A DNA stretch of 64,000 nucleotides from Spirochaetia bacterium. Lineage in GTDB: Bacteria > Spirochaetota > Spirochaetia > Sphaerochaetales > Sphaerochaetaceae. The first letter of the stretch is position 1. Each line of letters begins with the position of its first letter. Under the pieces are notes generated by a model that worked only from the letters and a program-made list of their open reading frames with translations, did no database searches and had not been told where the DNA came from. This document shows, one piece after another, positions 1 through 64,000 of this stretch. The DNA lies in the NCBI GenBank assembly GCA_009930325.1, contig RZYO01000002.1, forward strand, positions 1-64,000. Direction: 5' to 3'. The position numbers were made by a program, and so were the translations under genes.

Positions 1-1
1 A

Positions 2-118
2 TTATATGCAATAATTTATACAAATGTTATATCCAATTATTTTGATATTGAAATAGATAATAATTTATCGAATAAATGCACTTATTATAACAAATTTTAT
101 CGAGGAAATATTTTTTGA
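2..118 (+). CDS. possible carboxy-terminal end of a gene cut by the left edge
   Basis: One forward frame is open from base 2 to a TGA at 116-118, giving 38 residues with no start codon needed inside the window. The tail is rich in Asn, Tyr and Ile and matches no family I recognise. In such AT-rich DNA a 38-codon open frame can occur by chance, so this is only a possible gene end. Confidence 0.25.
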   Translation, partial: LYAIIYTNVISNYFDIEIDNNLSNKCTYYNKFYRGNIF

Positions 119-177
119 AATAAATAAACCAAATTAATTGGTTAGGCTATTTAAGAAAGGCTGGGTGTTATAGAACA

Positions 178-690
178 TTATTTTTGAGCTTTTAAATTAT
201 TCATAAAAGTTTTTATATTTTTATTATTTGATAATATTATTAAATTTTTATATTTTTCCTTATTATTAAGGAACTTTTCTTTCATTAATAAGGTTTGTTG
301 TTTATTCCATTTTATTAAATCTATAACTTGTTTTAAAGTTTCTTTTTTGTTTGGGTGTTCTATTTTTAATTTTCTTTTGATAAATCGAAAAATTATTCTT
401 TTATTCAATGTTGTGTTATTTATATTTAGGTAAATTAATTTATCAGCTAGCTGAAAGCCTTTAGCTGGCCAAGAAATAAAAGCCCCTTCAATAATCCATG
501 ATTTTTTTTTTAATATTTCATTATATAAATTATTTCTTATCTTCTCATCACGTTTATTATTAAAAGACATTGTATTATTTTCCCAGAAAATATCATCTAG
601 GTTAGTTGCTTCAATATTTAACATTCTTGATAACTCAATTGATAATGTTGTTTTACCGGATCCGGAAGGTCCAATTATATATAATTTCAT
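178..690 (-). CDS. P-loop nucleotide kinase-like protein (FlaR/adenylate-kinase-related)
   Basis: A 170-residue cytoplasmic protein. It opens with a Walker A loop, GPSGSGKT at residues 7-14, followed by the short helical layout of small nucleoside or nucleotide kinases. The family annotated as DNA topology modulation protein FlaR, related to adenylate kinase, has this size and the same start (MKxYIIGxxGSGKST). The carboxy end is very Lys/Asn rich. The start is supported by an AGGA box eight bases before the ATG. The gene is divergent from the DUF4180 gene. The substrate cannot be told from sequence, and the FlaR name reflects family naming rather than a tested role. The P-loop NTPase call is secure; the subfamily is moderate. 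Confidence 0.7.
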   Translation of the reverse strand: MKLYIIGPSGSGKTTLSIELSRMLNIEATNLDDIFWENNTMSFNNKRDEKIRNNLYNEILKKKSWIIEGAFISWPAKGFQLADKLIYLNINNTTLNKRIIFRFIKRKLKIEHPNKKETLKQVIDLIKWNKQQTLLMKEKFLNNKEKYKNLIILSNNKNIKTFMNNLKAQK

Positions 691-780
691 AGATATATCC
701 TAAATTTTTCTGATTTGATTTATAGCTTTTACTATATTTTAAATATTGTTAAACCCTATAACCTGTTTTTTTATACAATT

Positions 781-810
781 TTGTTATAAATTAATCACTT
801 TATGTATAAT
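781..810 (+). promoter_or_regulatory. predicted promoter of the DUF4180 gene
   Basis: TTGTTA at 781-786 and TATAAT at 805-810 are separated by 18 bases and face the gene at 886. Predicted 5' leader is about 70 bases. Confidence 0.5.
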
Positions 811-828
811 TTTTTGTTTAAATTATCA

Positions 829-859
829 ATATATTAAGTTAATATTAATCTTAATATAT
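829..859 (+). repeat. 31-bp AT-only inverted repeat in the leader of the DUF4180 gene
   Basis: ATATATTAAG at 829-838 is exactly repeated in inverse at 850-859, with a spacer that itself contains the palindrome TTAATATTAA. It ends about nine bases before the Shine-Dalgarno sequence and is followed by a short T run. It could be an operator or a weak RNA hairpin, but AT-rich background makes such repeats easier to find by chance. Confidence 0.4.
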
Positions 860-885
860 TTTTAATAAAGGAGTTATAGGTTTTA

Positions 886-1242
886 ATGAAGTATTTAACA
901 AATAATGGAACAAATATTGCTGTTGTAGAAAAAGATTTTATTATAAATGAAGTTCAAGATGCATTGGATCTTATGGCTGATGCAAAATATATAGGCGATT
1001 CTACAACTATTATTGCTTATACAGACTCTTTTATAAATTCTTTTTTTGATTTGAAAAGTCAATTTGCTGGTAATTTATTACAAAAATTTTCTACTTACAA
1101 TGTTAGATTAGCAATTGTAGGTGATATTAGTAAATATCTTAAAAGTAAAGCTTTTTCTGACTTTGTTTATGAGTGTAATAAATCAAATCATATACTTTGG
1201 GTAAATGATCTTGATACTGCAATTAATCTTTTGGCAAAATAA
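886..1242 (+). CDS. DUF4180 domain protein
   Basis: A 118-residue soluble protein. It has the family pattern of DUF4180: an early EVQDALDL-like segment, a middle block with FFDLKSQFAGNLLQKF at about residues 53-68 (the family has FFxLxTGLAGxxLQKF), and a carboxy part ending in a D.(L/I)..A..L helix. Nothing is established about the function of DUF4180; the fold resembles small STAS-like alpha/beta domains in layout. The start is well fixed by AAAGGAG about ten bases before the ATG, and a promoter and inverted repeat lie upstream. It converges with sbcC, with only three bases between the two stop codons and no clear terminator. Confidence 0.8.
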   Translation: MKYLTNNGTNIAVVEKDFIINEVQDALDLMADAKYIGDSTTIIAYTDSFINSFFDLKSQFAGNLLQKFSTYNVRLAIVGDISKYLKSKAFSDFVYECNKSNHILWVNDLDTAINLLAK

Positions 1243-1245
1243 CAT

Positions 1246-4200
1246 TTATAATATTTTTTTTATACCAGGTCCTGAAAGCGAAGAGGTTGCATCTCCATTT
1301 TCTTGTACTTTGATTTGAGATCTTATTCTATCATGAAGTAATGTTACATGAGATATTAAACCAATTACTTTCCCAGCTTTTGTTAAATTATCAATAGCTT
1401 CTAAGGCTTGTGTTAATGTCTCTTCATCAAGAGTCCCAAAACCTTCATCTAAGAATAGGGTTTCTATTGAAACTTTTTTATTTAATAAGTCGCTTAAACC
1501 TAAGGCTAGTGAAAAAGATATTATAAAAGATTCCCCTCCTGATAAATTACTTACAGGGCGCCTAATCGCTGCACTATATTTATCAATTACTCCTAATTCT
1601 AGGGAAGTTGCATTACCCTCATTTTGAATTCTATATAGTTCATAGCGAGGAAAAAGTTCAATTAGTTTTTGATTTGTATTATGTATTAGGTACTCTAGAG
1701 TAATTGCTTGAGCAATTTCTTTGAATTTTTTACCATCTGAACTTCCAATAGCTGAATTTAGAATTTCCCATTTATTAACAATGTTTTGTTGACTTGAAAT
1801 AAAAGCCTCTTTGTCTTTGATTTTACTTCTATTTAATTCATTAGCCTTTAATTCTTGATTTAGAATAGTTTTTTGTTTAATTGCTTCATCTCTATTGGTT
1901 TGAAGCTCAATCTGTTTCTCTTTAGCAGATTCTTCTGCAATTTTGACATTTCTTGATTTAAGTTCAGTTTTTTCTTTATCTATATCATTTAATAAAGTTT
2001 TATATTCGATTTCTTTATTTTCATATGCTTTAATATCATTTTGTAAAGCAAGTTTATCTTCATCACCTAAATTGTAGGATAGTGCAATTTCAATGGAAGC
2101 AATTTCATTTGATTTTAAAGCTGAATCTAGTTTATTGTTTAAGGTAGATATTTTTTCTTTTAGATCATTAATACTTTCTTTTTTGTGTTTTATATTTTCA
2201 TTCATTTTTATTAATGAATCATTTATAGGTGATAATTCTGCTTCATTACTATTTATTTGTTGGTTAATTTCTCTTATTACATTGTTTTGATTGTCTAATT
2301 CTTTATCACAATCTTTCTCTTCAAATAGTTTAACTCTAGAATCTTCAAGCTCTTTTATGTTATTTTCTAGAGATGTCTTATTTTCTTTAATACTATTTAT
2401 TAATGTTTCTAGTTCCTTTTTTGAATTAATATCTTGTTTAATTGTCTCTTCTAATTCAATAATTTCTTCATTTAATAATTTTACTGTTTTATTATTATCA
2501 TTATATTCATTAAATAAAGTGTTTAATTTTTTATATGTATTAGAAATGATAAAATCATCTAAAGAAATTCTTACTGTTTTTATTTCAGATTCTAAATCTT
2601 TAATTAAATTTTCATAATCCTTAACTAATATTTCATTATTATTCTTATTTGTTTTTGCTAAGTTTAAATTGGCTTGTTCTTGAATAAAAATAGAATTTTT
2701 TTCCTGAATTTCTTTATTTAATTCTTTAATCCTAGTTTGCCCTTTATTTAAAGAGTTGATCTCTACATTTAATGAACTAATCAGATTAGTTATTTCTTTT
2801 TTATAAGTATCTATTGGATAGATCTCTTTTATTAAATCATTTGTCAAAGTAGATTTAAGATGATCTTGTTGAATTAATAAAGTTGAGATTTCGGTAGTTA
2901 GATTAGAAATTTGAGTAAGTACTTTATCAGAGTCCTTTACAAGATTATCATGTACTTTTTGTGCCTTATCTAATTCTGAAGTATCCCCAGTGGTAATTGA
3001 TGGATGTTCAGTTGACCCACAAAGTGGACAAGGTTTTCCTTTTTCAAGTATATGTGCATAACTTTTTAATCCAACTATTTCTCTTTGTAAATCGATTATC
3101 TTTTGTTGTGATTTTAGTTTATCTCTATAATTTTCTTGTTCTTTTTCTAAGAGTGATTCTTTATTATTTTTTTCAATTAAGCTTTGTTCATTTTCATAGT
3201 ATTGTTTATAATTTATTAATGATGTTTTTAATTGTGAAATATAATTATTTTTCTTAGAAATTAAGTCAGTAATTTCTTCATATGATAATTCATAAGTTTC
3301 TAACTCATCCTTTAAAGAAGTTAATTCTTTATTAAGAACGTTGTATTTTTTTTCTTGTTTTGTATATTCTTCAACAAGTTGTGAAGTTCCCCCTTTTTCA
3401 TTCGATAGCTTTTCTTCAGTTTCAGTTTTTTTAGTTTTAAGATTAATATATTTTTCTAAAGCATCTAAAATTGACTCTTGTTTATTTTCATATTTTTTTA
3501 AATTATTTTGCTCTTTAATATATTTATTAGCGGTATCTAATTTTGATTGTTTAGTTGCTTTTTTTTGTTTGTTTTCTGTAATTAATTTATCAATGTTTGC
3601 GTATTGTTTTTGATTGTTTATAAGATTGTTGTTAATTATTTCTAAATTATATATTTCACTTTTAATATCACTATCTAAAATTCTAACTTTTTTAATTACT
3701 GTATTTAATTTTTCTAAATTATCTTCTTCCTTTTTTTTATTTATATAAAGTTGTTCTTTATTTTTTAATAATTCTTGTTGCTTTTTTTTGTTTTCAATCT
3801 CTTTTGAAATTAATTCTTTTTCTTCTTGGACATTTATTGTTTTTTCTTTTTCACAAGCAATTAGTTCTTTGTTAAATGATATAATGTTAACAACCTTATC
3901 ATAATTTTTTATTTTTGATACTTGTTGAATATGAATCTCTTTTTGAGATTCTAAATCTTCTTTTATTTTAGATAAAGCTTCTTCTTTTTGTTTCAAATCA
4001 TTTAATTTACTATAGTAATTTATAATAGATTCTAAGTTTTTTAATTCCTTGTTTATTGTATTTATATTATCTTGAAATTCTTGAATTTGCTTATTTCTGT
4101 ATTCTATATCTTCATCACTTAATAATTCTATATCTCCAATTTGTTGCTTCAGGTTTTCAAGTGTTTGTTTTTCATTTTTATGATGTTCATATACTTTTTT

Positions 4201-4758
4201 GCTTATTGCACTATATATTTGAGTACCTGTAATTTGTTCTAAAATAGAGGCTTTTTCCTCTTTTGAAGCTTTTAAAAATAAATCAAAGCTACCTTGAGCA
4301 AGCATGACAGTTTTGCTAAATTGGTTAAAATTTAAGCCTATTAATTTTTCAGTATCGTTAGCAATGGTAGAAGGACTATTATTTAGCAACTTATTTGTTG
4401 ATACTTCAGTTAATGTTGTTCTTTGTGTTTGTAGGTTTCCTTCTGCTAAATTCCTAGATTTATGTTGACTAAAGGTGGCAATATATTTCTTTCCTTTTAC
4501 TGAAAAAGTAACTTGAGAACTACACTCTCCACTGTGTTTATTCATTAATTCATTCGTAGTTCCAGTAATTTTTCCTTGTCTTGATGTTTCCCCATATAAA
4601 GCTAGTGTTATTGCATCAAATATGGATGATTTACCACTACCAGTTTTACCAGTAATTAAAAAAATATTTTCACGAGTTAATTCAGGATTATCAAAGTTAA
4701 TTTCCCAACTTCCTTTTATTGAATTTATATTTTCAAATTTTAAATTATGTATCTTCAT
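1246..4758 (-). CDS. sbcC: exonuclease SbcCD ATPase subunit SbcC
   Basis: A 1170-residue Rad50-type ATPase that works with SbcD to open and trim DNA hairpins and blocked double-strand ends. It has a Walker A loop (GKTGSGKSS, residues 37-45), a very long coiled coil broken in the middle by the zinc hook CPLCG at about residue 577, then the ABC signature LSGGES at about residue 1071 and Walker B TLFLDEGFGTLDEE near 1095. Length is typical for the family. The start lies two bases after the sbcD stop, with GAGGG as ribosome binding site inside the end of sbcD, so the two are translationally coupled. Several short open frames on the opposite strand only mirror the coiled coil. Confidence 0.97.
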   Translation of the reverse strand: MKIHNLKFENINSIKGSWEINFDNPELTRENIFLITGKTGSGKSSIFDAITLALYGETSRQGKITGTTNELMNKHSGECSSQVTFSVKGKKYIATFSQHKSRNLAEGNLQTQRTTLTEVSTNKLLNNSPSTIANDTEKLIGLNFNQFSKTVMLAQGSFDLFLKASKEEKASILEQITGTQIYSAISKKVYEHHKNEKQTLENLKQQIGDIELLSDEDIEYRNKQIQEFQDNINTINKELKNLESIINYYSKLNDLKQKEEALSKIKEDLESQKEIHIQQVSKIKNYDKVVNIISFNKELIACEKEKTINVQEEKELISKEIENKKKQQELLKNKEQLYINKKKEEDNLEKLNTVIKKVRILDSDIKSEIYNLEIINNNLINNQKQYANIDKLITENKQKKATKQSKLDTANKYIKEQNNLKKYENKQESILDALEKYINLKTKKTETEEKLSNEKGGTSQLVEEYTKQEKKYNVLNKELTSLKDELETYELSYEEITDLISKKNNYISQLKTSLINYKQYYENEQSLIEKNNKESLLEKEQENYRDKLKSQQKIIDLQREIVGLKSYAHILEKGKPCPLCGSTEHPSITTGDTSELDKAQKVHDNLVKDSDKVLTQISNLTTEISTLLIQQDHLKSTLTNDLIKEIYPIDTYKKEITNLISSLNVEINSLNKGQTRIKELNKEIQEKNSIFIQEQANLNLAKTNKNNNEILVKDYENLIKDLESEIKTVRISLDDFIISNTYKKLNTLFNEYNDNNKTVKLLNEEIIELEETIKQDINSKKELETLINSIKENKTSLENNIKELEDSRVKLFEEKDCDKELDNQNNVIREINQQINSNEAELSPINDSLIKMNENIKHKKESINDLKEKISTLNNKLDSALKSNEIASIEIALSYNLGDEDKLALQNDIKAYENKEIEYKTLLNDIDKEKTELKSRNVKIAEESAKEKQIELQTNRDEAIKQKTILNQELKANELNRSKIKDKEAFISSQQNIVNKWEILNSAIGSSDGKKFKEIAQAITLEYLIHNTNQKLIELFPRYELYRIQNEGNATSLELGVIDKYSAAIRRPVSNLSGGESFIISFSLALGLSDLLNKKVSIETLFLDEGFGTLDEETLTQALEAIDNLTKAGKVIGLISHVTLLHDRIRSQIKVQENGDATSSLSGPGIKKIL

Positions 4759-4760
4759 AT

Positions 4761-6005
4761 TTACTTACCCTCAGCCTCTACTTCAATAAGTACTTGATCA
4801 AATAGGTTATAAACTTCCTCGTCATCTATATATAGTTTATCCTTTCCAGTATCTTTGAAGGTCATATCAAAAATTTGTTTTGGATTAAGCATATCAAGTG
4901 TTACTTTGTTGTTTTGTGTTTCTGTGATAGTAATTTTAGTATCTAATTTAATTAATAGTATTTTAAAATTATTTTTCAAAGTCTTTACAAATTCTTCTAT
5001 GGTATCATTTATTGAGCTTTCAATTGTGTTACTTTTATAAATAATTTCTAGATATATAGGATCTTCTTTATAATCAATTTGAATATCTTTATCTAATTGA
5101 GTTAATTTCTCTTTTATTTCATTAATGTTTTCAGCTTCTATTTGTTCTAAGTTTAAGAATTTTGGTAATAGAATTTTTTCTTTCTTAAATTCTTTATTAT
5201 TAAAATCGAGTTCAATAATTTGTTTTGCTGTTTTCTCCCCAAAGTTTAATGAAATAGGGGAGCCAGAATAAACAATTCTTTCATCTTTGTTTACTATTTG
5301 AGGTTTGTGAATATGTCCAAGCGCATAGTAATCAATGTTATTGGGAAAAGTGTTTGTATTAATAGTTTTCAATTTTCCAACAAAAATATCTCTATGTTTT
5401 TCCCCTTCTATTTCTGTAGAACTTGAACTCCCTGTTGCAAAAAGGTGCATTAAAGATATAGTTGGAAGCTTTTGATCTAAATTATTAATTATATATTCAT
5501 CAACTTTTTTATAATGGTTAATTAATGCAGTTTCTAATTCTTTTTGGATATCTAAAATATTATCTGATTCTAAATCAGGTTTAATATCTTTTTCTCTTAA
5601 AAAGGGGATGGCAATAATATTGCAATAAGGAACACTCTGTTTATCTTTTAATGTAAATATTTGATCTTCTATATTTATGGATGTGATTATATGGATATTA
5701 CTTAATTCTAAAAAAGGGGTAGCTAAATCAAGCATTGAAGGTAAATCATGATTACCACTAATTATTACTGTATCTTTTAATGTTTTAATTTTTGATAATC
5801 TATCTAAAAATGAATAAAAGACTTTTTGAGTTGATACACTAACATAAGATGTATCAAAAATATCCCCTGAAATAAGTAATAAATCTATTTCATCTTTGAT
5901 AATTGTATCAATTAAATAATTGAATAAATGCTCATGTGCAAAATTAATTCTATGTTTATGTAAATTTTTTCCAATGTGCAAATCACTAGTATGTAGAACT
6001 TTCAT
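4761..6005 (-). CDS. sbcD: exonuclease SbcCD nuclease subunit SbcD
   Basis: A 414-residue Mre11-type metallophosphoesterase, the nuclease partner of SbcC. All phosphodiesterase motifs are present: DLH at residues 8-10, GDIFD at 47-51, GNHD at 84-87, His187 in LMHLFATG and GHIH at 230-233. These bind the two catalytic metals. The carboxy third is the usual capping and SbcC-binding region and is Lys/Glu rich. It is the first gene of a two-gene operon with sbcC. The start has an AGGAAA box, and a TATAAT -10 box with an abutting dyad lies upstream. Confidence 0.97.
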   Translation of the reverse strand: MKVLHTSDLHIGKNLHKHRINFAHEHLFNYLIDTIIKDEIDLLLISGDIFDTSYVSVSTQKVFYSFLDRLSKIKTLKDTVIISGNHDLPSMLDLATPFLELSNIHIITSINIEDQIFTLKDKQSVPYCNIIAIPFLREKDIKPDLESDNILDIQKELETALINHYKKVDEYIINNLDQKLPTISLMHLFATGSSSSTEIEGEKHRDIFVGKLKTINTNTFPNNIDYYALGHIHKPQIVNKDERIVYSGSPISLNFGEKTAKQIIELDFNNKEFKKEKILLPKFLNLEQIEAENINEIKEKLTQLDKDIQIDYKEDPIYLEIIYKSNTIESSINDTIEEFVKTLKNNFKILLIKLDTKITITETQNNKVTLDMLNPKQIFDMTFKDTGKDKLYIDDEEVYNLFDQVLIEVEAEGK

Positions 6006-6029
6006 ATATTTTTCCTTAGTATCTTTGTT

Positions 6030-6049
6030 ATTATACTGTATTTTTACAG
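6030..6049 (-). promoter_or_regulatory. predicted -10 box and abutting dyad of sbcDC
   Basis: Read leftward, CTGTA-N4-TACAG (6049-6036) lies directly before TATAAT (6035-6030). The dyad sits between the -35 and -10 positions, where a repressor would act. It resembles a shortened LexA-type CTGT/ACAG site, but the spacing is two bases less than the proteobacterial box and the same motif is not seen before recA, so the regulator is unknown. No good -35 box is visible. Confidence 0.4.
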
Positions 6050-6205
6050 AAATTAAATACTTAAATTTTTAATTATAATACGTTGTCTTATTCAAATTTA
6101 GGATAATCTAATATTTTATATATTTACTTTATTCCTGTAATTAATTTAATTATAACAGAATTATTTATGATATATTTAATTAAATTAAAAAAATGAATAA
6201 AACGC

Positions 6206-6236
6206 TTGACTGTACCCTTAGGGGATTATTTATCCT
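6206..6236 (+). promoter_or_regulatory. MerR-type promoter with long spacer and central dyad
   Basis: TTGACT (6206-6211) and TATCCT (6231-6236) are 19 bases apart, the overlong spacing typical of MerR-controlled promoters. Between them lies CCC-TTA-GGG (6215-6223). It stands directly before a MerR-family gene, so autoregulation by promoter DNA distortion is likely. Confidence 0.75.
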
Positions 6237-6266
6237 TTGAGTAACTTAATATTTTAGGAGAAAATA

Positions 6267-7142
6267 ATGACAATTTCAAAAGTTTCAGAATTAACAAAAT
6301 TAACAAAAAAAGCAATTCGCTATTATGAATCAGTGGGGTTAATTCAATCAAAGGTTTTAACAAATGGTTACAGGGATTATTCAAATGATAGTATAGAAAA
6401 ATTAAATATTATTAAAATTTTAAGACAATTATCGTTTAGCATAGAAGAAATAAGAGAATGTTTTAAAGATCAAAAAACATTACTTTCTAATTTCTCAATA
6501 AAAGCTAAGCAATTGGAACAAGATAAAAATATTATAACAAATCAAATAGATATTATTAATAATATTGTAAATAAAGAATTAAATCTTAGTGATATTAAAT
6601 TATTTCAAAATGACATAGAAGAAATAAATGAAAAGCAAACTATAAAAATAGCTACACTATTAAAACAAATTTTTCCAGGTGATTTTGGACAAATTATAAC
6701 TGCTGCTTATTCACCTTTTTTACATGAAACTATTTCTTCTATTGAGCAACAAGAAATTTTAAATTCTCTTGTTAATGAATTAGACGATATTAATCAAATT
6801 ACTGTTCCTAAAGAACTTTTATTATGGGCAAAAAATCATAATAATGAAGAAGAAATTAGTAATAAATTTAATAAAATGAAAATTGACTACAGTCAAGATT
6901 ATGAAGAATTTAGTGAAAATAAAAAAAGTGAAATAAATGAATATCTTAATAATTCAGAAGATAATGAAACTTTTCATACTAATTTGGATTTAATAACATT
7001 TTTAAGTACAGAATGTAGTTCAGTAATTGAAATATTTGGTAGATATTTACCTTTACTAAGTAAAACATATCAACAATTTTATCTTAAACAAGAAAGATTT
7101 CTTAAAGAGAATGATGAATTAATTAAAAAACTAAACAAATAA
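6267..7142 (+). CDS. MerR family transcriptional regulator
   Basis: A 291-residue regulator. Residues 1-70 form the MerR winged helix: the helix-turn-helix followed by KKAIRYYESVGLI and GYRDYS, then the LRQLSFSIEEI segment of the second helix pair. A dimerisation helix follows to about residue 110. The remaining 180 residues form an effector domain I do not recognise; it lacks the Cys metal-binding pattern of MerR/CueR types and is not an obvious GyrI-like domain, so a small organic ligand is more likely than a metal. AGGAG lies six bases before the ATG. Its own promoter has the 19-base MerR spacer. No target gene other than itself is evident: the next gene converges on it. Confidence 0.88.
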   Translation: MTISKVSELTKLTKKAIRYYESVGLIQSKVLTNGYRDYSNDSIEKLNIIKILRQLSFSIEEIRECFKDQKTLLSNFSIKAKQLEQDKNIITNQIDIINNIVNKELNLSDIKLFQNDIEEINEKQTIKIATLLKQIFPGDFGQIITAAYSPFLHETISSIEQQEILNSLVNELDDINQITVPKELLLWAKNHNNEEEISNKFNKMKIDYSQDYEEFSENKKSEINEYLNNSEDNETFHTNLDLITFLSTECSSVIEIFGRYLPLLSKTYQQFYLKQERFLKENDELIKKLNK

Positions 7143-7155
7143 ACAAGTTTATTTG
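7136..7155. repeat. 20-bp palindrome holding two convergent stop codons
   Basis: CAAATAAAC (7136-7144) and its exact inverse GTTTATTTG (7147-7155) flank two bases. The stop codon of the MerR gene and that of the convergent radical SAM gene both lie in it. It may act as a weak bidirectional terminator; there is no GC-rich stem. Confidence 0.5.
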
Positions 7156-8108
7156 AATACACCATATATCTTAGACCCACAATAAATACATTTACCATTT
7201 ATTATATTTTTATCAATATCTCTAATAATAACATGTGAATTGTTGTGGGTTTTTATTAGTTCTTTATTACAGTTTTGGCACATTGTAGATGAAAAAATTA
7301 ATGTATTCCCTCCATATACAAATGGGATACCAACCTCCTTTGCAATTTCTATCATTTGTGCTAAGAATTTCTCACTAGTTGCTTGAATATCAGTCATCTT
7401 ATAATTAGGGAAGAATCTACTCAGATGCCATACTTTTACATCAAATTCTTTTAATATTGTAGCAAGATCTTTTATTGTTTCTTTTGTGTGTATACCTTCA
7501 ATAATTAAGGTAGTTACTTCAACATGATTACCTTGTTTAACTAAATACTTTATTCCATTTAGCACAGGTTCTATATTTCCTTTACAGATTTTTTTGTAGT
7601 ATTCGCTATCTCCTTTTAAAGCAATATTAAAAGCATCAACTAATGGAGATAATTTTTCTAACGCTTCATTAGAAAAGCTTCCATTTGTGACCATAATAGT
7701 TTTTAAATTGTTTTCTTTAGCTATTATTGCTGAATCTATCACATAGTCTTGCCAAACTATTGGTTCACTATAAGTGAAGCTTATAGAGGGGGTATTATGT
7801 TTTATTGCAAGATTTACTAATTCTTGAGGTAAAACATATGTTGAATTATTGCTTATTGTTGTTTGAGATAATTGCCAATTCTGGCAAAAATCACATCTAT
7901 AATTGCAACCAGCTTCAGCTACTGATAAAGTTTTAGTCCCAGGCAGGAAATGATAAAGAGGCTTTTTTTCAACAGGGTCTATCGCTATAGCATCAAGATA
8001 ACCATAACCGGTGCTAATTAGTTTATTGTTTTCAACTTTTCTAATTCGACAGTAACCTGTTTGTCCTTCTTTAATATCACAATGTCGGTAGCAAAAATTG
8101 CAAACCAT
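7149..8108 (-). CDS. amrS: AmmeMemoRadiSam system radical SAM enzyme
   Basis: A 319-residue radical SAM protein of the pyruvate formate-lyase-activase-like type. The iron-sulfur motif CxxxCxxC is Cys68, Cys72 and Cys75, preceded by a four-Cys amino-terminal cluster (Cys3, 6, 10, 20) as in the AmrS family. A carboxy-terminal CxxC pair of pairs (Cys277/280 and 307/310) looks like a zinc ribbon. This family is defined by its constant company with AMMECR1 and Memo proteins, and both partners lie upstream here on the same strand. The reaction is unknown. A GGAG box supports the start. It lies 64 bases downstream of the DUF1295 gene, with its own TATAAT box near 8140. Confidence 0.92.
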   Translation of the reverse strand: MVCNFCYRHCDIKEGQTGYCRIRKVENNKLISTGYGYLDAIAIDPVEKKPLYHFLPGTKTLSVAEAGCNYRCDFCQNWQLSQTTISNNSTYVLPQELVNLAIKHNTPSISFTYSEPIVWQDYVIDSAIIAKENNLKTIMVTNGSFSNEALEKLSPLVDAFNIALKGDSEYYKKICKGNIEPVLNGIKYLVKQGNHVEVTTLIIEGIHTKETIKDLATILKEFDVKVWHLSRFFPNYKMTDIQATSEKFLAQMIEIAKEVGIPFVYGGNTLIFSSTMCQNCNKELIKTHNNSHVIIRDIDKNIINGKCIYCGSKIYGVFK

Positions 8109-8172
8109 AGTATTAACTCCAAATAAAAAGATATTAATATTATAGCATTGAAATCTATACTAGATTAAATTT

Positions 8173-9060
8173 TTATTTGCTTATTTTCCAAGGAAGTGGA
8201 AAAACTGCTGAGACTTGTTTCTTATAATTTTTATAATTTGGATATTTTTCTTTACTTATATTTTCTGTAAAAATTACAGATCCCATAAATAATAAAGTTA
8301 AGAGAATTGGTCCAATTAATGTATAGTTTAAATAATTATTCACAGTTGAACTAGCGATAAAGTAAATTGAATACCAAAATCCCAACTCTCCTAAATAATT
8401 TGGATGTCGAGAAATTGAGAAAAGGCTTGAGCTAAGAAACCCTTGTTCATAATCTTTATAATATTTTTCTTTTTTGTTTTTTCTTCCATATTTTGATTCT
8501 TGAAAAACCCATTGTATTTGATCTGCTAAAGTTTCAATTATTAAAAATAGAATTGCAATAATAGAAAAAATATAAGTGAAAGTACTAATTTGTGTATTAT
8601 TTCTAGTTAATAGATAAAGAGGTAAAGTAAAAACTATAAAAAGTAATTGTTGATATATTGCTATGAAAAAAAGACTAAATAGTTGCCATTTAAATCCTGG
8701 CCCAATTTTTTTCTTTAGTAAGGACCAACGATAATCCTCTTCGTTACTATAGCCACCTTTACGAGCAAAATTAAATGTAAGTCTTATTCCCCAAAGAGTT
8801 ATTAAGAATACAGGTAAAAGAAGAATTTTATTTGAAGATTTTAAGTAATAAACCCAAGCAATGACTATTGGTAAAGTACTCCATAATCTATCTGTCCATG
8901 AATATTCATCTGTAACTAGATTAAAAATAAATGTTAAAATAGCAGAACAAAGAATCATAATTGATATAGTAATCAATGGGTTTTCATAAATTCTATAAGT
9001 TGAAAAACATATAATTAGTATTAAGGCAAAAAATAGTAGTATTTGATTTTTTCTTTTCAT
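8173..9060 (-). CDS. DUF1295 / steroid 5-alpha-reductase-like membrane protein
   Basis: A 295-residue integral membrane protein with about seven hydrophobic segments, the first at residues 7-25. The carboxy third has the conserved signature of DUF1295 and the steroid 5-alpha-reductase/isoprenylcysteine methyltransferase superfamily: GFLSSSLFSISRHPNYLGE around residues 207-225, then a late NISKEKYPNYKNYK motif. Family members reduce double bonds in steroids or lipids with NADPH, or methylate, but bacterial DUF1295 proteins have no settled role. It sits inside the AmmeMemoRadiSam cluster, between AMMECR1 and the radical SAM gene, with gaps of about 63 bases on both sides. It has its own promoter ending eight bases before the ATG and no Shine-Dalgarno sequence. 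Confidence 0.85.
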   Translation of the reverse strand: MKRKNQILLFFALILIICFSTYRIYENPLITISIMILCSAILTFIFNLVTDEYSWTDRLWSTLPIVIAWVYYLKSSNKILLLPVFLITLWGIRLTFNFARKGGYSNEEDYRWSLLKKKIGPGFKWQLFSLFFIAIYQQLLFIVFTLPLYLLTRNNTQISTFTYIFSIIAILFLIIETLADQIQWVFQESKYGRKNKKEKYYKDYEQGFLSSSLFSISRHPNYLGELGFWYSIYFIASSTVNNYLNYTLIGPILLTLLFMGSVIFTENISKEKYPNYKNYKKQVSAVFPLPWKISK

Positions 9061-9068
9061 AAAATAGA

Positions 9069-9097
9069 ATTATAGCTAACGATTTTATCATTATCAA
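9069..9097 (-). promoter_or_regulatory. predicted promoter of the DUF1295 gene, near-leaderless
   Basis: Leftward TTGATA (9097-9092), a 17-base spacer and TATAAT (9074-9069) end eight bases before the ATG. The mRNA would start at or one or two bases before the start codon. Confidence 0.65.
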
Positions 9098-9123
9098 CAA
9101 TTTTTTAATATTATTAATTAAAT

Positions 9124-9648
9124 TTAATTTATTACTTCGGCTGTAAAAGTCAAAAATTGAGCATCTTCACTTTTATAAGCATCAGAAGATAACCCCGCTT
9201 TTCTACTTAGAGCTTGTAATAATTGTTCTTTATTCCAACCCATTTCATCTGCCACTACAGGAAGAAATACTGCTTTACGGTATCCTAGGGATAAAATTAT
9301 ACCATCTCTTGATAATTTAAATTCTGATAAATCTTTTATTAATTTAGGTTCACTTAAGATAGAAATCTCAATATCTATGTTAAGAAATTCCTCTTTTGTT
9401 AAAGGATCAAATCGGTAATCTTCAAATGCAGCTTCAAGAGATAAATCAATAATCTCTTGATATAATGGTTTAATTCCAAAAATATATCCGATACAACCTC
9501 TGAGTTTTCCATTCAATTTTAATGTTACAAAAGCTCCTTTTTTCTCATTAAATTCTGTGGCATCTACTTCTTGATAGGGTAAATTAAAGCTTTTAGCAAT
9601 TGTATTTTTTGCTAAATCTAATAATATTCTTTTATCTTTGTTACTCAT
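9124..9648 (-). CDS. amrA: AMMECR1 domain protein
   Basis: A 174-residue AMMECR1-domain protein, spanning the whole length of the domain. The invariant LRGCIGY motif is present (KLRGCIGYIFG), followed by the SLEAAFEDYRFDPLT and EISILSEP segments of the family. The domain's biochemical activity is unknown. I chose the ATG at 9648 over an in-frame ATG five codons earlier because GGAGGAAATAAAA stands immediately before it; this puts the start two bases after the Memo-gene stop, so the two are coupled. It is the middle part of the Memo, AMMECR1 and radical SAM set. Confidence 0.92.
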   Translation of the reverse strand: MSNKDKRILLDLAKNTIAKSFNLPYQEVDATEFNEKKGAFVTLKLNGKLRGCIGYIFGIKPLYQEIIDLSLEAAFEDYRFDPLTKEEFLNIDIEISILSEPKLIKDLSEFKLSRDGIILSLGYRKAVFLPVVADEMGWNKEQLLQALSRKAGLSSDAYKSEDAQFLTFTAEVIN

Positions 9649-9650
9649 TT

Positions 9651-10466
9651 TTATTTCCTCCATGCAAGAGATAGATAAGAGACAAAATTTTTTTCATAAA
9701 AAGGCGGGGTAATTGAATTTGATTGAGCTAATATTTTTCCTTTCATTTTATTTATTTTTGCCATTTCACTAACAATTAAAATAGGTGCTAAGCCACAGAT
9801 TGTTGCTTTTTCTATGTTATTTAGTTTTAAGTATGTCTCTATTGTATTTCCTCTTATAAATTGATTAGCCACTTCTCTGTCATGTAATGAAACTTTATTA
9901 ACAATATCTTCATTAATTATTTTTCCATAAGGTGTATAATTAAATCTATATCCATAATGTGTAAAGTCACTACTTGCAATAACAGCGGTTTTTTCATCAA
10001 TTGCTGATAAGATTTTATGAGCATATTCACTAGCGATATCCATATTATTAAATTTATTAACGTGTGCAGTACAGAGACTTATATTATTAATTTGAGCAAT
10101 GAATGGTAATATCATTTCAATTGCATGTTCTTCAACTGTGATTTTTTCATATCCTTGATTAAATAGGGAGAGTGAAAATCCTTTAATATTTTTAAATTTG
10201 CTTTCATAATATTCAAAATTTCCACTCACTATTTGATTATCCTCAAGACTATAATAATGCGAGGGAGATAGTAAAATTATTTTATTAACTTTTGAATCTA
10301 GTGAATTAAAAAATAGTTTAATCAATGAACTCGAGTAATATAATCCGGCATGAGGAACAACCCCTAATAGATTGTTTTCTCCATAAGGTGTTATTTTAAC
10401 AAGCTTTTCAAGTTCTTCTTCATCATCAGGATACCATAATCCATTAAACTTTAATTTTCTTATCAT
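9651..10466 (-). CDS. amrB: Memo-like protein, AmmeMemoRadiSam system protein B
   Basis: A 271-residue Memo-family protein, structurally related to class III extradiol dioxygenases. The family's putative metal ligands are visible: His39 in VVPHAG, His70 in LLSPSHYY and Cys224 in ATICGLAP, with His114 and the SSDFTHYG segment (residues 165-172) also conserved. Human MEMO1 binds metal with equivalent residues; the bacterial role is unknown. It is the first gene of the leftward cluster. There is no Shine-Dalgarno sequence; instead an extended -10 box ends seven bases before the ATG, so the transcript is probably leaderless. The gene ends two bases before the AMMECR1 start. Confidence 0.92.
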   Translation of the reverse strand: MIRKLKFNGLWYPDDEEELEKLVKITPYGENNLLGVVPHAGLYYSSSLIKLFFNSLDSKVNKIILLSPSHYYSLEDNQIVSGNFEYYESKFKNIKGFSLSLFNQGYEKITVEEHAIEMILPFIAQINNISLCTAHVNKFNNMDIASEYAHKILSAIDEKTAVIASSDFTHYGYRFNYTPYGKIINEDIVNKVSLHDREVANQFIRGNTIETYLKLNNIEKATICGLAPILIVSEMAKINKMKGKILAQSNSITPPFYEKNFVSYLSLAWRK

Positions 10467-10473
10467 GGTATTA

Positions 10474-10482
10474 ATTATATCA
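10474..10482 (-). promoter_or_regulatory. extended -10 promoter of the Memo gene
   Basis: TGATATAAT read leftward matches the extended -10 consensus TGnTATAAT. It ends seven bases before the ATG at 10466. No -35 box is evident, as is usual for extended -10 promoters. Confidence 0.6.
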
Positions 10483-10609
10483 TATGTTTTGATGGGGTAT
10501 ATATCATTTGTTTTATATAAATAATAATTAAATATTTTAATTTTTAATTATTAAAATTCGATTTACCACTTTATTTAAAATGACTATACTAGCAAAAAAG
10601 AGGTTAAAT

Positions 10610-10810
10610 ATGAATGGAAATATAAGAAAGAATGTGAAAGCAGGTCAAAAGGTTGATATTATACTAAAACAAGATCAAAGAACTGGCAAATTAACTCAAG
10701 GTATAGTAAAAGATATTCTAACCAATTCTGCTAATCATCCTCATGGAATAAAAGTAAGATTAGAATCTGGATTAGTAGGTAGAATATCTTCAATTTTAGA
10801 AAATGATTAA
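10610..10810 (+). CDS. ywbE: YwbE family protein
   Basis: A 66-residue protein that matches the YwbE family over its full length: an early V..G..VDI(I/V)LK.DQRTGKLT.GIVKDILTNS block and HPHGIKVRL near the end. It is probably a small beta-barrel RNA- or protein-binding domain; no function is established. An upstream in-frame ATG at 10580 would add ten residues not found in the family, and AGAGG stands at the right distance from the ATG at 10610, so I use the shorter form. The gene is divergent from the Memo gene. The bases after it, up to 10929, show only AT-rich sequence with no clear terminator. Confidence 0.88.
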   Translation: MNGNIRKNVKAGQKVDIILKQDQRTGKLTQGIVKDILTNSANHPHGIKVRLESGLVGRISSILEND

Positions 10811-10929
10811 TTGAATAAAATTTTTTATTATTCTTCTTTAATTATTATTGGATGCTTGAGTTTTTGATTATTATCTAAATATTTTTATATTATATATTTA
10901 ACATTACTTAATAAGAAATTTTAAATAAT

Positions 10930-11672
10930 TTAGTATTTTGAATAAATTTCAGTATTATAATTAAACCTTACAAATCCATTTATGTTTTCTTCATTAAATA
11001 GCTTTTTTATTGCATTGTAAAAAACAGAAAAGTTTTTATCTTTTTTGTTTGGTGTATATGAAGATGAAAAGACTCTTTTTATAAAATGTTCAAAATTAAA
11101 TATTTGATAATTCTCAAAACTTTGTATTTCCCAATTATTATCAAAAAATAACCCAAAGTCCTTTGCTGAAAGATTTTGATGATTTACTTTATTATAATCT
11201 ACTGAAAGGGTTTTTAGAATTTCATCATACTTTTGTAAAAAAGTAGTATTTTTTAATCTATTATTCCAAATTAAGAAAATATTTGAATTTGGTTTTAAAA
11301 TTCTATTAAATTCAATCTTACACTTTTCAATATCAAACCAATGAAAAGCTTGAGCTACAACTATTGCATCAATGCTATTATCTTTTAATGTAGTATTTTC
11401 AGCATTGCCATTTATGAAATTGCAATTATCATTTTTTGATAAATATATTTTAGAATATTCTCTCATTGCTGAGTTGGGTTCAACCATAAATATTTCTTTC
11501 ACTTCATTAATTAATAATTTACTTAATATTCCAGTACCAGAACCTATATCGGCAATAACACTGTTTTTGTTTATTCCTTTGTTCATAAATAATTAATTGA
11601 ATCTATTGGATAGCTTGGTCGAGATTGTGCATACTCACTTACTCTTGATGTAAATCTGTCTTCTTTTTTCAT
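10930..11672 (-). pseudogene. class I SAM-dependent methyltransferase, frameshifted near the start
   Basis: The 218-residue frame from the ATG at 11586 has the SAM-binding motif VIADIGSGTGIL, an acidic motif II (MVEPN), NGNAENTTLKDNSID and the AFHWFD motif IV region of small-molecule methyltransferases. Its family begins with a further stretch of the type RFSxRVxxYxxxRPxYP. Exactly that stretch is found just upstream in another frame: 29 codons from the ATG at 11672, containing RFTSRVSEY and RPSYP, ending in a TGA that overlaps the downstream ATG (ATGA). A one-base change joins both into one 247-residue protein of normal length. Either this is a recent frameshift or sequencing error, or the two pieces are made by coupled translation or ribosomal slippage. 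Substrate is unknown. Confidence 0.8.
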
Positions 11673-11824
11673 TTTATTCTCTTTTCTATAGTTATTTTAC
11701 TTTATTTTAGCTTAATATATAAGGTTTTAACTAAATTATTGTATTTAAAAAATATGATTATAATTACTTAATTTTAATTGCGTAATATATTTATGTTATT
11801 TGTACAAAATGTAATAAAGTGTAA

Positions 11825-11878
11825 CAATAGTGTTAATTTAATAACACTATTGACTTAAATATAACATTAAGTTATATT
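11825..11878 (+). promoter_or_regulatory. promoter and operator-like dyads of the amino acid ABC transporter operon
   Basis: TTGACT (11850-11855), a 17-base spacer and TATATT (11873-11878) form a strong promoter. A perfect 11-bp inverted repeat, CAATAGTGTTA (11825-11835) and TAACACTATTG (11842-11852), overlaps the -35 box. A second dyad, ATAAC-N5-GTTAT (11861-11875), fills the spacer. The layout suggests control by a repressor or by two regulators; the identity is unknown. Leader is about 60 bases. Confidence 0.75.
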
Positions 11879-11946
11879 GTTTTCATGCTAATTATTTATA
11901 AAAGGATTAGCTTTTACACTTAAAAAAATATATGGGAGAGTAATTT

Positions 11947-12795
11947 ATGAAAAAAGTATTAATTTTAGCTATGATTATGGCAATTAGTGTTTCAACAGTA
12001 TTTGCAAATGGTTCAAAAGAAGCACAGTCTTCAAGTGAAAGTGCAGTTAAACCTTTAAGAGTTGCAATGGAATGTGGATATGCTCCATATAACTGGACTC
12101 AAACAGATGATTCAAATGGAGCTGTAAGAATTGCAGATTCAAATGATTATGCATTTGGTTATGATGTTATGATGGCAAAAATTGTTGCAGAAGGATTAGG
12201 CCGTCCATTAGAAATTGTAAAATTAGATTGGGATTCATTAGTTCCAGCTGTACAATCTGGTTCAGTAGATTGTGTTATTGCAGGTCAATCTCCAACTCCA
12301 GCAAGAAAAGAAATGGTTGATTTCACAGAGCCTTATTATTATGCTTCTGTTGTTTGTTTAACTACTCAAGATAGCAAATTCGCTGATGCTAAGGGATTAA
12401 GTGATTTAAACGGTGGTTCATGTACTTCACAATTAGGTACTCTTTGGTATGATACTTGTTTACCTCAAATTGAAGGTGCAAAAATTCTTCCAGCTCAAGA
12501 ATCAGCTCCTGCAATGTTAGTAGCATTAAATAGTGGAAGAGTAGATTTTATTTGTACTGATATGCCTACAGCTCAAGCTGCATTAGTTGCTTATCCTAAT
12601 ATGAAAATATTAAGTTTTGTTGGTACTGATGATGATTTTGAATTAAGTCAATCTGATATTGATATTAGCTGTTCTGTTTCAAAGAAAAATCCTGAATTAA
12701 CAAAAGCTATCAATGCAATTTTAGCAACAATGGATGAAAATGATTATAACAGAATGATGGCTGATGCTATTAAAGTACAACCATTATCAAACTAA
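11947..12795 (+). CDS. amino acid ABC transporter substrate-binding protein
   Basis: A 282-residue periplasmic binding protein of the family-3 (polar amino acid, GlnH/HisJ-like) type. Residues 1-20 are a signal peptide ending VFA, then the mature start NGSKEA that is frequent in treponeme secreted proteins. The binding fold follows: LRVAMECGYAPYNW, FGYDVMMAKIVAEGL, LDWDSLVPAVQSGSVDCVIAGQSPTPARKEMVDFTEPYY and a late VDFICTDMPTAQAAL, which is the usual hinge order. It lacks a lipobox, so it is probably soluble in the periplasm. GGGAGAG precedes the start. It is first in an operon with permease and ATPase. The amino acid carried cannot be told reliably. Confidence 0.93.
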   Translation: MKKVLILAMIMAISVSTVFANGSKEAQSSSESAVKPLRVAMECGYAPYNWTQTDDSNGAVRIADSNDYAFGYDVMMAKIVAEGLGRPLEIVKLDWDSLVPAVQSGSVDCVIAGQSPTPARKEMVDFTEPYYYASVVCLTTQDSKFADAKGLSDLNGGSCTSQLGTLWYDTCLPQIEGAKILPAQESAPAMLVALNSGRVDFICTDMPTAQAALVAYPNMKILSFVGTDDDFELSQSDIDISCSVSKKNPELTKAINAILATMDENDYNRMMADAIKVQPLSN

Positions 12796-12824
12796 AAAAA
12801 ATAACTAGGTAGGAAGTATTAATA

Positions 12825-13625
12825 ATGAGTATTGCTGATATGAGTTTTATTCAACGAATGATTTATATCGTTCAGAATTATAGTGGTTCTTTGATAAAAG
12901 GAGCAGGCGTTACAATGGCTATTGCCATAATCTGTACAGCTTTAGGTTGTTTGATTGGTTTTGGCGTTGGAATTGTTCAGACAATTGAATTAAAGAAAAC
13001 AACAAACCCTATTAGCAAATTCTTGATTAAAGTCGTAAAAGGTTTTTTATATGTTTATGTAGAATTCTTTAGAGGCACTCCTATGATGTTGCAAGCTGCT
13101 TTCATATTTTATGGATTTAGCCAACTTTTTGGTATTAATCTTGGAATGTGGAAAGCAGCAATATTAATTGTTTCAATTAATACTGGTGCATATATGGCAG
13201 AAACTGTTAGAGGTGGTATTCTATCAGTTGATATTGGTCAAACTGAAGGTGCAAAAGCAATTGGAATGAATCACTTTCAAACTATGACCAGTATAATCTT
13301 GCCACAAGCTCTTAGACTTATAATGCCACAAATTGGTAACAACTTAATTATTAATATAAAAGATACTTGTGTACTTTCTATTATTGGTACTGTTGAATTA
13401 TTCTTTACTTTTAAAAGTATTTCAGGTGCTTTGTACACTTATTTTGAAGCTGCTACAGTTACTTTAATAATCTATTTTATTTTAACATTCGCTTGTTCTA
13501 GAATAATGAGATATATAGAGAAAAAAATGGATGGACCTGTTAATTTTGATTTAGCAACTACTGATACATTAGCTTATACGAGTGGCTTAAACCAAGCTTT
13601 TGTTACAACAAGGGAGAGACTTTAA
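12825..13625 (+). CDS. amino acid ABC transporter permease
   Basis: A 266-residue inner-membrane permease of the HisMQ/GlnP type with about five membrane segments. The EAA motif region is clear: [34 protein letters not shown] at about residues 141-174, which docks on the ATPase. An earlier [11 protein letters not shown] segment is also typical. A single permease gene is present, so the channel is presumably a homodimer. The start follows AGGTAGGAAG. Its stop overlaps the ATPase start by one base (TAATG). Confidence 0.94.
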
Positions 13626-14368
13626 TGGAAGAAATATTAGATATTAAGCATTTATCAAAAACTTTTGGAACAAATGTTGTATTAACAGATATAGATTTTA
13701 AAGTTAATAAAGGTGATGTAACAACTATTATTGGATCTTCAGGTTCTGGTAAATCAACTCTTTTAAGATGTATTAATCTGCTTGAAACCCCAACTTCAGG
13801 AGAAGTAAGGTTTCATGGTAATAAAGTTGCTGATGGTGGAATGAAAGAAGAAGCTTACAGAGCTAAAGTCGGAATGGTTTTTCAATCTTTTAACTTATTT
13901 AATAATCATTCAGTTTTAAGTAATTGTATGCTTGGTCAAATAAAAGTGTTGAAAAAGAGTAAATCTCAAGCAAAAGAGCAAGCAATGAAATATTTAGAAA
14001 AAGTTGGTATGGCTCCTTATATTAATGCTAAACCTTCTCAATTATCTGGTGGTCAAAAACAAAGAGTTGCTATTGCTAGAGCTCTAGCTATGAATCCTGA
14101 AATTTTATTATTTGATGAACCAACTTCTGCTCTTGATCCTGAATTAGTTGGAGAAGTATTAGAGGTTATGAAAAAATTAGCTAATGAGGGGACTACCATG
14201 TTAGTGGTAACTCATGAAATGTCTTTTGCTCGTGATATTTCTTCTCATGTTGTTTTCATGGCTGATGGAAAGATTGAAGAAGAGGGTAGTTCAGATCAAA
14301 TCTTCTATAACCCACAAAGTCCAAGGACAAAAGATTTCTTAGCTCGTTTCAGAGATGAGAAAAAATAA
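13625..14368 (+). CDS. amino acid ABC transporter ATP-binding protein
   Basis: A 247-residue ATPase of the GlnQ/HisP type. Walker A is GSSGSGKST at about residues 37-45, the Q-loop [13 protein letters not shown], the signature [17 protein letters not shown], Walker [20 protein letters not shown] and the switch His in VVTHEM. It drives uptake through the preceding permease. Its ATG shares one base with the permease stop. It is the last gene of the operon, followed at once by a clear hairpin terminator. Confidence 0.96.
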
Positions 14369-14386
14369 TAATAATATTAAATTATT

Positions 14387-14435
14387 AAAAAAAAGCTAGT
14401 TAACCAAATGCATTTTGATTGAACTAGCTTTTTTA
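14387..14435. terminator. bidirectional intrinsic terminator
   Basis: GCTAGTT (14395-14401) pairs with AACTAGC (14422-14428), flanked by eight A on the left and six T on the right. It serves the ABC operon and the convergent gene ending at 14462. Confidence 0.88.
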
Positions 14436-14461
14436 TTTTAAAGTGATAATGATATAGATAA

Positions 14462-15277
14462 TTAATCTAAAATTAATAATCCTTGAAAGGATGAAATATC
14501 ATTTTCAAAGGAAATACTATCAATATATTTACCATCAAGGCTAAATTGAAGAAGTTGCTTTCCTTTATGAGAATTGTTTGGACCATGTCCTTCCCAGTTT
14601 GCTACAAGGATTGTGTTATCTTTTGTGAGACGAAAACTTGCATAGAAAAAGGGTTCTATTTCTTTTGGTAAATTTTCTTTTTCTCCAAAAGTTTTTTCTA
14701 ATTTTCCAAATTTATCAAAAATTGCCATATATGCCCCATATCCTGATGAGACTATGGTTCTTTCATCATCAAGTCGTAGACTTTGCCATGCATGTAAAAA
14801 TCCATCAGCTTCAAAAGTTTTAATTGTGTTTAAATTCTGATCAGTTTCTGTAATTGATGAATTTGTTGATAGAAGATATGTATTTTTATTAGTTATACTC
14901 ATCAATCTTACATAATCTCCTTCTTTAGAGATTGTTTTAATTACTTTATCATTGTTGTCTAAGGTTGTTACACATATTCCATGATTATTATCTAAATCAA
15001 GACCTGTTAAAATTGTATTGCCATTATTTTCTCTAATAGCACTAGTTACATTTTTTCTTTCATTACAACAATGTTCAATTTTTCCATTATCAATATTTAT
15101 TTCAAAATAGCCACCATCAAAACCAACTAATACTCGATTATTGCTTATTTTTTGTAATGCTCTTGCAGTTGGATAATTCTCTAAACTGGTTTTCCATTTT
15201 ATTTTTTTTGTTTCAGTATTTAAATTTAATATGGTTTGGCAACCTTCATCTATTGCTATGCAGTTATAATTATTCAT
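14462..15277 (-). CDS. beta-propeller-like protein of unknown function
   Basis: A 271-residue protein without signal peptide or membrane segment, so probably cytoplasmic. It consists of repeated short beta-rich units of the kind found in PQQ-, WD- or NHL-like propellers: TKKIKWKTSLEN, RVLVGFDGGYFEINIDNGKI, NTILTGLDLDNN, RTIVSSGYGAYMAIFDKFGKLEKTF and NTILVANWEGHG. The recurring pattern is a strand, an Asp/Asn turn and another strand. No catalytic motif is recognisable. AAGAAGAAAA precedes the start. It is transcribed alone, leftward toward the shared terminator. A bacterial arylsulfotransferase-like or ligand-binding propeller is possible, but this cannot be shown. Confidence 0.6.
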   Translation of the reverse strand: MNNYNCIAIDEGCQTILNLNTETKKIKWKTSLENYPTARALQKISNNRVLVGFDGGYFEINIDNGKIEHCCNERKNVTSAIRENNGNTILTGLDLDNNHGICVTTLDNNDKVIKTISKEGDYVRLMSITNKNTYLLSTNSSITETDQNLNTIKTFEADGFLHAWQSLRLDDERTIVSSGYGAYMAIFDKFGKLEKTFGEKENLPKEIEPFFYASFRLTKDNTILVANWEGHGPNNSHKGKQLLQFSLDGKYIDSISFENDISSFQGLLILD

Positions 15278-15400
15278 TTTTCTTCTTTTGTGTAAATCAT
15301 TACTTAATAAGGTAATCCTAATTTAAGTAAATTATCGTTTTGATATATTTGAATTATTTTATCAATTAAATATAAGTTAAAAAACTTAATAATTTATATA

Positions 15401-15871
15401 TTAATAATTTAGTCTTTTTAACTCTCGTTTAGCATCTTTTTTCAAATCTCTTTCTTTAATAACATTTTTCTTATCATGAAGAGCTTTACCTTTTGCAAGA
15501 CCTACTTCCATTTTGATAAGATTATTTTTTAAATAGACCTTTGTTGGGACAAGTGTTAACCCTTTTTCATCGACTTTTCTTTTTAAGCGTTTAATCTCTT
15601 GTTTATGTGCTAAAAGTTTTCTTTTTCTTTCAGGTTCATGATTAAAAATAGAACCTTGTTTATATGGTTGAATAGTAAATTGAAGCAATATTAATTGATT
15701 TTTTTCAATTACAACGTAGCAATCAGTAAAAGAAAATTTACCTTCTCTCATACTTTTTACTTCAGTTCCTTCTAAAGCCATACCACATTCAATAGTTTCA
15801 ACCATTTCATAATTGAAAAAAGCTTTTTTATTTTTTAATAATAATTTATCATTATCTGAGTTATTTTTCAT
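15401..15871 (-). CDS. smpB: SsrA-binding protein SmpB
   Basis: A 156-residue RNA-binding protein that carries tmRNA to stalled ribosomes. The family blocks are complete: NKKAFFNYEMVETIECGMALEGTEVKS with GKFSFTDCYV, then PYKQGSIFNHEPERKRKLLAHKQEI and a basic carboxy tail with LAKGKALHDKKNVIKERD that enters the mRNA channel. Lengths agree with the family. AGGAAA precedes the start. It follows the SUMF1-like gene by 17 bases on the same strand, so the two are probably cotranscribed. No tmRNA gene is seen in this window. Confidence 0.97.
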   Translation of the reverse strand: MKNNSDNDKLLLKNKKAFFNYEMVETIECGMALEGTEVKSMREGKFSFTDCYVVIEKNQLILLQFTIQPYKQGSIFNHEPERKRKLLAHKQEIKRLKRKVDEKGLTLVPTKVYLKNNLIKMEVGLAKGKALHDKKNVIKERDLKKDAKRELKRLNY

Positions 15872-15888
15872 AATTTTCTTTTCCTAAC

Positions 15889-17340
15889 TTATTTTTTATA
15901 AGCAATTCTAAATCCCATATATTCAAAACAAGCTGATTTATCAATAGCACCTACACTGTTGATGTTAGCAGAAGAATTTAATAGAGATCCACCTTTAACT
16001 ATTATATCATAATTAAAATTATCTTTCTTTAGTAGTGATATAATATTGTCTCTATCATTTATAACTCTGTTTAATGAAAAATAAGGAGAAGAGGTAAATT
16101 CCCATATTCCACCTAACATTAAATCAAATTGATTATCTACACTATAAGGAGCAATCATAGAGGTGCTGTATGAATTATTTTTATAATTATTAGAGGCAAA
16201 AGCTGCTGCACTCCATTCTTCTTCACTTGGTATATAAATATTAAGATTTGTTTTTTCACTTAACCATGAACAAAATGCTTGAGCTGCATAATAGCTAATA
16301 TTAGTAATTGGCTCAAGAGAGGGGTAGGTTATTGATAAACTTTTTCCTTGAAGATAGTTTTCGTCTACTAAATTATCTTTGAGTAAAGAATCTAAATTAC
16401 TCTTTGCCCATTTTGGGTTTTCAATGACAAATAATGAATACATATAATTTGTTACAGGTGTTTTTGATAAGTAAAAACTTGAATCTAAATTCACCTTAAC
16501 TCCTGCTTCATTAATACTTGGGTAAGTACTATATGTTGTATCCCCCATGATAAATTCAAATGGCTCAATTTTTAAAGTATTTATATTCGCATTTTCATTT
16601 ATTTTAATATTATCAATAGTTGCTTTGATATTTTTATCTTCAAATGGAAGTCCTATATTTACACTATTTTCTTCGAAAACTTGTTTTGCTTTGTTTATTT
16701 CATCATCAAAATCAACACCTAAATAGTTATAAGCATTAATTGCATCATCAAGCATAGTTTTTGAACTGATAAATGAACTTGCTAATTTTAAGTATTGTTT
16801 TATTGTTTCTTTTTCAAGATCAAAGCTTATTGCATCTTTGGCAAATTGAGAAAAATATGGAATATAATTAGTTACACTGTTAAATTCTAAAATAGGGCTT
16901 TGGTCAATTATTAATTGAATATCAAATTTAATAATATTATCTATTTTCTCTTGATTTAATTCATTAAGTTCTAGTTTTACATTTTGGTAACGATGAAAAA
17001 TATATGTTAAAAAAACAGGATGTGATACTTTTATATTATCTTTTGCAATAATTTGTGAAGCTTTTTTATAAACAACTTCATGCTCTCCACTTTTTATAAA
17101 CTGTTGAGCAGGTGTCCCACTTATATATTGATTATCAACATATACTCCAACATTATCAATTTCACTTTCAAAAATAACAAATTTTCCACCATTTAATATT
17201 CCAGGTAAAAATCCAATTAAAAATACAATTAGTAAAATTGCAAAAATAGAAAGAGCTAGTATATAAACACCAGGTCTCATTGAACCAATTTTTGGTAAAG
17301 TAACGTCTTCAATCTTAGGTAAATCTTTAATATCTTTCAT
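15889..17340 (-). CDS. membrane-anchored PEGA and SUMF1/FGE-sulfatase-domain protein
   Basis: A 483-residue protein anchored by one membrane segment (about residues 27-50) with the rest outside the cytoplasm. Residues 55-95 resemble a PEGA domain (VGVYVDNQYISGTPAQ, SGEHEVVYKKAS). The carboxy half, from about residue 255, is a formylglycine-generating-enzyme/SUMF1 fold: FIMGDTTYS, KTPVTNYMYSLFV, PITNISYYAAQAFCSWLSEKTN, IPSEEEWSAAAFA, GGIWEFTSSPY and a final MGFRIAYKK. No catalytic Cys pair in the usual place is evident, so it is probably a binding rather than an enzyme version. It has no Shine-Dalgarno sequence; a consensus TTGACA box at the right distance suggests leaderless transcription. 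Divergent from lepB. Confidence 0.8.
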   Translation of the reverse strand: MKDIKDLPKIEDVTLPKIGSMRPGVYILALSIFAILLIVFLIGFLPGILNGGKFVIFESEIDNVGVYVDNQYISGTPAQQFIKSGEHEVVYKKASQIIAKDNIKVSHPVFLTYIFHRYQNVKLELNELNQEKIDNIIKFDIQLIIDQSPILEFNSVTNYIPYFSQFAKDAISFDLEKETIKQYLKLASSFISSKTMLDDAINAYNYLGVDFDDEINKAKQVFEENSVNIGLPFEDKNIKATIDNIKINENANINTLKIEPFEFIMGDTTYSTYPSINEAGVKVNLDSSFYLSKTPVTNYMYSLFVIENPKWAKSNLDSLLKDNLVDENYLQGKSLSITYPSLEPITNISYYAAQAFCSWLSEKTNLNIYIPSEEEWSAAAFASNNYKNNSYSTSMIAPYSVDNQFDLMLGGIWEFTSSPYFSLNRVINDRDNIISLLKKDNFNYDIIVKGGSLLNSSANINSVGAIDKSACFEYMGFRIAYKK

Positions 17341-17347
17341 ATCTTAC

Positions 17348-17398
17348 AAATTACTTATACCTTTAATCCTTGTCAACTCTTTTACTTTATTGTATTGT
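17348..17398. promoter_or_regulatory. overlapping divergent promoters of lepB and the SUMF1-like gene
   Basis: TTGTCAA at 17370-17376 contains -35 boxes for both directions: TTGTCA rightward and TTGACA leftward. Rightward, a 17-base spacer leads to TATTGT (17393-17398), seven bases before the lepB ATG. Leftward, a 17-base spacer leads to a weak TAATTT (17353-17348), seven bases before the other ATG. Neither start has a Shine-Dalgarno sequence. Confidence 0.55.
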
Positions 17399-17405
17399 AG
17401 ATATC

Positions 17406-18416
17406 ATGAGTTTATTAATTGATAAAGTTGAAAAAATAGCAATAAAACATTTTACAAAGAAAAAAGCTATAAAAATATATATGAAAGAACACCCAGTAAA
17501 AAAGACATTCTGGGGAGAAGTAAAAGGCTGGCTTGATGCTTTAGTTTTTGCAGTAGTCGTCTTAGTTTTAATCAACCAATACATTTTTCAATTATTTGTA
17601 ATACCGACCCCATCTATGGAAAAAACAATGTTAGTTAAAGATAGGGTTTTTGTTAACAAAAATATTTATGGCTTAGAAGTATGGCCTGGAGGAACTAAAT
17701 TAGGTTCTTCAAAAAGAACAGTCTTAAGAGATAATATAATTACTTTTTATAATCCAGAATATGTATCAAAGGGTCCTTTATTTGATATAGCTGCTCAAAT
17801 GCTTTTTTCAGCAACTTTCTCATTAGTAAATATAGACAAAAATGAAGATGGTACACCAGCTGAAAGACTTTATGTAAAAAGAGCTGCAGCTCTAAATAAT
17901 GATACTGTAAAATTTGAGAATGGAAATATTAATATTAGAGTATCAGGTAGTGATAGTTTTGTTAATGAAATGGATTTTAGAGAAGAGAATAATTTAAGTC
18001 TAGGGCCTAATAGGTTAATTGAAGATTCTTATTATTATCCATTAAAAGCTTGGGCTTCATTAATAGCTTATAGAGATAAAGGTTTAAATAATTCTTCATA
18101 CACTCCTTCTTATTATTTAAATGAGTATAAGAAATTAAGTGATAATAGTTATCCTAAAGATATGTATGAATTTATGAAAACAAAATATTATACTGAACAT
18201 AAAATAGATCCTAGTGATTTTAGTGCTAGAAGCAATTATAATAGTTATTCTAACGGAATAACCGTCCCTTCTAATTATGTACTTCCTCTTGGAGATAATA
18301 GAGATAACTCTCATGATGGTAGATATTTTGGCCCTGTCTCTCAAGATAAAGTAATAGGCAGAGTATTCTTTAGATTCTGGCCGATTAATAGAATTAGTTA
18401 TCTCGGAAATAAATGA
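17406..18416 (+). CDS. lepB: signal peptidase I
   Basis: A 336-residue membrane protease that removes signal peptides from exported proteins. A membrane segment lies at about residues 42-60, followed at once by the box B motif with nucleophile Ser70 (PTPSMEKTM). The general-base Lys158 is in YVKRAAAL, after a long insert, and box E GDNRDNSHDGRYFGPV is near the end. An insert of about 100 residues separates the last two motifs. A longer frame starting with TTG at 17370 is unlikely: those bases form the -35 box. The ATG at 17406 has no Shine-Dalgarno sequence and is probably leaderless. The stop overlaps hemW by four bases. Confidence 0.95.
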   Translation: MSLLIDKVEKIAIKHFTKKKAIKIYMKEHPVKKTFWGEVKGWLDALVFAVVVLVLINQYIFQLFVIPTPSMEKTMLVKDRVFVNKNIYGLEVWPGGTKLGSSKRTVLRDNIITFYNPEYVSKGPLFDIAAQMLFSATFSLVNIDKNEDGTPAERLYVKRAAALNNDTVKFENGNINIRVSGSDSFVNEMDFREENNLSLGPNRLIEDSYYYPLKAWASLIAYRDKGLNNSSYTPSYYLNEYKKLSDNSYPKDMYEFMKTKYYTEHKIDPSDFSARSNYNSYSNGITVPSNYVLPLGDNRDNSHDGRYFGPVSQDKVIGRVFFRFWPINRISYLGNK

Positions 18417-19678
18417 TTGATTTAAAATATTTACAATTATTAGAGAAACAAGAGAGTCTTTCTCTTTATATTCATATCCCATTTTGTACAACAAAATGTT
18501 ATTATTGTGCTTTCTATAGCGAAGATAATAAATGTTGGAATGAAAAAGATATTAATATGTATCTTGATAAACTATTTAAAGAAATTGATTTGTTAAAACA
18601 ATTTTATAATAAAAATTTTGATACAGTATTTATTGGCGGTGGGAATCCTGGTACTTTAACTCTTCCAAACTTAAGAAAATTATTAATTAAAATTGGGCCT
18701 TCAAAAGAAACAACTTTTGAAATTAATCCAGAATTATTAACAAGTGATTATTTAACCTTATTTAAAGAAGGGCTAGCTACAAGAATATCAATTGGAATTC
18801 AGTCTTTTGATGATCATATATTAAAATTATTAGGAAGAAATGCAAGAAAAGAAGATAATTTCAAGGCTTTAAAATTTTGTAGAAACTTAGATAATTTAAA
18901 ACTAGATTTAAATGATAATTATTTTATAAAAAATAAACTAATTGATAAAACTTCTTATATAGAATTAAATACAAAAATTAAATATTCCTTTGATTTAATG
19001 AGTTCTCTACCAACTCAAAGTATTAAAGATAGTATTAATGACATTAATATTTTGGTTGATAATACTAAATTAACACATCTTTCGCTTTATTGTTTAACAG
19101 TTGAAGAGGGCTCTTATCTATATTCTTTAGTAAATAATAAAAAAATAAATACCAATAATGATCTTTATGAAAAAGACATGTTAAAAAAACTTTGGGCTTA
19201 TTTAGAAAGCATAAACTTTAATCATTATGAAGTTTCTAATTTTGCAAAGAATAATGATATTTGTGAACATAATCTAAGATATTGGAAATTAAAGCCATAT
19301 ATTTCTTTAGGCTCTTCCTCCGCTTCAAGTATTTATAATAATGGTAACCTAATTCGATTAAATAATACGTCTTCTTATAAAGAGTATATTAATAATGATT
19401 TATTAGAGAATTATGAGATAGAGGAATTAAATCTTAATCAATTTCTTGATGAATATATAATAGTTTCTTTAAGGAATAATGAAGGCATAAGTTTTAATTT
19501 TTTAGAAAAATATTTTAAATTATCTAAAGAAATAGTAATTTCAGCTTTTTCAAAATATGATAAATCAATTTACAATATTAATTGTGATTCGATTAGTTTA
19601 ACTGAATCTGGTTTTATTATATTAGATACAATTATATTAGAAATATCACTTTATTTTGAAGATAAATTAATTCCTTAA
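18413..19678 (+). CDS. hemW: radical SAM heme chaperone HemW-like protein
   Basis: A 421-residue radical SAM protein. The cluster motif is Cys25, Cys29 and Cys32 (CTTKCYYCAF); a hydrophobic residue after an Ala rather than GC is the HemW pattern, not the HemN coproporphyrinogen dehydrogenase pattern. FIGGGNPGTL, TFEINPE, RISIGIQSFDD and HLSLYCLTVEEGS follow in the normal order, then a HemN-type carboxy-terminal domain. HemW delivers heme in bacteria where tested; the old name is oxygen-independent coproporphyrinogen III oxidase. Its ATG overlaps the lepB stop (ATGA). Its stop shares TTAA with the stop of the convergent regulator. Confidence 0.9.
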   Translation: MIDLKYLQLLEKQESLSLYIHIPFCTTKCYYCAFYSEDNKCWNEKDINMYLDKLFKEIDLLKQFYNKNFDTVFIGGGNPGTLTLPNLRKLLIKIGPSKETTFEINPELLTSDYLTLFKEGLATRISIGIQSFDDHILKLLGRNARKEDNFKALKFCRNLDNLKLDLNDNYFIKNKLIDKTSYIELNTKIKYSFDLMSSLPTQSIKDSINDINILVDNTKLTHLSLYCLTVEEGSYLYSLVNNKKINTNNDLYEKDMLKKLWAYLESINFNHYEVSNFAKNNDICEHNLRYWKLKPYISLGSSSASSIYNNGNLIRLNNTSSYKEYINNDLLENYEIEELNLNQFLDEYIIVSLRNNEGISFNFLEKYFKLSKEIVISAFSKYDKSIYNINCDSISLTESGFIILDTIILEISLYFEDKLIP

Positions 19679-20694
19679 TTATTTAATAAATCCTCCTTCA
19701 TTAAATCTAAAAGATAATTTAATCTTTTCTTATTTAAATCAAGATATAGAATATTTTGTTTTCCTTCTTCAATAATAATTAAACCTAAATCATATAATTT
19801 ATTTATATGGTAATTCATGGTTGCTGCACTTAAATTTAATTCTTTAGCTAATTCATTTGAATAATATTTTCTCTTTGATAATAACTTAATTATTTGATAT
19901 CTTTTCGGAACACTCAAATATTTATTTAATAATAATAAATATTTTTTATCATCCACATCATTTCTTCTTAATATAAAATCACCAAAAATAAATGCTTTTG
20001 AATTAATGTGTAAACTATGAATAAATGGACAATAATAACTGTAATAGGGTTGGAATGTTTTTATATTAGTATTTTCATAAAAAGGGCTTATCCTTTTTAA
20101 AAAAGCTTCTTCATCATTGTCTGCTGAAAATTGAATATTATTTAAATCATAGTTTATGTTCTCAAAATCTTTATTAACTAAATTAATTTTGAACGTTTCT
20201 CTAAATTTCATTATTTCATTTCTAAAAGAAAGTAAGATATCATTATCATTTAAAATTGAAATAATTAAATTAACTGTTTTGTTTATATCAATATGTTTTT
20301 TTAGATTTGAATCTTTATTTTTAATTATTAAATACAAACCTTTTTTTGATATATCCTTTGAGATTTCTTCATCAAAGTAAGTATTTAAAAAACTTTTAAA
20401 AGAAAAAATGTTAATATCGATATAAGACATTTCATGAAATAAAATATAAATTAAATACGTTGAAAAAAGTTTACATTGGTTAAAATATGTTTCAAGGAAT
20501 TTTTTTTCTATGTAATTTAAATTGTTGTAATAAGTATTTATAAATTGTGAATAATTCAATAATAGTTCTTCATCAAATACTATAATAGTATCTTTTCTAA
20601 GCTGATTAATTTCAGTATTGAAGTATTCTAAATTTGAAATGGTATCAATAAACAATGTAAAATCTAAATCTTGATTAAATAATATTTTTTTCAT
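19675..20694 (-). CDS. winged-helix (ArsR-like) transcriptional regulator
   Basis: A 339-residue protein with an ArsR-type winged helix at the carboxy end: from about residue 255, KRYQIIKLLSKRKYYSNELAKELNLSAATMNYHINKLYDLGLI, then a wing with GKQNILYLDL. The first 250 residues are an Asn/Asp/Ile-rich helical domain with no family I recognise and probably sense a ligand. The layout, regulator domain at the end and long sensor in front, occurs in regulators paired with MFS exporters. The ATG overlaps the exporter stop by four bases (ATGA), so the pair is coupled and the regulator is likely to control its own operon. The stop overlaps that of hemW in a TTAA. Confidence 0.8.
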   Translation of the reverse strand: MKKILFNQDLDFTLFIDTISNLEYFNTEINQLRKDTIIVFDEELLLNYSQFINTYYNNLNYIEKKFLETYFNQCKLFSTYLIYILFHEMSYIDINIFSFKSFLNTYFDEEISKDISKKGLYLIIKNKDSNLKKHIDINKTVNLIISILNDNDILLSFRNEIMKFRETFKINLVNKDFENINYDLNNIQFSADNDEEAFLKRISPFYENTNIKTFQPYYSYYCPFIHSLHINSKAFIFGDFILRRNDVDDKKYLLLLNKYLSVPKRYQIIKLLSKRKYYSNELAKELNLSAATMNYHINKLYDLGLIIIEEGKQNILYLDLNKKRLNYLLDLMKEDLLNN

Positions 20695-21929
20695 AAAGTA
20701 ACCTTTGTTTTTTTATTAATATCTCTAAATAATAAAAAACTTAATATAAGAAAAGCAGCGCCTGCTATTAATATTGTATAGGAAACATAGAATTTATCAA
20801 CTAAAAATCCAAAAAAGAATATTGATATAGGGGAGAGTATTTGTGAGAGAGAAGATAATATCCCATTTAATCTACCTCTTATGTTATCATCAAATAAATT
20901 TTGTAAATTAGCATTAATTGGTATTTCAATATTACAGAGAAGAAATCCAATTATAAAAATACAAATAAACAATAATATTAATTTCATTTTTATAATTAAT
21001 TCGATTTTTAAGATTATAAAAAGAATGAAATGTGAAAAAGCAATTAATAAGAGAATAATAAACATTTGTTTTAAAATATTTATTTTTTTATTCTTTGTTG
21101 TAGTAAAAAGAAAGGAAGAACAAATCATTCCTAGAGGAAGTGCTATTTGAATTATTCCATATAGAGAAGAAGATATTTTAATTACATTTATACAATAATA
21201 AGGTATTGCTATTAATATATTTAAAGTAAGAAAATTAATTAACATTGAGTATTTTATTATCAAATAAATGAGCTTATTTTTTTTTATATATAAAAGAGAA
21301 AATTTAATATTTGATATAAAAGAACTATGAATTGAAGATTTAATATCTGAGTTTTTAATAATTAAAAACAATTCAAAAATTGCAGATATTAAAAAAGAGA
21401 TTGCATTAATTAATATAATATATTTTATTTCAAAAATACTATATGCAATTCCTGACAATATTGGGCCACTAATTCTAACGATTGAGTTTATCATTGAATT
21501 AATAGAATTGATTTTAATTATTTTATTTTTTGAAACTAAATTCGGTATACATGATTCTATGTTTACTGAGAAAAAAGCATTAAAACTTGAGAGCAAAATT
21601 GAGGTTAAATAAATAAATAATAGAGTTAGGTTATTCTTAGAAACTGCTATGTATATTGTTAACAATAAAATGAAAGATAATACGTCCATTACCACGATTG
21701 TCGTTTTTCTTGAATGCTTGTCAGCTAAAATTCCAGCAATAGGGAATAGTATTATTTTAGGTAACATTGATAGTAATATAGTAATTGAAAAATTTAAACT
21801 TGATCCTGTTAATTTTAATACATAAAGACCAATTGAAAAATTATAAAGCATTGTCCCTAATCCTGAAATAAGAGAACCTATTGAAAAAATAAAAATATTT
21901 CTGCTTTCTATATTTGAGTTTAATTTCAT
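20691..21929 (-). CDS. major facilitator superfamily transporter
   Basis: A 412-residue inner-membrane protein with about twelve hydrophobic segments. The family loop between segments 2 and 3 is present (GILADKHSRKTTIVV), and a matching loop occurs in the second half (GRLNGILSS). It belongs with the MFS drug-exporter or enterobactin-exporter-like group of about 410 residues. Substrate is unknown. It is strongly AT-rich with many Ile and Leu codons. It is the first gene of an operon with its regulator. The start has no Shine-Dalgarno sequence: a consensus promoter ends six bases before the ATG. Confidence 0.88.
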   Translation of the reverse strand: MKLNSNIESRNIFIFSIGSLISGLGTMLYNFSIGLYVLKLTGSSLNFSITILLSMLPKIILFPIAGILADKHSRKTTIVVMDVLSFILLLTIYIAVSKNNLTLLFIYLTSILLSSFNAFFSVNIESCIPNLVSKNKIIKINSINSMINSIVRISGPILSGIAYSIFEIKYIILINAISFLISAIFELFLIIKNSDIKSSIHSSFISNIKFSLLYIKKNKLIYLIIKYSMLINFLTLNILIAIPYYCINVIKISSSLYGIIQIALPLGMICSSFLFTTTKNKKINILKQMFIILLLIAFSHFILFIILKIELIIKMKLILLFICIFIIGFLLCNIEIPINANLQNLFDDNIRGRLNGILSSLSQILSPISIFFFGFLVDKFYVSYTILIAGAAFLILSFLLFRDINKKTKVTL

Positions 21930-21935
21930 AATAAT

Positions 21936-21965
21936 AATATATTATTTGTATCTAACAATTGTCAA
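21936..21965 (-). promoter_or_regulatory. consensus promoter of the MFS operon, leaderless
   Basis: Leftward TTGACA (21965-21960), 18-base spacer, TATATT (21941-21936), then six bases and the ATG at 21929. A transcript from here would begin on or next to the start codon. Confidence 0.75.
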
Positions 21966-22140
21966 TATTTAGATGGCTATCTAATTATATAAAAATATTA
22001 GATATATTAATTACTTGTTATATAAGGGTTTAACAGTATAATAAAAAAATATAAAGTATATAATTAACATTAAATCTATAAATATAAATTGAAAAGTCAA
22101 TTAATTTTTAAGGAAAATATTTTTATATTTATTAGATTGA

Positions 22141-22169
22141 TTGACCATTTAATTCATTATTTTTATATT
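22141..22169 (+). promoter_or_regulatory. promoter of the 78-residue gene, leaderless
   Basis: TTGACC (22141-22146), 17-base spacer, TATATT (22164-22169), then six bases and the ATG at 22176. Confidence 0.7.
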
Positions 22170-22175
22170 ATATAT

Positions 22176-22412
22176 ATGGATGAATTATACCAACAAATAT
22201 CTGATGATACATACAACTCAATATTAACTACTTTAGAAACAAGATATAATGAATTGCAATTATCTTTAACTGAAATAAAAGAAGAGTTAGATAGTTTATA
22301 TAAATATGAAGGCTTAGCATGGACTGGGCGAGGTGATTATAAGCAAGCAGAAATTGAAGGAACAATTTTTGCATATGAAGTTTTTATATCAAGGCATGAG
22401 AGTAAACAATAA
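22176..22412 (+). CDS. small conserved-looking protein of unknown function
   Basis: A 78-residue acidic protein. The first 50 residues are predicted mainly helical with heptad-like spacing (YNSILTTLETRYNELQLSLTEIKEELDSLY), suggesting a short coiled coil; a well-formed LAWTGRGDYKQAEIEGTIFAYEVF segment follows. It has no signal peptide and I cannot name its family. A longer frame from a TTG at 22089 would add 29 hydrophobic residues and run through the promoter, so I reject it. The start at 22176 is supported by a promoter ending six bases before it and by the absence of any Shine-Dalgarno sequence, as in several other genes here. Confidence 0.7.
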   Translation: MDELYQQISDDTYNSILTTLETRYNELQLSLTEIKEELDSLYKYEGLAWTGRGDYKQAEIEGTIFAYEVFISRHESKQ

Positions 22413-22521
22413 TTTATAATTTTATTTTGCTTTTTTTTAAAACTTACTAATATTAAAGAAGATACTAAATATACATCTAAGCTTGAAATTTATTATTCTT
22501 TATGTTAATTTTTATAAGGAT

Positions 22522-22543
22522 TTGACTAAAGATTATTAGTCAA
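22522..22543 (+). promoter_or_regulatory. 22-bp dyad before yebC
   Basis: TTGACTAA (22522-22529) is exactly inverted as TTAGTCAA (22536-22543) after six bases. The left arm contains a -35-like TTGACT. It may be an operator of the yebC-ruv operon; the -10 box is poor at normal spacing. Confidence 0.5.
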
Positions 22544-22579
22544 TTAGACAAACTTTAATAAAAAAAGAAAGAGGTATAT

Positions 22580-23323
22580 ATGTCAGGGCATAGTAAATGG
22601 GCTACTATTAAGCACAAAAAAGGTTTAGCGGATGCTAAGCGCGGTCAAAAATTCACAAAATTAATAAAAGAAATTACAGTCGCAGCTAAGATGGGTGGCC
22701 CTGATCCCGATACCAATGCTACATTAAGAACAGCTATCCTAAAAGCAAAAGCTGAAAACATGCCAAAGGATAACATTGATAGAGCAATTAAAAAAGGTAG
22801 TGGAGACCAAGACACTTCAACATATTATGAATTAACATATGAAGGTTATGCTCCAGGTGGGATTGCTGTTATTGTTGATACTTTAACTGATAATAAAAAT
22901 AGAACTGCTGCAGATGTAAGATCTACTCTTACAAAATTAGGTGGTTCTTTAGGCACAACTGGTTGTGTTGCTTATATGTTCCAAACTAAAGGTATTATTA
23001 CTTATAGTACAGAAAAATATAGTGAAGAAGAAATTTTTGAATTAGCTTTAGAAAATGGTGCTGAAGATGTTGAAACAAATGATGGATTAATCGAAGTTTC
23101 AACAGCTCCTACTGATTTTGCTAATGTTTTAGAAGCTTTACAAGAAGCTGGATTTGAACAAGAATCAGCTGAAGTAGAAAAAATTGCTGATCAAATGATT
23201 ACATTAGACAGTGAAAAAGCAAGAAAAGTATTAAGAATTGTAGAAAAATTAGAAGATTTAGAAGATGTTCAACAAGTTTCAACTAATCTTGAACTTCCTG
23301 ATGACTTTGAAGAAGAAGAATAA
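22580..23323 (+). CDS. yebC: YebC/PmpR family regulator or translation factor
   Basis: A 247-residue protein with the full YebC pattern: the start SGHSKWATIKHKKGLADAKRGQKFTKLIKEI, then NMPKDNIDRAIKKGSG, YEGYAPGGIAVIVDTLTDNKNRTAADVRS and a GCVAYMF strand. Members bind DNA as regulators in some species, and recent work links YebC to translation of difficult sequences such as polyproline. The final 20 residues are acidic. AAAGAGG precedes the ATG. It heads a rightward run with ruvC (six bases away), ruvA, ruvB and queA, an arrangement common in bacteria. Confidence 0.96.
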   Translation: MSGHSKWATIKHKKGLADAKRGQKFTKLIKEITVAAKMGGPDPDTNATLRTAILKAKAENMPKDNIDRAIKKGSGDQDTSTYYELTYEGYAPGGIAVIVDTLTDNKNRTAADVRSTLTKLGGSLGTTGCVAYMFQTKGIITYSTEKYSEEEIFELALENGAEDVETNDGLIEVSTAPTDFANVLEALQEAGFEQESAEVEKIADQMITLDSEKARKVLRIVEKLEDLEDVQQVSTNLELPDDFEEEE

Positions 23324-23328
23324 AAAAT

Positions 23329-23820
23329 ATGCGTATTCTTGGTATTGATCCGGGATTAGCGAATACAGGCTGGGGTATTATTGATTCAACAGGTCACAAA
23401 TCCCGGCCTGTTTCTTTTGGTGTGATAAATACCAATAAAGATTCTCTTGAAAGTATGAGAATTTTTTCTATTGCAGAACAGTTAGGTTTAATAGCTGAAA
23501 AGTATAATGTTGAAATTTGTGCAATAGAAGATATTTATTTTACAAAAAATACTTCTTCAGCAATATCTGTTGCAAAAGTTATTGGTTCTTCAATACATAA
23601 ATTGTCACAATTGAAACTTGATGTTAAACTATATTCTCCATTGAAAATTAAATCTATTATAACTGGATATGGTAATGCAGATAAAAAACAAGTGCAAGAA
23701 ATGGTTAGATTGCATCTTGGCTTAGAACAAAGACCAAAACCTGATCATGCTGCAGATGCTTTAGCCGCAGCCTTATGTTTAGCAACATATGAAACTTCAA
23801 TGAGTAGGATATTAAGATGA
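23329..23820 (+). CDS. ruvC: Holliday junction resolvase RuvC
   Basis: A 163-residue endonuclease that cuts four-way DNA junctions symmetrically as a dimer. Acidic metal-binding residues are visible at Asp7 (GIDPGLANTGWG), Glu67 (CAIEDIYF) and the final DHAADALAAALC pair. The length matches the family. It lies five bases after yebC and its stop overlaps the ruvA start by four bases (ATGA), coupling nuclease and branch-migration genes. Confidence 0.97.
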   Translation: MRILGIDPGLANTGWGIIDSTGHKSRPVSFGVINTNKDSLESMRIFSIAEQLGLIAEKYNVEICAIEDIYFTKNTSSAISVAKVIGSSIHKLSQLKLDVKLYSPLKIKSIITGYGNADKKQVQEMVRLHLGLEQRPKPDHAADALAAALCLATYETSMSRILR

Positions 23821-24437
23821 TAAACGCCTTATATGGAGAAATTACAAGCATAACTAGTAATAATGTTATTATTAAAAGTGGTAGTATTGAATTTAATTTA
23901 TTAGTTGCAACTTCAACAGCATCTAAATTAAGCCAATTAATGGATAAAAATGATGTTAGAATTGTTACTTATTTACAACATAGGGAAGATGCAATGACTT
24001 TGTTTGGTTTTGTTGATGAATTAGAGAGAGAATTCTTTTTGCAATTACAAAATGTTTCTGGCATTGGGGCAAAAGGTGCGTTAAAAATTATGAGCGGGGT
24101 AAGTTTTAAAGATTTTGTTATAATGCTTGATAATAGTGATATTAATGCATTAGCAAAATTGCCTGGAATTGGTAAAAAAACAGCCTCAAAATTAGTTTTA
24201 GCTCTCAGAGGTAATTTAGTAATGGAAGAAGATCAAATTCAAAGTGTTGAAATACCTTCTAATAGAGAAAGATTTAAGGAATTAATTTTAGCATTAGTTG
24301 ATATGGGATATGAAAGAAATAGATGTGAAAAAGAAATATATAAAATATATGATTCACAAAAAGAAAAATTAGAAAAGTTGTCTGACCATGATATTGAAAC
24401 ATATTTATTTAGACAAGCAATTGCTAATTTAAGCTAG
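23817..24437 (+). CDS. ruvA: Holliday junction branch migration protein RuvA
   Basis: A 206-residue junction-binding protein. An amino-terminal OB fold (residues 1-62) is followed by two helix-hairpin-helix motifs, [13 protein letters not shown] and [13 protein letters not shown], and a flexible link to a small carboxy domain (from about residue 145) that contacts RuvB. Length and order are normal. Its ATG is shared in ATGA with the ruvC stop, and ruvB starts eight bases after it with GAGGC before the ATG. Confidence 0.97.
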
Positions 24438-24445
24438 AGGCAATT

Positions 24446-25516
24446 ATGAGTGAATTTGAAGAAAATGTAGAAAATGTTGATTCTTTAAGAGCTAATTCGT
24501 TAGTATCAACAACTTTTCAAAATGATAATGATGATCATGAAAATATTTTAAGACCAAAAAAACTTAAAGATTTCCAAGGTCAAAAACAAATTAAAGAAAA
24601 TTTATCTATATTTATACAAGCAGCTAGAGAAAGAAATGAAGCTTTAGACCATACTTTCTTGATTGGCCCTCCAGGTCTTGGTAAAACAACACTTGCCAGC
24701 ATTATTGCAAATGAAATGGGCAAAGAAATACGAATGACAAGTGCTCCAGCTCTAGAAAAGCCAAAAGATTTAGCTGGTATTTTGACTAATGTAAATGAAG
24801 GTTCTATTTTCTTTATTGATGAAATTCATAGATTAAAACCAGCTCTAGAAGAAATGTTATATATTGCAATGGAAGATTTTGAAATTGACTGGGTAATTGG
24901 ACAAGGTCCTGCTGCTAGAACAATGAGAATCCCTTTACCAAACTTTACATTAATTGGAGCTACTACAAAGGCCGGTCAAGTTTCTTCTCCTCTTCATTCT
25001 CGGTTTGGAATAACTTGTCATTTACAATTTTATAATGAAACTGAATTAAGTAGAATTATTAAAAGAAGTAGTAAATTAATTGATTGTGAAATTGAAGATG
25101 ATGCATTAATCGCCTTAGCAAAATGTAGCCGAGGTACTCCAAGAATTGCAAATAGATTATTAAAGCGTTTAAGAGATTTTGCAATTGTTCTAGAAAATGG
25201 AGTTATTACAAAGAATGTTGTAAATGAAGGTTTAAAAAGATTAGGTATAGATCCTATTGGATTAGAAGCTCAAGATAGAAATATTTTATCTACAATAATT
25301 GATTTTTATGGTGGTGGCCCTGTTGGAGCTAGTACTCTTTCAATTAGTGTAGGAGAGGCTATTGAATCTTTAGAAGATTTTTATGAACCTTATTTAATTC
25401 AAAAAGGGTTTTTATTAAGAACTCCAAGAGGAAGATGTGTTACAACTAAAGCTTATGAGTTATTAAATTTAACTCCACCATCTAAAATAAAAGATTTAGA
25501 TACTTCAATTTTATAA
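24446..25516 (+). CDS. ruvB: Holliday junction branch migration ATPase RuvB
   Basis: A 356-residue AAA+ motor that drives branch migration with RuvA. Walker A is GPPGLGKTT at residues 74-82, Walker B and the following box IDEIHR at 124-129, sensor 1 is LIGATTKAG and the arginine finger region HSRFG. The carboxy winged helix ends with the family's [10 protein letters not shown]. An extra acidic amino-terminal segment of about 25 residues precedes the usual start; no better internal start is seen. It is followed after 15 bases by queA. Confidence 0.98.
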
Positions 25517-25531
25517 TTTACGAGGAAATTA

Positions 25532-26578
25532 ATGATAGAAAAAATACAAAGTGGTTTAAAAACATCTGATTTTAATTTTGATTTACCACAAGAATTGATT
25601 GCACAAGAACCATCTGATAAACGAGGAAAAGATAGGTTATTAGTATTAAATAGGAATACTGGAGCTTATTATGATAAATATATTGATGATTTTGTCGATC
25701 AAATAGATGAAAATTCTATTTTAGTTGTAAACAATTCCAAGGTAAGAAAAGCAAGAGTATTTGCAACAAGTGAAACAGGTGGAAAAGTTGAATTTTTGTT
25801 TTTAGAAGAACTAGAAGATTTGAGCTGGAATTGTATGGTTACTAAAAGCAAAAAACAAAGAGTTGGAAAGAGATATACATTTGAAGATAATTTAGAAGCT
25901 ACAATTGTTGAATCATTAGAAGATAGTACTAAAATTGTAAAATTTAATAAAGAAATAACTGAAAATTGGTTTTCTAAATATGGACATGTACCTCTTCCTC
26001 CATATATTAAAAGAGAAGATAGTTTTAGTGATGAAAATAGATATCAGACAATATATGCAAAAAATGAAGGAAGTGTTGCAGCTCCTACAGCTGGTCTTCA
26101 TTTTACACCTGAAATCTTAAATAAAATAAAAGAAAAAGGTGTAAAAATTGTTGAAATTACACTCCATGTTGGTATGGGAACATTTATGCCAGTTAGAAGT
26201 GAGAATCTAGATGAACATGATATGCATTATGAAAGATATAGTATTAGTGATGAAGTTGCAAAAATAATTAATGATGCAAAGAAAAATAATATAAAAATTG
26301 TTGCAACAGGAACAACTAGTGTAAGAACTCTAGAAAGTGCTGTTGATGAAAATGGGTTACTAAAAAGTGGTCTGGGTAGAACAAATTTATTTATTAAACC
26401 AGGATACCAATTTAAAATTGTTGATCAATTATTAACTAATTTTCATACCCCAGAAAGTACTTTATTAGTTTTAGTATCAGCTTTTGCTTCAAAAAAGAAC
26501 ATTATGAATGCATATAATCATGCTATTGAAGAAAAATACAGATTTTTTAGTTATGGCGATGCAATGTTTATAAAATAG
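25532..26578 (+). CDS. queA: S-adenosylmethionine:tRNA ribosyltransferase-isomerase
   Basis: A 348-residue enzyme that transfers the ribose part of S-adenosylmethionine onto preQ1 in tRNA, making epoxyqueuosine. Characteristic segments include FNFDLPQELIAQEP near the start, LLVLNRNTG, the long GSVAAPTAGLHFT, EITLHVGMGTFMPVR, and a final NFHTPESTLLVLVSAF with EEKYRFFSYGDAM. Length is normal. GAGGAAA precedes the ATG. It ends the yebC-ruv operon at a bidirectional terminator. tgt, which acts just before it in the same pathway, is in this window near 50 kb. Confidence 0.97.
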   Translation: MIEKIQSGLKTSDFNFDLPQELIAQEPSDKRGKDRLLVLNRNTGAYYDKYIDDFVDQIDENSILVVNNSKVRKARVFATSETGGKVEFLFLEELEDLSWNCMVTKSKKQRVGKRYTFEDNLEATIVESLEDSTKIVKFNKEITENWFSKYGHVPLPPYIKREDSFSDENRYQTIYAKNEGSVAAPTAGLHFTPEILNKIKEKGVKIVEITLHVGMGTFMPVRSENLDEHDMHYERYSISDEVAKIINDAKKNNIKIVATGTTSVRTLESAVDENGLLKSGLGRTNLFIKPGYQFKIVDQLLTNFHTPESTLLVLVSAFASKKNIMNAYNHAIEEKYRFFSYGDAMFIK

Positions 26579-26596
26579 TATTTAATTTGACAAAAA

Positions 26597-26640
26597 AAAA
26601 CACCTAGAGTAAATAATTAGTATTAACTTTTAGGTGTTTT
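26597..26640. terminator. bidirectional intrinsic terminator between queA and tmk
   Basis: AAAACACCTA (26597-26606) pairs with TAGGTGTTTT (26631-26640) around a 24-base loop, with A runs before and T runs after. Confidence 0.88.
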
Positions 26641-26657
26641 TCTATTTTTTATATTTA

Positions 26658-27272
26658 TTATAAATATTTTTTTAACTCATTAATTATTTGATGTGAAATA
26701 GTTTCTACATCTAATTCTCCATCAATTTTAATTAAAATTACATCTTTAGGAATTTCTTTAAGAATTTTTTGATAATTTAAGGCGACTTTCATTAAGAAAT
26801 CATTATGTTCAAAAATATCTTTTTCATTACCTCTTTTATTGATCCTATTTAAGCAAGTATCTAATGATGTTTCAAGATATATTAAAAATTGAGGGTGGGG
26901 GTAATCATTTAATTGTTTAACTTTTTCATAATCGCAAAGGACCCCTTGATATGCTAAAGATGAATAAAAATATCTATCACTTATTACAATTTCATTGTTA
27001 TTTAAATGTTTAATAACTCCATTTTCTTCATTATATAAGTGATCTTCTCTATCTGTAGCATATAATTTTGCTAAAGTAAAAGGAGTTGTAACAAATCTTT
27101 TTGCTAATACATCTCTTACTATTTTCCCAATTGGTCTATCTGTTGGTTCGAAAGTTGAATATGTTTTGTATCCCATATTTGATAGTTGAGTATTAATTGC
27201 TTTGAGTTGAGTAGTAGTCCCTGCTCCATCTAAACCTTCTAATACTATGAAATTTTTAAGTATTTTGGACAT
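26658..27272 (-). CDS. tmk: thymidylate kinase
   Basis: A 204-residue kinase that makes dTDP from dTMP. The P-loop lies at residues 13-20 but reads GLDGAGTT, with Thr where the usual Lys of GxxxxGK(S/T) stands. The other family features are present: the DRPIGKIVRD segment, the DR(Y/F) motif DRYFYSSLAYQG and a lid-region segment with LNRINKRG. The enzyme is therefore probably a full-length, working member with a variant P-loop, as I recall from other spirochaetes, but this needs checking. The start has AGGGAA somewhat far upstream. It is divergent from tamB. Confidence 0.93.
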   Translation of the reverse strand: MSKILKNFIVLEGLDGAGTTTQLKAINTQLSNMGYKTYSTFEPTDRPIGKIVRDVLAKRFVTTPFTLAKLYATDREDHLYNEENGVIKHLNNNEIVISDRYFYSSLAYQGVLCDYEKVKQLNDYPHPQFLIYLETSLDTCLNRINKRGNEKDIFEHNDFLMKVALNYQKILKEIPKDVILIKIDGELDVETISHQIINELKKYL

Positions 27273-27374
27273 TTAATATTTATTTCCCTTGATAAATGTT
27301 AGTAAGAATCTACTTTTCTAATGAATAAATTCTTTTTTCGTATTATAATAAAAATATAGCTTTGGAGGAAGGTC

Positions 27375-30300
27375 TTGAAATACCATAGTACAAAAAAATC
27401 TGTATTAACACTATCTTTGATTATTATACTTCTACTTATTATTTCAGCCATTGGTATTTTTAGATTTCAAGCTGAAACTCCTATACAAGCTGTAAGCTCA
27501 ACTTTAATTAAGAATTTAGAGATGCCAAATGGCTATTCTATAGAAATAAATAATATTAGTGAGTCTTTTTTAGCAAAACAAAATATAGAAAAAATAGTAA
27601 TAAAAAAAGGTGATCTTGAAATAATAAGTATTTCAAATTTAATTGTAGATCAAAGCTTTTTTAATTATATTGGTTATTTTTTATTTAATAAAAAATTAGA
27701 TTTAAAAATATCTGCAGACAATATAAAAATTAATATTAATGAAAATATTGATGATTTGTTTTATTCTCTTTCAAAAATAAAAATAAAAGATAATACAATA
27801 GCAATTCAATCCAAATTAGACAGTAAAAAAGATAATCAAAAAGAAAATAATGTTAATATAGAAGAATTAATTGATTCTATTGTAAAACAAAAATACATTG
27901 ATTTATCCTTAATTATTAAGCCTGATTTATTAATAAATTCATTAGAAATAAGTATTAAGAGTGGATTAATAAATTATAATGAAAATGGAATCAATTATAA
28001 TTCAAAAATGGAGAATTTGTTTTTAAATATAAAAGCGAATTCTATTTTGGAATCTTTTAATTTTGAATTAACTCAAGTTAGTTTATTATTCAATAATTTT
28101 AAAATAGAAAATGCTTCTACCAAAATAAATTATGAAAATGCAAAAGTAACATTAAATATTCTAGATTCTTATAATAATTTTAATGAGAATAATTTTATTA
28201 TTGCTGATAATATATTAATTAATTATGATTTAGAAAAAGTGGGACAAGTTTTATTAGATATAAATAATATTAAATATCAGGATGTAAAAAACTTTAGTGA
28301 AATAAAATCATTAAAAGCTCAAGTAAAAACAAATCTCCGTGATTTTTCAGTAGTAGCAAATCCTAATTCAACATCCATTAAAATTGGAAATAATAATTTA
28401 AATTTCGAAAAAGCTAATATTGGAATGTCAATTGTTAATAACAAAATTACTTTTTATTATAATAGTGAAGGATTAACCTCTTTATTTGTTAATAATAATT
28501 TAATTGATATTAATGATTTAGATTTATCTCTATTTTCAACAGAGAATATATTTAATAAATCAAATATTAAAGTTGGATCAATTGAATATAAAAATAATAA
28601 TATAGACACTTTGTTAAAAAATATTAATTTAAAGGCAAATTGTGAAACAAATTCAGATTACTTTTTCAAAGATAATAAAATTAACTTTAAAGAAATCACA
28701 TTAGATAATTTAATTAATTCATATAATTCCATTAATTTACTTTTTGAAGCTAATATAAATTACTTAAGTGAAAATCTAAAAGTAAATTCAAGTATAATAA
28801 GTACTATAGATATTGAAGAAAACTTTAAAACAATTTCAGCAACCATTAAAAGTGACGATTTACAAATTGATGATTTAGCAAAAAAGATTAAAACTGATTT
28901 AAATATTCAAGGCCCTATAAGTTTTGAAAAAAATAGTATTAAGGCTATAGAGTTAAATTTAAATTATGATAATCAATTGATTTTAAAAACTATCGGTCAA
29001 ATTAATGGTGATATTTCTAATAATCATATTGCAACATCTCTTCTTTTTCAGAATTTTGATTTAAATGAAATAGGTGTTTATATTAATAAATTTTTACCAT
29101 CACTTAATAACTATTTGAGTAGTACTACTAAGTTAAATGGTGCCTTTAATTATGATGGAAATATCCCAACAAATAAAAGTATTTTACTAAAAGGTAAAGT
29201 AGACTCAGCCTTATTAATTAAAGAAGCTCAATTTATTGATAATAAATATGACTTTGGTTTAAATATTAATACCGATATAGATGATATAATATTAAACTTT
29301 AATCAAATTTCATTATCTTTGTTTAATTATCGTTTTGCTTTTAATGGGAGATATAATATTAATACAAAAGCGATTGATGGTTTATTAAATTTAGAAGATA
29401 TTGAAAAAGCAGAAAACTTATTATTAGTTGATTTTAGAAATAGTGATTTAAACTCAACTAATTTTGTTTTAACAACTCCTAAGTTATTGGATTTTAGTTT
29501 AGATGGAATATTTATAAACAAAGGCAATTCAATTTATTCAATAATTAGTAATATCAATTTAAAAAATGATAAAATAGATTTTGAAATTAGTGCAGATATC
29601 AAAAACTTAATCTTTAAGGCTTTAAGTTCAAAGGGATTAACTTTAGATTTAAGCGTAAAAGATAATATTTATCTCAACTTAAAAGTTAAAGATTTCGATC
29701 TCATTGATTTAGATTATTCAAGATTTAATGGAGAAATAAATTTATCTTATCATGATAAAAATGCTTGGGATTTTAATGTTTTTGATTTTGATTTTTCATA
29801 TAATAACCAAAAATATGATTTAATTCTTAATGGTAAAGTTAATCAAGATTCTTTTTATTTTGATAAAATAAATTATTATAATAATCTATTTAATACAAAA
29901 TATTATGGAACTTTAAAATATAATGGGCCTCAATATACCTCATTATTATCAAATAAATTCAAAGATAAATATCAACTAGATTTAACTTTTGGTGATAATA
30001 GTACTCAACGAATTGAAGCTTCAATGTTCAATAGAGATAAAATTACAAATTTGTTTATTGATGTCAGTAAATTTAATATCGCAAGACTATTTAATACTTC
30101 AAGTGAAATATTATTGGACGCTAGAATTATTGGAAGTACTGATTTTGATAAAAATAATCAAATAAAGGGTAATATTGAATTTAATGAAGCTGGAATTCTT
30201 AATAATATTATTTCCAACGCAATTACAACAACACCAATTATATCCAATGATTTGACTGAAGATAAATCTTTAATAAATAGAGTATTTTCATTAATCCCAT

Positions 30301-32438
30301 TTATTAACTTACCTACTAATGCAATTAATAATAATATTATTTCAACAATTCCTTTAGATGCTTCAAAAATTAGTTTTTCAACTAATCTAAAAATTGATGA
30401 TAATAAGTATTTCTTAGAAGATTTAAATTTAACTTTCCCAAAATTTAGTTTAAATAATTCTACATTATCTTTTGATTCTGAAAAAGTAGATTTAACATTT
30501 AATTCTAAGGTTGAGTTAATCAAACCTTCAATAATTACAAATCAATTAAGTAGTTTTGATATAGATTTTAACATAAATTTCTTGAGCTTAATTTCTACTT
30601 TAAAATCTCAATTTGCTATAAATGAACTTACTTATAATTCATTAAACTCCGTACTTGAACGATTAAAAGGCTATAAAGCCTTTGATTATTCTTTATTAAA
30701 CAATATTAATGGGCATTTAAATTTAACCAATTTTGATTTATTCAAAGACACTATTGAATTTGAGAAATTATGGTCTGATACAGAAGATGATAAGGTTAAA
30801 TTACAAGATGTATATAGTACTTATAATATTAATGATAATTCACTAAAATTAGTTGCAAATTATGGAAGGGCCAAGGTTGATTTTAAAGCAAAACAAGGTT
30901 CACTTATTTTAGATAAAGACTTTGGGCTGGGTGGTAATTTAATTTTTGATTATAATAATTCATTTGACTTGTATATAACTGATATTAATTTACCTGTTTC
31001 TTTCTTTGAAAAAATAGTATATATAAAATTAATTAAGTTTTTTGGAGATGATTTTACTGGATCTTTAATAATAAAAGATTTATTTAATGATGCTAAACTC
31101 TATGGTGATATTTCAACTAGAAGCCTGAAATTAAAAACATTATATACAAAAGATAGCGTTTTAGAAGCTCCAAATTTATCCGTTATTTTTGATGATGATA
31201 AGATATATAGTAATAATTTTAAAGTCAAATATTTTGACACTGAAACTAATTCAAATATTTATTGTTACTCAAATGCTCAAGTAATTTTAGACAATTTTAT
31301 ATTTAAAAACTTTTCCATTGATGTTATTTGTCCTAATTATATTCCTGTATATATGCCATTATTAGGCATGAATTTTACTATTGATGTAAAAGGTAAAAAC
31401 TATTTTAGTTTTAGTACAGACGGAAATACATCTTATATAAATGGTGATTTAGTTGTAAAGGATGCAGTTGTAAGAAGTGGAATAAATTTACCATCTTGGA
31501 TTATTCCAAGGCAAGAATCAAATGGTGATTTTAAAATTACTACAGCTGAAAATAATAGTTTTTATTATCCTCAATTAGATAATCCAATTCTTAGTGCAAC
31601 AATGGATAAAAATCAAAACTTTGAATTAAAATTTGATTCTCTTTCAAAAACTTATTCTGCTCAAGGGTCAATAAATATTCTTCAAGGTGAAATATTTTAT
31701 TTCCAAAAAAACTTCTACATAAATGATGGTAATATTTCTTTGAAGTTAAATCCTGAAACAAAACGACTTGAACCTATTATTTCTCTTGAAGCAACTTTAA
31801 GAGAAATAGATTTAGAGGGTGAAAATATTGACATTGTACTAAATTTAAATAATGCTTCATTAGATAATTTAAATCCAGTATTCTCAAGTGTTCCAGCAAA
31901 GAGTCAAAAAGAAATAATGCAAATACTAGGACAATCATTCACTAGTTCTTCTTCGACAGATTCTACTAGTGTAGCCACAATTGCATCAGCTGCTACTTCT
32001 GTATTCTCTTCTTTAGGATATATTGAAACAGGTGGAGTATCTACTTTAAATAAAACAATTGCATCAGCTTTGAATTTAGATTTCTTTAGTCTTAAGAGTA
32101 ATATAGTTGAAAACCTTATTTTAGATACTTTTATTGAAGATCCTAGATATTCATCTTTTTCTCCTTTAGCTAGATATTTGAATAATACAACAGTGTTTAT
32201 GGGTAAATATTTAACAACAAATTCTAAGTTACAAATAATGATAAATTTGCTAGCAAGCAATGATGATTCTAAAACCAGTTTTATTTCAAGTGATTTATCT
32301 TTGGATTTAGAAATGTCTTATGAGATTGATACAGAGCTTGCTAAGTTTTCATTCTTTACAAATCCAACACAGTTGTCTATTTTAAAAATATTAGATACTA
32401 TGGGTTTTAGTGTAACTAAAACAATACATTTGCGTTAG
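27375..32438 (+). CDS. tamB: translocation and assembly module protein TamB (DUF490)
   Basis: A 1687-residue protein with one amino-terminal membrane anchor (about residues 11-30) and a very long beta-rich periplasmic body of the AsmA/TamB type. The carboxy 350 residues carry the conserved DUF490 domain, including GSINILQGEIFYFQKNFYINDG and LEATLREIDLEGENIDIVLNL. TamB-like proteins bridge inner and outer membranes and are thought to move lipids or help barrel insertion. The start is a TTG with GGAGG six bases before it. Asn, Ile and Lys dominate its composition. A 34-base gap leads to bamA, the usual neighbour in spirochaetes. Two reverse-strand open frames here are shadows. Confidence 0.93.
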   Translation: MKYHSTKKSVLTLSLIIILLLIISAIGIFRFQAETPIQAVSSTLIKNLEMPNGYSIEINNISESFLAKQNIEKIVIKKGDLEIISISNLIVDQSFFNYIGYFLFNKKLDLKISADNIKININENIDDLFYSLSKIKIKDNTIAIQSKLDSKKDNQKENNVNIEELIDSIVKQKYIDLSLIIKPDLLINSLEISIKSGLINYNENGINYNSKMENLFLNIKANSILESFNFELTQVSLLFNNFKIENASTKINYENAKVTLNILDSYNNFNENNFIIADNILINYDLEKVGQVLLDINNIKYQDVKNFSEIKSLKAQVKTNLRDFSVVANPNSTSIKIGNNNLNFEKANIGMSIVNNKITFYYNSEGLTSLFVNNNLIDINDLDLSLFSTENIFNKSNIKVGSIEYKNNNIDTLLKNINLKANCETNSDYFFKDNKINFKEITLDNLINSYNSINLLFEANINYLSENLKVNSSIISTIDIEENFKTISATIKSDDLQIDDLAKKIKTDLNIQGPISFEKNSIKAIELNLNYDNQLILKTIGQINGDISNNHIATSLLFQNFDLNEIGVYINKFLPSLNNYLSSTTKLNGAFNYDGNIPTNKSILLKGKVDSALLIKEAQFIDNKYDFGLNINTDIDDIILNFNQISLSLFNYRFAFNGRYNINTKAIDGLLNLEDIEKAENLLLVDFRNSDLNSTNFVLTTPKLLDFSLDGIFINKGNSIYSIISNINLKNDKIDFEISADIKNLIFKALSSKGLTLDLSVKDNIYLNLKVKDFDLIDLDYSRFNGEINLSYHDKNAWDFNVFDFDFSYNNQKYDLILNGKVNQDSFYFDKINYYNNLFNTKYYGTLKYNGPQYTSLLSNKFKDKYQLDLTFGDNSTQRIEASMFNRDKITNLFIDVSKFNIARLFNTSSEILLDARIIGSTDFDKNNQIKGNIEFNEAGILNNIISNAITTTPIISNDLTEDKSLINRVFSLIPFINLPTNAINNNIISTIPLDASKISFSTNLKIDDNKYFLEDLNLTFPKFSLNNSTLSFDSEKVDLTFNSKVELIKPSIITNQLSSFDIDFNINFLSLISTLKSQFAINELTYNSLNSVLERLKGYKAFDYSLLNNINGHLNLTNFDLFKDTIEFEKLWSDTEDDKVKLQDVYSTYNINDNSLKLVANYGRAKVDFKAKQGSLILDKDFGLGGNLIFDYNNSFDLYITDINLPVSFFEKIVYIKLIKFFGDDFTGSLIIKDLFNDAKLYGDISTRSLKLKTLYTKDSVLEAPNLSVIFDDDKIYSNNFKVKYFDTETNSNIYCYSNAQVILDNFIFKNFSIDVICPNYIPVYMPLLGMNFTIDVKGKNYFSFSTDGNTSYINGDLVVKDAVVRSGINLPSWIIPRQESNGDFKITTAENNSFYYPQLDNPILSATMDKNQNFELKFDSLSKTYSAQGSINILQGEIFYFQKNFYINDGNISLKLNPETKRLEPIISLEATLREIDLEGENIDIVLNLNNASLDNLNPVFSSVPAKSQKEIMQILGQSFTSSSSTDSTSVATIASAATSVFSSLGYIETGGVSTLNKTIASALNLDFFSLKSNIVENLILDTFIEDPRYSSFSPLARYLNNTTVFMGKYLTTNSKLQIMINLLASNDDSKTSFISSDLSLDLEMSYEIDTELAKFSFFTNPTQLSILKILDTMGFSVTKTIHLR

Positions 32439-32472
32439 TAGTAATTAGATGTATTAAAAGTTAGGAGATAAC

Positions 32473-35013
32473 ATGCTAAAAAAGATTTCATATGTACTAT
32501 TAATATCTTTACTAAGTTTATCAAGTATTTTTGCAGCTGATGAACCATGGTATGATGGAGTAAAAATTTCTGAGTTTCAAACTGAAGGAATTGTAAATGC
32601 AAATAAAGATGAAGTATCTAATATATTATTTAAATATAGAAACAAAATTTATTCAGATGATTTATTTAATCAATTACAAGCTGATTTATATGCTTTAAAT
32701 GATTTTTCATATTTTTATGCTGAAGCAAATAGAATTAATCCTGATTCAAATGAGTTACAACTAAAATTAACCTTTTTTGAAAAACAAATGCTTAAAAGTG
32801 TAAATTTTGAAGGTAATAAGACTATTTCTGATTCAAATTTATTAGATAGTAGCAATTTGGTTTTAAATTCTTTTTATGAAGGTTATGAAATGTCTCAAGC
32901 TATTGAGAAAATTAAACAAGCTTATTATGAAAAAGGTTATTCAGATGTTGTTGTAACTTCAAAATTAGTTGAAGATGATAAGAATAATACAGTTTCATTA
33001 AATTTTAATATTGAAGAAGGAAAGCAAGTTGTTGTTGGATCTATAGACTTTGTAGGAAATGAAAATTATGATAATAAAGTATTAGCTACTCAATTAAAGA
33101 CAACAACAAAATCATTATTTAGAAGTGGTTATTATTCAGAGGAAAAAGTAAGTTCAGATATTGAGAATTTATTAAATTTCTATTATGACCGTGGATATAT
33201 AATGGTTAAAGTTACTGGACCTACAGAAGAAATTATTGAAGAAACTGATACTCAAAAGAAGATAAAACTAGTTTACAATATTGAAGAAGGTAAAATCTGG
33301 AAATTGGGAGAATTTACTTTTAGTGGAAACACTATAGTTAGTGATGAATTCTTGAAAGACTATATAACCTTAAAAGAAGGAGATATCTTCAATCGTGGTC
33401 TTTGGATGAAAGAATTAAGAGAAATATCTCAATTATATTATGATAAAGGATATATTAATTTAGCAATTAATCCTCAGACTTCTGCAGATGAAGAAAAAAA
33501 TACTGTATCTTTTAATGTAATAATTACCGAAGGCTCTAGAGCAAAGATAAATGATATTATTATAAATGGAATTGGGAAAACTCAAAAAGTTGTTTATACT
33601 AGAGAGTTAACAATTAAAAAAGGTGATTATTTTAATAAGAGTGCTGTTGAACAAAGTTTAAGAAATATCCAAAATACACAACTTGTAACAGAATTAAATT
33701 ATAATATTGATCCAATAGATGATGAAAATTGTAATATTGTAATTAATATCACAGAAGGTGGACAACAAGATATTCAATTTGGTGCTACTTTCGGAGGAAC
33801 TGCTACAGGGTTCCCTGTTTCTGGATTTGCTACAATAACAGATAGAAATCTATTAGGTACTGGTAATGATTTATCAACTAATGTTACAATTTCTCCTTCT
33901 ACTCAAAAAGTTTCATTAAATTTTGTTGATGAATGGTTCAAGGATATTCCTTGGTCAAATGGATTCTCATTATCTGTTGAACACTCAAATATTAGTGATA
34001 TTTTAATAAAAGGTAGTGATAATTTTTATACAGGACATTTAGAAGATAATTTAAGTGATAATGCTTATCCATTAGGTTATAACAGTTATGCTGAATATTT
34101 AGCAGCAGATAAAGCTACTCCAGATTCTCAATATTTAATGGATTATGATCTTTATAGAATTTCTGCTGGATATGATACTGGATATACCTTTAGATTTGAT
34201 AATGGATCATTAATATTAAGTACAGGCTTAAATATCGGTATTAATAAAGCTGTATTTGACAGTAATTATTTACCATTTGAAGAGTTAATTTATAAATATA
34301 GCTTACAATGGCAATTCTCTAATAAATTTAATTTAGGTATTGCTTGGGATGGAAGAGATTTAGTGAAAAACACTACTACTGGTTGGTATGTAGCTCAAAA
34401 CTTTACTTATGCAGGTGGTGTATTAGGTGGTTTATCAAATTATATTAAATCTTCAACAAGTTTTTCTGCTTATAAACCTGTGTTTACTTGGAAAAAAGAG
34501 GATGTTACTAAAAAAGTTGTTGGTTCTTATTCTAGCAATTTAAGTTTGATGCTACCTCAATACTATAATAGCGAAGGAACTTGGGGCTTATATGATGCTA
34601 AAGAAGGAGCAACAGTAAATGAAATGCTTTATATTGATGGTGCTTCTATCGCATTAGGTCACGATGTTCTCCAAGATCAAGCTTTCTTGTATGATAATAA
34701 GCTTTCTTTAGAATATTCACTCGTTGATAATGTTCTTGCTTGGGATTCTTTTGTAAGTGCTACAACAGTTGCTCCTTCTTTATCACAAGTAACTAATATT
34801 TTAAACTGGGATTGGTATTTTGCAGCTGGTACTGGAGTTAAAGTTAAAATACCAGGATTCCCTATTGGAATTTATTTAGTAAAAGATGCAACCCTTTTGA
34901 ATAGTGAAAATGAAGGATTTAAATTCTTAGAAGGGTCTCTATTTAACATAAATGATAATTATGGATTAAATGGGTTAAGGATGGTCTTATCTTTTACAAC
35001 CAATTTATTCTAA
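32473..35013 (+). CDS. bamA: outer membrane protein assembly factor BamA
   Basis: An 846-residue outer-membrane protein that inserts beta-barrel proteins. The signal peptide ends at about residue 21 (SIFA, then ADEPWY). About five POTRA domains follow, recognisable by repeated turns of the type V.FEGN and by YY(D/E)KGY(S/I), at roughly residues 30-430. The carboxy half is a 16-strand barrel of the Bac_surface_Ag type, and the protein ends in Phe (TTNLF), the C-terminal signal expected for barrel proteins. TTAGGAG precedes the ATG. In Treponema a Skp/OmpH chaperone gene lies just after bamA; none is present here, and mutS follows directly. Confidence 0.96.
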   Translation: MLKKISYVLLISLLSLSSIFAADEPWYDGVKISEFQTEGIVNANKDEVSNILFKYRNKIYSDDLFNQLQADLYALNDFSYFYAEANRINPDSNELQLKLTFFEKQMLKSVNFEGNKTISDSNLLDSSNLVLNSFYEGYEMSQAIEKIKQAYYEKGYSDVVVTSKLVEDDKNNTVSLNFNIEEGKQVVVGSIDFVGNENYDNKVLATQLKTTTKSLFRSGYYSEEKVSSDIENLLNFYYDRGYIMVKVTGPTEEIIEETDTQKKIKLVYNIEEGKIWKLGEFTFSGNTIVSDEFLKDYITLKEGDIFNRGLWMKELREISQLYYDKGYINLAINPQTSADEEKNTVSFNVIITEGSRAKINDIIINGIGKTQKVVYTRELTIKKGDYFNKSAVEQSLRNIQNTQLVTELNYNIDPIDDENCNIVINITEGGQQDIQFGATFGGTATGFPVSGFATITDRNLLGTGNDLSTNVTISPSTQKVSLNFVDEWFKDIPWSNGFSLSVEHSNISDILIKGSDNFYTGHLEDNLSDNAYPLGYNSYAEYLAADKATPDSQYLMDYDLYRISAGYDTGYTFRFDNGSLILSTGLNIGINKAVFDSNYLPFEELIYKYSLQWQFSNKFNLGIAWDGRDLVKNTTTGWYVAQNFTYAGGVLGGLSNYIKSSTSFSAYKPVFTWKKEDVTKKVVGSYSSNLSLMLPQYYNSEGTWGLYDAKEGATVNEMLYIDGASIALGHDVLQDQAFLYDNKLSLEYSLVDNVLAWDSFVSATTVAPSLSQVTNILNWDWYFAAGTGVKVKIPGFPIGIYLVKDATLLNSENEGFKFLEGSLFNINDNYGLNGLRMVLSFTTNLF

Positions 35014-35016
35014 ATT

Positions 35017-35044
35017 AAATATCTCCTTCGGGAGATATTTTTTT
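35017..35044 (+). terminator. intrinsic terminator of tamB-bamA
   Basis: AAATATCTCC (35017-35026), loop TTCG, and GGAGATATTT (35031-35040), then further T bases. The UUCG tetraloop makes it very stable. Confidence 0.93.
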
Positions 35045-35078
35045 ACTTAAAATAAAGCTTTAATTTTTTTATACAAAT

Positions 35079-35087
35079 TGTTATACT
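35079..35087 (+). promoter_or_regulatory. extended -10 promoter of mutS
   Basis: TGTTATACT matches TGnTATAAT except for one base and ends six bases before the ATG at 35094. A weak TTTAAT lies at the -35 position (35059-35064). Confidence 0.6.
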
Positions 35088-35093
35088 CCAATT

Positions 35094-37757
35094 ATGGAAA
35101 AAGAAAAAATTACACCAATGATGGCTCAATATAATGCTATTAAAGAACAAAATAAAGATAAAGTATTATTTTTTAGACTTGGTGACTTTTATGAAATGTT
35201 TGATGACGATGCAATTGAAATTTCAAGATTATTGAATTTAACTTTAACACATAGGGCTAAAACTCCTATGTGTGGAATTCCCTATCATGCTTCAAAGGTA
35301 TACATAAAGAGGCTTTTAGAAGCAGGGAAAAAAATTGCAATTTGTGAACAAGTTGAAACTCCCTCAAAAGATATAAAACTAGTAAAAAGAGAAGTTGTTC
35401 AAGTAATAACTCCAGCAACAGTTGTAGAGGATGATTATTTAGATTCATCTTCAAACAACTATATAGTTTGTATATCTTTTTCTAGAAAAATAACTTCTGT
35501 GGCATTTAGTGATATTACTAGTGGAGAATTTGTATTAAAATATTATGAAAAAGATTTAGATTTCCATAAATTAAGTGCTTTGTTATCACAATTAAGGCCA
35601 AAAGAAATACTTGTAAATGAAGATGATTATTTTGTATTTACAGATTTTTCTAAAATGTTAGATGAAACAAATGTAATGATTACTAAATTACCCTCATCCC
35701 ATTTTAACAAAAAGAAAGCTTTAAAAAAATTATTAGATCATTTAACAATACAAACATTAAAGATTTTTAATATTGAAGATACCCATCCTTCCATAAATGT
35801 AGCTGGTGCTTTATTAAAATATTTTTATGATACTTCTATGTCTAATTTGAATCAAATAACTTGTTATTCAATTGAAGAAGATACATCTTATTTAACAATT
35901 GATTCGTCAACTCGTAAAAGTTTAGAAATATTGAATAATACACAAGATGGAACACCAAATAATACACTGTATTCTGTATTAAATAAGACAATTACTAGTG
36001 GTGGAACTAGATTATTAAAAAAATGGTTAAGTTATCCATTAATAGATAAGCAAATAATATTAAATAGACAAGAGTGGGTAGAATTTTTCAAATTTAATAG
36101 GGAAGAGCGAAATAGAATAAGAGAAGAGTTAAAAAAAGTTCTTGATATGGTTCGCTTAACAACAAGAATATCTATGAAGAAAAATTATCCTAGTGATTTG
36201 TTAGGAATAAGTAGTACTGCAAAAGCTTTTTTTAATATCATTAAAAATGATTTTTCTAGATATGAGTGCTTAATTAATGATGATAGTGTTAAGAAAATAG
36301 AAATAAATAATACTAATAATAAAAAAGTTGAACAATCAACAATGGAAGAAATATTTTCTTTAGTTGATTTAATAAATAGTTCTATTGATGAAAATACTCA
36401 AGGGCCATTTGAAGAAGGAAAGGTTATTAAAAAAGGGTTTGATAAAGAGCTAGATAATCTTAGAGATATTAAAAACCAAGGGTCGTTATATTTAAAGCAA
36501 TATGTTGAAAAAGTAAAAGATGAAACAGGAATACCTAATATTAAATTAGGTTATAACAAAATATTAGGTAATTTTATTGAAGTGAGAAAAATGCATGTTG
36601 ATAAAGTGCCTTCATCTTTTTATAGAAAGCAAACTCTAGTAAATGCTGAAAGATTTACTAGTGATGAATTAACTGAAATAGAAACAAAAATATTAAAAAG
36701 TAGTTATGATTCAGAAAAAAGAGAGCGGTATGTTTATGATAGTGTTGTTGAAAAAGCTGCATCTATTTCAGATTCTTTATTAAAATTAGCAAATGCATTG
36801 AGTAGAGTAGATGTGTTACAAAGTTTGGCTTTAGTATCAGATATATATAATTATAATAAACCAACTTTTGTTGAAGAAAACTCTATTATTATAAAAAAAG
36901 GCCGTCATCCTGTTGTTGAAAAACAACTTGGGTTAGGTTCATTTATTGCTAATGATTTAAGCTTGAGAGAGAGTGGTAAACGATTTTGTTTAATTACAGG
37001 ACCAAATATGGCTGGTAAATCAACTTATTTACGTCAATGTGCTCTTATTATACTATTAGCTCAGATAGGGGCCTTTGTCCCTGCAGATGAAGCTCAATTG
37101 TCTATATGTGATAAATTATTCTGTCGTGTTGGGGCATCCGATAATATAGCAAAAGGTGAATCAACTTTTATGGTTGAAATGCAAGAAGCTGCACATATTT
37201 TAAGAACTGCTAGCGAAAAATCCTTTGTAATAATGGATGAAATTGGTAGGGGCACTAGCACCCAAGATGGAATGAGTTTAGCACATGCTTTTATGCTTCA
37301 TTTAGTAAATTTAAAATCTAAAACTTTATTTGCAACACATTATCATGAATTAACTTTATTAGATGTTTCTCAAGTAAAATTATTAACTTTAGCAGTTGAA
37401 GAAAAGGGCAAAGATATTATTTTTGTAAGAAGAGTAATTGATGGGATTGCAAATTCTTCCTATGGCTTACATGTTGCAAAATTAGCAGGCGTTCCAGCAC
37501 CAATTTTAAAAGAAGCAGATAAATTTCAAAGAAGACATTTTGGTGAATATACAATTAAAAATGTTGAAATGGATCTATTTTCAATGGCACAACTTGAAGA
37601 ATTAGAAAATAAATGTGAAAATGAAAGTGAAAGTGTTGATTATTTGGATCAAATTGACGAAATAAAAAAATATGATTTAAGCTCTTCAACACCACTTCAA
37701 GCAATGATTTTTTTACAGAAAATACAAGATGAAATTGAAGAGAAAGAGAACGGTTAA
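35094..37757 (+). CDS. mutS: DNA mismatch repair protein MutS
   Basis: An 887-residue mismatch sensor. The amino-terminal mismatch-binding motif is present (LFFRLGDFYEMFDDDA; Phe and Glu contact the mismatch), followed by connector, lever and clamp domains. The ATPase has Walker A GPNMAGKST from residue 636, TFMVEMQEAA, Walker B VIMDEIGRGTSTQDG and FATHYHEL. Length is normal and the presence of the full motif I marks MutS1 rather than MutS2. No Shine-Dalgarno sequence precedes the ATG; the promoter ends six bases before it, so translation is probably leaderless. No mutL gene lies in the window. Confidence 0.97.
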   Translation: MEKEKITPMMAQYNAIKEQNKDKVLFFRLGDFYEMFDDDAIEISRLLNLTLTHRAKTPMCGIPYHASKVYIKRLLEAGKKIAICEQVETPSKDIKLVKREVVQVITPATVVEDDYLDSSSNNYIVCISFSRKITSVAFSDITSGEFVLKYYEKDLDFHKLSALLSQLRPKEILVNEDDYFVFTDFSKMLDETNVMITKLPSSHFNKKKALKKLLDHLTIQTLKIFNIEDTHPSINVAGALLKYFYDTSMSNLNQITCYSIEEDTSYLTIDSSTRKSLEILNNTQDGTPNNTLYSVLNKTITSGGTRLLKKWLSYPLIDKQIILNRQEWVEFFKFNREERNRIREELKKVLDMVRLTTRISMKKNYPSDLLGISSTAKAFFNIIKNDFSRYECLINDDSVKKIEINNTNNKKVEQSTMEEIFSLVDLINSSIDENTQGPFEEGKVIKKGFDKELDNLRDIKNQGSLYLKQYVEKVKDETGIPNIKLGYNKILGNFIEVRKMHVDKVPSSFYRKQTLVNAERFTSDELTEIETKILKSSYDSEKRERYVYDSVVEKAASISDSLLKLANALSRVDVLQSLALVSDIYNYNKPTFVEENSIIIKKGRHPVVEKQLGLGSFIANDLSLRESGKRFCLITGPNMAGKSTYLRQCALIILLAQIGAFVPADEAQLSICDKLFCRVGASDNIAKGESTFMVEMQEAAHILRTASEKSFVIMDEIGRGTSTQDGMSLAHAFMLHLVNLKSKTLFATHYHELTLLDVSQVKLLTLAVEEKGKDIIFVRRVIDGIANSSYGLHVAKLAGVPAPILKEADKFQRRHFGEYTIKNVEMDLFSMAQLEELENKCENESESVDYLDQIDEIKKYDLSSSTPLQAMIFLQKIQDEIEEKENG

Positions 37758-37761
37758 TCTA

Positions 37762-37800
37762 TTGACAAAAAATTATTGTAAATGTAGTATATAACTACAT
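37762..37800 (+). promoter_or_regulatory. promoter of rimP-nusA operon with overlapping dyad
   Basis: TTGACA (37762-37767), a 17-base spacer and TAGTAT (37785-37790). A perfect 7-bp inverted repeat, ATGTAGT (37782-37788) and ACTACAT (37794-37800), covers the -10 box and start point, as an operator would. Confidence 0.7.
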
Positions 37801-37819
37801 TATAAATATAGATTTTTTG

Positions 37820-37848
37820 GGAGACCGCAAATCGCAGGTCTCCTTTTT
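37820..37848 (+). terminator. intrinsic terminator in the leader of rimP (attenuator candidate)
   Basis: GGAGACC (37820-37826) pairs with GGTCTCC (37837-37843), extended by an inner GC/GC pair with one bulged A, then five T. It lies about 25 bases after the predicted start point of the rimP-nusA operon and before its first gene, so it would cut transcripts before the coding region unless read through. It also can stop any transcript running on from mutS. Confidence 0.82.
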
Positions 37849-37876
37849 ATTGGATTAGCGAAGCAAGGAATTAGGT

Positions 37877-38377
37877 GTGAAAAATAACATTATAAGAGAT
37901 CCTTTATTTGAGGAATATGCTCCATTGTTGGATGCTTTAAATATTGTTTTAGTTGATATTGAACTTAATGAAAGTCCATTTAGCGCTAGAATGTCTGCAA
38001 TTATTAAATTGAAAGATGGTGAAGTGGGTGTAAATGAATGTGCAAAAGTATATAATATTATTAAAGCAAGAATGGAAGTTAGATTAGCTCCTGAACAAGA
38101 TTTTGATTTAGAAGTATCTACTCCTGGGTTACAAAGAAAAATAAAAGATGCCTACGAATTTACTTTGTTTGTAGGTAAAAGAATTAGAGTATATGATATA
38201 ACAAAATCTGCTTGGTTTTCTGGTATAATAAAAGAAGTCAAGCAAAGTAGTGTATTATTAATAGATTGTATTGATCAAGATGAAAAAAAACTTGATGAAG
38301 AATTAGATATAGAATTTGAAAATATCTCCAAAGCTAAGTTGGAATATATTTGGGAGGATGGAAAAAATGCCAAGTGA
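37877..38377 (+). CDS. rimP: ribosome maturation factor RimP
   Basis: A 166-residue protein needed for 30S subunit maturation. The family's first alpha/beta domain and an SH3-like barrel are seen: LNIVLVDIELN, the segment VNECAKVYNIIKARME, FDLEVSTPGLQRKIKD and FVGKRIRVYD. Length is usual. The start codon is GTG with AAGGA before it; no ATG fits better. The last 11 bases overlap the start of nusA, as in the widespread rimP-nusA pair. It lies behind a promoter, an overlapping dyad and an intrinsic terminator. Confidence 0.93.
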   Translation: MKNNIIRDPLFEEYAPLLDALNIVLVDIELNESPFSARMSAIIKLKDGEVGVNECAKVYNIIKARMEVRLAPEQDFDLEVSTPGLQRKIKDAYEFTLFVGKRIRVYDITKSAWFSGIIKEVKQSSVLLIDCIDQDEKKLDEELDIEFENISKAKLEYIWEDGKNAK

Positions 38378-39842
38378 TTTAGGAGACGCTATCAAGAGAA
38401 TAGTAGAAAGTGGTATCTCAGAAGATTTAGTAATTTCAACTGTTGAAGATTTCTTAAAAGCTGCATATAAAAGAAAATTTGGAAGTGATTCTAATGCAGT
38501 AATATCTTTTAATGAAGATTTAAGTTCTGTAGAATTGTCATCAAGAAAAATTATTGTTGATGAAGATAACTATTATAATACTCTTACAGAAATTTCTTTA
38601 GAAGAAGCGAAAGAATTTAATGAAGAAGCTGAAATTGGCGATGTTATATTAATCCCAATTGATATAAATAAAACATTTGATAGAATTAGTGTTCAAAGCG
38701 CTAAACAAAAAGCACATCAAAGTTTTAGAGATATTCAAAAAGATTCAATTTATAGCGAGTTTAAAAGTAAAGAAGGCTGTTTAATTAACGGTTATTATAA
38801 TCGTCAAATAAGAAATGATATTTTTGTTAATATTGGTTCTACAGAAGGAATCTTACCAGCAAGATATCAATCTCCTCGTGAAAGTTATTCACAAGATGAT
38901 AAAATAAAATGTTATGTTGAAAGAGTAGAAAAAAACGATAAAGGTGTTAGAGTAATATTATCTAGAACTTCAGCTGAATTAGTTAGACAATTATTTGAAT
39001 TAGAAGTACCTGAGATTGGACAAGGCCAAATAGAAATAGTTAATGTAGCTAGAGAAGCAGGTTATAGATCGAAGGTTTCAGTAAAAACAAATAACCAAGA
39101 TATTGACCCAGTAGGAGCTTGTGTTGGTTTAAAGGGTAATAGAATTCAAACTGTAATAAAAGAAATTGAAGGCGAAAAAATAGATGTTGTTAATTACGAC
39201 CCAAATCCAGTTAATTATATTATTAATGCTTTAACTCCAGCTCAAGTAATTGATGTAATTATTACAGACAGATTAACATATAGGGCTATTGCTATTGTTG
39301 ATGAATCACAGTTATCATTAGCAATTGGTAAGGGTGGTTTAAATGTTAAATTAGCAAAAAAACTATGTGACTGGAATATTGATGTAAAAACTCCATCTGA
39401 ATTCCAAGACATGGAATTTGTTAATGAAGCAAAAGAAAGAGCAGAAACATTCTTTATTGATGGAGAACAAGAACAATATTATGAAGAACCTGAGGTTGCA
39501 GCATCAATTAATACTGGAATTGATGAAGATGAAATTCAATTCTCTGATATAGAATTAGATAAGAACATTGTTGCTAAACTTCAATTCCATGATATATATA
39601 CTATTGAAGAGTTCGTTAATTTAACAAATTCTGAAATTGAAGCTTTTGGTGATATTACTGAGGAAGATTTAAAAGCAATTAATACAATTATATTAAAATA
39701 TGTTGATATTGTTGAAGAAACTGATGATGAAGAATTTGAGTATAAGTGTCCAAATTGTGGCCACACGATAACAGTTGATATGAGTGAGTGTCCTGAATGT
39801 GGAACTGGCTTAGCATTTGAAACTGTGGAAGAAGAGGAATAG
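38367..39842 (+). CDS. nusA: transcription termination/antitermination factor NusA with zinc ribbon
   Basis: A 491-residue RNA polymerase-binding factor. It has the amino-terminal polymerase-binding domain, an S1 domain (FVNIGSTEGILPARYQSP), KH domains with VGACVGLKGNRIQTVIKEI and SLAIGKGGLNVKLAKKL, and an extra carboxy part: an acidic helical unit and a zinc ribbon CPNCG-N12-CPECG at about residues 461-482. The ribbon is not part of classical NusA. The ATG at 38367 is chosen because GGAGG lies ten bases before it and family members start SDLGDAI-like; a frame beginning at 38316 would lie inside rimP. Acts with RNA polymerase in pausing, termination and antitermination. Confidence 0.95.
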   Translation: MPSDLGDAIKRIVESGISEDLVISTVEDFLKAAYKRKFGSDSNAVISFNEDLSSVELSSRKIIVDEDNYYNTLTEISLEEAKEFNEEAEIGDVILIPIDINKTFDRISVQSAKQKAHQSFRDIQKDSIYSEFKSKEGCLINGYYNRQIRNDIFVNIGSTEGILPARYQSPRESYSQDDKIKCYVERVEKNDKGVRVILSRTSAELVRQLFELEVPEIGQGQIEIVNVAREAGYRSKVSVKTNNQDIDPVGACVGLKGNRIQTVIKEIEGEKIDVVNYDPNPVNYIINALTPAQVIDVIITDRLTYRAIAIVDESQLSLAIGKGGLNVKLAKKLCDWNIDVKTPSEFQDMEFVNEAKERAETFFIDGEQEQYYEEPEVAASINTGIDEDEIQFSDIELDKNIVAKLQFHDIYTIEEFVNLTNSEIEAFGDITEEDLKAINTIILKYVDIVEETDDEEFEYKCPNCGHTITVDMSECPECGTGLAFETVEEEE

Positions 39843-39853
39843 AATAGAAAAGT

Positions 39854-42721
39854 ATGAGTGAAAAAAAAGCAACTTTAATTAAACACGTAAAAAGTTCAAA
39901 TAATGATGCAGAACCTACAACACCAGTAGAAGCTGCTCAAAAACAAACTAAACCAACAATTGAAAAGAAAAAAATTATTGTTAAAAAGAAGATTGTTAGA
40001 AAGATTCAACCTGTTGAAAATGACAACAAAATAAGTGATAAAACTACAAGTAATGATAGTTCATCTGATAATGAAGAAAAAAAACGTGTAATTAAAAAAA
40101 CAATCACAAAAGGCGTATCTCCATTACGTACTGGTCCAGTAATTATTAAAAGTACAAATCTTCCTCCAGTTCCTAATCAAGGTAAAACTGCAAAAGATCA
40201 CGCAGAATGGCAAAGCCAGAATGCTGGAAAAGTTGTTGAACCTAAAACTACCTCTTCAGCTCCTCGTGTAGCGGGTACAGTAGGTGGAAAACCTGTTGAT
40301 GGTTATAGAAGTAGAAACCCTCGTTATAATAATAATAGAAATAATAATGGTCCAAATAGTAATAATTCTGCTGGTGGAAATAGAAATTCAAATTATAGAC
40401 CTAATAATCAAACTGGTGGATATGCTGGCAATAATTATCAAGCTGGGTATAATAGAAATAATAACCAAACTGGTGGATATGCTGGCAATAATTATCAAGC
40501 TGGATATAATAGAAATAATAACCAAACTGGTGGATATGCTGGTAATAATAATCAGCCTGGTGGTTATAATAGAAATAATAACCAAACAGGTGGATATGCT
40601 GGTAACAATAATCAACCTGGTGGTTATAATAGAAACAATAATGGTGGACCTAATAATTTCAATAGAAACAATAATGGTGGGCCTAATAATTTCAACAGAA
40701 ATAACAATGGCGGCCCTAATAATTTCAATAGAAATAATAATGGTCCAAATAGAGGTGGTTTTAATCGCCCAAATAACGATTCATCACAACCAGCTGATTT
40801 TTCTAATGGAAAAACTCAAAAGAAAACTTTTACTAAGAAAAAAAGCAACAATTATCAAAAACGTGATGCAACAATGGAAAAAGAATTCCAAATACAAAGA
40901 AAGAGAGAACAAGTTGCTGCTAAACTTGCCTCTGTTCCAAAAAATATTGATATTATGGAATCAATTACTGTTGCCGATTTAGCTAAAAAAATGAATTTAA
41001 AAGCTAATGATATTATTGCTAAATTATTCAGTATGGGAATGATGGTTACAATTAACCAACTAATTGATCATGAAACTGCAGAAATAATTGCAAATGAATA
41101 TAATTGTAAGGTAAATTTAGTATCTTTATATGATGAAACTTTAATTGAATCTGAAGAAGATATTGAAGATGAAATGGTAGAAAGAGCTCCTATTGTTACT
41201 ATAATGGGTCACGTTGACCATGGTAAAACCAAATTACTTGATGCAATTAGATCAACTAATGTAGCTGGTGGAGAATTTGGTGGAATTACACAACATATAG
41301 GTGCTTATAAAGTTTCTCTTGGTGAAAGAGGAGATATTGTATTTTTAGATACTCCTGGTCACGCTGCATTTACAATGATGAGATCTCGTGGAGCTCAAAT
41401 TACTGATATTGTTGTACTTGTTGTTGCTGCAAATGATGGGGTAATGCCTCAAACTAGAGAAGCAATAGACCATGCTAAAGCTGCAAAAGTACCAATAATT
41501 GTTGCAATAAATAAATGTGATTTACCAGAATCAAACCCAGATCGCGTTATGCAACAATTATCTGATTTAGGATTAATGCCAGAAGAATGGGGTGGTCAAA
41601 CACTATATTGTAAAATTTCTGCTTTAAAGAAAGAAGGTATTGAAGAATTATTAGATACAATCTTATTAGAAAGTGAAATATTAGAATTAAAAGCTAATCC
41701 TAATTGTAGAGCTGAAGGTAAAATCATTGAATCTAGAATTGATCAAGGTAGAGGTACTGTAGCATCTGTATTAATTGAAAGAGGTACATTAAGACAAGGC
41801 GATTATTATGTAGCAGGTATTTATCCTGGTAGAGTTAGAGCAATGTTTGATGATACCGGAACTAAAATAGATATAGCTGGACCTTCAACACCTGTTGAAA
41901 TCATTGGTCTTTCAAATATTCCATCTGCAGGGGATCCTTTCCAAGTAACTGAAGATGAGAAGCAAGCTAGACAGGTAGGAAATAAACGTCAAGAACTTGA
42001 AAGAGCTGGTGCTAATAAAACTGGTAACAAATTTACTTTGGATACCTTATTTGATAAGGTACAAGAAGGTACTATTGAGAGCTTTAATGTAATTATTAAA
42101 GGTGACGTACAAGGTTCTGTTGAAGCATTACAAACTTCACTTGAAAAACTTTCTACCAATGAAATTAGATTAAATGTAATTAGATCTAGTGCTGGTGCAA
42201 TTATTGAAAGTGATATTACATTAGCGTCTGCTTCTTCAGCCTTAGTAATTGGGTTCAATGTAAGACCAACCCCTAGAGCTTTAGCTTTAGCTGAACAAGA
42301 AAAAGTAGAAATAAGAAAATATAATATTATTTATGATGTAGTAGATGATGTTAGAGATGCAATGGAAGGTATGTTATCTCCTATTGTTAAAGAAGTTGAA
42401 ATTGGTAGTGTTGAAGTTAGAGATACCTTCAAAGTTCCAAAAATTGGTATTATTGCTGGTTGTTATGTTCTTAGTGGTAAAGTTAAGAGAAACAGCTTAG
42501 TAAAAGTAATACGTGATAACATTCAAGTAAGTAAAAACTTAATTAAATTGTCTTCTTTAAGAAGATTTAAAGATGATGCGAAAGAAGTTGCTGCTGGTTT
42601 TGAATGTGGTATTGGACTTGAAAACTTCCAAGACTTAAGAGTAGGCGATATTCTTGAAGTAATTGAAGAAGAAAAAGTTGCAAGAAAATTAGATGATGGA
42701 TTAAAAAATGAGTCAGTATAG
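39854..42721 (+). CDS. infB: translation initiation factor IF-2 with Asn/Gly repeat region
   Basis: A 955-residue GTPase that places initiator tRNA on the ribosome. The basic Lys/Val segments near residues 20-60 are followed by a disordered repeat tract (about 153-303, Asn, Gly, Tyr, Arg), then an IF2_N domain (ITVADLAKKMNLKANDIIAKLFSMG). The GTPase starts at about residue 452 with GHVDHGKT, then DTPGHAAFTMMRSRGA and NKCDLPES. Domains II-IV follow normally (SVEALQTSLEKL, SSAGAIIESDI, GFNVRP, ECGIGLENFQD). Everything after residue 350 is well conserved. It overlaps rbfA by 14 bases. Short open frames on both strands inside the repeats are artefacts. Confidence 0.97.
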   Translation: MSEKKATLIKHVKSSNNDAEPTTPVEAAQKQTKPTIEKKKIIVKKKIVRKIQPVENDNKISDKTTSNDSSSDNEEKKRVIKKTITKGVSPLRTGPVIIKSTNLPPVPNQGKTAKDHAEWQSQNAGKVVEPKTTSSAPRVAGTVGGKPVDGYRSRNPRYNNNRNNNGPNSNNSAGGNRNSNYRPNNQTGGYAGNNYQAGYNRNNNQTGGYAGNNYQAGYNRNNNQTGGYAGNNNQPGGYNRNNNQTGGYAGNNNQPGGYNRNNNGGPNNFNRNNNGGPNNFNRNNNGGPNNFNRNNNGPNRGGFNRPNNDSSQPADFSNGKTQKKTFTKKKSNNYQKRDATMEKEFQIQRKREQVAAKLASVPKNIDIMESITVADLAKKMNLKANDIIAKLFSMGMMVTINQLIDHETAEIIANEYNCKVNLVSLYDETLIESEEDIEDEMVERAPIVTIMGHVDHGKTKLLDAIRSTNVAGGEFGGITQHIGAYKVSLGERGDIVFLDTPGHAAFTMMRSRGAQITDIVVLVVAANDGVMPQTREAIDHAKAAKVPIIVAINKCDLPESNPDRVMQQLSDLGLMPEEWGGQTLYCKISALKKEGIEELLDTILLESEILELKANPNCRAEGKIIESRIDQGRGTVASVLIERGTLRQGDYYVAGIYPGRVRAMFDDTGTKIDIAGPSTPVEIIGLSNIPSAGDPFQVTEDEKQARQVGNKRQELERAGANKTGNKFTLDTLFDKVQEGTIESFNVIIKGDVQGSVEALQTSLEKLSTNEIRLNVIRSSAGAIIESDITLASASSALVIGFNVRPTPRALALAEQEKVEIRKYNIIYDVVDDVRDAMEGMLSPIVKEVEIGSVEVRDTFKVPKIGIIAGCYVLSGKVKRNSLVKVIRDNIQVSKNLIKLSSLRRFKDDAKEVAAGFECGIGLENFQDLRVGDILEVIEEEKVARKLDDGLKNESV
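40404..40768 (+). repeat. in-frame tandem repeats inside infB
   Basis: Two tandem families lie head to tail. The first has four units starting at 40409, 40466, 40523 and 40583 (spacing 57, 57 and 60 bases; core CAAACTGGTGGATATGCTGG) and encodes NNQTGGYAGNNYQAGYNRN-like units. The second has units of exactly 33 bases at 40637, 40670 and 40703, encoding NNGGPNNFNRN, plus a degenerate fourth at about 40736. All spacings are multiples of three, so the frame is kept. Confidence 0.95.
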
Positions 42722-43064
42722 TCAGAAAAGAATTGAATCTAAAATTGAAGAAGCTATTAGTACATTAATTGTTACAGGAGAGATAAAAAACTCAAGTGTA
42801 AGCACATTGTGTTCAGTTTCTAGAGTTAGTTTATCTCATGATAATGCTTATGCGACTATTTATATTACAAGTGTTTTAGATGATGAATCATTAAATAAAA
42901 GTGTTGCTGGCTTGCAAAAAGCCGCACCTTTTATTCAAGGTCGTTTAGGGAAATTTTTGGCAACAAGAAATACTCCTAAATTAACTTTTAAAGCAGATAA
43001 ATCATTTAAAGAAGCTCAAAAAATTAATAATCTAATTGATTCTTTGGAATATTATGGGGACTAA
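42708..43064 (+). CDS. rbfA: ribosome-binding factor A
   Basis: A 118-residue KH-fold protein that helps mature the 16S rRNA 5' end. Family features: the start SQYSQKRIESKIEEAISTLI, a middle VSLSHDNAYATIYI and a carboxy RNTPKLTFKADKSFKEAQKINNLIDSL. Length is normal. Starts within the last 14 bases of infB and overlaps the truB start by 11 bases, so all three are tightly coupled. Confidence 0.94.
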   Translation: MSQYSQKRIESKIEEAISTLIVTGEIKNSSVSTLCSVSRVSLSHDNAYATIYITSVLDDESLNKSVAGLQKAAPFIQGRLGKFLATRNTPKLTFKADKSFKEAQKINNLIDSLEYYGD

Positions 43065-43962
43065 TTCACATATAATATTAACTAATAAACCTAAAGATGT
43101 AACTTCGTTTAGATCTTTAGGTTCAATTAAAAAAAATGTAGATAAAAAAGTTGGTCATGCAGGGACTCTAGATAAATTTGCACACGGGTTAATGATTGTT
43201 TTAACCGGTTCAACAACTAAATTAAATCAATTGTTTTCTATACTAGATAAAACATATATAGCTACAATTAGATTTGGCTCTCAAACTACGACTTTAGATG
43301 TAGAAGGCGAAATAATTGAAAAAGCTCCCATTCCTGAATTATCTTTAATTGAAAAACAAATTAAAGAACATTTTATTGGGAAAATAATGCAAGCTCCTCC
43401 TTTATATTCTGCAATTCATGTTGATGGGAAAAGAGCTTATAAAATTGCTCGTAGTGGTCAAGACATCGAAATGGCTGAGAGAGAAGTGACAATTTATAGT
43501 TTTGATATTATTTCTTACAATAACCTTGATTTAGTATGTAAAATTAGAGTATCTAAAGGTACTTATATTAGATCAATTGCAAGGGATTTAGCTTTAAGTT
43601 GTAATTCTCGTGGGTATTTAGTAGATTTAGTTAGAACTTCTATTGGGCCTTTTCAAATAGAAGAAGCTGTTGATACAGAAACCAAAGAAGATATACAAAA
43701 AGGTTTATATAAAACCGATGAATATTTAAAAAGATTGGATTCAGTCTCAATTTTTAAAATTGATGATAAGTATTTATTTGATTTATCAAATGGTAAGAGG
43801 CCAAATTATAGTCAATTACAACCCGTATCTATAAAAAATGACGCTTTTTATGCAGCAATATATACTAATGATGATATATTAAGATGTGTTTTAAAATTAG
43901 ACGAAGATAAAAATATTGAAAAAATATTGTGTCAAATAAATCCATGTTTTGATAGAGGTTAG
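43054..43962 (+). CDS. truB: tRNA pseudouridine-55 synthase TruB
   Basis: A 302-residue enzyme that converts uridine 55 of the tRNA T-loop to pseudouridine. The catalytic Asp is in VGHAGTLDKFAHGLMIV; KTYIATIRFGSQTTTLDVEGEI and YSAIHVDGKRAYKIARSGQ follow, and the RGYLVDLVRTSIGPF segment is also as in the family. I start at the ATG at 43054 (MGTNSHIILTNKP), inside the last codons of rbfA; a TTG six codons earlier has no support. ribF begins two bases after the stop. Confidence 0.95.
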   Translation: MGTNSHIILTNKPKDVTSFRSLGSIKKNVDKKVGHAGTLDKFAHGLMIVLTGSTTKLNQLFSILDKTYIATIRFGSQTTTLDVEGEIIEKAPIPELSLIEKQIKEHFIGKIMQAPPLYSAIHVDGKRAYKIARSGQDIEMAEREVTIYSFDIISYNNLDLVCKIRVSKGTYIRSIARDLALSCNSRGYLVDLVRTSIGPFQIEEAVDTETKEDIQKGLYKTDEYLKRLDSVSIFKIDDKYLFDLSNGKRPNYSQLQPVSIKNDAFYAAIYTNDDILRCVLKLDEDKNIEKILCQINPCFDRG

Positions 43963-43964
43963 TA

Positions 43965-44753
43965 ATGCGAACTATTTTATTTGATGATTTTGTTAAAGAA
44001 AATAATGAATTTAAAGATAAAAAGATTGCTCTTTGCATTGGGGTTTTTGATGGTTTACATATTGGGCATCAAGAAATATTAAATAAAGTACTTGATAATG
44101 ATTTGTATTCTGTAGTTATGACATTTAATATAAATCCTAAAATGAAAAGTGGTAGACGAAAAAAAGAAAAACCTTTAATTACTAAGGAATTAAAAACTCT
44201 ATTATTTGAAAAAAAAGGATTTGATTTACAAGTCATTATTGACTTTTCTCAAAAAATCAGTAGACTTACAGCAGATGAGTTTTTGCATATTTTATGTAAA
44301 AATTTACAAATAAAAAAATTAGTTGTTGGAGAGGATTTTCAGTTAGGTAATCCAAAGGCTTCTTTAAAAGCTTTTGAATTGCAAGAACATCTTTCTTCTT
44401 ATTCAAAAGATACTAAGGTAGTTATTACAAAAGCTATTGTTGATGAAAATAATAGAGTAATTAGTTCTTCGAGAATAAGACAATTAATAAAGATGGGCAA
44501 AATGGACGTTGTTCAAAATTTGCTCGGCAGAGAGTATTTGCTGGATTTGGGGTTAACACCTTCCCAATTTTCTGGTAACTCTATGTTTATTAATACAGAG
44601 GATGTAAATCAATTATTACCATGTTGTGGTAAATTTACAGTCCATTGGATTGATGAAGATATTTTATTAAATCTTGTTATTGAACAAGAAGTTTTAATTA
44701 TATCTCCAATTTCAAAGGCCTTTGTGAAAAAAAAGATTCTAGTAATTTGCTAG
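43965..44753 (+). CDS. ribF: FAD synthetase domain protein RibF lacking a recognisable riboflavin kinase domain
   Basis: A 262-residue protein. The nucleotidyltransferase part is complete: LCIGVFDGLHIGHQEIL, VMTFNINPKMKSGRRK, VVGEDFQLGNPKAS and ISSSRIRQLIKMGKM, which together transfer AMP to FMN. The riboflavin kinase domain that follows in ordinary bifunctional RibF (about 120 residues with GFPTAN and a late RxExKF motif) is replaced by about 80 residues with neither motif. It may thus make FAD from FMN only, or have a diverged function. It sits in the normal place between truB and rpsO. Confidence 0.88.
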   Translation: MRTILFDDFVKENNEFKDKKIALCIGVFDGLHIGHQEILNKVLDNDLYSVVMTFNINPKMKSGRRKKEKPLITKELKTLLFEKKGFDLQVIIDFSQKISRLTADEFLHILCKNLQIKKLVVGEDFQLGNPKASLKAFELQEHLSSYSKDTKVVITKAIVDENNRVISSSRIRQLIKMGKMDVVQNLLGREYLLDLGLTPSQFSGNSMFINTEDVNQLLPCCGKFTVHWIDEDILLNLVIEQEVLIISPISKAFVKKKILVIC

Positions 44754-44768
44754 ATTGAGGGTATTTAG

Positions 44769-45035
44769 ATGGTAGCTAAAGAAGAAAAAGCACAAATTGT
44801 TGCTAAGTTTGGCAATTCTGAAACAAACACAGGAAGTACTCATGTACAAATCGCTTTATTAACTGCTCGTATTAATGATTTACAAGCTCATTTTAAAGCT
44901 AATCCTAAAGATCACGCTTCAAGACGTGGTTTATTACAAATGGTTGGCCAAAGAAGAAGACTGCTTCGTTATTTAAAGAATAAGAATATTGACGAATACA
45001 GAACTTTAATTGCTGAATTAGGAATCAGAAAATAA
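44769..45035 (+). CDS. rpsO: 30S ribosomal protein S15
   Basis: An 88-residue protein of normal S15 length. It binds the central domain of 16S rRNA. Typical segments are [58 protein letters not shown] lies before the ATG. It is followed by an intrinsic terminator and then, after a new promoter, by pnp, the same order as in many bacteria, where the segment between them controls PNPase. Confidence 0.98.
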
Positions 45036-45052
45036 TTTATAATTATTTATGG

Positions 45053-45094
45053 ATATTGGAGAATGGTAGTAATACAATTCTCCAATATTTTTTT
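45053..45094 (+). terminator. intrinsic terminator between rpsO and pnp
   Basis: ATATTGGAGAAT (45053-45064) pairs exactly with ATTCTCCAATAT (45077-45088) around a 12-base loop, then a run of T. Confidence 0.92.
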
Positions 45095-45107
45095 ATGAGT
45101 GTTTTCA

Positions 45108-45136
45108 TTGAAACATTTATAAAAATAAGTAATAAT
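45108..45136 (+). promoter_or_regulatory. predicted promoter of pnp
   Basis: TTGAAA (45108-45113), 17-base spacer, AATAAT (45131-45136). The leader would be about 95 bases and rich in A, a possible site for PNPase feedback on its own mRNA. Confidence 0.55.
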
Positions 45137-45236
45137 ATATATAACAAGAACTTATAAAAAATAGGGCTAATTTCTATTACATTAGAAACAAAAAAAAAGA
45201 ACTATTAAAAAGAACGAAAAGAATAAGGAATAAGAA

Positions 45237-47438
45237 ATGTTTGAAACAAAAAAGACAAGCGTTCAAATTGGGGATGATACCCTAGTATTTGAAACCGGAA
45301 AAATTGCAAAGCAAACTAGCGGCGCAGTTTATGCTAGATTTGCAGGAAGTGCTGTTATCGCTACTGTTTGTTGTGGAAAAGCCCCAACAGAACCTTTAGA
45401 TTATGTACCACTACAAGTGGAATATAATGAAAAATATTATGCAGCAGGTAAAATTCCTGGTGGTTATATGAAAAGGGAAGCCCGCCCTAAAGATAAAGAA
45501 ATTTTAGTTAGTAGATTAATTGATAGACCAATGAGACCTTTATTTGATAAAGCTTTTGGTAGAGAAATTCAAATTGTTCCAACTGTTGTATCAACAGACC
45601 AAATTAACACCCCAGATATTATTGCTATTAATGCAGCCTCAGCTGCTGTAACTATTAGCGATATTCCTTTTAATGGCCCAATTGCTGCTGTTAGAATGGG
45701 GAAAATTGGAGATCAATATATTGTAAATCCAACTTTCCAACAAATGGAAAAGTGTGAATTAGAAATAGTTGTTGCTGGTACTATGGATGGAATTACCATG
45801 GTAGAAGGTGGGGCTAAGGAAGTTAGCGAAGAAGTAATGCTTGAAGCAATTGCAAAAGCTCATCCAGTAATTAAAGACCTTTGTAAAGCTCAACTAGAAT
45901 TAAAGAAAATTGCTGGAAAAGAGAAACTTCCAGTATTTGTAGAAGATGTAGACTTATCATGGTTAGACCCTGTTAAAGAATATGCTTATCCATTAATTGA
46001 GAAAGCCTCTTTTGTAAAAGGAAAAATGGAAAGATATGCAGCTTTAAAAGAAGCTCATGTTATGATTGAAGAAAAATTTGCTGAATTATTTGAAGGTGAT
46101 GATAAGAGAAAATCTCAATTAGCTCATTTATATGATGATTTAGAATATATTATTTTAAGAAAATCAATCTTAGAAAATGGTGTTAGAACTGATGGTCGTA
46201 AAGTTACAGATATTAGACCTATAACATGTGAAGTTGGATTATTACCAAAGACTCATGGTTCTGCATTATTTACTAGAGGTGAAACTCAATCTCTTGCAAC
46301 TACAACTTTAGGAACTGCAAGTGATGAACAAATGTTTGATGATATTGATGGAGAAAAATCATTCTCTTCATTTATGTTACATTATAATTTCCCTCCATAC
46401 TCAGTTGGCGAATGTGGTCGACTTACAACAGGAAGAAGAGAAATTGGCCATGGTCATTTAGCTCAAAGAGCTTTATCTGCAATTATTCCTGATAAAGATA
46501 AATTCCCTTATACAATTAGAATTGTATCTGAAATAATGGAATCAAATGGTTCTTCTTCTATGGCATCAGTTTGTGGTGGTTGTTTATCATTGATGGATGC
46601 TGGGGTTCCAATTAAAAAACCTGTAGCAGGTATTGCAATGGGATTAATTACAGAAGGTGCTGATTATTCTAATTATGTTGTATTATCCGATATTTTAGGT
46701 GAAGAAGATCACTTAGGTGACATGGATTTTAAAGTTACAGGAACTGAAGAAGGTATTACAGCTTTCCAAATGGATATTAAAATCGCTGGTGTTACTCCTG
46801 AAATAATGCAAAAAGCTCTTAAACAAGCAAAAGATGGTAGATTACATATCTTAAACATTATGAAGGAAGAAATTTCTTCACCAAGAGAAGATATCAATGA
46901 AAATGCTCCTAAAATCTTAACAATGAAAGTTGATGAAGACAAGATTGGTGCAGTTATTGGTACCGGTGGTAAAACAATCAAAGGTATTGCAACTCAGACT
47001 GGTGCTGAAGTTAATATTTCTGATGATGGTACAATTACAATTTATGGTAAAAATAGTGCATCTGCTCAAAAGGCAAAAGATTTAGTTAAATCTATTGTTG
47101 AAGAACCAGAACCAGGTAAAATTTATCAAGGTACTGTTAAGAGAATAATGGACTTTGGTGCATTTATTGAAATTTTACCAGGAAAAGAAGGCTTATGCCA
47201 TATTTCTAAGTTAGATAAGAAAAGAGTAAAAACTGTTGATGAAGTATTAACTATTGGTCAAGAAATTCCAGTAAAATTAATGGAAATTGATAGACAAGGT
47301 AGATTAAACCTTTCATATGTTGATGCACTTTATCCAAATGAATCAAATGAAGAAGCTCCAGCAAAAGAAAAATCTGATTATAAGAAGAATGATAGATCAG
47401 AGAAGAAACCTTTTAAGAAAAGAGAGCCTAGAAACTAA
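45237..47438 (+). CDS. pnp: polyribonucleotide nucleotidyltransferase (PNPase)
   Basis: A 733-residue phosphate-dependent 3' exonuclease. Two RNase PH domains are joined by an alpha-helical domain; the second contains the catalytic region [35 protein letters not shown] domain with [17 protein letters not shown] and an S1 domain with [26 protein letters not shown] follow, then a Lys/Arg/Glu tail. It starts with an AAGGAA box. Its TAA shares a base with the dut ATG (TAATG). Confidence 0.98.
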
Positions 47439-47878
47439 TGATTGATATTGTTGTAAAAACAATAGTAGAGGAAGGGGCAACTCTTCCAAAACAAACTACA
47501 GCTTTGAGCGCTGGTTCTGATATTTCAGCAAAGCTCTCAAAGCCTTTCGTTTTAAAGCCAGGAGATTATTCATTAATCCCAACAGGATTAAAAATAGCAT
47601 TACCTCCTGGTTATGAAGCACAAGTGAGACCACGAAGTGGTTTAGCGGCTAAATATGGAGTTACTGTATTAAATTCTCCTGGCACAATAGATGCTGATTA
47701 TCGTGGTGAAGTTAAAGTTATTTTAATTAATCATGGGAAAAATGATTTTATTATTAATAATGGTGATAGAATTGCTCAATTCGTTATTGCACCAATTGTT
47801 AATACTACATTTATTGAAGTTGATGAATTAGATGATACAGACCGTGGTGAAGGTGGTTTTGGTTCTACTGGAGTTTAA
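47438..47878 (+). CDS. dut: deoxyuridine triphosphatase
   Basis: A 146-residue dUTPase that keeps uracil out of DNA and supplies dUMP. All five motifs are present: [45 protein letters not shown] and the carboxy-terminal [10 protein letters not shown] that closes the active site. Length is normal for the trimeric type. It is coupled to pnp by a one-base overlap and followed after three bases by lptF. Confidence 0.97.
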
Positions 47879-47881
47879 ATT

Positions 47882-49144
47882 TTGATTTCAAGAATAAGAA
47901 AAAAACAATTATTTAAGTATATAGGGCAAGAATATGTTCTTGCCTTCTTAGTTGCTTTTGTTTTTTTCTTTTTTATTTTTTTTATAAATCAAATTTTGTT
48001 ATTAGCTAAAAAAATATTACTAAGCAATGTAGATTTTTTTACAATGATACATCTTGTTGTTTTAGCTATTCCTCAATTTCTGTTGTATACTTTTCCTTTT
48101 GCATCGTTAAGTGGTGCTGCTATGGTTGTTGGTGATTTTAATTCATCAAATGAAATACTTGCATTAAGAAGTTGTGGGTTTTCTATTAAAGAAATATATA
48201 TACCGATAGCTTTGATATCAATTATTTTTTCTATTGTGTGTTTTTTAGTGGCTGACATATTAATGCCATATAGTGCTTTAAAGTATCAGCAATTGTATAT
48301 CGAATTATTAACTAAAAGTCCTGGAGTAGAATTGAAAAGCTATTCAAGTAATGTTTTTGATAATTTTTTAATAACTAATGGAACTGTTGATAATAATAAA
48401 ATTGAAGATGTAACTCTTTTAAGGAATTTTGATGATAATTCCTCAATGGTAATTAATTCTAAAAAAGGAGAGTTGAATTTAATTGATGCAAATAATTTGA
48501 TTTATACGCTCAATATAGAAAAGCCTAAAATTATTTTTTCAGATACTGATGCCCCTGAAAATTGGCAAATAGTTAATGCTTCTAATGCAATTTATTATAT
48601 TGATTTTTCTTCTAATCTCTCAAAAGTTAGTGCAAATTTACCTTCAAATTATTCAAGTGTAGATTTGATTTCCAAAATAAACCAAAATAAACCGCTTTTA
48701 AAAGCCAATGTAGATAATAATAAATATTTATATAGTTCTGCAACTTTAAATTTAGCAAAAAATTTTGAGATAAATAAGACTTCTAATAATTTAAATTTAA
48801 ATTCTTTTATTGATGATTATAATTATCTACCACAAATTAATTTGAGACCAATTGATTTTTATTTGAATTATTATAGAGCTGAATTAAATAAAAAGTTCGC
48901 TCTCAGTGCAGCTTGTTTTTTCTTAATTTTAATTACAATACCTTTATCTTTTATGAAATTTAAACATGGAAGACTAGTTGGATTTGGATTGTCTATGTTT
49001 ATAGCAATAATATATTGGTATTTATTATTTATAGCTCAATTAAAAACTTTCCAATTTGCAATAAATCCCTTATTTATTATTTGGAGCCCAAATATGATTG
49101 TGGTATTATTATCAATTATTTTGATTTTGCTTTGGAGAGTTTGA
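47882..49144 (+). CDS. lptF: LptF/LptG family permease (first of two)
   Basis: A 420-residue inner-membrane protein with the family layout: two membrane segments near the start, a third and fourth after residue 60, a periplasmic beta-jellyroll-like domain (about residues 130-300), then two or three segments at the end. It corresponds to LptF in order. With LptG it forms the membrane part of the ABC exporter that extracts lipopolysaccharide or a related glycolipid. Treponemes carry these genes although classical LPS is absent or unusual, so the cargo is open. The start is TTG with TGGAG before it. Its TGA shares one base with the next ATG. Confidence 0.85.
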   Translation: MISRIRKKQLFKYIGQEYVLAFLVAFVFFFFIFFINQILLLAKKILLSNVDFFTMIHLVVLAIPQFLLYTFPFASLSGAAMVVGDFNSSNEILALRSCGFSIKEIYIPIALISIIFSIVCFLVADILMPYSALKYQQLYIELLTKSPGVELKSYSSNVFDNFLITNGTVDNNKIEDVTLLRNFDDNSSMVINSKKGELNLIDANNLIYTLNIEKPKIIFSDTDAPENWQIVNASNAIYYIDFSSNLSKVSANLPSNYSSVDLISKINQNKPLLKANVDNNKYLYSSATLNLAKNFEINKTSNNLNLNSFIDDYNYLPQINLRPIDFYLNYYRAELNKKFALSAACFFLILITIPLSFMKFKHGRLVGFGLSMFIAIIYWYLLFIAQLKTFQFAINPLFIIWSPNMIVVLLSIILILLWRV

Positions 49145-50241
49145 TGAAAATATTAAATAAATATATTTCTTTAACTTTTTTGAAAATTTTATTATCAACA
49201 ATTGCCCTTACGACACTCTTATTGGTATGTGTTGATTTATTTTCAAATTTTGATTCATATATTCAAAATAATATTTCTTGGTTAAATATTACTATTTTAA
49301 GTATAAGTTTAATTCCACAGTCAATAATTCTTGTATTGGCACCTGCTACTTTATTTTCTGTAACATTTTTACTTTCTCAATTATATGCAAGTAATGAAAT
49401 AATTGCTTTTTTATCAAGTGGTATTTCGTTAAAAAAGATATATTCTAAAATTTTGTTTGTTATGTTAATTCTAACTATTTTTTCATCTGTTTTTAATGAA
49501 AATTTTGTTTTACAATCTAGAATAGATAGAGAACAATTAAAAAACAAATTGTTTAATATTAATTATAATTTTGATAATACTAACATTGGATTAATAGATT
49601 CATTAAATAATACGATTATTTATGCAAATACATATATTGAGAAAGATAAGACTTTATATAAAGTTGTTGTATTAAAAAAAGATTCTTCAAATAATATTAT
49701 TGAGAGACTTGATTCGAAAACTGCCGTATGGAATAGTATAAATAATGATTGGATTTTATACGATACGATAGTAAATGGTATTAGTGAAGATAATATAGAA
49801 GTCAAAACGTATGAAAAATATGAAGATAATAGTATAAATTTAGAGCCTAATCTTTTTAGAAATTTATCATCAGATATTCAAACAATGATGCTTTCAAGTG
49901 CATTAAAGTATTTAAAAATTCAAAAAAAAGTAAACTTAAAATTATGGTATGAAAATATGTCAGATTTTCTTGATAGATTGTTAAAACCTTTTTCAGCCTT
50001 CCTTATGACTATAATAGCCTTAAGTATAGATTATAGAAATAAAAAGAATGTATTTCTTTTTTCTATTTTTAACTCAGTTATAATTGCAGTTATTTATTAT
50101 GTGGTAAATATGGTTACCTTAATAATGAGCAAACAAGCTATTATTAATCCATATATTGGAATATTATTACCTTATCTGGTTGTTTTGTTTGTTCCTTTTG
50201 TTTTAAATAGGATAAAAACTATTCCCTTTAGTAGGAAATAG
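49144..50241 (+). CDS. lptG: LptF/LptG family permease (second of two)
   Basis: A 365-residue membrane protein of the same family as its neighbour: hydrophobic segments at about residues 13-35, 50-75 and 95-115, a periplasmic domain, and three more at the carboxy end. Partner of the preceding protein in a heterodimer. I start at the ATG at 49144 (MKILNKYISLTF), supported by GGAGAG and the TGATG overlap; a longer frame from 49015 lies wholly within the previous gene. No LptB ATPase gene is in the window. Confidence 0.85.
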   Translation: MKILNKYISLTFLKILLSTIALTTLLLVCVDLFSNFDSYIQNNISWLNITILSISLIPQSIILVLAPATLFSVTFLLSQLYASNEIIAFLSSGISLKKIYSKILFVMLILTIFSSVFNENFVLQSRIDREQLKNKLFNINYNFDNTNIGLIDSLNNTIIYANTYIEKDKTLYKVVVLKKDSSNNIIERLDSKTAVWNSINNDWILYDTIVNGISEDNIEVKTYEKYEDNSINLEPNLFRNLSSDIQTMMLSSALKYLKIQKKVNLKLWYENMSDFLDRLLKPFSAFLMTIIALSIDYRNKKNVFLFSIFNSVIIAVIYYVVNMVTLIMSKQAIINPYIGILLPYLVVLFVPFVLNRIKTIPFSRK

Positions 50242-50295
50242 TTGAAAATTTTTATAACATAAAGTAAGTTAGTACAAGTAAAAAAGGAATATATT

Positions 50296-51417
50296 GTGAA
50301 AAAATTATATACAAAAATTCATCAAGATAAAGATACAAAAGCACGTTTAGGTTTAGTTGAATTAGATCATGGCGTTGTAGAGACTCCTGCTTTTATGCCT
50401 GTAGGTACTAATGGAACTGTTAAAGGTATTTACCATGATAAGGTAAAAGAAATTGGTTACAATTTAATATTGGGAAATACATATCATCTATATTTAAGAC
50501 CCGGTACTGAAGTTTTAGATAGTTTTAATGGGTTACATAATTTTTCTAACTGGGATGGCAATATTCTAACTGATAGTGGAGGGTTCCAAGTTTTTTCACT
50601 ATCAAATTTAAGAAAAATAAAAGATAGTGGTGTTCATTTTAGATCTCATATTGATGGATCAAAACATATTTTTACTCCTGAAAAAGTTATTGATATTCAA
50701 AAAAGTATAGGTAGTGATATTTGTATGATTCTTGATGTTTGTACGCCTCCAGATATTCCATACAGAGCTGCTAAAGAAGCAATGAATACAACCCATAGTT
50801 GGGCAAAGCGAGCATGTGATTATGGTAATCAACTTGAAGGGTTTAAAGGCAATATGTTTGGTATTGTTCAAGGTAATTTCTATAAAGATTTAAGAAAAGA
50901 AAGTGCTGAATATATTTCTTCATTAGATTTTCCAGGTATTGCAATTGGGGGATTATCAGTTGGTGAAGAAAAAGAAGCTTTCTATGATTATTTAAGCTAT
51001 ACTGCACAATATGTAGATGATACAAAACCAAGATATGTTATGGGTATTGGATCCCCAGATTATATTTTAAATGCTGTTGAAAATGGAATTGATTTATTTG
51101 ACTGTGTTTTAGCAACTAGAATGGGAAGGAACGGTGCTGTTTTTAGTGATGATGGTCTAGTGACTTTGAAAAAAGCAGTCCATAAATTTGATCATAATCC
51201 AATTGATGAGAATTGTACGTGTACAGCTTGTCAAAAGTATTCAAGAGCTTATATGCATCATATGGTTAAGACAAATGAAATGCTTGGAGGTATGTTAGCT
51301 ACAGAGCATAATTTAACTTATTTATATAATTTATTAGCTAGAGTAAGAGAAGCAATTAAAGAAGATAGATTTAAACAATTTAAAAAGGAATACCTTGAAA
51401 GATTCTATTCAAAATAA
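50296..51417 (+). CDS. tgt: queuine/preQ1 tRNA-guanine transglycosylase
   Basis: A 373-residue enzyme that swaps guanine 34 of certain tRNAs for preQ1. It has DSGGFQVFSL with Asp93, GGLSVGE, the nucleophile region GIDLFDCVLATRMGRNG and the zinc-binding CTCTACQKYSRAYMHHM. Length is normal. The start is GTG with AAGGAA before it. It provides the substrate for QueA (near 26 kb). The last 23 bases overlap murJ. Confidence 0.97.
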   Translation: MKKLYTKIHQDKDTKARLGLVELDHGVVETPAFMPVGTNGTVKGIYHDKVKEIGYNLILGNTYHLYLRPGTEVLDSFNGLHNFSNWDGNILTDSGGFQVFSLSNLRKIKDSGVHFRSHIDGSKHIFTPEKVIDIQKSIGSDICMILDVCTPPDIPYRAAKEAMNTTHSWAKRACDYGNQLEGFKGNMFGIVQGNFYKDLRKESAEYISSLDFPGIAIGGLSVGEEKEAFYDYLSYTAQYVDDTKPRYVMGIGSPDYILNAVENGIDLFDCVLATRMGRNGAVFSDDGLVTLKKAVHKFDHNPIDENCTCTACQKYSRAYMHHMVKTNEMLGGMLATEHNLTYLYNLLARVREAIKEDRFKQFKKEYLERFYSK

Positions 51418-52927
51418 AGAAAATACAAAAAATTCAACAATTGTGATGGTTTTAACTTTAATATCACGATTGTTGGGAATTATTAAGGCAAGAGTTATTA
51501 CAACAGCATTTGGAGCTACTTCAACAGCTGATGTAATAAATGTTGCCTTTTACTTACCTAATAATTTAAGAAAAATCTTTGCAGAAGGCGCTATTACCTC
51601 TGCCTTTATTCCAAGTTTAACTAAATCAAAAGAAAAATCTTATCGAAATCATTTATTGAGTTTAATGTTAACCTTTCAACTTATATTATTCTCAATAATT
51701 ATTTTATTATTTGTATTTTTTGGTAGGCAAATTTTTGCTTTTATTAGTGCTTTTGATGGAAATGAATTAGAATTAGGTGCAAAGTTATTACCTTATTTTA
51801 TTGCCTTTTTATCATTCATTTCTATAGCAAATATTTTTTCAGCTATTTTACAAACCGATAAAAAGTTTTTTATTTATGGAATTGCCCCTTTATTTTTTTC
51901 AATATCATTAATAATATTTGTTTCTCTGACTAATAAAGAATTAGGTGCCATGTCTATGGCATATGGTGTATTAATTGCAAGCTTTATTCAATTTCTGTTT
52001 ACAATGAATTTAACATTAAAAAACGGATATTCTATTAAATTGTCACTAAATTTTAAAGATAAAGAATTTAAAAGGATTTTACATCTTTGGTTAATAGTTA
52101 TCGGTTCTTCAGTTGCAGCAATACTTTCACAACAATTTTCTACTTATTTAGCGTCTACTTTAGATACAGGAAGTGCAACAGCTTTTTCAAATTCAATGAT
52201 TTTCTTTTCAACTCCTTATGGAATAGTAAATGCAGGTTTTATTACAGTTGTGTATCCTTTATTAGCAGAGTCTTATGAAGAGAATAATATAAAAGCTTTT
52301 AAAGCAAATATTTTATATGGAATAGAAGGGATGATCAATCTTTTCATCCCTGCAACAATACTATTAATGTTTTTGAGTAAAGAGTTTGTTGCAATATTAT
52401 TACAAAATGGTAAATTTACCTTTGAAAATACTAAATTGACAGCATCAATTATATTTTATCTTGTAATTGGCTTAACAATAATTGGGTTATATTCTTTATT
52501 GAATAAATGTCTTATCTCAATAAGAAAAGAAAAATTATCACTTGTTTTAAATATTTCTCAAGCTGTTATTGATGTAATATTATCAATTTTATTAATAAAT
52601 AAAATTGGTGTTATTGCTCTTCCAATTGCCAATAGTGTTTCATTTTTTATTGTATTGATAATTCATATTATATATTTGAAAGATCAGATATCAATAGCTC
52701 ATATTTTCAAAACTTTAGCTAAAACCTTATTAGCAAATATTCCTTTGGTTATAGCTTTAATAATTTATAAAATGTATTCTTCGCTGTGGTATATTGATGG
52801 TTCTACATTTATGAATTTATTCAAAATGATTTTATTGTGTTCTGTATTAGCTCTTATTATTTTAATCTCTTATTCTCTATTTAAAATACCTTTTATTCAA
52901 TATTTCAAAAAAAGTAAAAATTATTAG
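51395..52927 (+). CDS. murJ: lipid II flippase MurJ
   Basis: A 510-residue inner-membrane protein with about fourteen membrane segments, of the MviN/MurJ group that moves the peptidoglycan precursor lipid II outwards. Family blocks near the start are clear: SRLLGIIKARVITTAFGATSTADVINVAFYLPNNLRKIFAEGAITSAFIP. The start codon is TTG with AAGGAA five bases before it, lying in the end of tgt, so expression is coupled to tgt. No terminator is seen; the next gene follows after 76 bases. Confidence 0.94.
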   Translation: MKDSIQNKENTKNSTIVMVLTLISRLLGIIKARVITTAFGATSTADVINVAFYLPNNLRKIFAEGAITSAFIPSLTKSKEKSYRNHLLSLMLTFQLILFSIIILLFVFFGRQIFAFISAFDGNELELGAKLLPYFIAFLSFISIANIFSAILQTDKKFFIYGIAPLFFSISLIIFVSLTNKELGAMSMAYGVLIASFIQFLFTMNLTLKNGYSIKLSLNFKDKEFKRILHLWLIVIGSSVAAILSQQFSTYLASTLDTGSATAFSNSMIFFSTPYGIVNAGFITVVYPLLAESYEENNIKAFKANILYGIEGMINLFIPATILLMFLSKEFVAILLQNGKFTFENTKLTASIIFYLVIGLTIIGLYSLLNKCLISIRKEKLSLVLNISQAVIDVILSILLINKIGVIALPIANSVSFFIVLIIHIIYLKDQISIAHIFKTLAKTLLANIPLVIALIIYKMYSSLWYIDGSTFMNLFKMILLCSVLALIILISYSLFKIPFIQYFKKSKNY

Positions 52928-53003
52928 CATTTGTTGTTTTTGCAACAGTGAATTTGTAAATATAATTATAATATCTACTTATAATAAATTTACGGAGTTT
53001 AAA

Positions 53004-53339
53004 ATGAAAGAAAAGATTTATACAATGAGTGATAATAATACTAAAATTATTGAAGCTGTTATTAAAGATGAGAATTTACATTATATGCATATGGTTTTAT
53101 TTCAAAATGAGAGTTTAAATCCCCATTATTCTAATGCAAATGTATATATGACTGTAAGAGAAGGGAAATTATCTTTAAGTTTAAATGATGGTGAATATAT
53201 TGTTTATGAAAAAAATACTGTAGTAAATATTCCTTTTAATACAAAAATGAATGTACAAAATCATAATAAAGAAGTCTTAGAATTGATTGTTATAAAAGCG
53301 CCCGCTCCTAATAGTGAAATCTATACACAAACAATATAA
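53004..53339 (+). CDS. small cupin-like protein
   Basis: A 111-residue protein with a single cupin-type beta barrel: HYMHMVLFQNESLNPHYSNANVYMTVREGKLSLSLNDGEYIVYEKNTVVNIP matches the usual two cupin motifs and the intermotif loop. The His and Glu metal ligands are partly present (His in LNPHYS), but a full HxH...E set is not clear, so enzymatic activity is uncertain. CGGAG lies before the ATG. Probably a metal- or small-molecule-binding protein. It ends at a bidirectional terminator shared with greA. Confidence 0.72.
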   Translation: MKEKIYTMSDNNTKIIEAVIKDENLHYMHMVLFQNESLNPHYSNANVYMTVREGKLSLSLNDGEYIVYEKNTVVNIPFNTKMNVQNHNKEVLELIVIKAPAPNSEIYTQTI

Positions 53340-53362
53340 TTAATAATTCCATCTATAAAAAA

Positions 53363-53416
53363 CCTCTATACCTTATGATAATTATTTATCATGAAAGTCT
53401 AGAGGCTTTTTTTATT
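53363..53416. terminator. bidirectional terminator between the cupin gene and greA
   Basis: CCTCTA (53363-53368) pairs with TAGAGG (53400-53405); an inner TGATAA/TTATCA hairpin lies in the loop. A runs precede and T runs follow. Confidence 0.82.
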
Positions 53417-53441
53417 TTTGTTTATATCTTATTTAAACTAA

Positions 53442-56165
53442 TTAAACAGCTACTTCAATTTTTAATACATTAAAGTCAAAAGGCGTACCATTTACAGTAA
53501 ATTTGATATGGTCTCCAACTTTTCTGTTTAATAAATTTGAACCTAGTGGAGCTAATCTATTGATTATATTGTTTGATGGATCAGCTTCCCAAGAACCCAT
53601 AATTTTGTAAGTAATTTCAGTTTTGGTGTTATTATCGAATAAAGTAACTCTTGTTCCATAAGCAACTTTCTCATTAGTAACAGTTGCAGGGTCGATTACA
53701 GTTGCTCTTTCGATTTCATCATTTAAAGTAATTAATTGAGAATTTAACATACGTTGTTTTTCTTTTGCGTATTTATATTCACTATTCTCTTTTAAATCAC
53801 CTAATTCTCTAGCTTCACCAATTTCTTTTGCAATTTCTGGTAAAAGAACATGTTGGAGATTATATAAATCAGCTTTTTTTGCTTCCATGGTTTCTTTTAA
53901 GCAGAATAGGCCGGTAGGAATCATATCTTCTTCAACATTAATATTAGCTTTAGAGTTAAAGTCAAAATCAGGATATTTTTTAGTTAATTGATGTTTTACT
54001 TCAATTTTTTTACCTAAATCAGCTTTTCCTAGAGGTAATCTATCAACAAGAGCATATGCTTTTTTGCCTTTAATTTCATCTCCCTCTTCAATGTACATAT
54101 AGATTGCTTTTTCATCAAAGAGTTTAGTCATTAATACTTTTACATTCTTTCTATTTTCTGTTACATTTTTTTTGTTTTCAATTAATTTAAGCATATAATC
54201 TAAAAGAGATAATGCAGTAAAAAGTAGTTGTTCTGAAGAGATACCATTTTTTTCCCAAGCTTTTAATGTATAGTTTTTATATAAATATAAGAACTCTTGA
54301 GATTTATCTTTATAATTTTCTACACATTGTTTAAATACTCTAGCAAAACTATCTGCCTTTTTGTTTGATCTGAAAGTATCTGGAATATATGAAGTTAAAT
54401 AATGTGGGAATAAATCCATAAGAGTTTTTTCCCAGAAAGGATCTACTTTAACCACATGTTCGATAAATAACTTCTTGAGCTCTGGGTCATCAATCTGTTT
54501 AAAGCAATCGACAACATTCTCAATTCTTTCATATATATCATTAAAAGGTAATCCTTCAGGTAATTTTACAAAGTTCATACTATAATTCATGTATAAGTCT
54601 TGTAATAGTAAATAACTGCTTACAATAGTGTCACTAACGTTATGTAAAGTAATACTTGTTCCATCACTATTAGTAATATTACTTGAGAAATAGGCAACCA
54701 TTTCTAAGAATGAATCACTTTCAACATCACCATTATTTAAGATAAAGTCTCTTAATACTTTAACTTTACTGTAGAATAGTTTCTTGCTCTTGAAGATATT
54801 TAATTGTTTTTCTTCAAAAGTAATAGGAGTACTTCTTAAAGTAAAAGTATCTTTTTCTTGAGCACTAACACCAAATAAAGGATTACTCATTAGTTCTTTT
54901 TTAGCAGCTAAAACCCAAGCATTTAATTCTCTAGTATTTAATAATGAAGGAGAAAGCTCATTTTTCATTTCTTTAATTGATGCTTTATCATTATTACTTG
55001 ACATTAAAATTCTTAAAGCCCAAGGAATATCGGTTTTAATTTTTTCAGCAAGTTTTTCATGATTTACAACACTTTTTAAAACCCAAATATGTGATTTTGG
55101 AAGTGCAATAAGACTCTTAAATGCCATATCTGTTGACATGTCGGCATTACCATTAGGGAAATCAATCTCAACAGTATTTTCATTTATATTTTTGATTCTA
55201 CCAATTTTAGTGGTAGATTTTTGGAAAATGAATGTACCTTTATCAAAAGCAATATTAGTTTCAAAATCTTCAATTGCTCTTATAACATCTTTAAAATATC
55301 TGTCATTTAATTTGCTGTGATGTAGGCATGTGCTTAATCTTCCATGCTCTTTATATTTAATCTTATAGCATTTTACTAAATTATTTCTAGCACCAATATC
55401 ATCATTAGAATATTCAAGAATCTTTTTATAAACAGTAATTTTGTTATCAATATCATTGTCATGATAAGTTACTAAAACATTCAATAGTGCTACAGCATAA
55501 GATTTTCCAACATGATTTGAAACTCTTTCACAAACACCGATTAAATACCCAAATTCTTCTGGAATTAAGGATATTAATACTGGAAAACTTTCTTTAATAT
55601 TTATTGGGTCATTTTTTGCTATTAATCTATTAATAAGTTTTTTATAATATAAGATACCTGCTTCTTTATCACTTGTTTTTGTGCTAGAAAGCTTATAATC
55701 AGCTAAATCTTTTAACAAAGCAGTTTCAGAATAATCAACTTTAATTAATCTTTCCCAAGTATCATACATTCTTTTTTCATCGTTTTCTTTTTTATAGCTT
55801 TCGCCAAGTAATCTTAAAGCAGGTTTGCTTTCATTTACTTGTAAAATCAAAGAACTTAAATAAAGAACTAAGTCTGATCTATCTACTTGTGCAAAGGATG
55901 AAATTAAGTCTAAAAATGCAATACTATCTTCTTGAGGTCTTGTTTTTAAAGTAACTACGCCTGAAATATATCTTGCAATTACACTATTTTGATTTTTTAC
56001 TTCAAAATGTTCATCACATAGTTGTTTTACTTCAATAATTTCATCTTCGGCAATTTTATCGATTTGTTTGTCTAAATCTGTAAAGTATTGAATTTCGCAA
56101 CTTTGCATAAAGGAAATGCTCCATTTCTCCTCATCTAACATAGTTTGTAATTTTTTCAAATTCAT
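53442..56165 (-). CDS. greA: transcription elongation factor GreA with giant amino-terminal extension
   Basis: A 907-residue protein; ordinary GreA has about 158. The last 160 residues are a GreA/GreB unit: coiled-coil tip region (AEIAKEIGEARELGDLKENSEYKYAKEKQRMLNSQL) and the carboxy FKBP-like fold with GTRVTLFDNNT and IINRLAPLGSNLLNRKVGD. The coil carries the acidic tip residues that make stalled RNA polymerase cut its transcript. The first 740 residues are helical, TPR-like repeats. Treponemes share this architecture. I use the ATG at 56165, because GGAGG stands eight bases before it; a GTG 17 codons upstream has no support. The leader holds several hairpins and a terminator. Confidence 0.95.
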   Translation of the reverse strand: MNLKKLQTMLDEEKWSISFMQSCEIQYFTDLDKQIDKIAEDEIIEVKQLCDEHFEVKNQNSVIARYISGVVTLKTRPQEDSIAFLDLISSFAQVDRSDLVLYLSSLILQVNESKPALRLLGESYKKENDEKRMYDTWERLIKVDYSETALLKDLADYKLSSTKTSDKEAGILYYKKLINRLIAKNDPINIKESFPVLISLIPEEFGYLIGVCERVSNHVGKSYAVALLNVLVTYHDNDIDNKITVYKKILEYSNDDIGARNNLVKCYKIKYKEHGRLSTCLHHSKLNDRYFKDVIRAIEDFETNIAFDKGTFIFQKSTTKIGRIKNINENTVEIDFPNGNADMSTDMAFKSLIALPKSHIWVLKSVVNHEKLAEKIKTDIPWALRILMSSNNDKASIKEMKNELSPSLLNTRELNAWVLAAKKELMSNPLFGVSAQEKDTFTLRSTPITFEEKQLNIFKSKKLFYSKVKVLRDFILNNGDVESDSFLEMVAYFSSNITNSDGTSITLHNVSDTIVSSYLLLQDLYMNYSMNFVKLPEGLPFNDIYERIENVVDCFKQIDDPELKKLFIEHVVKVDPFWEKTLMDLFPHYLTSYIPDTFRSNKKADSFARVFKQCVENYKDKSQEFLYLYKNYTLKAWEKNGISSEQLLFTALSLLDYMLKLIENKKNVTENRKNVKVLMTKLFDEKAIYMYIEEGDEIKGKKAYALVDRLPLGKADLGKKIEVKHQLTKKYPDFDFNSKANINVEEDMIPTGLFCLKETMEAKKADLYNLQHVLLPEIAKEIGEARELGDLKENSEYKYAKEKQRMLNSQLITLNDEIERATVIDPATVTNEKVAYGTRVTLFDNNTKTEITYKIMGSWEADPSNNIINRLAPLGSNLLNRKVGDHIKFTVNGTPFDFNVLKIEVAV

Positions 56166-56262
56166 TTTATTTTTCCTCCGCAGAAAATTGACTCTTTTTA
56201 ATATGTAGAGTCTCACAATTTATTATATAATTGTGAAAAAACCAAAATTTCGCAATTTTGTT

Positions 56263-56310
56263 TTAGTAAACAAAACCCGAGCAACAGCAATGGGCGATGC
56301 TCGGGGGCAT
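56263..56310 (-). other. possible 15-codon leader peptide frame with a Cys run
   Basis: Leftward from an ATG at 56310 the sequence reads Met-Pro-Pro-Ser-Ile-Ala-His-Cys-Cys-Cys-Ser-Gly-Phe-Val-Tyr and a TAA at 56263. The frame coincides with the terminator hairpin. A weak GAG lies before it. It may be only the hairpin read as codons. Confidence 0.2.
56268..56305 (-). terminator. GC-rich intrinsic terminator in the greA leader
   Basis: Leftward, CCCGAGCA (56305-56298 as its complement) pairs with TGCTCGGG across a 14-base loop, followed by TTTTGTTT (56275-56268). It stands out as GC-rich in AT-rich DNA. It lies between a promoter at 56368 and greA, and also after the beta-helix gene. Confidence 0.82.
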
Positions 56311-56340
56311 TTTTAACTCACAATTTAATTTAATTATAGT

Positions 56341-56368
56341 ATAATATTAACAAATTAGCAATAGTCAA
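56341..56368 (-). promoter_or_regulatory. promoter upstream of the greA leader
   Basis: Leftward TTGACT (56368-56363), 16-base spacer, TATTAT (56346-56341); an alternative -10 is TATACT (56343-56338). A transcript from here reaches the terminator within about 70 bases. Confidence 0.6.
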
Positions 56369-56424
56369 ATTTAGTATTCAAACTCTCATATATAATAAAT
56401 TAGGAAAAAAATTTAATATCTAAA

Positions 56425-58905
56425 TTAATTCATTTTACTCTCAAAATGCCCAATATCTACAATATTCTCATTAATTCTTTGATTATTAAAACAATCAAAA
56501 GGAATAACTTCACTAGTATTGTTATCATGATCAATATCAAAAGTATCTATTGGTAAATAGCTGTTGTTTCCGCTATTAATTAGTGGGCCATTTTCACTAC
56601 AACTATTATTAATTATAGTAAATTGAGATAAATCACCACTGGCATTTTCGTTATAATATATTTTTGAAGAATCTATAATTGTATTGTTAAATATATTGTT
56701 TGTGTTAATTGGCAAATTATATACAAATATTATTTTTTCTTGTTTTCCATTAAATAAATTATTATTATAGAATGTTGAGTTAGTTGAGAGTAGAGTAGAG
56801 ATACCATCTAATGTTATGGCTGATCCAAAAGAGTTAGAAGTATTATTATTAAATAAGCAGTTATTTAATTCAATATTACTATTAATTGCATAAATTGCTC
56901 CCCCTCCATATATGTAAGCAGTATCAACATATAGATAGGCGGATGAATGAGTACTTGAATTTGAATCGAAAATACAGTTAATAAATTTTGATGTTGAATT
57001 AGCTAAATAAACAGCTCCTCCAGATTTGTTTGACACGTTATTACTAAATTTACAATTAATAAAAACTGGGGAACTGTATTGTGAATAAATTGCTCCACCA
57101 GAAGCTGTTGAGACATGATTTCTATCTTCAATCGAATATGTTCCAGTAGCTTTACCATCTTTTAACACAACTCTTTCTAAAATAGCTGTATTATTTAATG
57201 CTGTTCCACTTGGGTGATAAAATATGTGATAACTAGTATTATTTAGATCAGAAAATGGACCTAATATGGTTTGATTTGAATCTGTAATATCAAAAGTATC
57301 TGGGATTTGATCTTCATTTCCATCAAAACCACCAATTACTCTAACATTATTTCTAAGTGAAAAATGATAAATACTTCCATTTGGAGCACTAGATGTATTT
57401 GGATGTGACTTTGGATAATAAGTACCTTTTTGAACCCATACTTCTTTTATATTATTTTGATGTGCAAATTCTATTGCTCTTTGTAATTCTGTTGCAGTTT
57501 CCCAAGTACCTCCAATATTTGTAGAATCTCCATTTTGAGTGACACATAGATGAGTTAAATCTGTGATTACTTCAATACCTTTTTCTTCATAATAACTAAT
57601 ATTTCCAATAGTATCTGTATAAGTAAATCTTATATCTACTGAAGGAGAATCAATTGAAATATATTCAGTTTTTTCTGATGGAATATTATCGGTGGTATAT
57701 TCGTTAAATAATGAATAAGAAGTTCCAGAATTTATTGAATATTCAATTTTAACATTATTTAAATCAATATCTAAAGGTTTTTTCCAATTAACTTCTAATG
57801 TATAAGGTTTGCTTATAATTGATGTAAAATTATGTAGTGGTGGTTTTTTATCTATTTTAAAAGATAATGTAAAGTTGTTATCTTTAAAGGTTTTAATAAT
57901 TGTGGAATAAATAGGGGAAACTTCATATTTTATTTTTATTGAAGAAATTGAGTATTCTTCTCCATCTTTAACTTCAATAAGATGAATACCATTATCATTA
58001 TCAGAAAAGGTTTGCCAAGTTGATGAATCATTTAATAAAATTTTAAATTGTCCCTGAGAATTATATTCATCTGGTTTTGATGCTTGAATTTTAATATCTG
58101 AATTATAAGTTTGATCAACATGTACTTCATTATCAAAGGAATCTTTTATTGACACATTTTTTAATTCTTCTTTTTGGGATAAATTTAAGTAAAATATTTC
58201 TCCATAATTTTTATCACTATAATGGGCTTTAATTTGAATGTCGCCATATTCATTATTCAAAATAGTATAATAAAACTCATCATCAAAAGGACTATCAGCT
58301 GACCAATCGTTTTCATTTAATTTATAGCTATAATAACTAAACGTGTTTTCTTCTAAATTATTACCTTTAATTATAATTTTATCAGCTTTTACTTCTTCAT
58401 TGTTGGATACTTGAATGAATTGATTTATATCATCTTGTGATTCTATATATATTGAGAAAGAGGGGACTTCAGTATTAGAGTTTGGGGACTCAGAATCTTT
58501 TCTATAGTAGATACTTTGTGACAAACTTAATTCTTCATTCGTAATTTTGTTTTTATCGTTATCATTTATAATCGTTGGTATAATCCAAAAATAATAATCT
58601 TGATCTTCATTTATTGTGATTGAATAAGAATTATTAAATGCTGCAAATTGAATATTGTTAATTTGAGAAATGGATGTAGGTTTAACATTCGTATATGTAT
58701 ATCCAACAGCATAGCTACCATCATTGCTATTACCATCCCAGTAAATATTAACAACATTGTTTATATCTTCAAAATATTGCAAATTTGAAGGATTTTCTGC
58801 ACTAATATTCCCATTTTGTGGGAAATTTGAGTCATCTGGAGGCATTGGACAACCAATTAATAAAATAAATATTGATGAAAGTAGTATGAATTTGTTATTA
58901 ATCAT
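56425..58905 (-). CDS. lipoprotein with right-handed beta-helix repeats
   Basis: An 826-residue predicted surface lipoprotein. The signal peptide ends in a lipobox with Cys19 (LLIGC). Residues 30-450 are beta-rich with fibronectin-III-like turns. From about residue 455 a parallel beta-helix of the kind found in polymorphic surface proteins begins: a lead-in GTWETATELQRAIEFA and VWVQKGTYYP, then repeated coils such as ASGGAIYSQYSSPVFINCKFSNN, KSGGAVYLANS and GGAIYAINSNIELNNCLFNNN. Such proteins mediate surface contact or bind polysaccharide. It is Asn/Ser rich. The start has no Shine-Dalgarno sequence; a perfect-looking promoter ends five bases before the ATG. Confidence 0.85.
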   Translation of the reverse strand: MINNKFILLSSIFILLIGCPMPPDDSNFPQNGNISAENPSNLQYFEDINNVVNIYWDGNSNDGSYAVGYTYTNVKPTSISQINNIQFAAFNNSYSITINEDQDYYFWIIPTIINDNDKNKITNEELSLSQSIYYRKDSESPNSNTEVPSFSIYIESQDDINQFIQVSNNEEVKADKIIIKGNNLEENTFSYYSYKLNENDWSADSPFDDEFYYTILNNEYGDIQIKAHYSDKNYGEIFYLNLSQKEELKNVSIKDSFDNEVHVDQTYNSDIKIQASKPDEYNSQGQFKILLNDSSTWQTFSDNDNGIHLIEVKDGEEYSISSIKIKYEVSPIYSTIIKTFKDNNFTLSFKIDKKPPLHNFTSIISKPYTLEVNWKKPLDIDLNNVKIEYSINSGTSYSLFNEYTTDNIPSEKTEYISIDSPSVDIRFTYTDTIGNISYYEEKGIEVITDLTHLCVTQNGDSTNIGGTWETATELQRAIEFAHQNNIKEVWVQKGTYYPKSHPNTSSAPNGSIYHFSLRNNVRVIGGFDGNEDQIPDTFDITDSNQTILGPFSDLNNTSYHIFYHPSGTALNNTAILERVVLKDGKATGTYSIEDRNHVSTASGGAIYSQYSSPVFINCKFSNNVSNKSGGAVYLANSTSKFINCIFDSNSSTHSSAYLYVDTAYIYGGGAIYAINSNIELNNCLFNNNTSNSFGSAITLDGISTLLSTNSTFYNNNLFNGKQEKIIFVYNLPINTNNIFNNTIIDSSKIYYNENASGDLSQFTIINNSCSENGPLINSGNNSYLPIDTFDIDHDNNTSEVIPFDCFNNQRINENIVDIGHFESKMN

Positions 58906-58910
58906 AGCTT

Positions 58911-58940
58911 ATTATAAAAGTTAATTTTGTCACTTGTCAA
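58911..58940 (-). promoter_or_regulatory. consensus promoter of the beta-helix lipoprotein, leaderless
   Basis: Leftward TTGACA (58940-58935), 18-base spacer, TATAAT (58916-58911), then five bases and the ATG at 58905. Both boxes match consensus exactly. Confidence 0.8.
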
Positions 58941-58999
58941 ATATTAGATTTTATTAACTATATTATTTTTTGCAATTTCTATAAAAATATTAAAAACAA

Positions 59000-59029
59000 T
59001 TGCAATATGAATAATCTTTGTGATATTCT
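59000..59029 (+). promoter_or_regulatory. promoter of rpe, leaderless
   Basis: TTGCAA (59000-59005), 18-base spacer, and TATTCT (59024-59029) with an extended TG two bases before it. Six bases separate it from the ATG. Confidence 0.65.
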
Positions 59030-59035
59030 AGTTTC

Positions 59036-59698
59036 ATGAATAATTTAATCATTTCACCAAGTATTTTGTCTGCTGATTTTTCAAATATAGTAGCAGATGT
59101 AAATTCAATTAAAAATGCAGATGCTAAGTGGGTACACTTAGATGTTATGGACGGTTCTTTTGTTCCAAATATTACTTTCGGACCTAAGTTTATTAAAGAT
59201 TTAAGAGCACATTCTGATTTATATTTCGATACTCATCTAATGATAGATAATCCAGAAAAATATATTAATGAATTTGCTGATGCTGGATCTGATGGAATTT
59301 GTATTCATTTTGAAGCAACAAAGCATGTTCATAGAGCATTACAAATGATAAAAGCAAAAAAGAAAGATGTTGGTATATCAATAAATCCTGCTACTAGTGT
59401 AGATTCATTATTACCTATTTTATCTGATGTAGATCAAGTTTTAATCATGAGTGTAAATCCTGGGTTTGGAGGACAAACTTTTATTGATTATAGTTTAGAA
59501 AAAATAAAACAATTATCTCAATTGAAAAAAAAGTTTGGATATACATATAAAATTAATTGTGATGGTGGAGTAAGTACTCATAATATAAGAACTTTAAGAG
59601 AAGCAGGAATTGATGTTGTAGTAACCGGTTCAGCATTCTTTGGTGCAGAAGATAGAAATCTATTCATTAAAGAAATGTATGAAAAAGGTAACATTTAA
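59036..59698 (+). CDS. rpe: ribulose-phosphate 3-epimerase
   Basis: A 220-residue TIM-barrel enzyme of the pentose phosphate pathway that interconverts ribulose 5-phosphate and xylulose 5-phosphate. Family motifs: ISPSILSADFSNI, WVHLDVMDGSFVPNITFGP, the metal-binding DTHLMIDNPEKY, VLIMSVNPGFGGQTF and INCDGGVSTHNI, all in order. No Shine-Dalgarno sequence; the promoter ends six bases before the ATG. Divergent from the beta-helix lipoprotein gene. recA follows after 67 bases. Confidence 0.97.
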   Translation: MNNLIISPSILSADFSNIVADVNSIKNADAKWVHLDVMDGSFVPNITFGPKFIKDLRAHSDLYFDTHLMIDNPEKYINEFADAGSDGICIHFEATKHVHRALQMIKAKKKDVGISINPATSVDSLLPILSDVDQVLIMSVNPGFGGQTFIDYSLEKIKQLSQLKKKFGYTYKINCDGGVSTHNIRTLREAGIDVVVTGSAFFGAEDRNLFIKEMYEKGNI

Positions 59699-59765
59699 TT
59701 TCAAGCAAAATTTATAAAAAATATATATACTAATAGTGATATTATATCTAAAGGAGAAATAATAA

Positions 59766-60824
59766 ATGGCAAAAAAAACTGCTGAACTAGGTAATCCTAC
59801 TGATGGAAAACAAAAAAGAGATGCATTAGAAGCTACTAGGGCTTCAATAGATAAACAATTTGGAAAAGGCTCTTTAATGAAACTTGGTGATAAAGGTGCT
59901 TCTTTAGATATTGATAGTATTTCTAGTGGGTCAATTTTGTTAGATGAAGCATTAGGTATAGGTGGATATCCAAAAGGTCGTATTATTGAAATTTATGGTC
60001 CGGAATCTAGTGGTAAAACAACATTAGCTCTTCACGCAGTTGCTGAAGCTCAAAAAAAAGGAGGTATAGCTGCTTTTATTGATGCTGAGCATGCTTTAGA
60101 TCCTACATATGCTAATGCACTTGGAGTAAACATTAATGATTTATGGATTTCTCAACCAGATAATGGAGAACAAGCTCTTGAGATTTGTGAAAAATTAGTT
60201 CGATCGGGGGCTGTAGATATTGTTGTAGTTGACTCAGTAGCTGCATTAACTCCGCAAGCTGAAATTGATGGAGAAATGGGTGATTCTCATATGGGGCTAC
60301 AAGCTAGACTTATGAGTCAAGCTTTGAGAAAATTAACTGGTATATTATCAAAGAGTAATACTACAATTGTATTTATTAACCAAATAAGAATGAAAATTGG
60401 TGTTATGTTTGGAAATCCTGAAACAACAACTGGTGGTAATGCCCTTAAATTCTATTCTTCTGTTAGATTGGAAGTTAGAAAAATAGAAACTCTTAGCAAA
60501 GGTGCTGATAATATTATTGGTAATAGAATTAGAGTTAAAGTTGTTAAAAATAAAGTAGCACCACCATTTAAAAAAGTTGAACTAGATTTAATGTTTGGTA
60601 AAGGCTTAAGTTATATTGGAAGTATTATAGATGCTTCAATTAAATATGAGTTGATTGATAAAAGTGGTTCTTGGTATTCATACAATGAAGAAAAAATTGG
60701 ACAGGGTAAAGATAATGTTACAAGCTACCTAACTGACAATCCTCAAATTGTTGAAACTCTTGATGCAAAACTTAGGGAAATAATGTTTCCTAAAGTTGAA
60801 AAAAACTTAGAAGAAACACAATAA
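59766..60824 (+). CDS. recA: recombinase RecA
   Basis: A 352-residue strand-exchange protein and co-protease. Walker A is GPESSGKTT at residues 78-86; Walker B is [14 protein letters not shown]; loop L2 contains [42 protein letters not shown] precedes the ATG. Length is standard, with only a short acidic tail. No LexA-type box is recognisable upstream, and no recX follows. It ends before a long hairpin. Confidence 0.98.
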
Positions 60825-60855
60825 AATACTATTTTATACTTTGTTGATTTAAATA

Positions 60856-60893
60856 ATGCACTCCATCTTGGTTATCCAAGCATAGGAGTGCAT
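60856..60893. terminator. hairpin after recA
   Basis: ATGCACTCC (60856-60864) pairs with GGAGTGCAT (60885-60893), with an inner CTTGG/CCAAG hairpin in the loop. The T run after it is weak, but its position between convergent genes suits a terminator for recA and perhaps for the opposite gene. Confidence 0.65.
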
Positions 60894-60925
60894 CTAATTT
60901 TGAAAGTATTTTAATTATAAATATT

Positions 60926-62599
60926 CTAAAAACCCCAAGGAGAAAAAGAATATCTTAATGAAGTCGATAAAATATTTTGAAGAATATTATATTTTAATCC
61001 AAATATAATATTTTCATTTAATCTTGTTTTAGCAATTAAATCTATTCTGTTTGATTTTGAACCAATATTATTTTTTGTAAAGTTTGTTATAGAATAATAA
61101 GTATCTAAGTTAATCATTGAAGTTTTATTTTTCAAAAGAATACCTGAATTGATTCCTATATTTAAATGAAAATAATCAAATACTGTAGAAGCATCTGCCA
61201 TACAATAAATTAATAATGGATCATTAGGAATATCCATGAATGAACATAATCCTATACTTAATCCTCTTGTAATTGAAATATATGGTTTTAATTTATTGTC
61301 ATTAAAATTATTATCTATTGCTATTTTTATACCATTTGAAAGACTTCTGCTGAAAAATTTTAATTTATAATATGATTGTTGTTCCCACAATGTAAAATTT
61401 GATAATCCAAAATTGGAATTATCATTATAAAAAAGATTAATTTGTCCGATAACTGTTTTAACAAATCTAGGTGATGAGAATACCCTTTGCCAAGTATCGG
61501 CACTTAAGAATCCTACTTCTAAATTAAATGAATAGTTGTTTAAATTATCTAATTTTAAATTTGTTTGAAAATCAACAAATGAAAGATTGTTATCAATATA
61601 GAAGGGTCTTTTATATTTATCTTTGATTGGAATATATTCGGTTAATTCTCTTTTTACTAATTCATTTTCCCAGCCGTCATCAGTCCAATATGTTTTTCTA
61701 ATATTATACTCAGGGGCTTTGTCACGACTTTGTTCTAAATTAAATTGACTAGAAGCTGGAGAATAAGTCTCCCAATCAATTATATAATTTTTTTCTTTTA
61801 ATACTTTTACTAGTGAATAGGGTAATAAGATAGAATTTGCTCTTTCTCTTAATTTTACATTTCCAAGTGAATAATCTAATAATGATAGTGCGCCATTTAC
61901 ACAATTTCTATTAATAAATTGGTATGAAATTGGGGCGTTATTTAATTCCCAAACCATTAATAAAATTCTTTGTATTTGTTCTTTATTAATATTAGTTTTA
62001 AAAACTACTAATTCTCTGTTTAATTTTAAAGAATAATTCTCAAAAATTAAAGCTGCTCTATCGAATGCAAAATATCCTACTAAATGACCATTTAACCCAT
62101 TAATAATCACTTCTGTACTACTTAAATTATCTAAATGAGCAAATAAATTAATACTTACTCCTTCTCCAATATTTTCATCTTTATGACTTAATAAAACAAT
62201 TGCATGACCAAACATACTCATTAATTGGTCATTAATTGGTTCAGATAATGCTATAGATAATTGATCATAATCATTTTCTTTTAAGTATTTTATTAATTCT
62301 GGATTAATGCTTAAATAATCAATATCTAAATTTAAATTTCTGCTAATACATTCATATCTAGCAGGATATTTGATTAATAATTCGTTATTTATATTTTCTA
62401 ATAAATATTCAATTTCTTTTTTATAATCTTTTTCTCCACAAGCAAACATTTTAGAATTATCTGTAATAAAACCTTTGCCATATGGATCATCTAATAACAA
62501 ATTACGCCATTCATCACTATTTGATAATTCATCAATAGTCATAGAATAAAGTGATACAGTAAATAAACAAAGCAATAACAATAAAATATATTTTTTCAT
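60926..62599 (-). CDS. DUF4105 (Lnb-like) envelope protein with probable beta-barrel end
   Basis: A 557-residue exported protein. A signal peptide covers about residues 1-19 (ending LYS). The first half is a DUF4105 domain: MFGHAIVLLSHKD with a catalytic-looking His, NLFAHLDN, FAFDRAALIFENY, and the conserved RNCVNGALSLLDYSL. This group includes outer-surface and peptidase-like Lnb domains of unclear role. The second half (from about residue 320) is beta-strand rich with aromatic turns and ends in Phe (SPWGF), fitting an outer-membrane barrel. The ATG at 62599 has GAGGAAAATA before it; a TTG four codons earlier is part of that box. Confidence 0.78.
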   Translation of the reverse strand: MKKYILLLLLCLFTVSLYSMTIDELSNSDEWRNLLLDDPYGKGFITDNSKMFACGEKDYKKEIEYLLENINNELLIKYPARYECISRNLNLDIDYLSINPELIKYLKENDYDQLSIALSEPINDQLMSMFGHAIVLLSHKDENIGEGVSINLFAHLDNLSSTEVIINGLNGHLVGYFAFDRAALIFENYSLKLNRELVVFKTNINKEQIQRILLMVWELNNAPISYQFINRNCVNGALSLLDYSLGNVKLRERANSILLPYSLVKVLKEKNYIIDWETYSPASSQFNLEQSRDKAPEYNIRKTYWTDDGWENELVKRELTEYIPIKDKYKRPFYIDNNLSFVDFQTNLKLDNLNNYSFNLEVGFLSADTWQRVFSSPRFVKTVIGQINLFYNDNSNFGLSNFTLWEQQSYYKLKFFSRSLSNGIKIAIDNNFNDNKLKPYISITRGLSIGLCSFMDIPNDPLLIYCMADASTVFDYFHLNIGINSGILLKNKTSMINLDTYYSITNFTKNNIGSKSNRIDLIAKTRLNENIIFGLKYNILQNILSTSLRYSFSPWGF

Positions 62600-62693
62600 T
62601 ATTTTCCTCAAATTTTTTCAATTGAGTAAAAAATATAATATTGTTCTAAAAAAATATAGTTATTTTTATTATTTTTATAATAAAATTATTAAA

Positions 62694-62722
62694 TTTACAT
62701 TTTATTAACAAATATGTATAAT
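62694..62722 (+). promoter_or_regulatory. promoter of scpA-scpB
   Basis: TTTACA (62694-62699), 17-base spacer, TATAAT (62717-62722). An in-frame ATG at 62714 lies inside the -10 region and cannot be the start; the ATG at 62750 with AGAGAG before it is. Confidence 0.75.
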
Positions 62723-62749
62723 TATATAAAAAATAAAGAGAGAAAATTA

Positions 62750-63745
62750 ATGATAGATTCTAATATGAAAATTAATGTGAATGAAAATTCTCATTCTTTT
62801 AAAATCCCTACATTTGAAGGTCCTTTAGAATTATTATTATATTTAATTCAGAAATCTCAAATAAATATATATGATATCCCAATTGCTCTAATTACTGAAC
62901 AATTTCTTGAATATATAACTGATAATAATGAAATTGAATTGAACCAATTATCTGATTTTTATAAAATGGCTGCTGATTTATTGTATATAAAGAGTAGAAT
63001 GTTATTACCAGTAGAATTGGATTTTGATGAAGAGTATGAAGATCCTAGACAAGATTTAGTTCAACAATTATTAGATTATCAAAAATTTAGAAAGTATACT
63101 GAGTTATTAACAAATACTGCTAATTCAGATGAATTATATATTGAGAGAAAAAAATCATCATTCATGATTCCTTTTGAAGATCAACAATTATTTGAAAATA
63201 TAGATTTGTCATTGCTTTTAGAAACTTTTACAACAATATTAAGTAAAATTTCTCCTACTAAAGTTTTTAATGTATATGAAGAAGTTACCGTAAATGAAAA
63301 ATTAGCTTTGATGAATGAGCTTTTTGAAACAAAAGACGAATTTTTTATTGAGGATATAATTATTTATTTAGATAAGCCTTTACATATTATATGTACTTTT
63401 ATGGCAATTTTAGAGGCTTGTAAATTTAAGATGATTTATATTGAACAAAAAATACCTTTTAAAACAATTGTAATAAAAAAAAGAAATATTTCAAATATTG
63501 ATAATGATGAAGCAGATTTCATTGATGAAATGTATGAGGAAGCTATAGAAAAGGGATATTATAATGAAAGTGTAGTAAATGATAATATTGATGAAGATAA
63601 TTTTGAAATAATTAATAATGATGATGAGATTACAGATAATATTTTAGATAATAATATTTTATTAAATGAAGAAGAAGTTAAAAATAGGAAAGATATTATT
63701 GAAATAGGTGATTTTGAAGATATAGATTTAGAGGATGAAGAATAA
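62750..63745 (+). CDS. scpA: segregation and condensation protein ScpA
   Basis: A 331-residue kleisin that links Smc heads and holds ScpB. The amino-terminal block is typical: SFKIPTFEGPLELLLYLIQKSQINIYDIPIALITEQFLEYI with DFYKMAADLLYIKSRMLLP and a following carboxy winged-helix part (LIYLDKPLHIICTFMAILEACKFKMIYIEQ). Normal ScpA is about 250 residues; here a 75-residue acidic Asp/Glu/Asn tail is added. scpB begins two bases later. Smc itself is not in the window. Confidence 0.95.
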   Translation: MIDSNMKINVNENSHSFKIPTFEGPLELLLYLIQKSQINIYDIPIALITEQFLEYITDNNEIELNQLSDFYKMAADLLYIKSRMLLPVELDFDEEYEDPRQDLVQQLLDYQKFRKYTELLTNTANSDELYIERKKSSFMIPFEDQQLFENIDLSLLLETFTTILSKISPTKVFNVYEEVTVNEKLALMNELFETKDEFFIEDIIIYLDKPLHIICTFMAILEACKFKMIYIEQKIPFKTIVIKKRNISNIDNDEADFIDEMYEEAIEKGYYNESVVNDNIDEDNFEIINNDDEITDNILDNNILLNEEEVKNRKDIIEIGDFEDIDLEDEE

Positions 63746-63747
63746 TA

Positions 63748-64000
63748 ATGAATAAAAATGATCAAAATAAAACAAATTTTTTATTATCTAATGGAGCTAG
63801 ATTAATTGAAACTATATTATTTTTAGAAAATGATAGTGTTAGTAAAGAAAAATTAATGAAAATGACAAACTTAAATGAAGAAGAGTTATATGCCTCATTA
63901 GAAGAGTTAAATGAACATTTTCAAAGTTTTATGCATGGAATTACTCTTAGTATTAAACATGATAGATTTCAATTTCTTCCTTCTCGAGATTTGCATGTTG
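63748..64000 (+). CDS. scpB: segregation and condensation protein ScpB, cut by the right edge
   Basis: The first 84 codons of a gene running off the window. It reads SNGARLIETILFLENDSVSKEKLMKMTNLNEEELYASLEELNEHFQ and then GITLSIKHDRFQFLPSRD, the first winged helix of ScpB, which forms a dimer on ScpA. It starts two bases after scpA, in the usual scpA-scpB operon. Confidence 0.9.
   Translation, partial: MNKNDQNKTNFLLSNGARLIETILFLENDSVSKEKLMKMTNLNEEELYASLEELNEHFQSFMHGITLSIKHDRFQFLPSRDLHV

Follow-up and report, generated by a model that had tools for sequence, protein, structure and literature searches.

In Escherichia coli, the leader of greA, the gene of the factor GreA that rescues RNA polymerase, carries a terminator known as GraL (Potrykus 2010; Dylewski 2019), whose hairpin occupies positions +19 to +48 of a transcript with its AUG at +150, and at which about two thirds of transcripts terminate (PMC6829880). 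Termination at GraL is imprecise, yielding RNAs of 37-59 nt, and the element serves autoregulation and also functions in trans (PMC6829880). GreA increases GraL termination in vivo, and the autoregulation requires cleavage-competent GreA. It should be added that regulation is lost when the two arms of the hairpin are exchanged, while termination continues, so that the arm sequence and not pairing alone is needed, and that the sequence downstream of the hairpin is unnecessary for regulation (PMC6829880). The feedback itself is unexplained, having been seen in cells and not in a defined system (PMC6829880).

In a comparative-genomic study, Naville and Gautheret (2010, PMC2965389) furthermore inferred premature terminators in greA leaders of Proteobacteria, bacilli and Clostridia; spirochaetes are unmentioned in the text of that paper. 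In Bacillus subtilis, imperfections of the hairpin or of the tract make intrinsic terminators dependent on NusA/NusG (Mandell 2021, PMC8060035). No report of a greA leader terminator in spirochaetes was found in the literature searched.

We conducted the analysis of a stretch of 64,000 nucleotides (positions 1 to 64,000 of contig RZYO01000002.1, assembly GCA_009930325.1, Spirochaetia bacterium), hereafter the window, and compared its greA leader with those of related genomes, whose family we take, following established taxonomy, to be Sphaerochaetaceae. The sequences point to an addition to the greA leader terminators known in other phyla, namely a putative terminator at a spirochaete greA, with a GraL-like layout and a different sequence.

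The greA leader of the window and its resemblance to GraL

The greA gene of the window (53442-56165, minus strand, as are all features of its leader) encodes a protein of 907 aa and starts with an ATG at 56165, preceded by the Shine-Dalgarno sequence GGAGG (56175-56179). Scanning for consensus promoters revealed two overlapping matches before the hairpin described below, TTGACT-16-TATTAT (56368-56341) and TTGCTA-17-TATAAT (56361-56333). The former had been named as the promoter in an initial annotation made from the sequence; it is indeed promoter-like, but relatives keep the latter instead, and only the pattern TTGC[CT]A-17-TATAWT recurs among them. We therefore place the greA promoter at 56333-56361, with a -35 box TTGCTA (56361-56356), a 17-bp spacer and a -10 box TATAAT (56338-56333), from which transcription is predicted to start at approximately 56326, placing the AUG at about +162.

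Between this promoter and greA lies the GC-rich hairpin that the initial annotation had noticed, CCCGAGCA-14 nt-TGCTCGGG (56276-56305, about +22 to +51), delineated by folding, by a covariance model and by its conservation in the family, with the interrupted U-tract TTTTGTTT (56268-56275) behind it. Folded alone, its 30 nt reach -15.3 kcal/mol (z -4.0), and 0 of 200 shuffled sequences folded equally well. The leader thus shows the stable GC-rich hairpin and the U-tract directly 3' of it that characterise an intrinsic terminator, the tract being interrupted; a simple terminator scan overlooked it because the loop exceeds the 8-base limit of the scan. As predicted from the sequence, RNA terminated here would measure 52-60 nt.

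The likeness to GraL concerns the general plan. In both leaders the terminator stands between the greA promoter and the gene (+19 to +48 in E. coli, about +22 to +51 here), the AUG follows at a similar distance (+150 and about +162) and the expected RNA is short, of approximately 50-60 nt in the window; the upstream gene is divergent, being dacB in E. coli and rpe in most relatives of the window genome, and the cleavage loop of GreA is conserved. The proposal of a GraL-like arrangement, in which a leader with its own promoter has a terminator at roughly +20 to +50, an AUG some 160 nt into the transcript and, in relatives, a divergent upstream gene, is supported by a hairpin that nearly the whole family keeps at greA. 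The differences are equally plain: the E. coli hairpin, GCTGACCTGGG..CCCGGGTCGGT, is unrelated in sequence, and a search of the MG1655 greA region with the covariance model R1 gave no match at E values up to 10; the U-tract is continuous there and interrupted here; against the two overlapping promoters there, the window has two overlapping promoter-like matches, of which one recurs in relatives; and the conserved RNA before the hairpin is short or absent here. Autoregulation and a function in trans, described for GraL, could be transferred to the spirochaete leader by analogy at most. The leader resembles GraL in layout, a likeness that does not establish homology.

The partner gene is a further difference, since it encodes a fusion of TPR repeats and GreA. 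The GreA domains occupy residues 757-904, with the catalytic loop G-D-L-x-E-N conserved, and follow a TPR-rich N-terminal part of the PRK14720 type. The score against NCBIfam PRK14720 was 675, just below the cut-off of 714, and the protein is related to the fusion family PRK06330. In the AlphaFold model (pLDDT 86, pTM 0.56), helices dominate the N-terminal 750 residues, which resemble TPR repeats, and a small beta domain of five strands lies at about 312-355. RNA binding by this N-terminal part was considered and set aside: the predicted model matches TPR proteins and GreA itself and contains no clear RNA-binding domain.

Distribution of the hairpin and its association with greA

The greA gene was located in 129 of 139 family genomes, and 120 leaders were compared. 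A hairpin that matches CCGAGCAG-variable loop-CTGCCCGG exactly or closely, with a T-rich tract (TTTTNTTTT) behind it, precedes greA in about 112 of the 120 leaders as judged by pattern search and inspection by eye, a procedure that admitted a few false matches and overlooked a few true hairpins. Homologues were present in 17 of the 19 Sphaerochaetaceae genera examined, at about one copy per genome. Of the 120 leaders, 102 contain exact CCGAGC within 250 nt upstream of greA, where dinucleotide shuffles predict 5.5. The hairpin is degenerate yet present in five genomes (G003, G010, G021, G044 and G049), the region upstream of greA is rearranged in G112, and among the 120 leaders inspected the hairpin is absent from G009 (g7) and from G016 and G154 (g14); having been lost in g7 and g14, it is dispensable.

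The covariance model R1 and the alignment A1 were built from 65 distinct greA leaders. R1 matched the window at 56310-56264 (minus strand) and 111 of the 139 family genomes; in almost all of these there was a single match, and it lay at greA, on which ground a multi-gene regulon is rejected. Among 297 genomes spread over the class, strong matches were confined to Sphaerochaetaceae, the only family by which the order was represented; outside it, nine genomes gave weak matches (E 1e-4 to 1e-3), none of them at greA, which was far off or on another contig in eight and was not found in the ninth. In several other families a co-oriented gene directly precedes greA and leaves no space for a leader. 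The leader exceeded the gathering threshold of no family in Rfam. By this comparison, a conserved terminator-like hairpin before greA is real, and the observation is stronger than the initial annotation stated.

The promoter recurs together with the hairpin. In 108 family leaders the best promoter before the hairpin had a -35 box TTGC[CT]A or similar and, in 97 of them, a 17-bp spacer, counts that represent best matches and not a blind discovery, as the search was confined to the stretch 5' of the hairpin and biased to TTG and 17 bp. The recurrence of TTGC[CT]A is the independent part of this result, since the scoring gave it no preference. The -10 boxes of these leaders were mostly TATATT- or TATAAT-like, and the distance from the -10 box to the hairpin had a median of 25 nt, falling to 10-13 nt in many g17 members. 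From the start of the hairpin to the ATG of greA, most leaders measure 42-105 nt; in the shorter ones this distance hardly permits a greA promoter 3' of the hairpin.

These distances bear on the question of which gene the terminator belongs to. In the window, a lipoprotein-like gene (56425-58905, minus strand), outside the greA element, lies between greA and rpe (59036-59698, plus strand), the gene that in the family usually stands next to greA in divergent orientation. The initial annotation had allowed that the terminator might simply serve this gene, which is co-oriented with greA, ends at 56425 and has no other terminator in sight before the hairpin; co-oriented open frames also stand upstream in some relatives (several g12 genomes and G002). 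The hairpin would then be an ordinary 3' terminator, and greA transcription would depend on read-through or on a promoter 3' of it. We reject this explanation, to which next to no probability can be assigned: in 85 of 120 leaders greA is preceded by rpe on the opposite strand, the promoter separates the hairpin from the upstream gene, and many genera have little space for another one 3' of it. The closest relative and sister species, Pleomorphochaeta sp. JB015 (G001, JAQQAS010000014.1, leader L032), has the hairpin without the lipoprotein gene, and its greA is faced by a 220-aa frame (3763-4425, minus strand) of rpe-like length and place. The remaining leaders have varied upstream genes on either strand, greA alone being constant. 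Because rpe runs the opposite way upstream in so many genomes, the terminator is to be assigned to greA. The lipoprotein gene was found between rpe and greA in the window genome only, among the 120 compared, and is best read as a local insertion.

The lipoprotein-like gene has a perfect promoter match of its own, TTGACA-18-TATAAT, at 58940-58911, and a weak match to Chlam_PMP-type repeats.

Comparison of the stem, the U-tract and the downstream repeats

The initial annotation had suggested that the leader be checked for covariation in relatives. Across the 65 distinct leaders of A1, the upper stem covaries, with double changes in 44 cells where shuffles give 13.9, and 84% of its cells are paired, against 22-42% with slid partners. 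The lower stem, CCGAGC/GCCCGG, is near-invariant: its six positions are almost fixed, with C-G at base pair 7-35 in 64 of the 65 distinct leaders and at base pair 8-34 in all 65. The A of this stem faces C in 60 of 65 rows and U in five. Early patterns demanded GAG, and the invariance of the A stems partly from that selection; a broader count that dropped this demand, over about 95 leaders, gave A.C in about 81, A-U in about 11 (among them the genus of the window) and a few A.G. The conserved A is replaced by G in two g12 genomes only, G049 (L078) with G-C and G044 (L089) with G.U, which offer natural tests of what the A.C mismatch contributes.

The tract behind the stem was compared with 41 control terminators, hairpins just 3' of gene ends taken from 20 genome pieces. 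TTVTTT occurred in the tract of 65 of 65 distinct leaders and in 6 of 41 controls, and six uninterrupted T from the start of the tract in 0 of 65 leaders and in 8 of 41 controls, although the leaders share ancestry and their counts are therefore not independent. Because the position and identity of the interrupting base vary between leaders, it is the interruption itself that appears to be kept, and this suggests that it is conserved as such. The imperfect hairpin, the distal interruption of the U-tract (65/65) and TTNTTT within it recall the NusA/NusG-dependent terminators of B. subtilis, from whose NusG-dependent members the leader differs in a stem base of C-G/G-C pairs in place of weak A-U/G-U ones. 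A NusG pause motif was also considered and discarded, as a pause at the expected stop would, by the register taken from PMC8060035, need the TTNTTT about 5 nt further upstream. Promoter, hairpin, tract, their order, the link to greA and selection on both the sequence and the pairing of the stem are thus shown by comparison of the leaders.

Hairpins at transcript starts may also act otherwise, 5' stem-loop stabilisers being known mRNA elements. The hairpin could be mainly such a stabiliser, or a site for a regulatory protein, affecting stability or translation of greA mRNA, with termination incidental. Many g17 hairpins begin about 3-8 nt from the predicted start, as known stabilisers do, the 5' arm is conserved beyond the demands of pairing, and g16, g18 and g21 keep the hairpin despite a poor T-tract. 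Nearly all leaders, however, have a T-rich tract directly 3' of the stem, for which a stabiliser would have no need, and we regard this explanation as quite unlikely.

In the g16 and g18 leaders (L095, L102, L065, L069, L070), CTGAG[CT]..GCTCGGG is retained with a tract such as CTGTTTGCTATTTG; a poor tract is also found in g21. Termination in these three groups is therefore possibly weak or absent, and in g16 and g18 the hairpin may do more than terminate transcription.

Three inverted repeats follow the hairpin in the window. The first, CAAAAT..ATTTTG (56243-56260), is AT-rich, weak and without sign of function. The second, TCACAATT (56236-56229) with AATTGTGA (56220-56213), was the basis of the mutually exclusive structures of the initial annotation, and the third, GACTC (56212-56208) with GAGTC (56194-56190), lies 5' of the ribosome-binding site. 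Since TCACAATT in the window is able to pair with AAATTGTGAG or with AATTGTGA, and since greA and rnk leaders of other phyla were drawn with antiterminators (PMC2965389), one may ask whether the leader is a switching attenuator or riboswitch with the downstream repeats as its antiterminator. Yet the nearest relative keeps little of these repeats: JB015 lacks an intact TCACAATT/AATTGTGA repeat and retains GACTC/GAGTC with one G.U, and in G002 the latter is missing. Across 92-106 leaders examined with RNAduplex, pairing of the 5' arm with downstream sequence, of the 3' arm with upstream sequence and of the 5' segment with downstream sequence showed no excess over shuffles (mean z about -0.15), so that, in distinction to the clear antiterminators drawn by Naville and Gautheret, none was detectable here. 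Moreover, many g17 leaders have almost no RNA 5' of the hairpin. A switch of this kind is very improbable; the role proposed for the downstream repeats is unsupported, and, as judged from the leaders compared, the mutually exclusive structures are private to the window sequence.

Proposed partial termination and its candidate effectors

The initial annotation had pointed to nusA as a second elongation-factor gene apparently under leader termination in the window, and this parallel holds. The rimP-nusA-infB operon, identified by its RimP, NusA and IF-2 domains, has a leader (37760-37880, plus strand) with a TTGACA promoter, about 20 nt, and a strong promoter-proximal hairpin, GGGAGACC..GGTCTCC, followed by the long U-tract TTTTTATT (37819-37852) directly before rimP. 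In the leaders compared (L212-L228), relatives in Sphaerochaetaceae have GGGATCG..CGGTCCC-TTTTTT or similar at the same position, and other spirochaete families have comparable hairpins with other stem sequences. Both leaders thus consist of a promoter, about 20 nt and a terminator hairpin before an elongation-factor gene, and both are conserved in relatives; the rimP leader differs from that of greA in its stem, in a mostly longer U-tract and in its occurrence in other families of the class.

On the evidence above, the 5' leader of greA is probably a constitutive and deliberately imperfect transcription attenuator, with read-through into greA set by partial termination. RNA polymerase would initiate at about 56326 and, after approximately 50 nt, reach the intrinsic terminator formed by the hairpin and the interrupted U-tract; a fraction of polymerases would stop there, yielding a transcript of about 50-60 nt, and the remainder would continue into greA. 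We infer both that polymerases terminate here and that only some of them do. A lower stem that hardly varies and usually contains the A.C mismatch would, together with the always interrupted tract, keep termination partial and responsive to elongation factors. The likeliest responder would be GreA itself, a rise in GreA increasing termination and lowering greA mRNA as in E. coli; this analogy would make GreA, perhaps together with NusA or NusG, the most likely effector. The conservation of the arms and the lack of conservation of the downstream repeats fit GraL, because GraL needs the sequence of its arms and not that downstream, and the retained cleavage loop of GreA would fit the same logic.

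The released RNA could alternatively be the selected product, a small RNA acting in trans and conserved for its targets, with read-through into greA secondary. E. coli GraL does function in trans (PMC6829880), but A1 contains no conserved sequence 5' of the hairpin, and the 3-8 nt available there in many genomes leave no shared seed outside the stem; such a role is extremely unlikely.

A further and rather unlikely reading would make the hairpin a sequence-specific receptor. The TPR-fused GreA, or NusA/NusG, would recognise the CCGAGC strand and the A.C-mismatched helix at the exit of the polymerase and thereby set greA read-through; the leader would then be an autoregulatory RNA specific to spirochaetes and without common descent with GraL.

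In a phylum distant from that of E. coli, the greA leader of Sphaerochaetaceae would represent a second greA leader terminator, alike in geometry and apparently unrelated, and its more than 100 natural variants allow a comparative test of which features are relevant. The sequence of the stem base, the internal mismatch and the interrupted tract are kept here; an antiterminator and downstream structure are not. If the receptor reading were true, termination in greA leaders would have arisen repeatedly, each time with this geometry.
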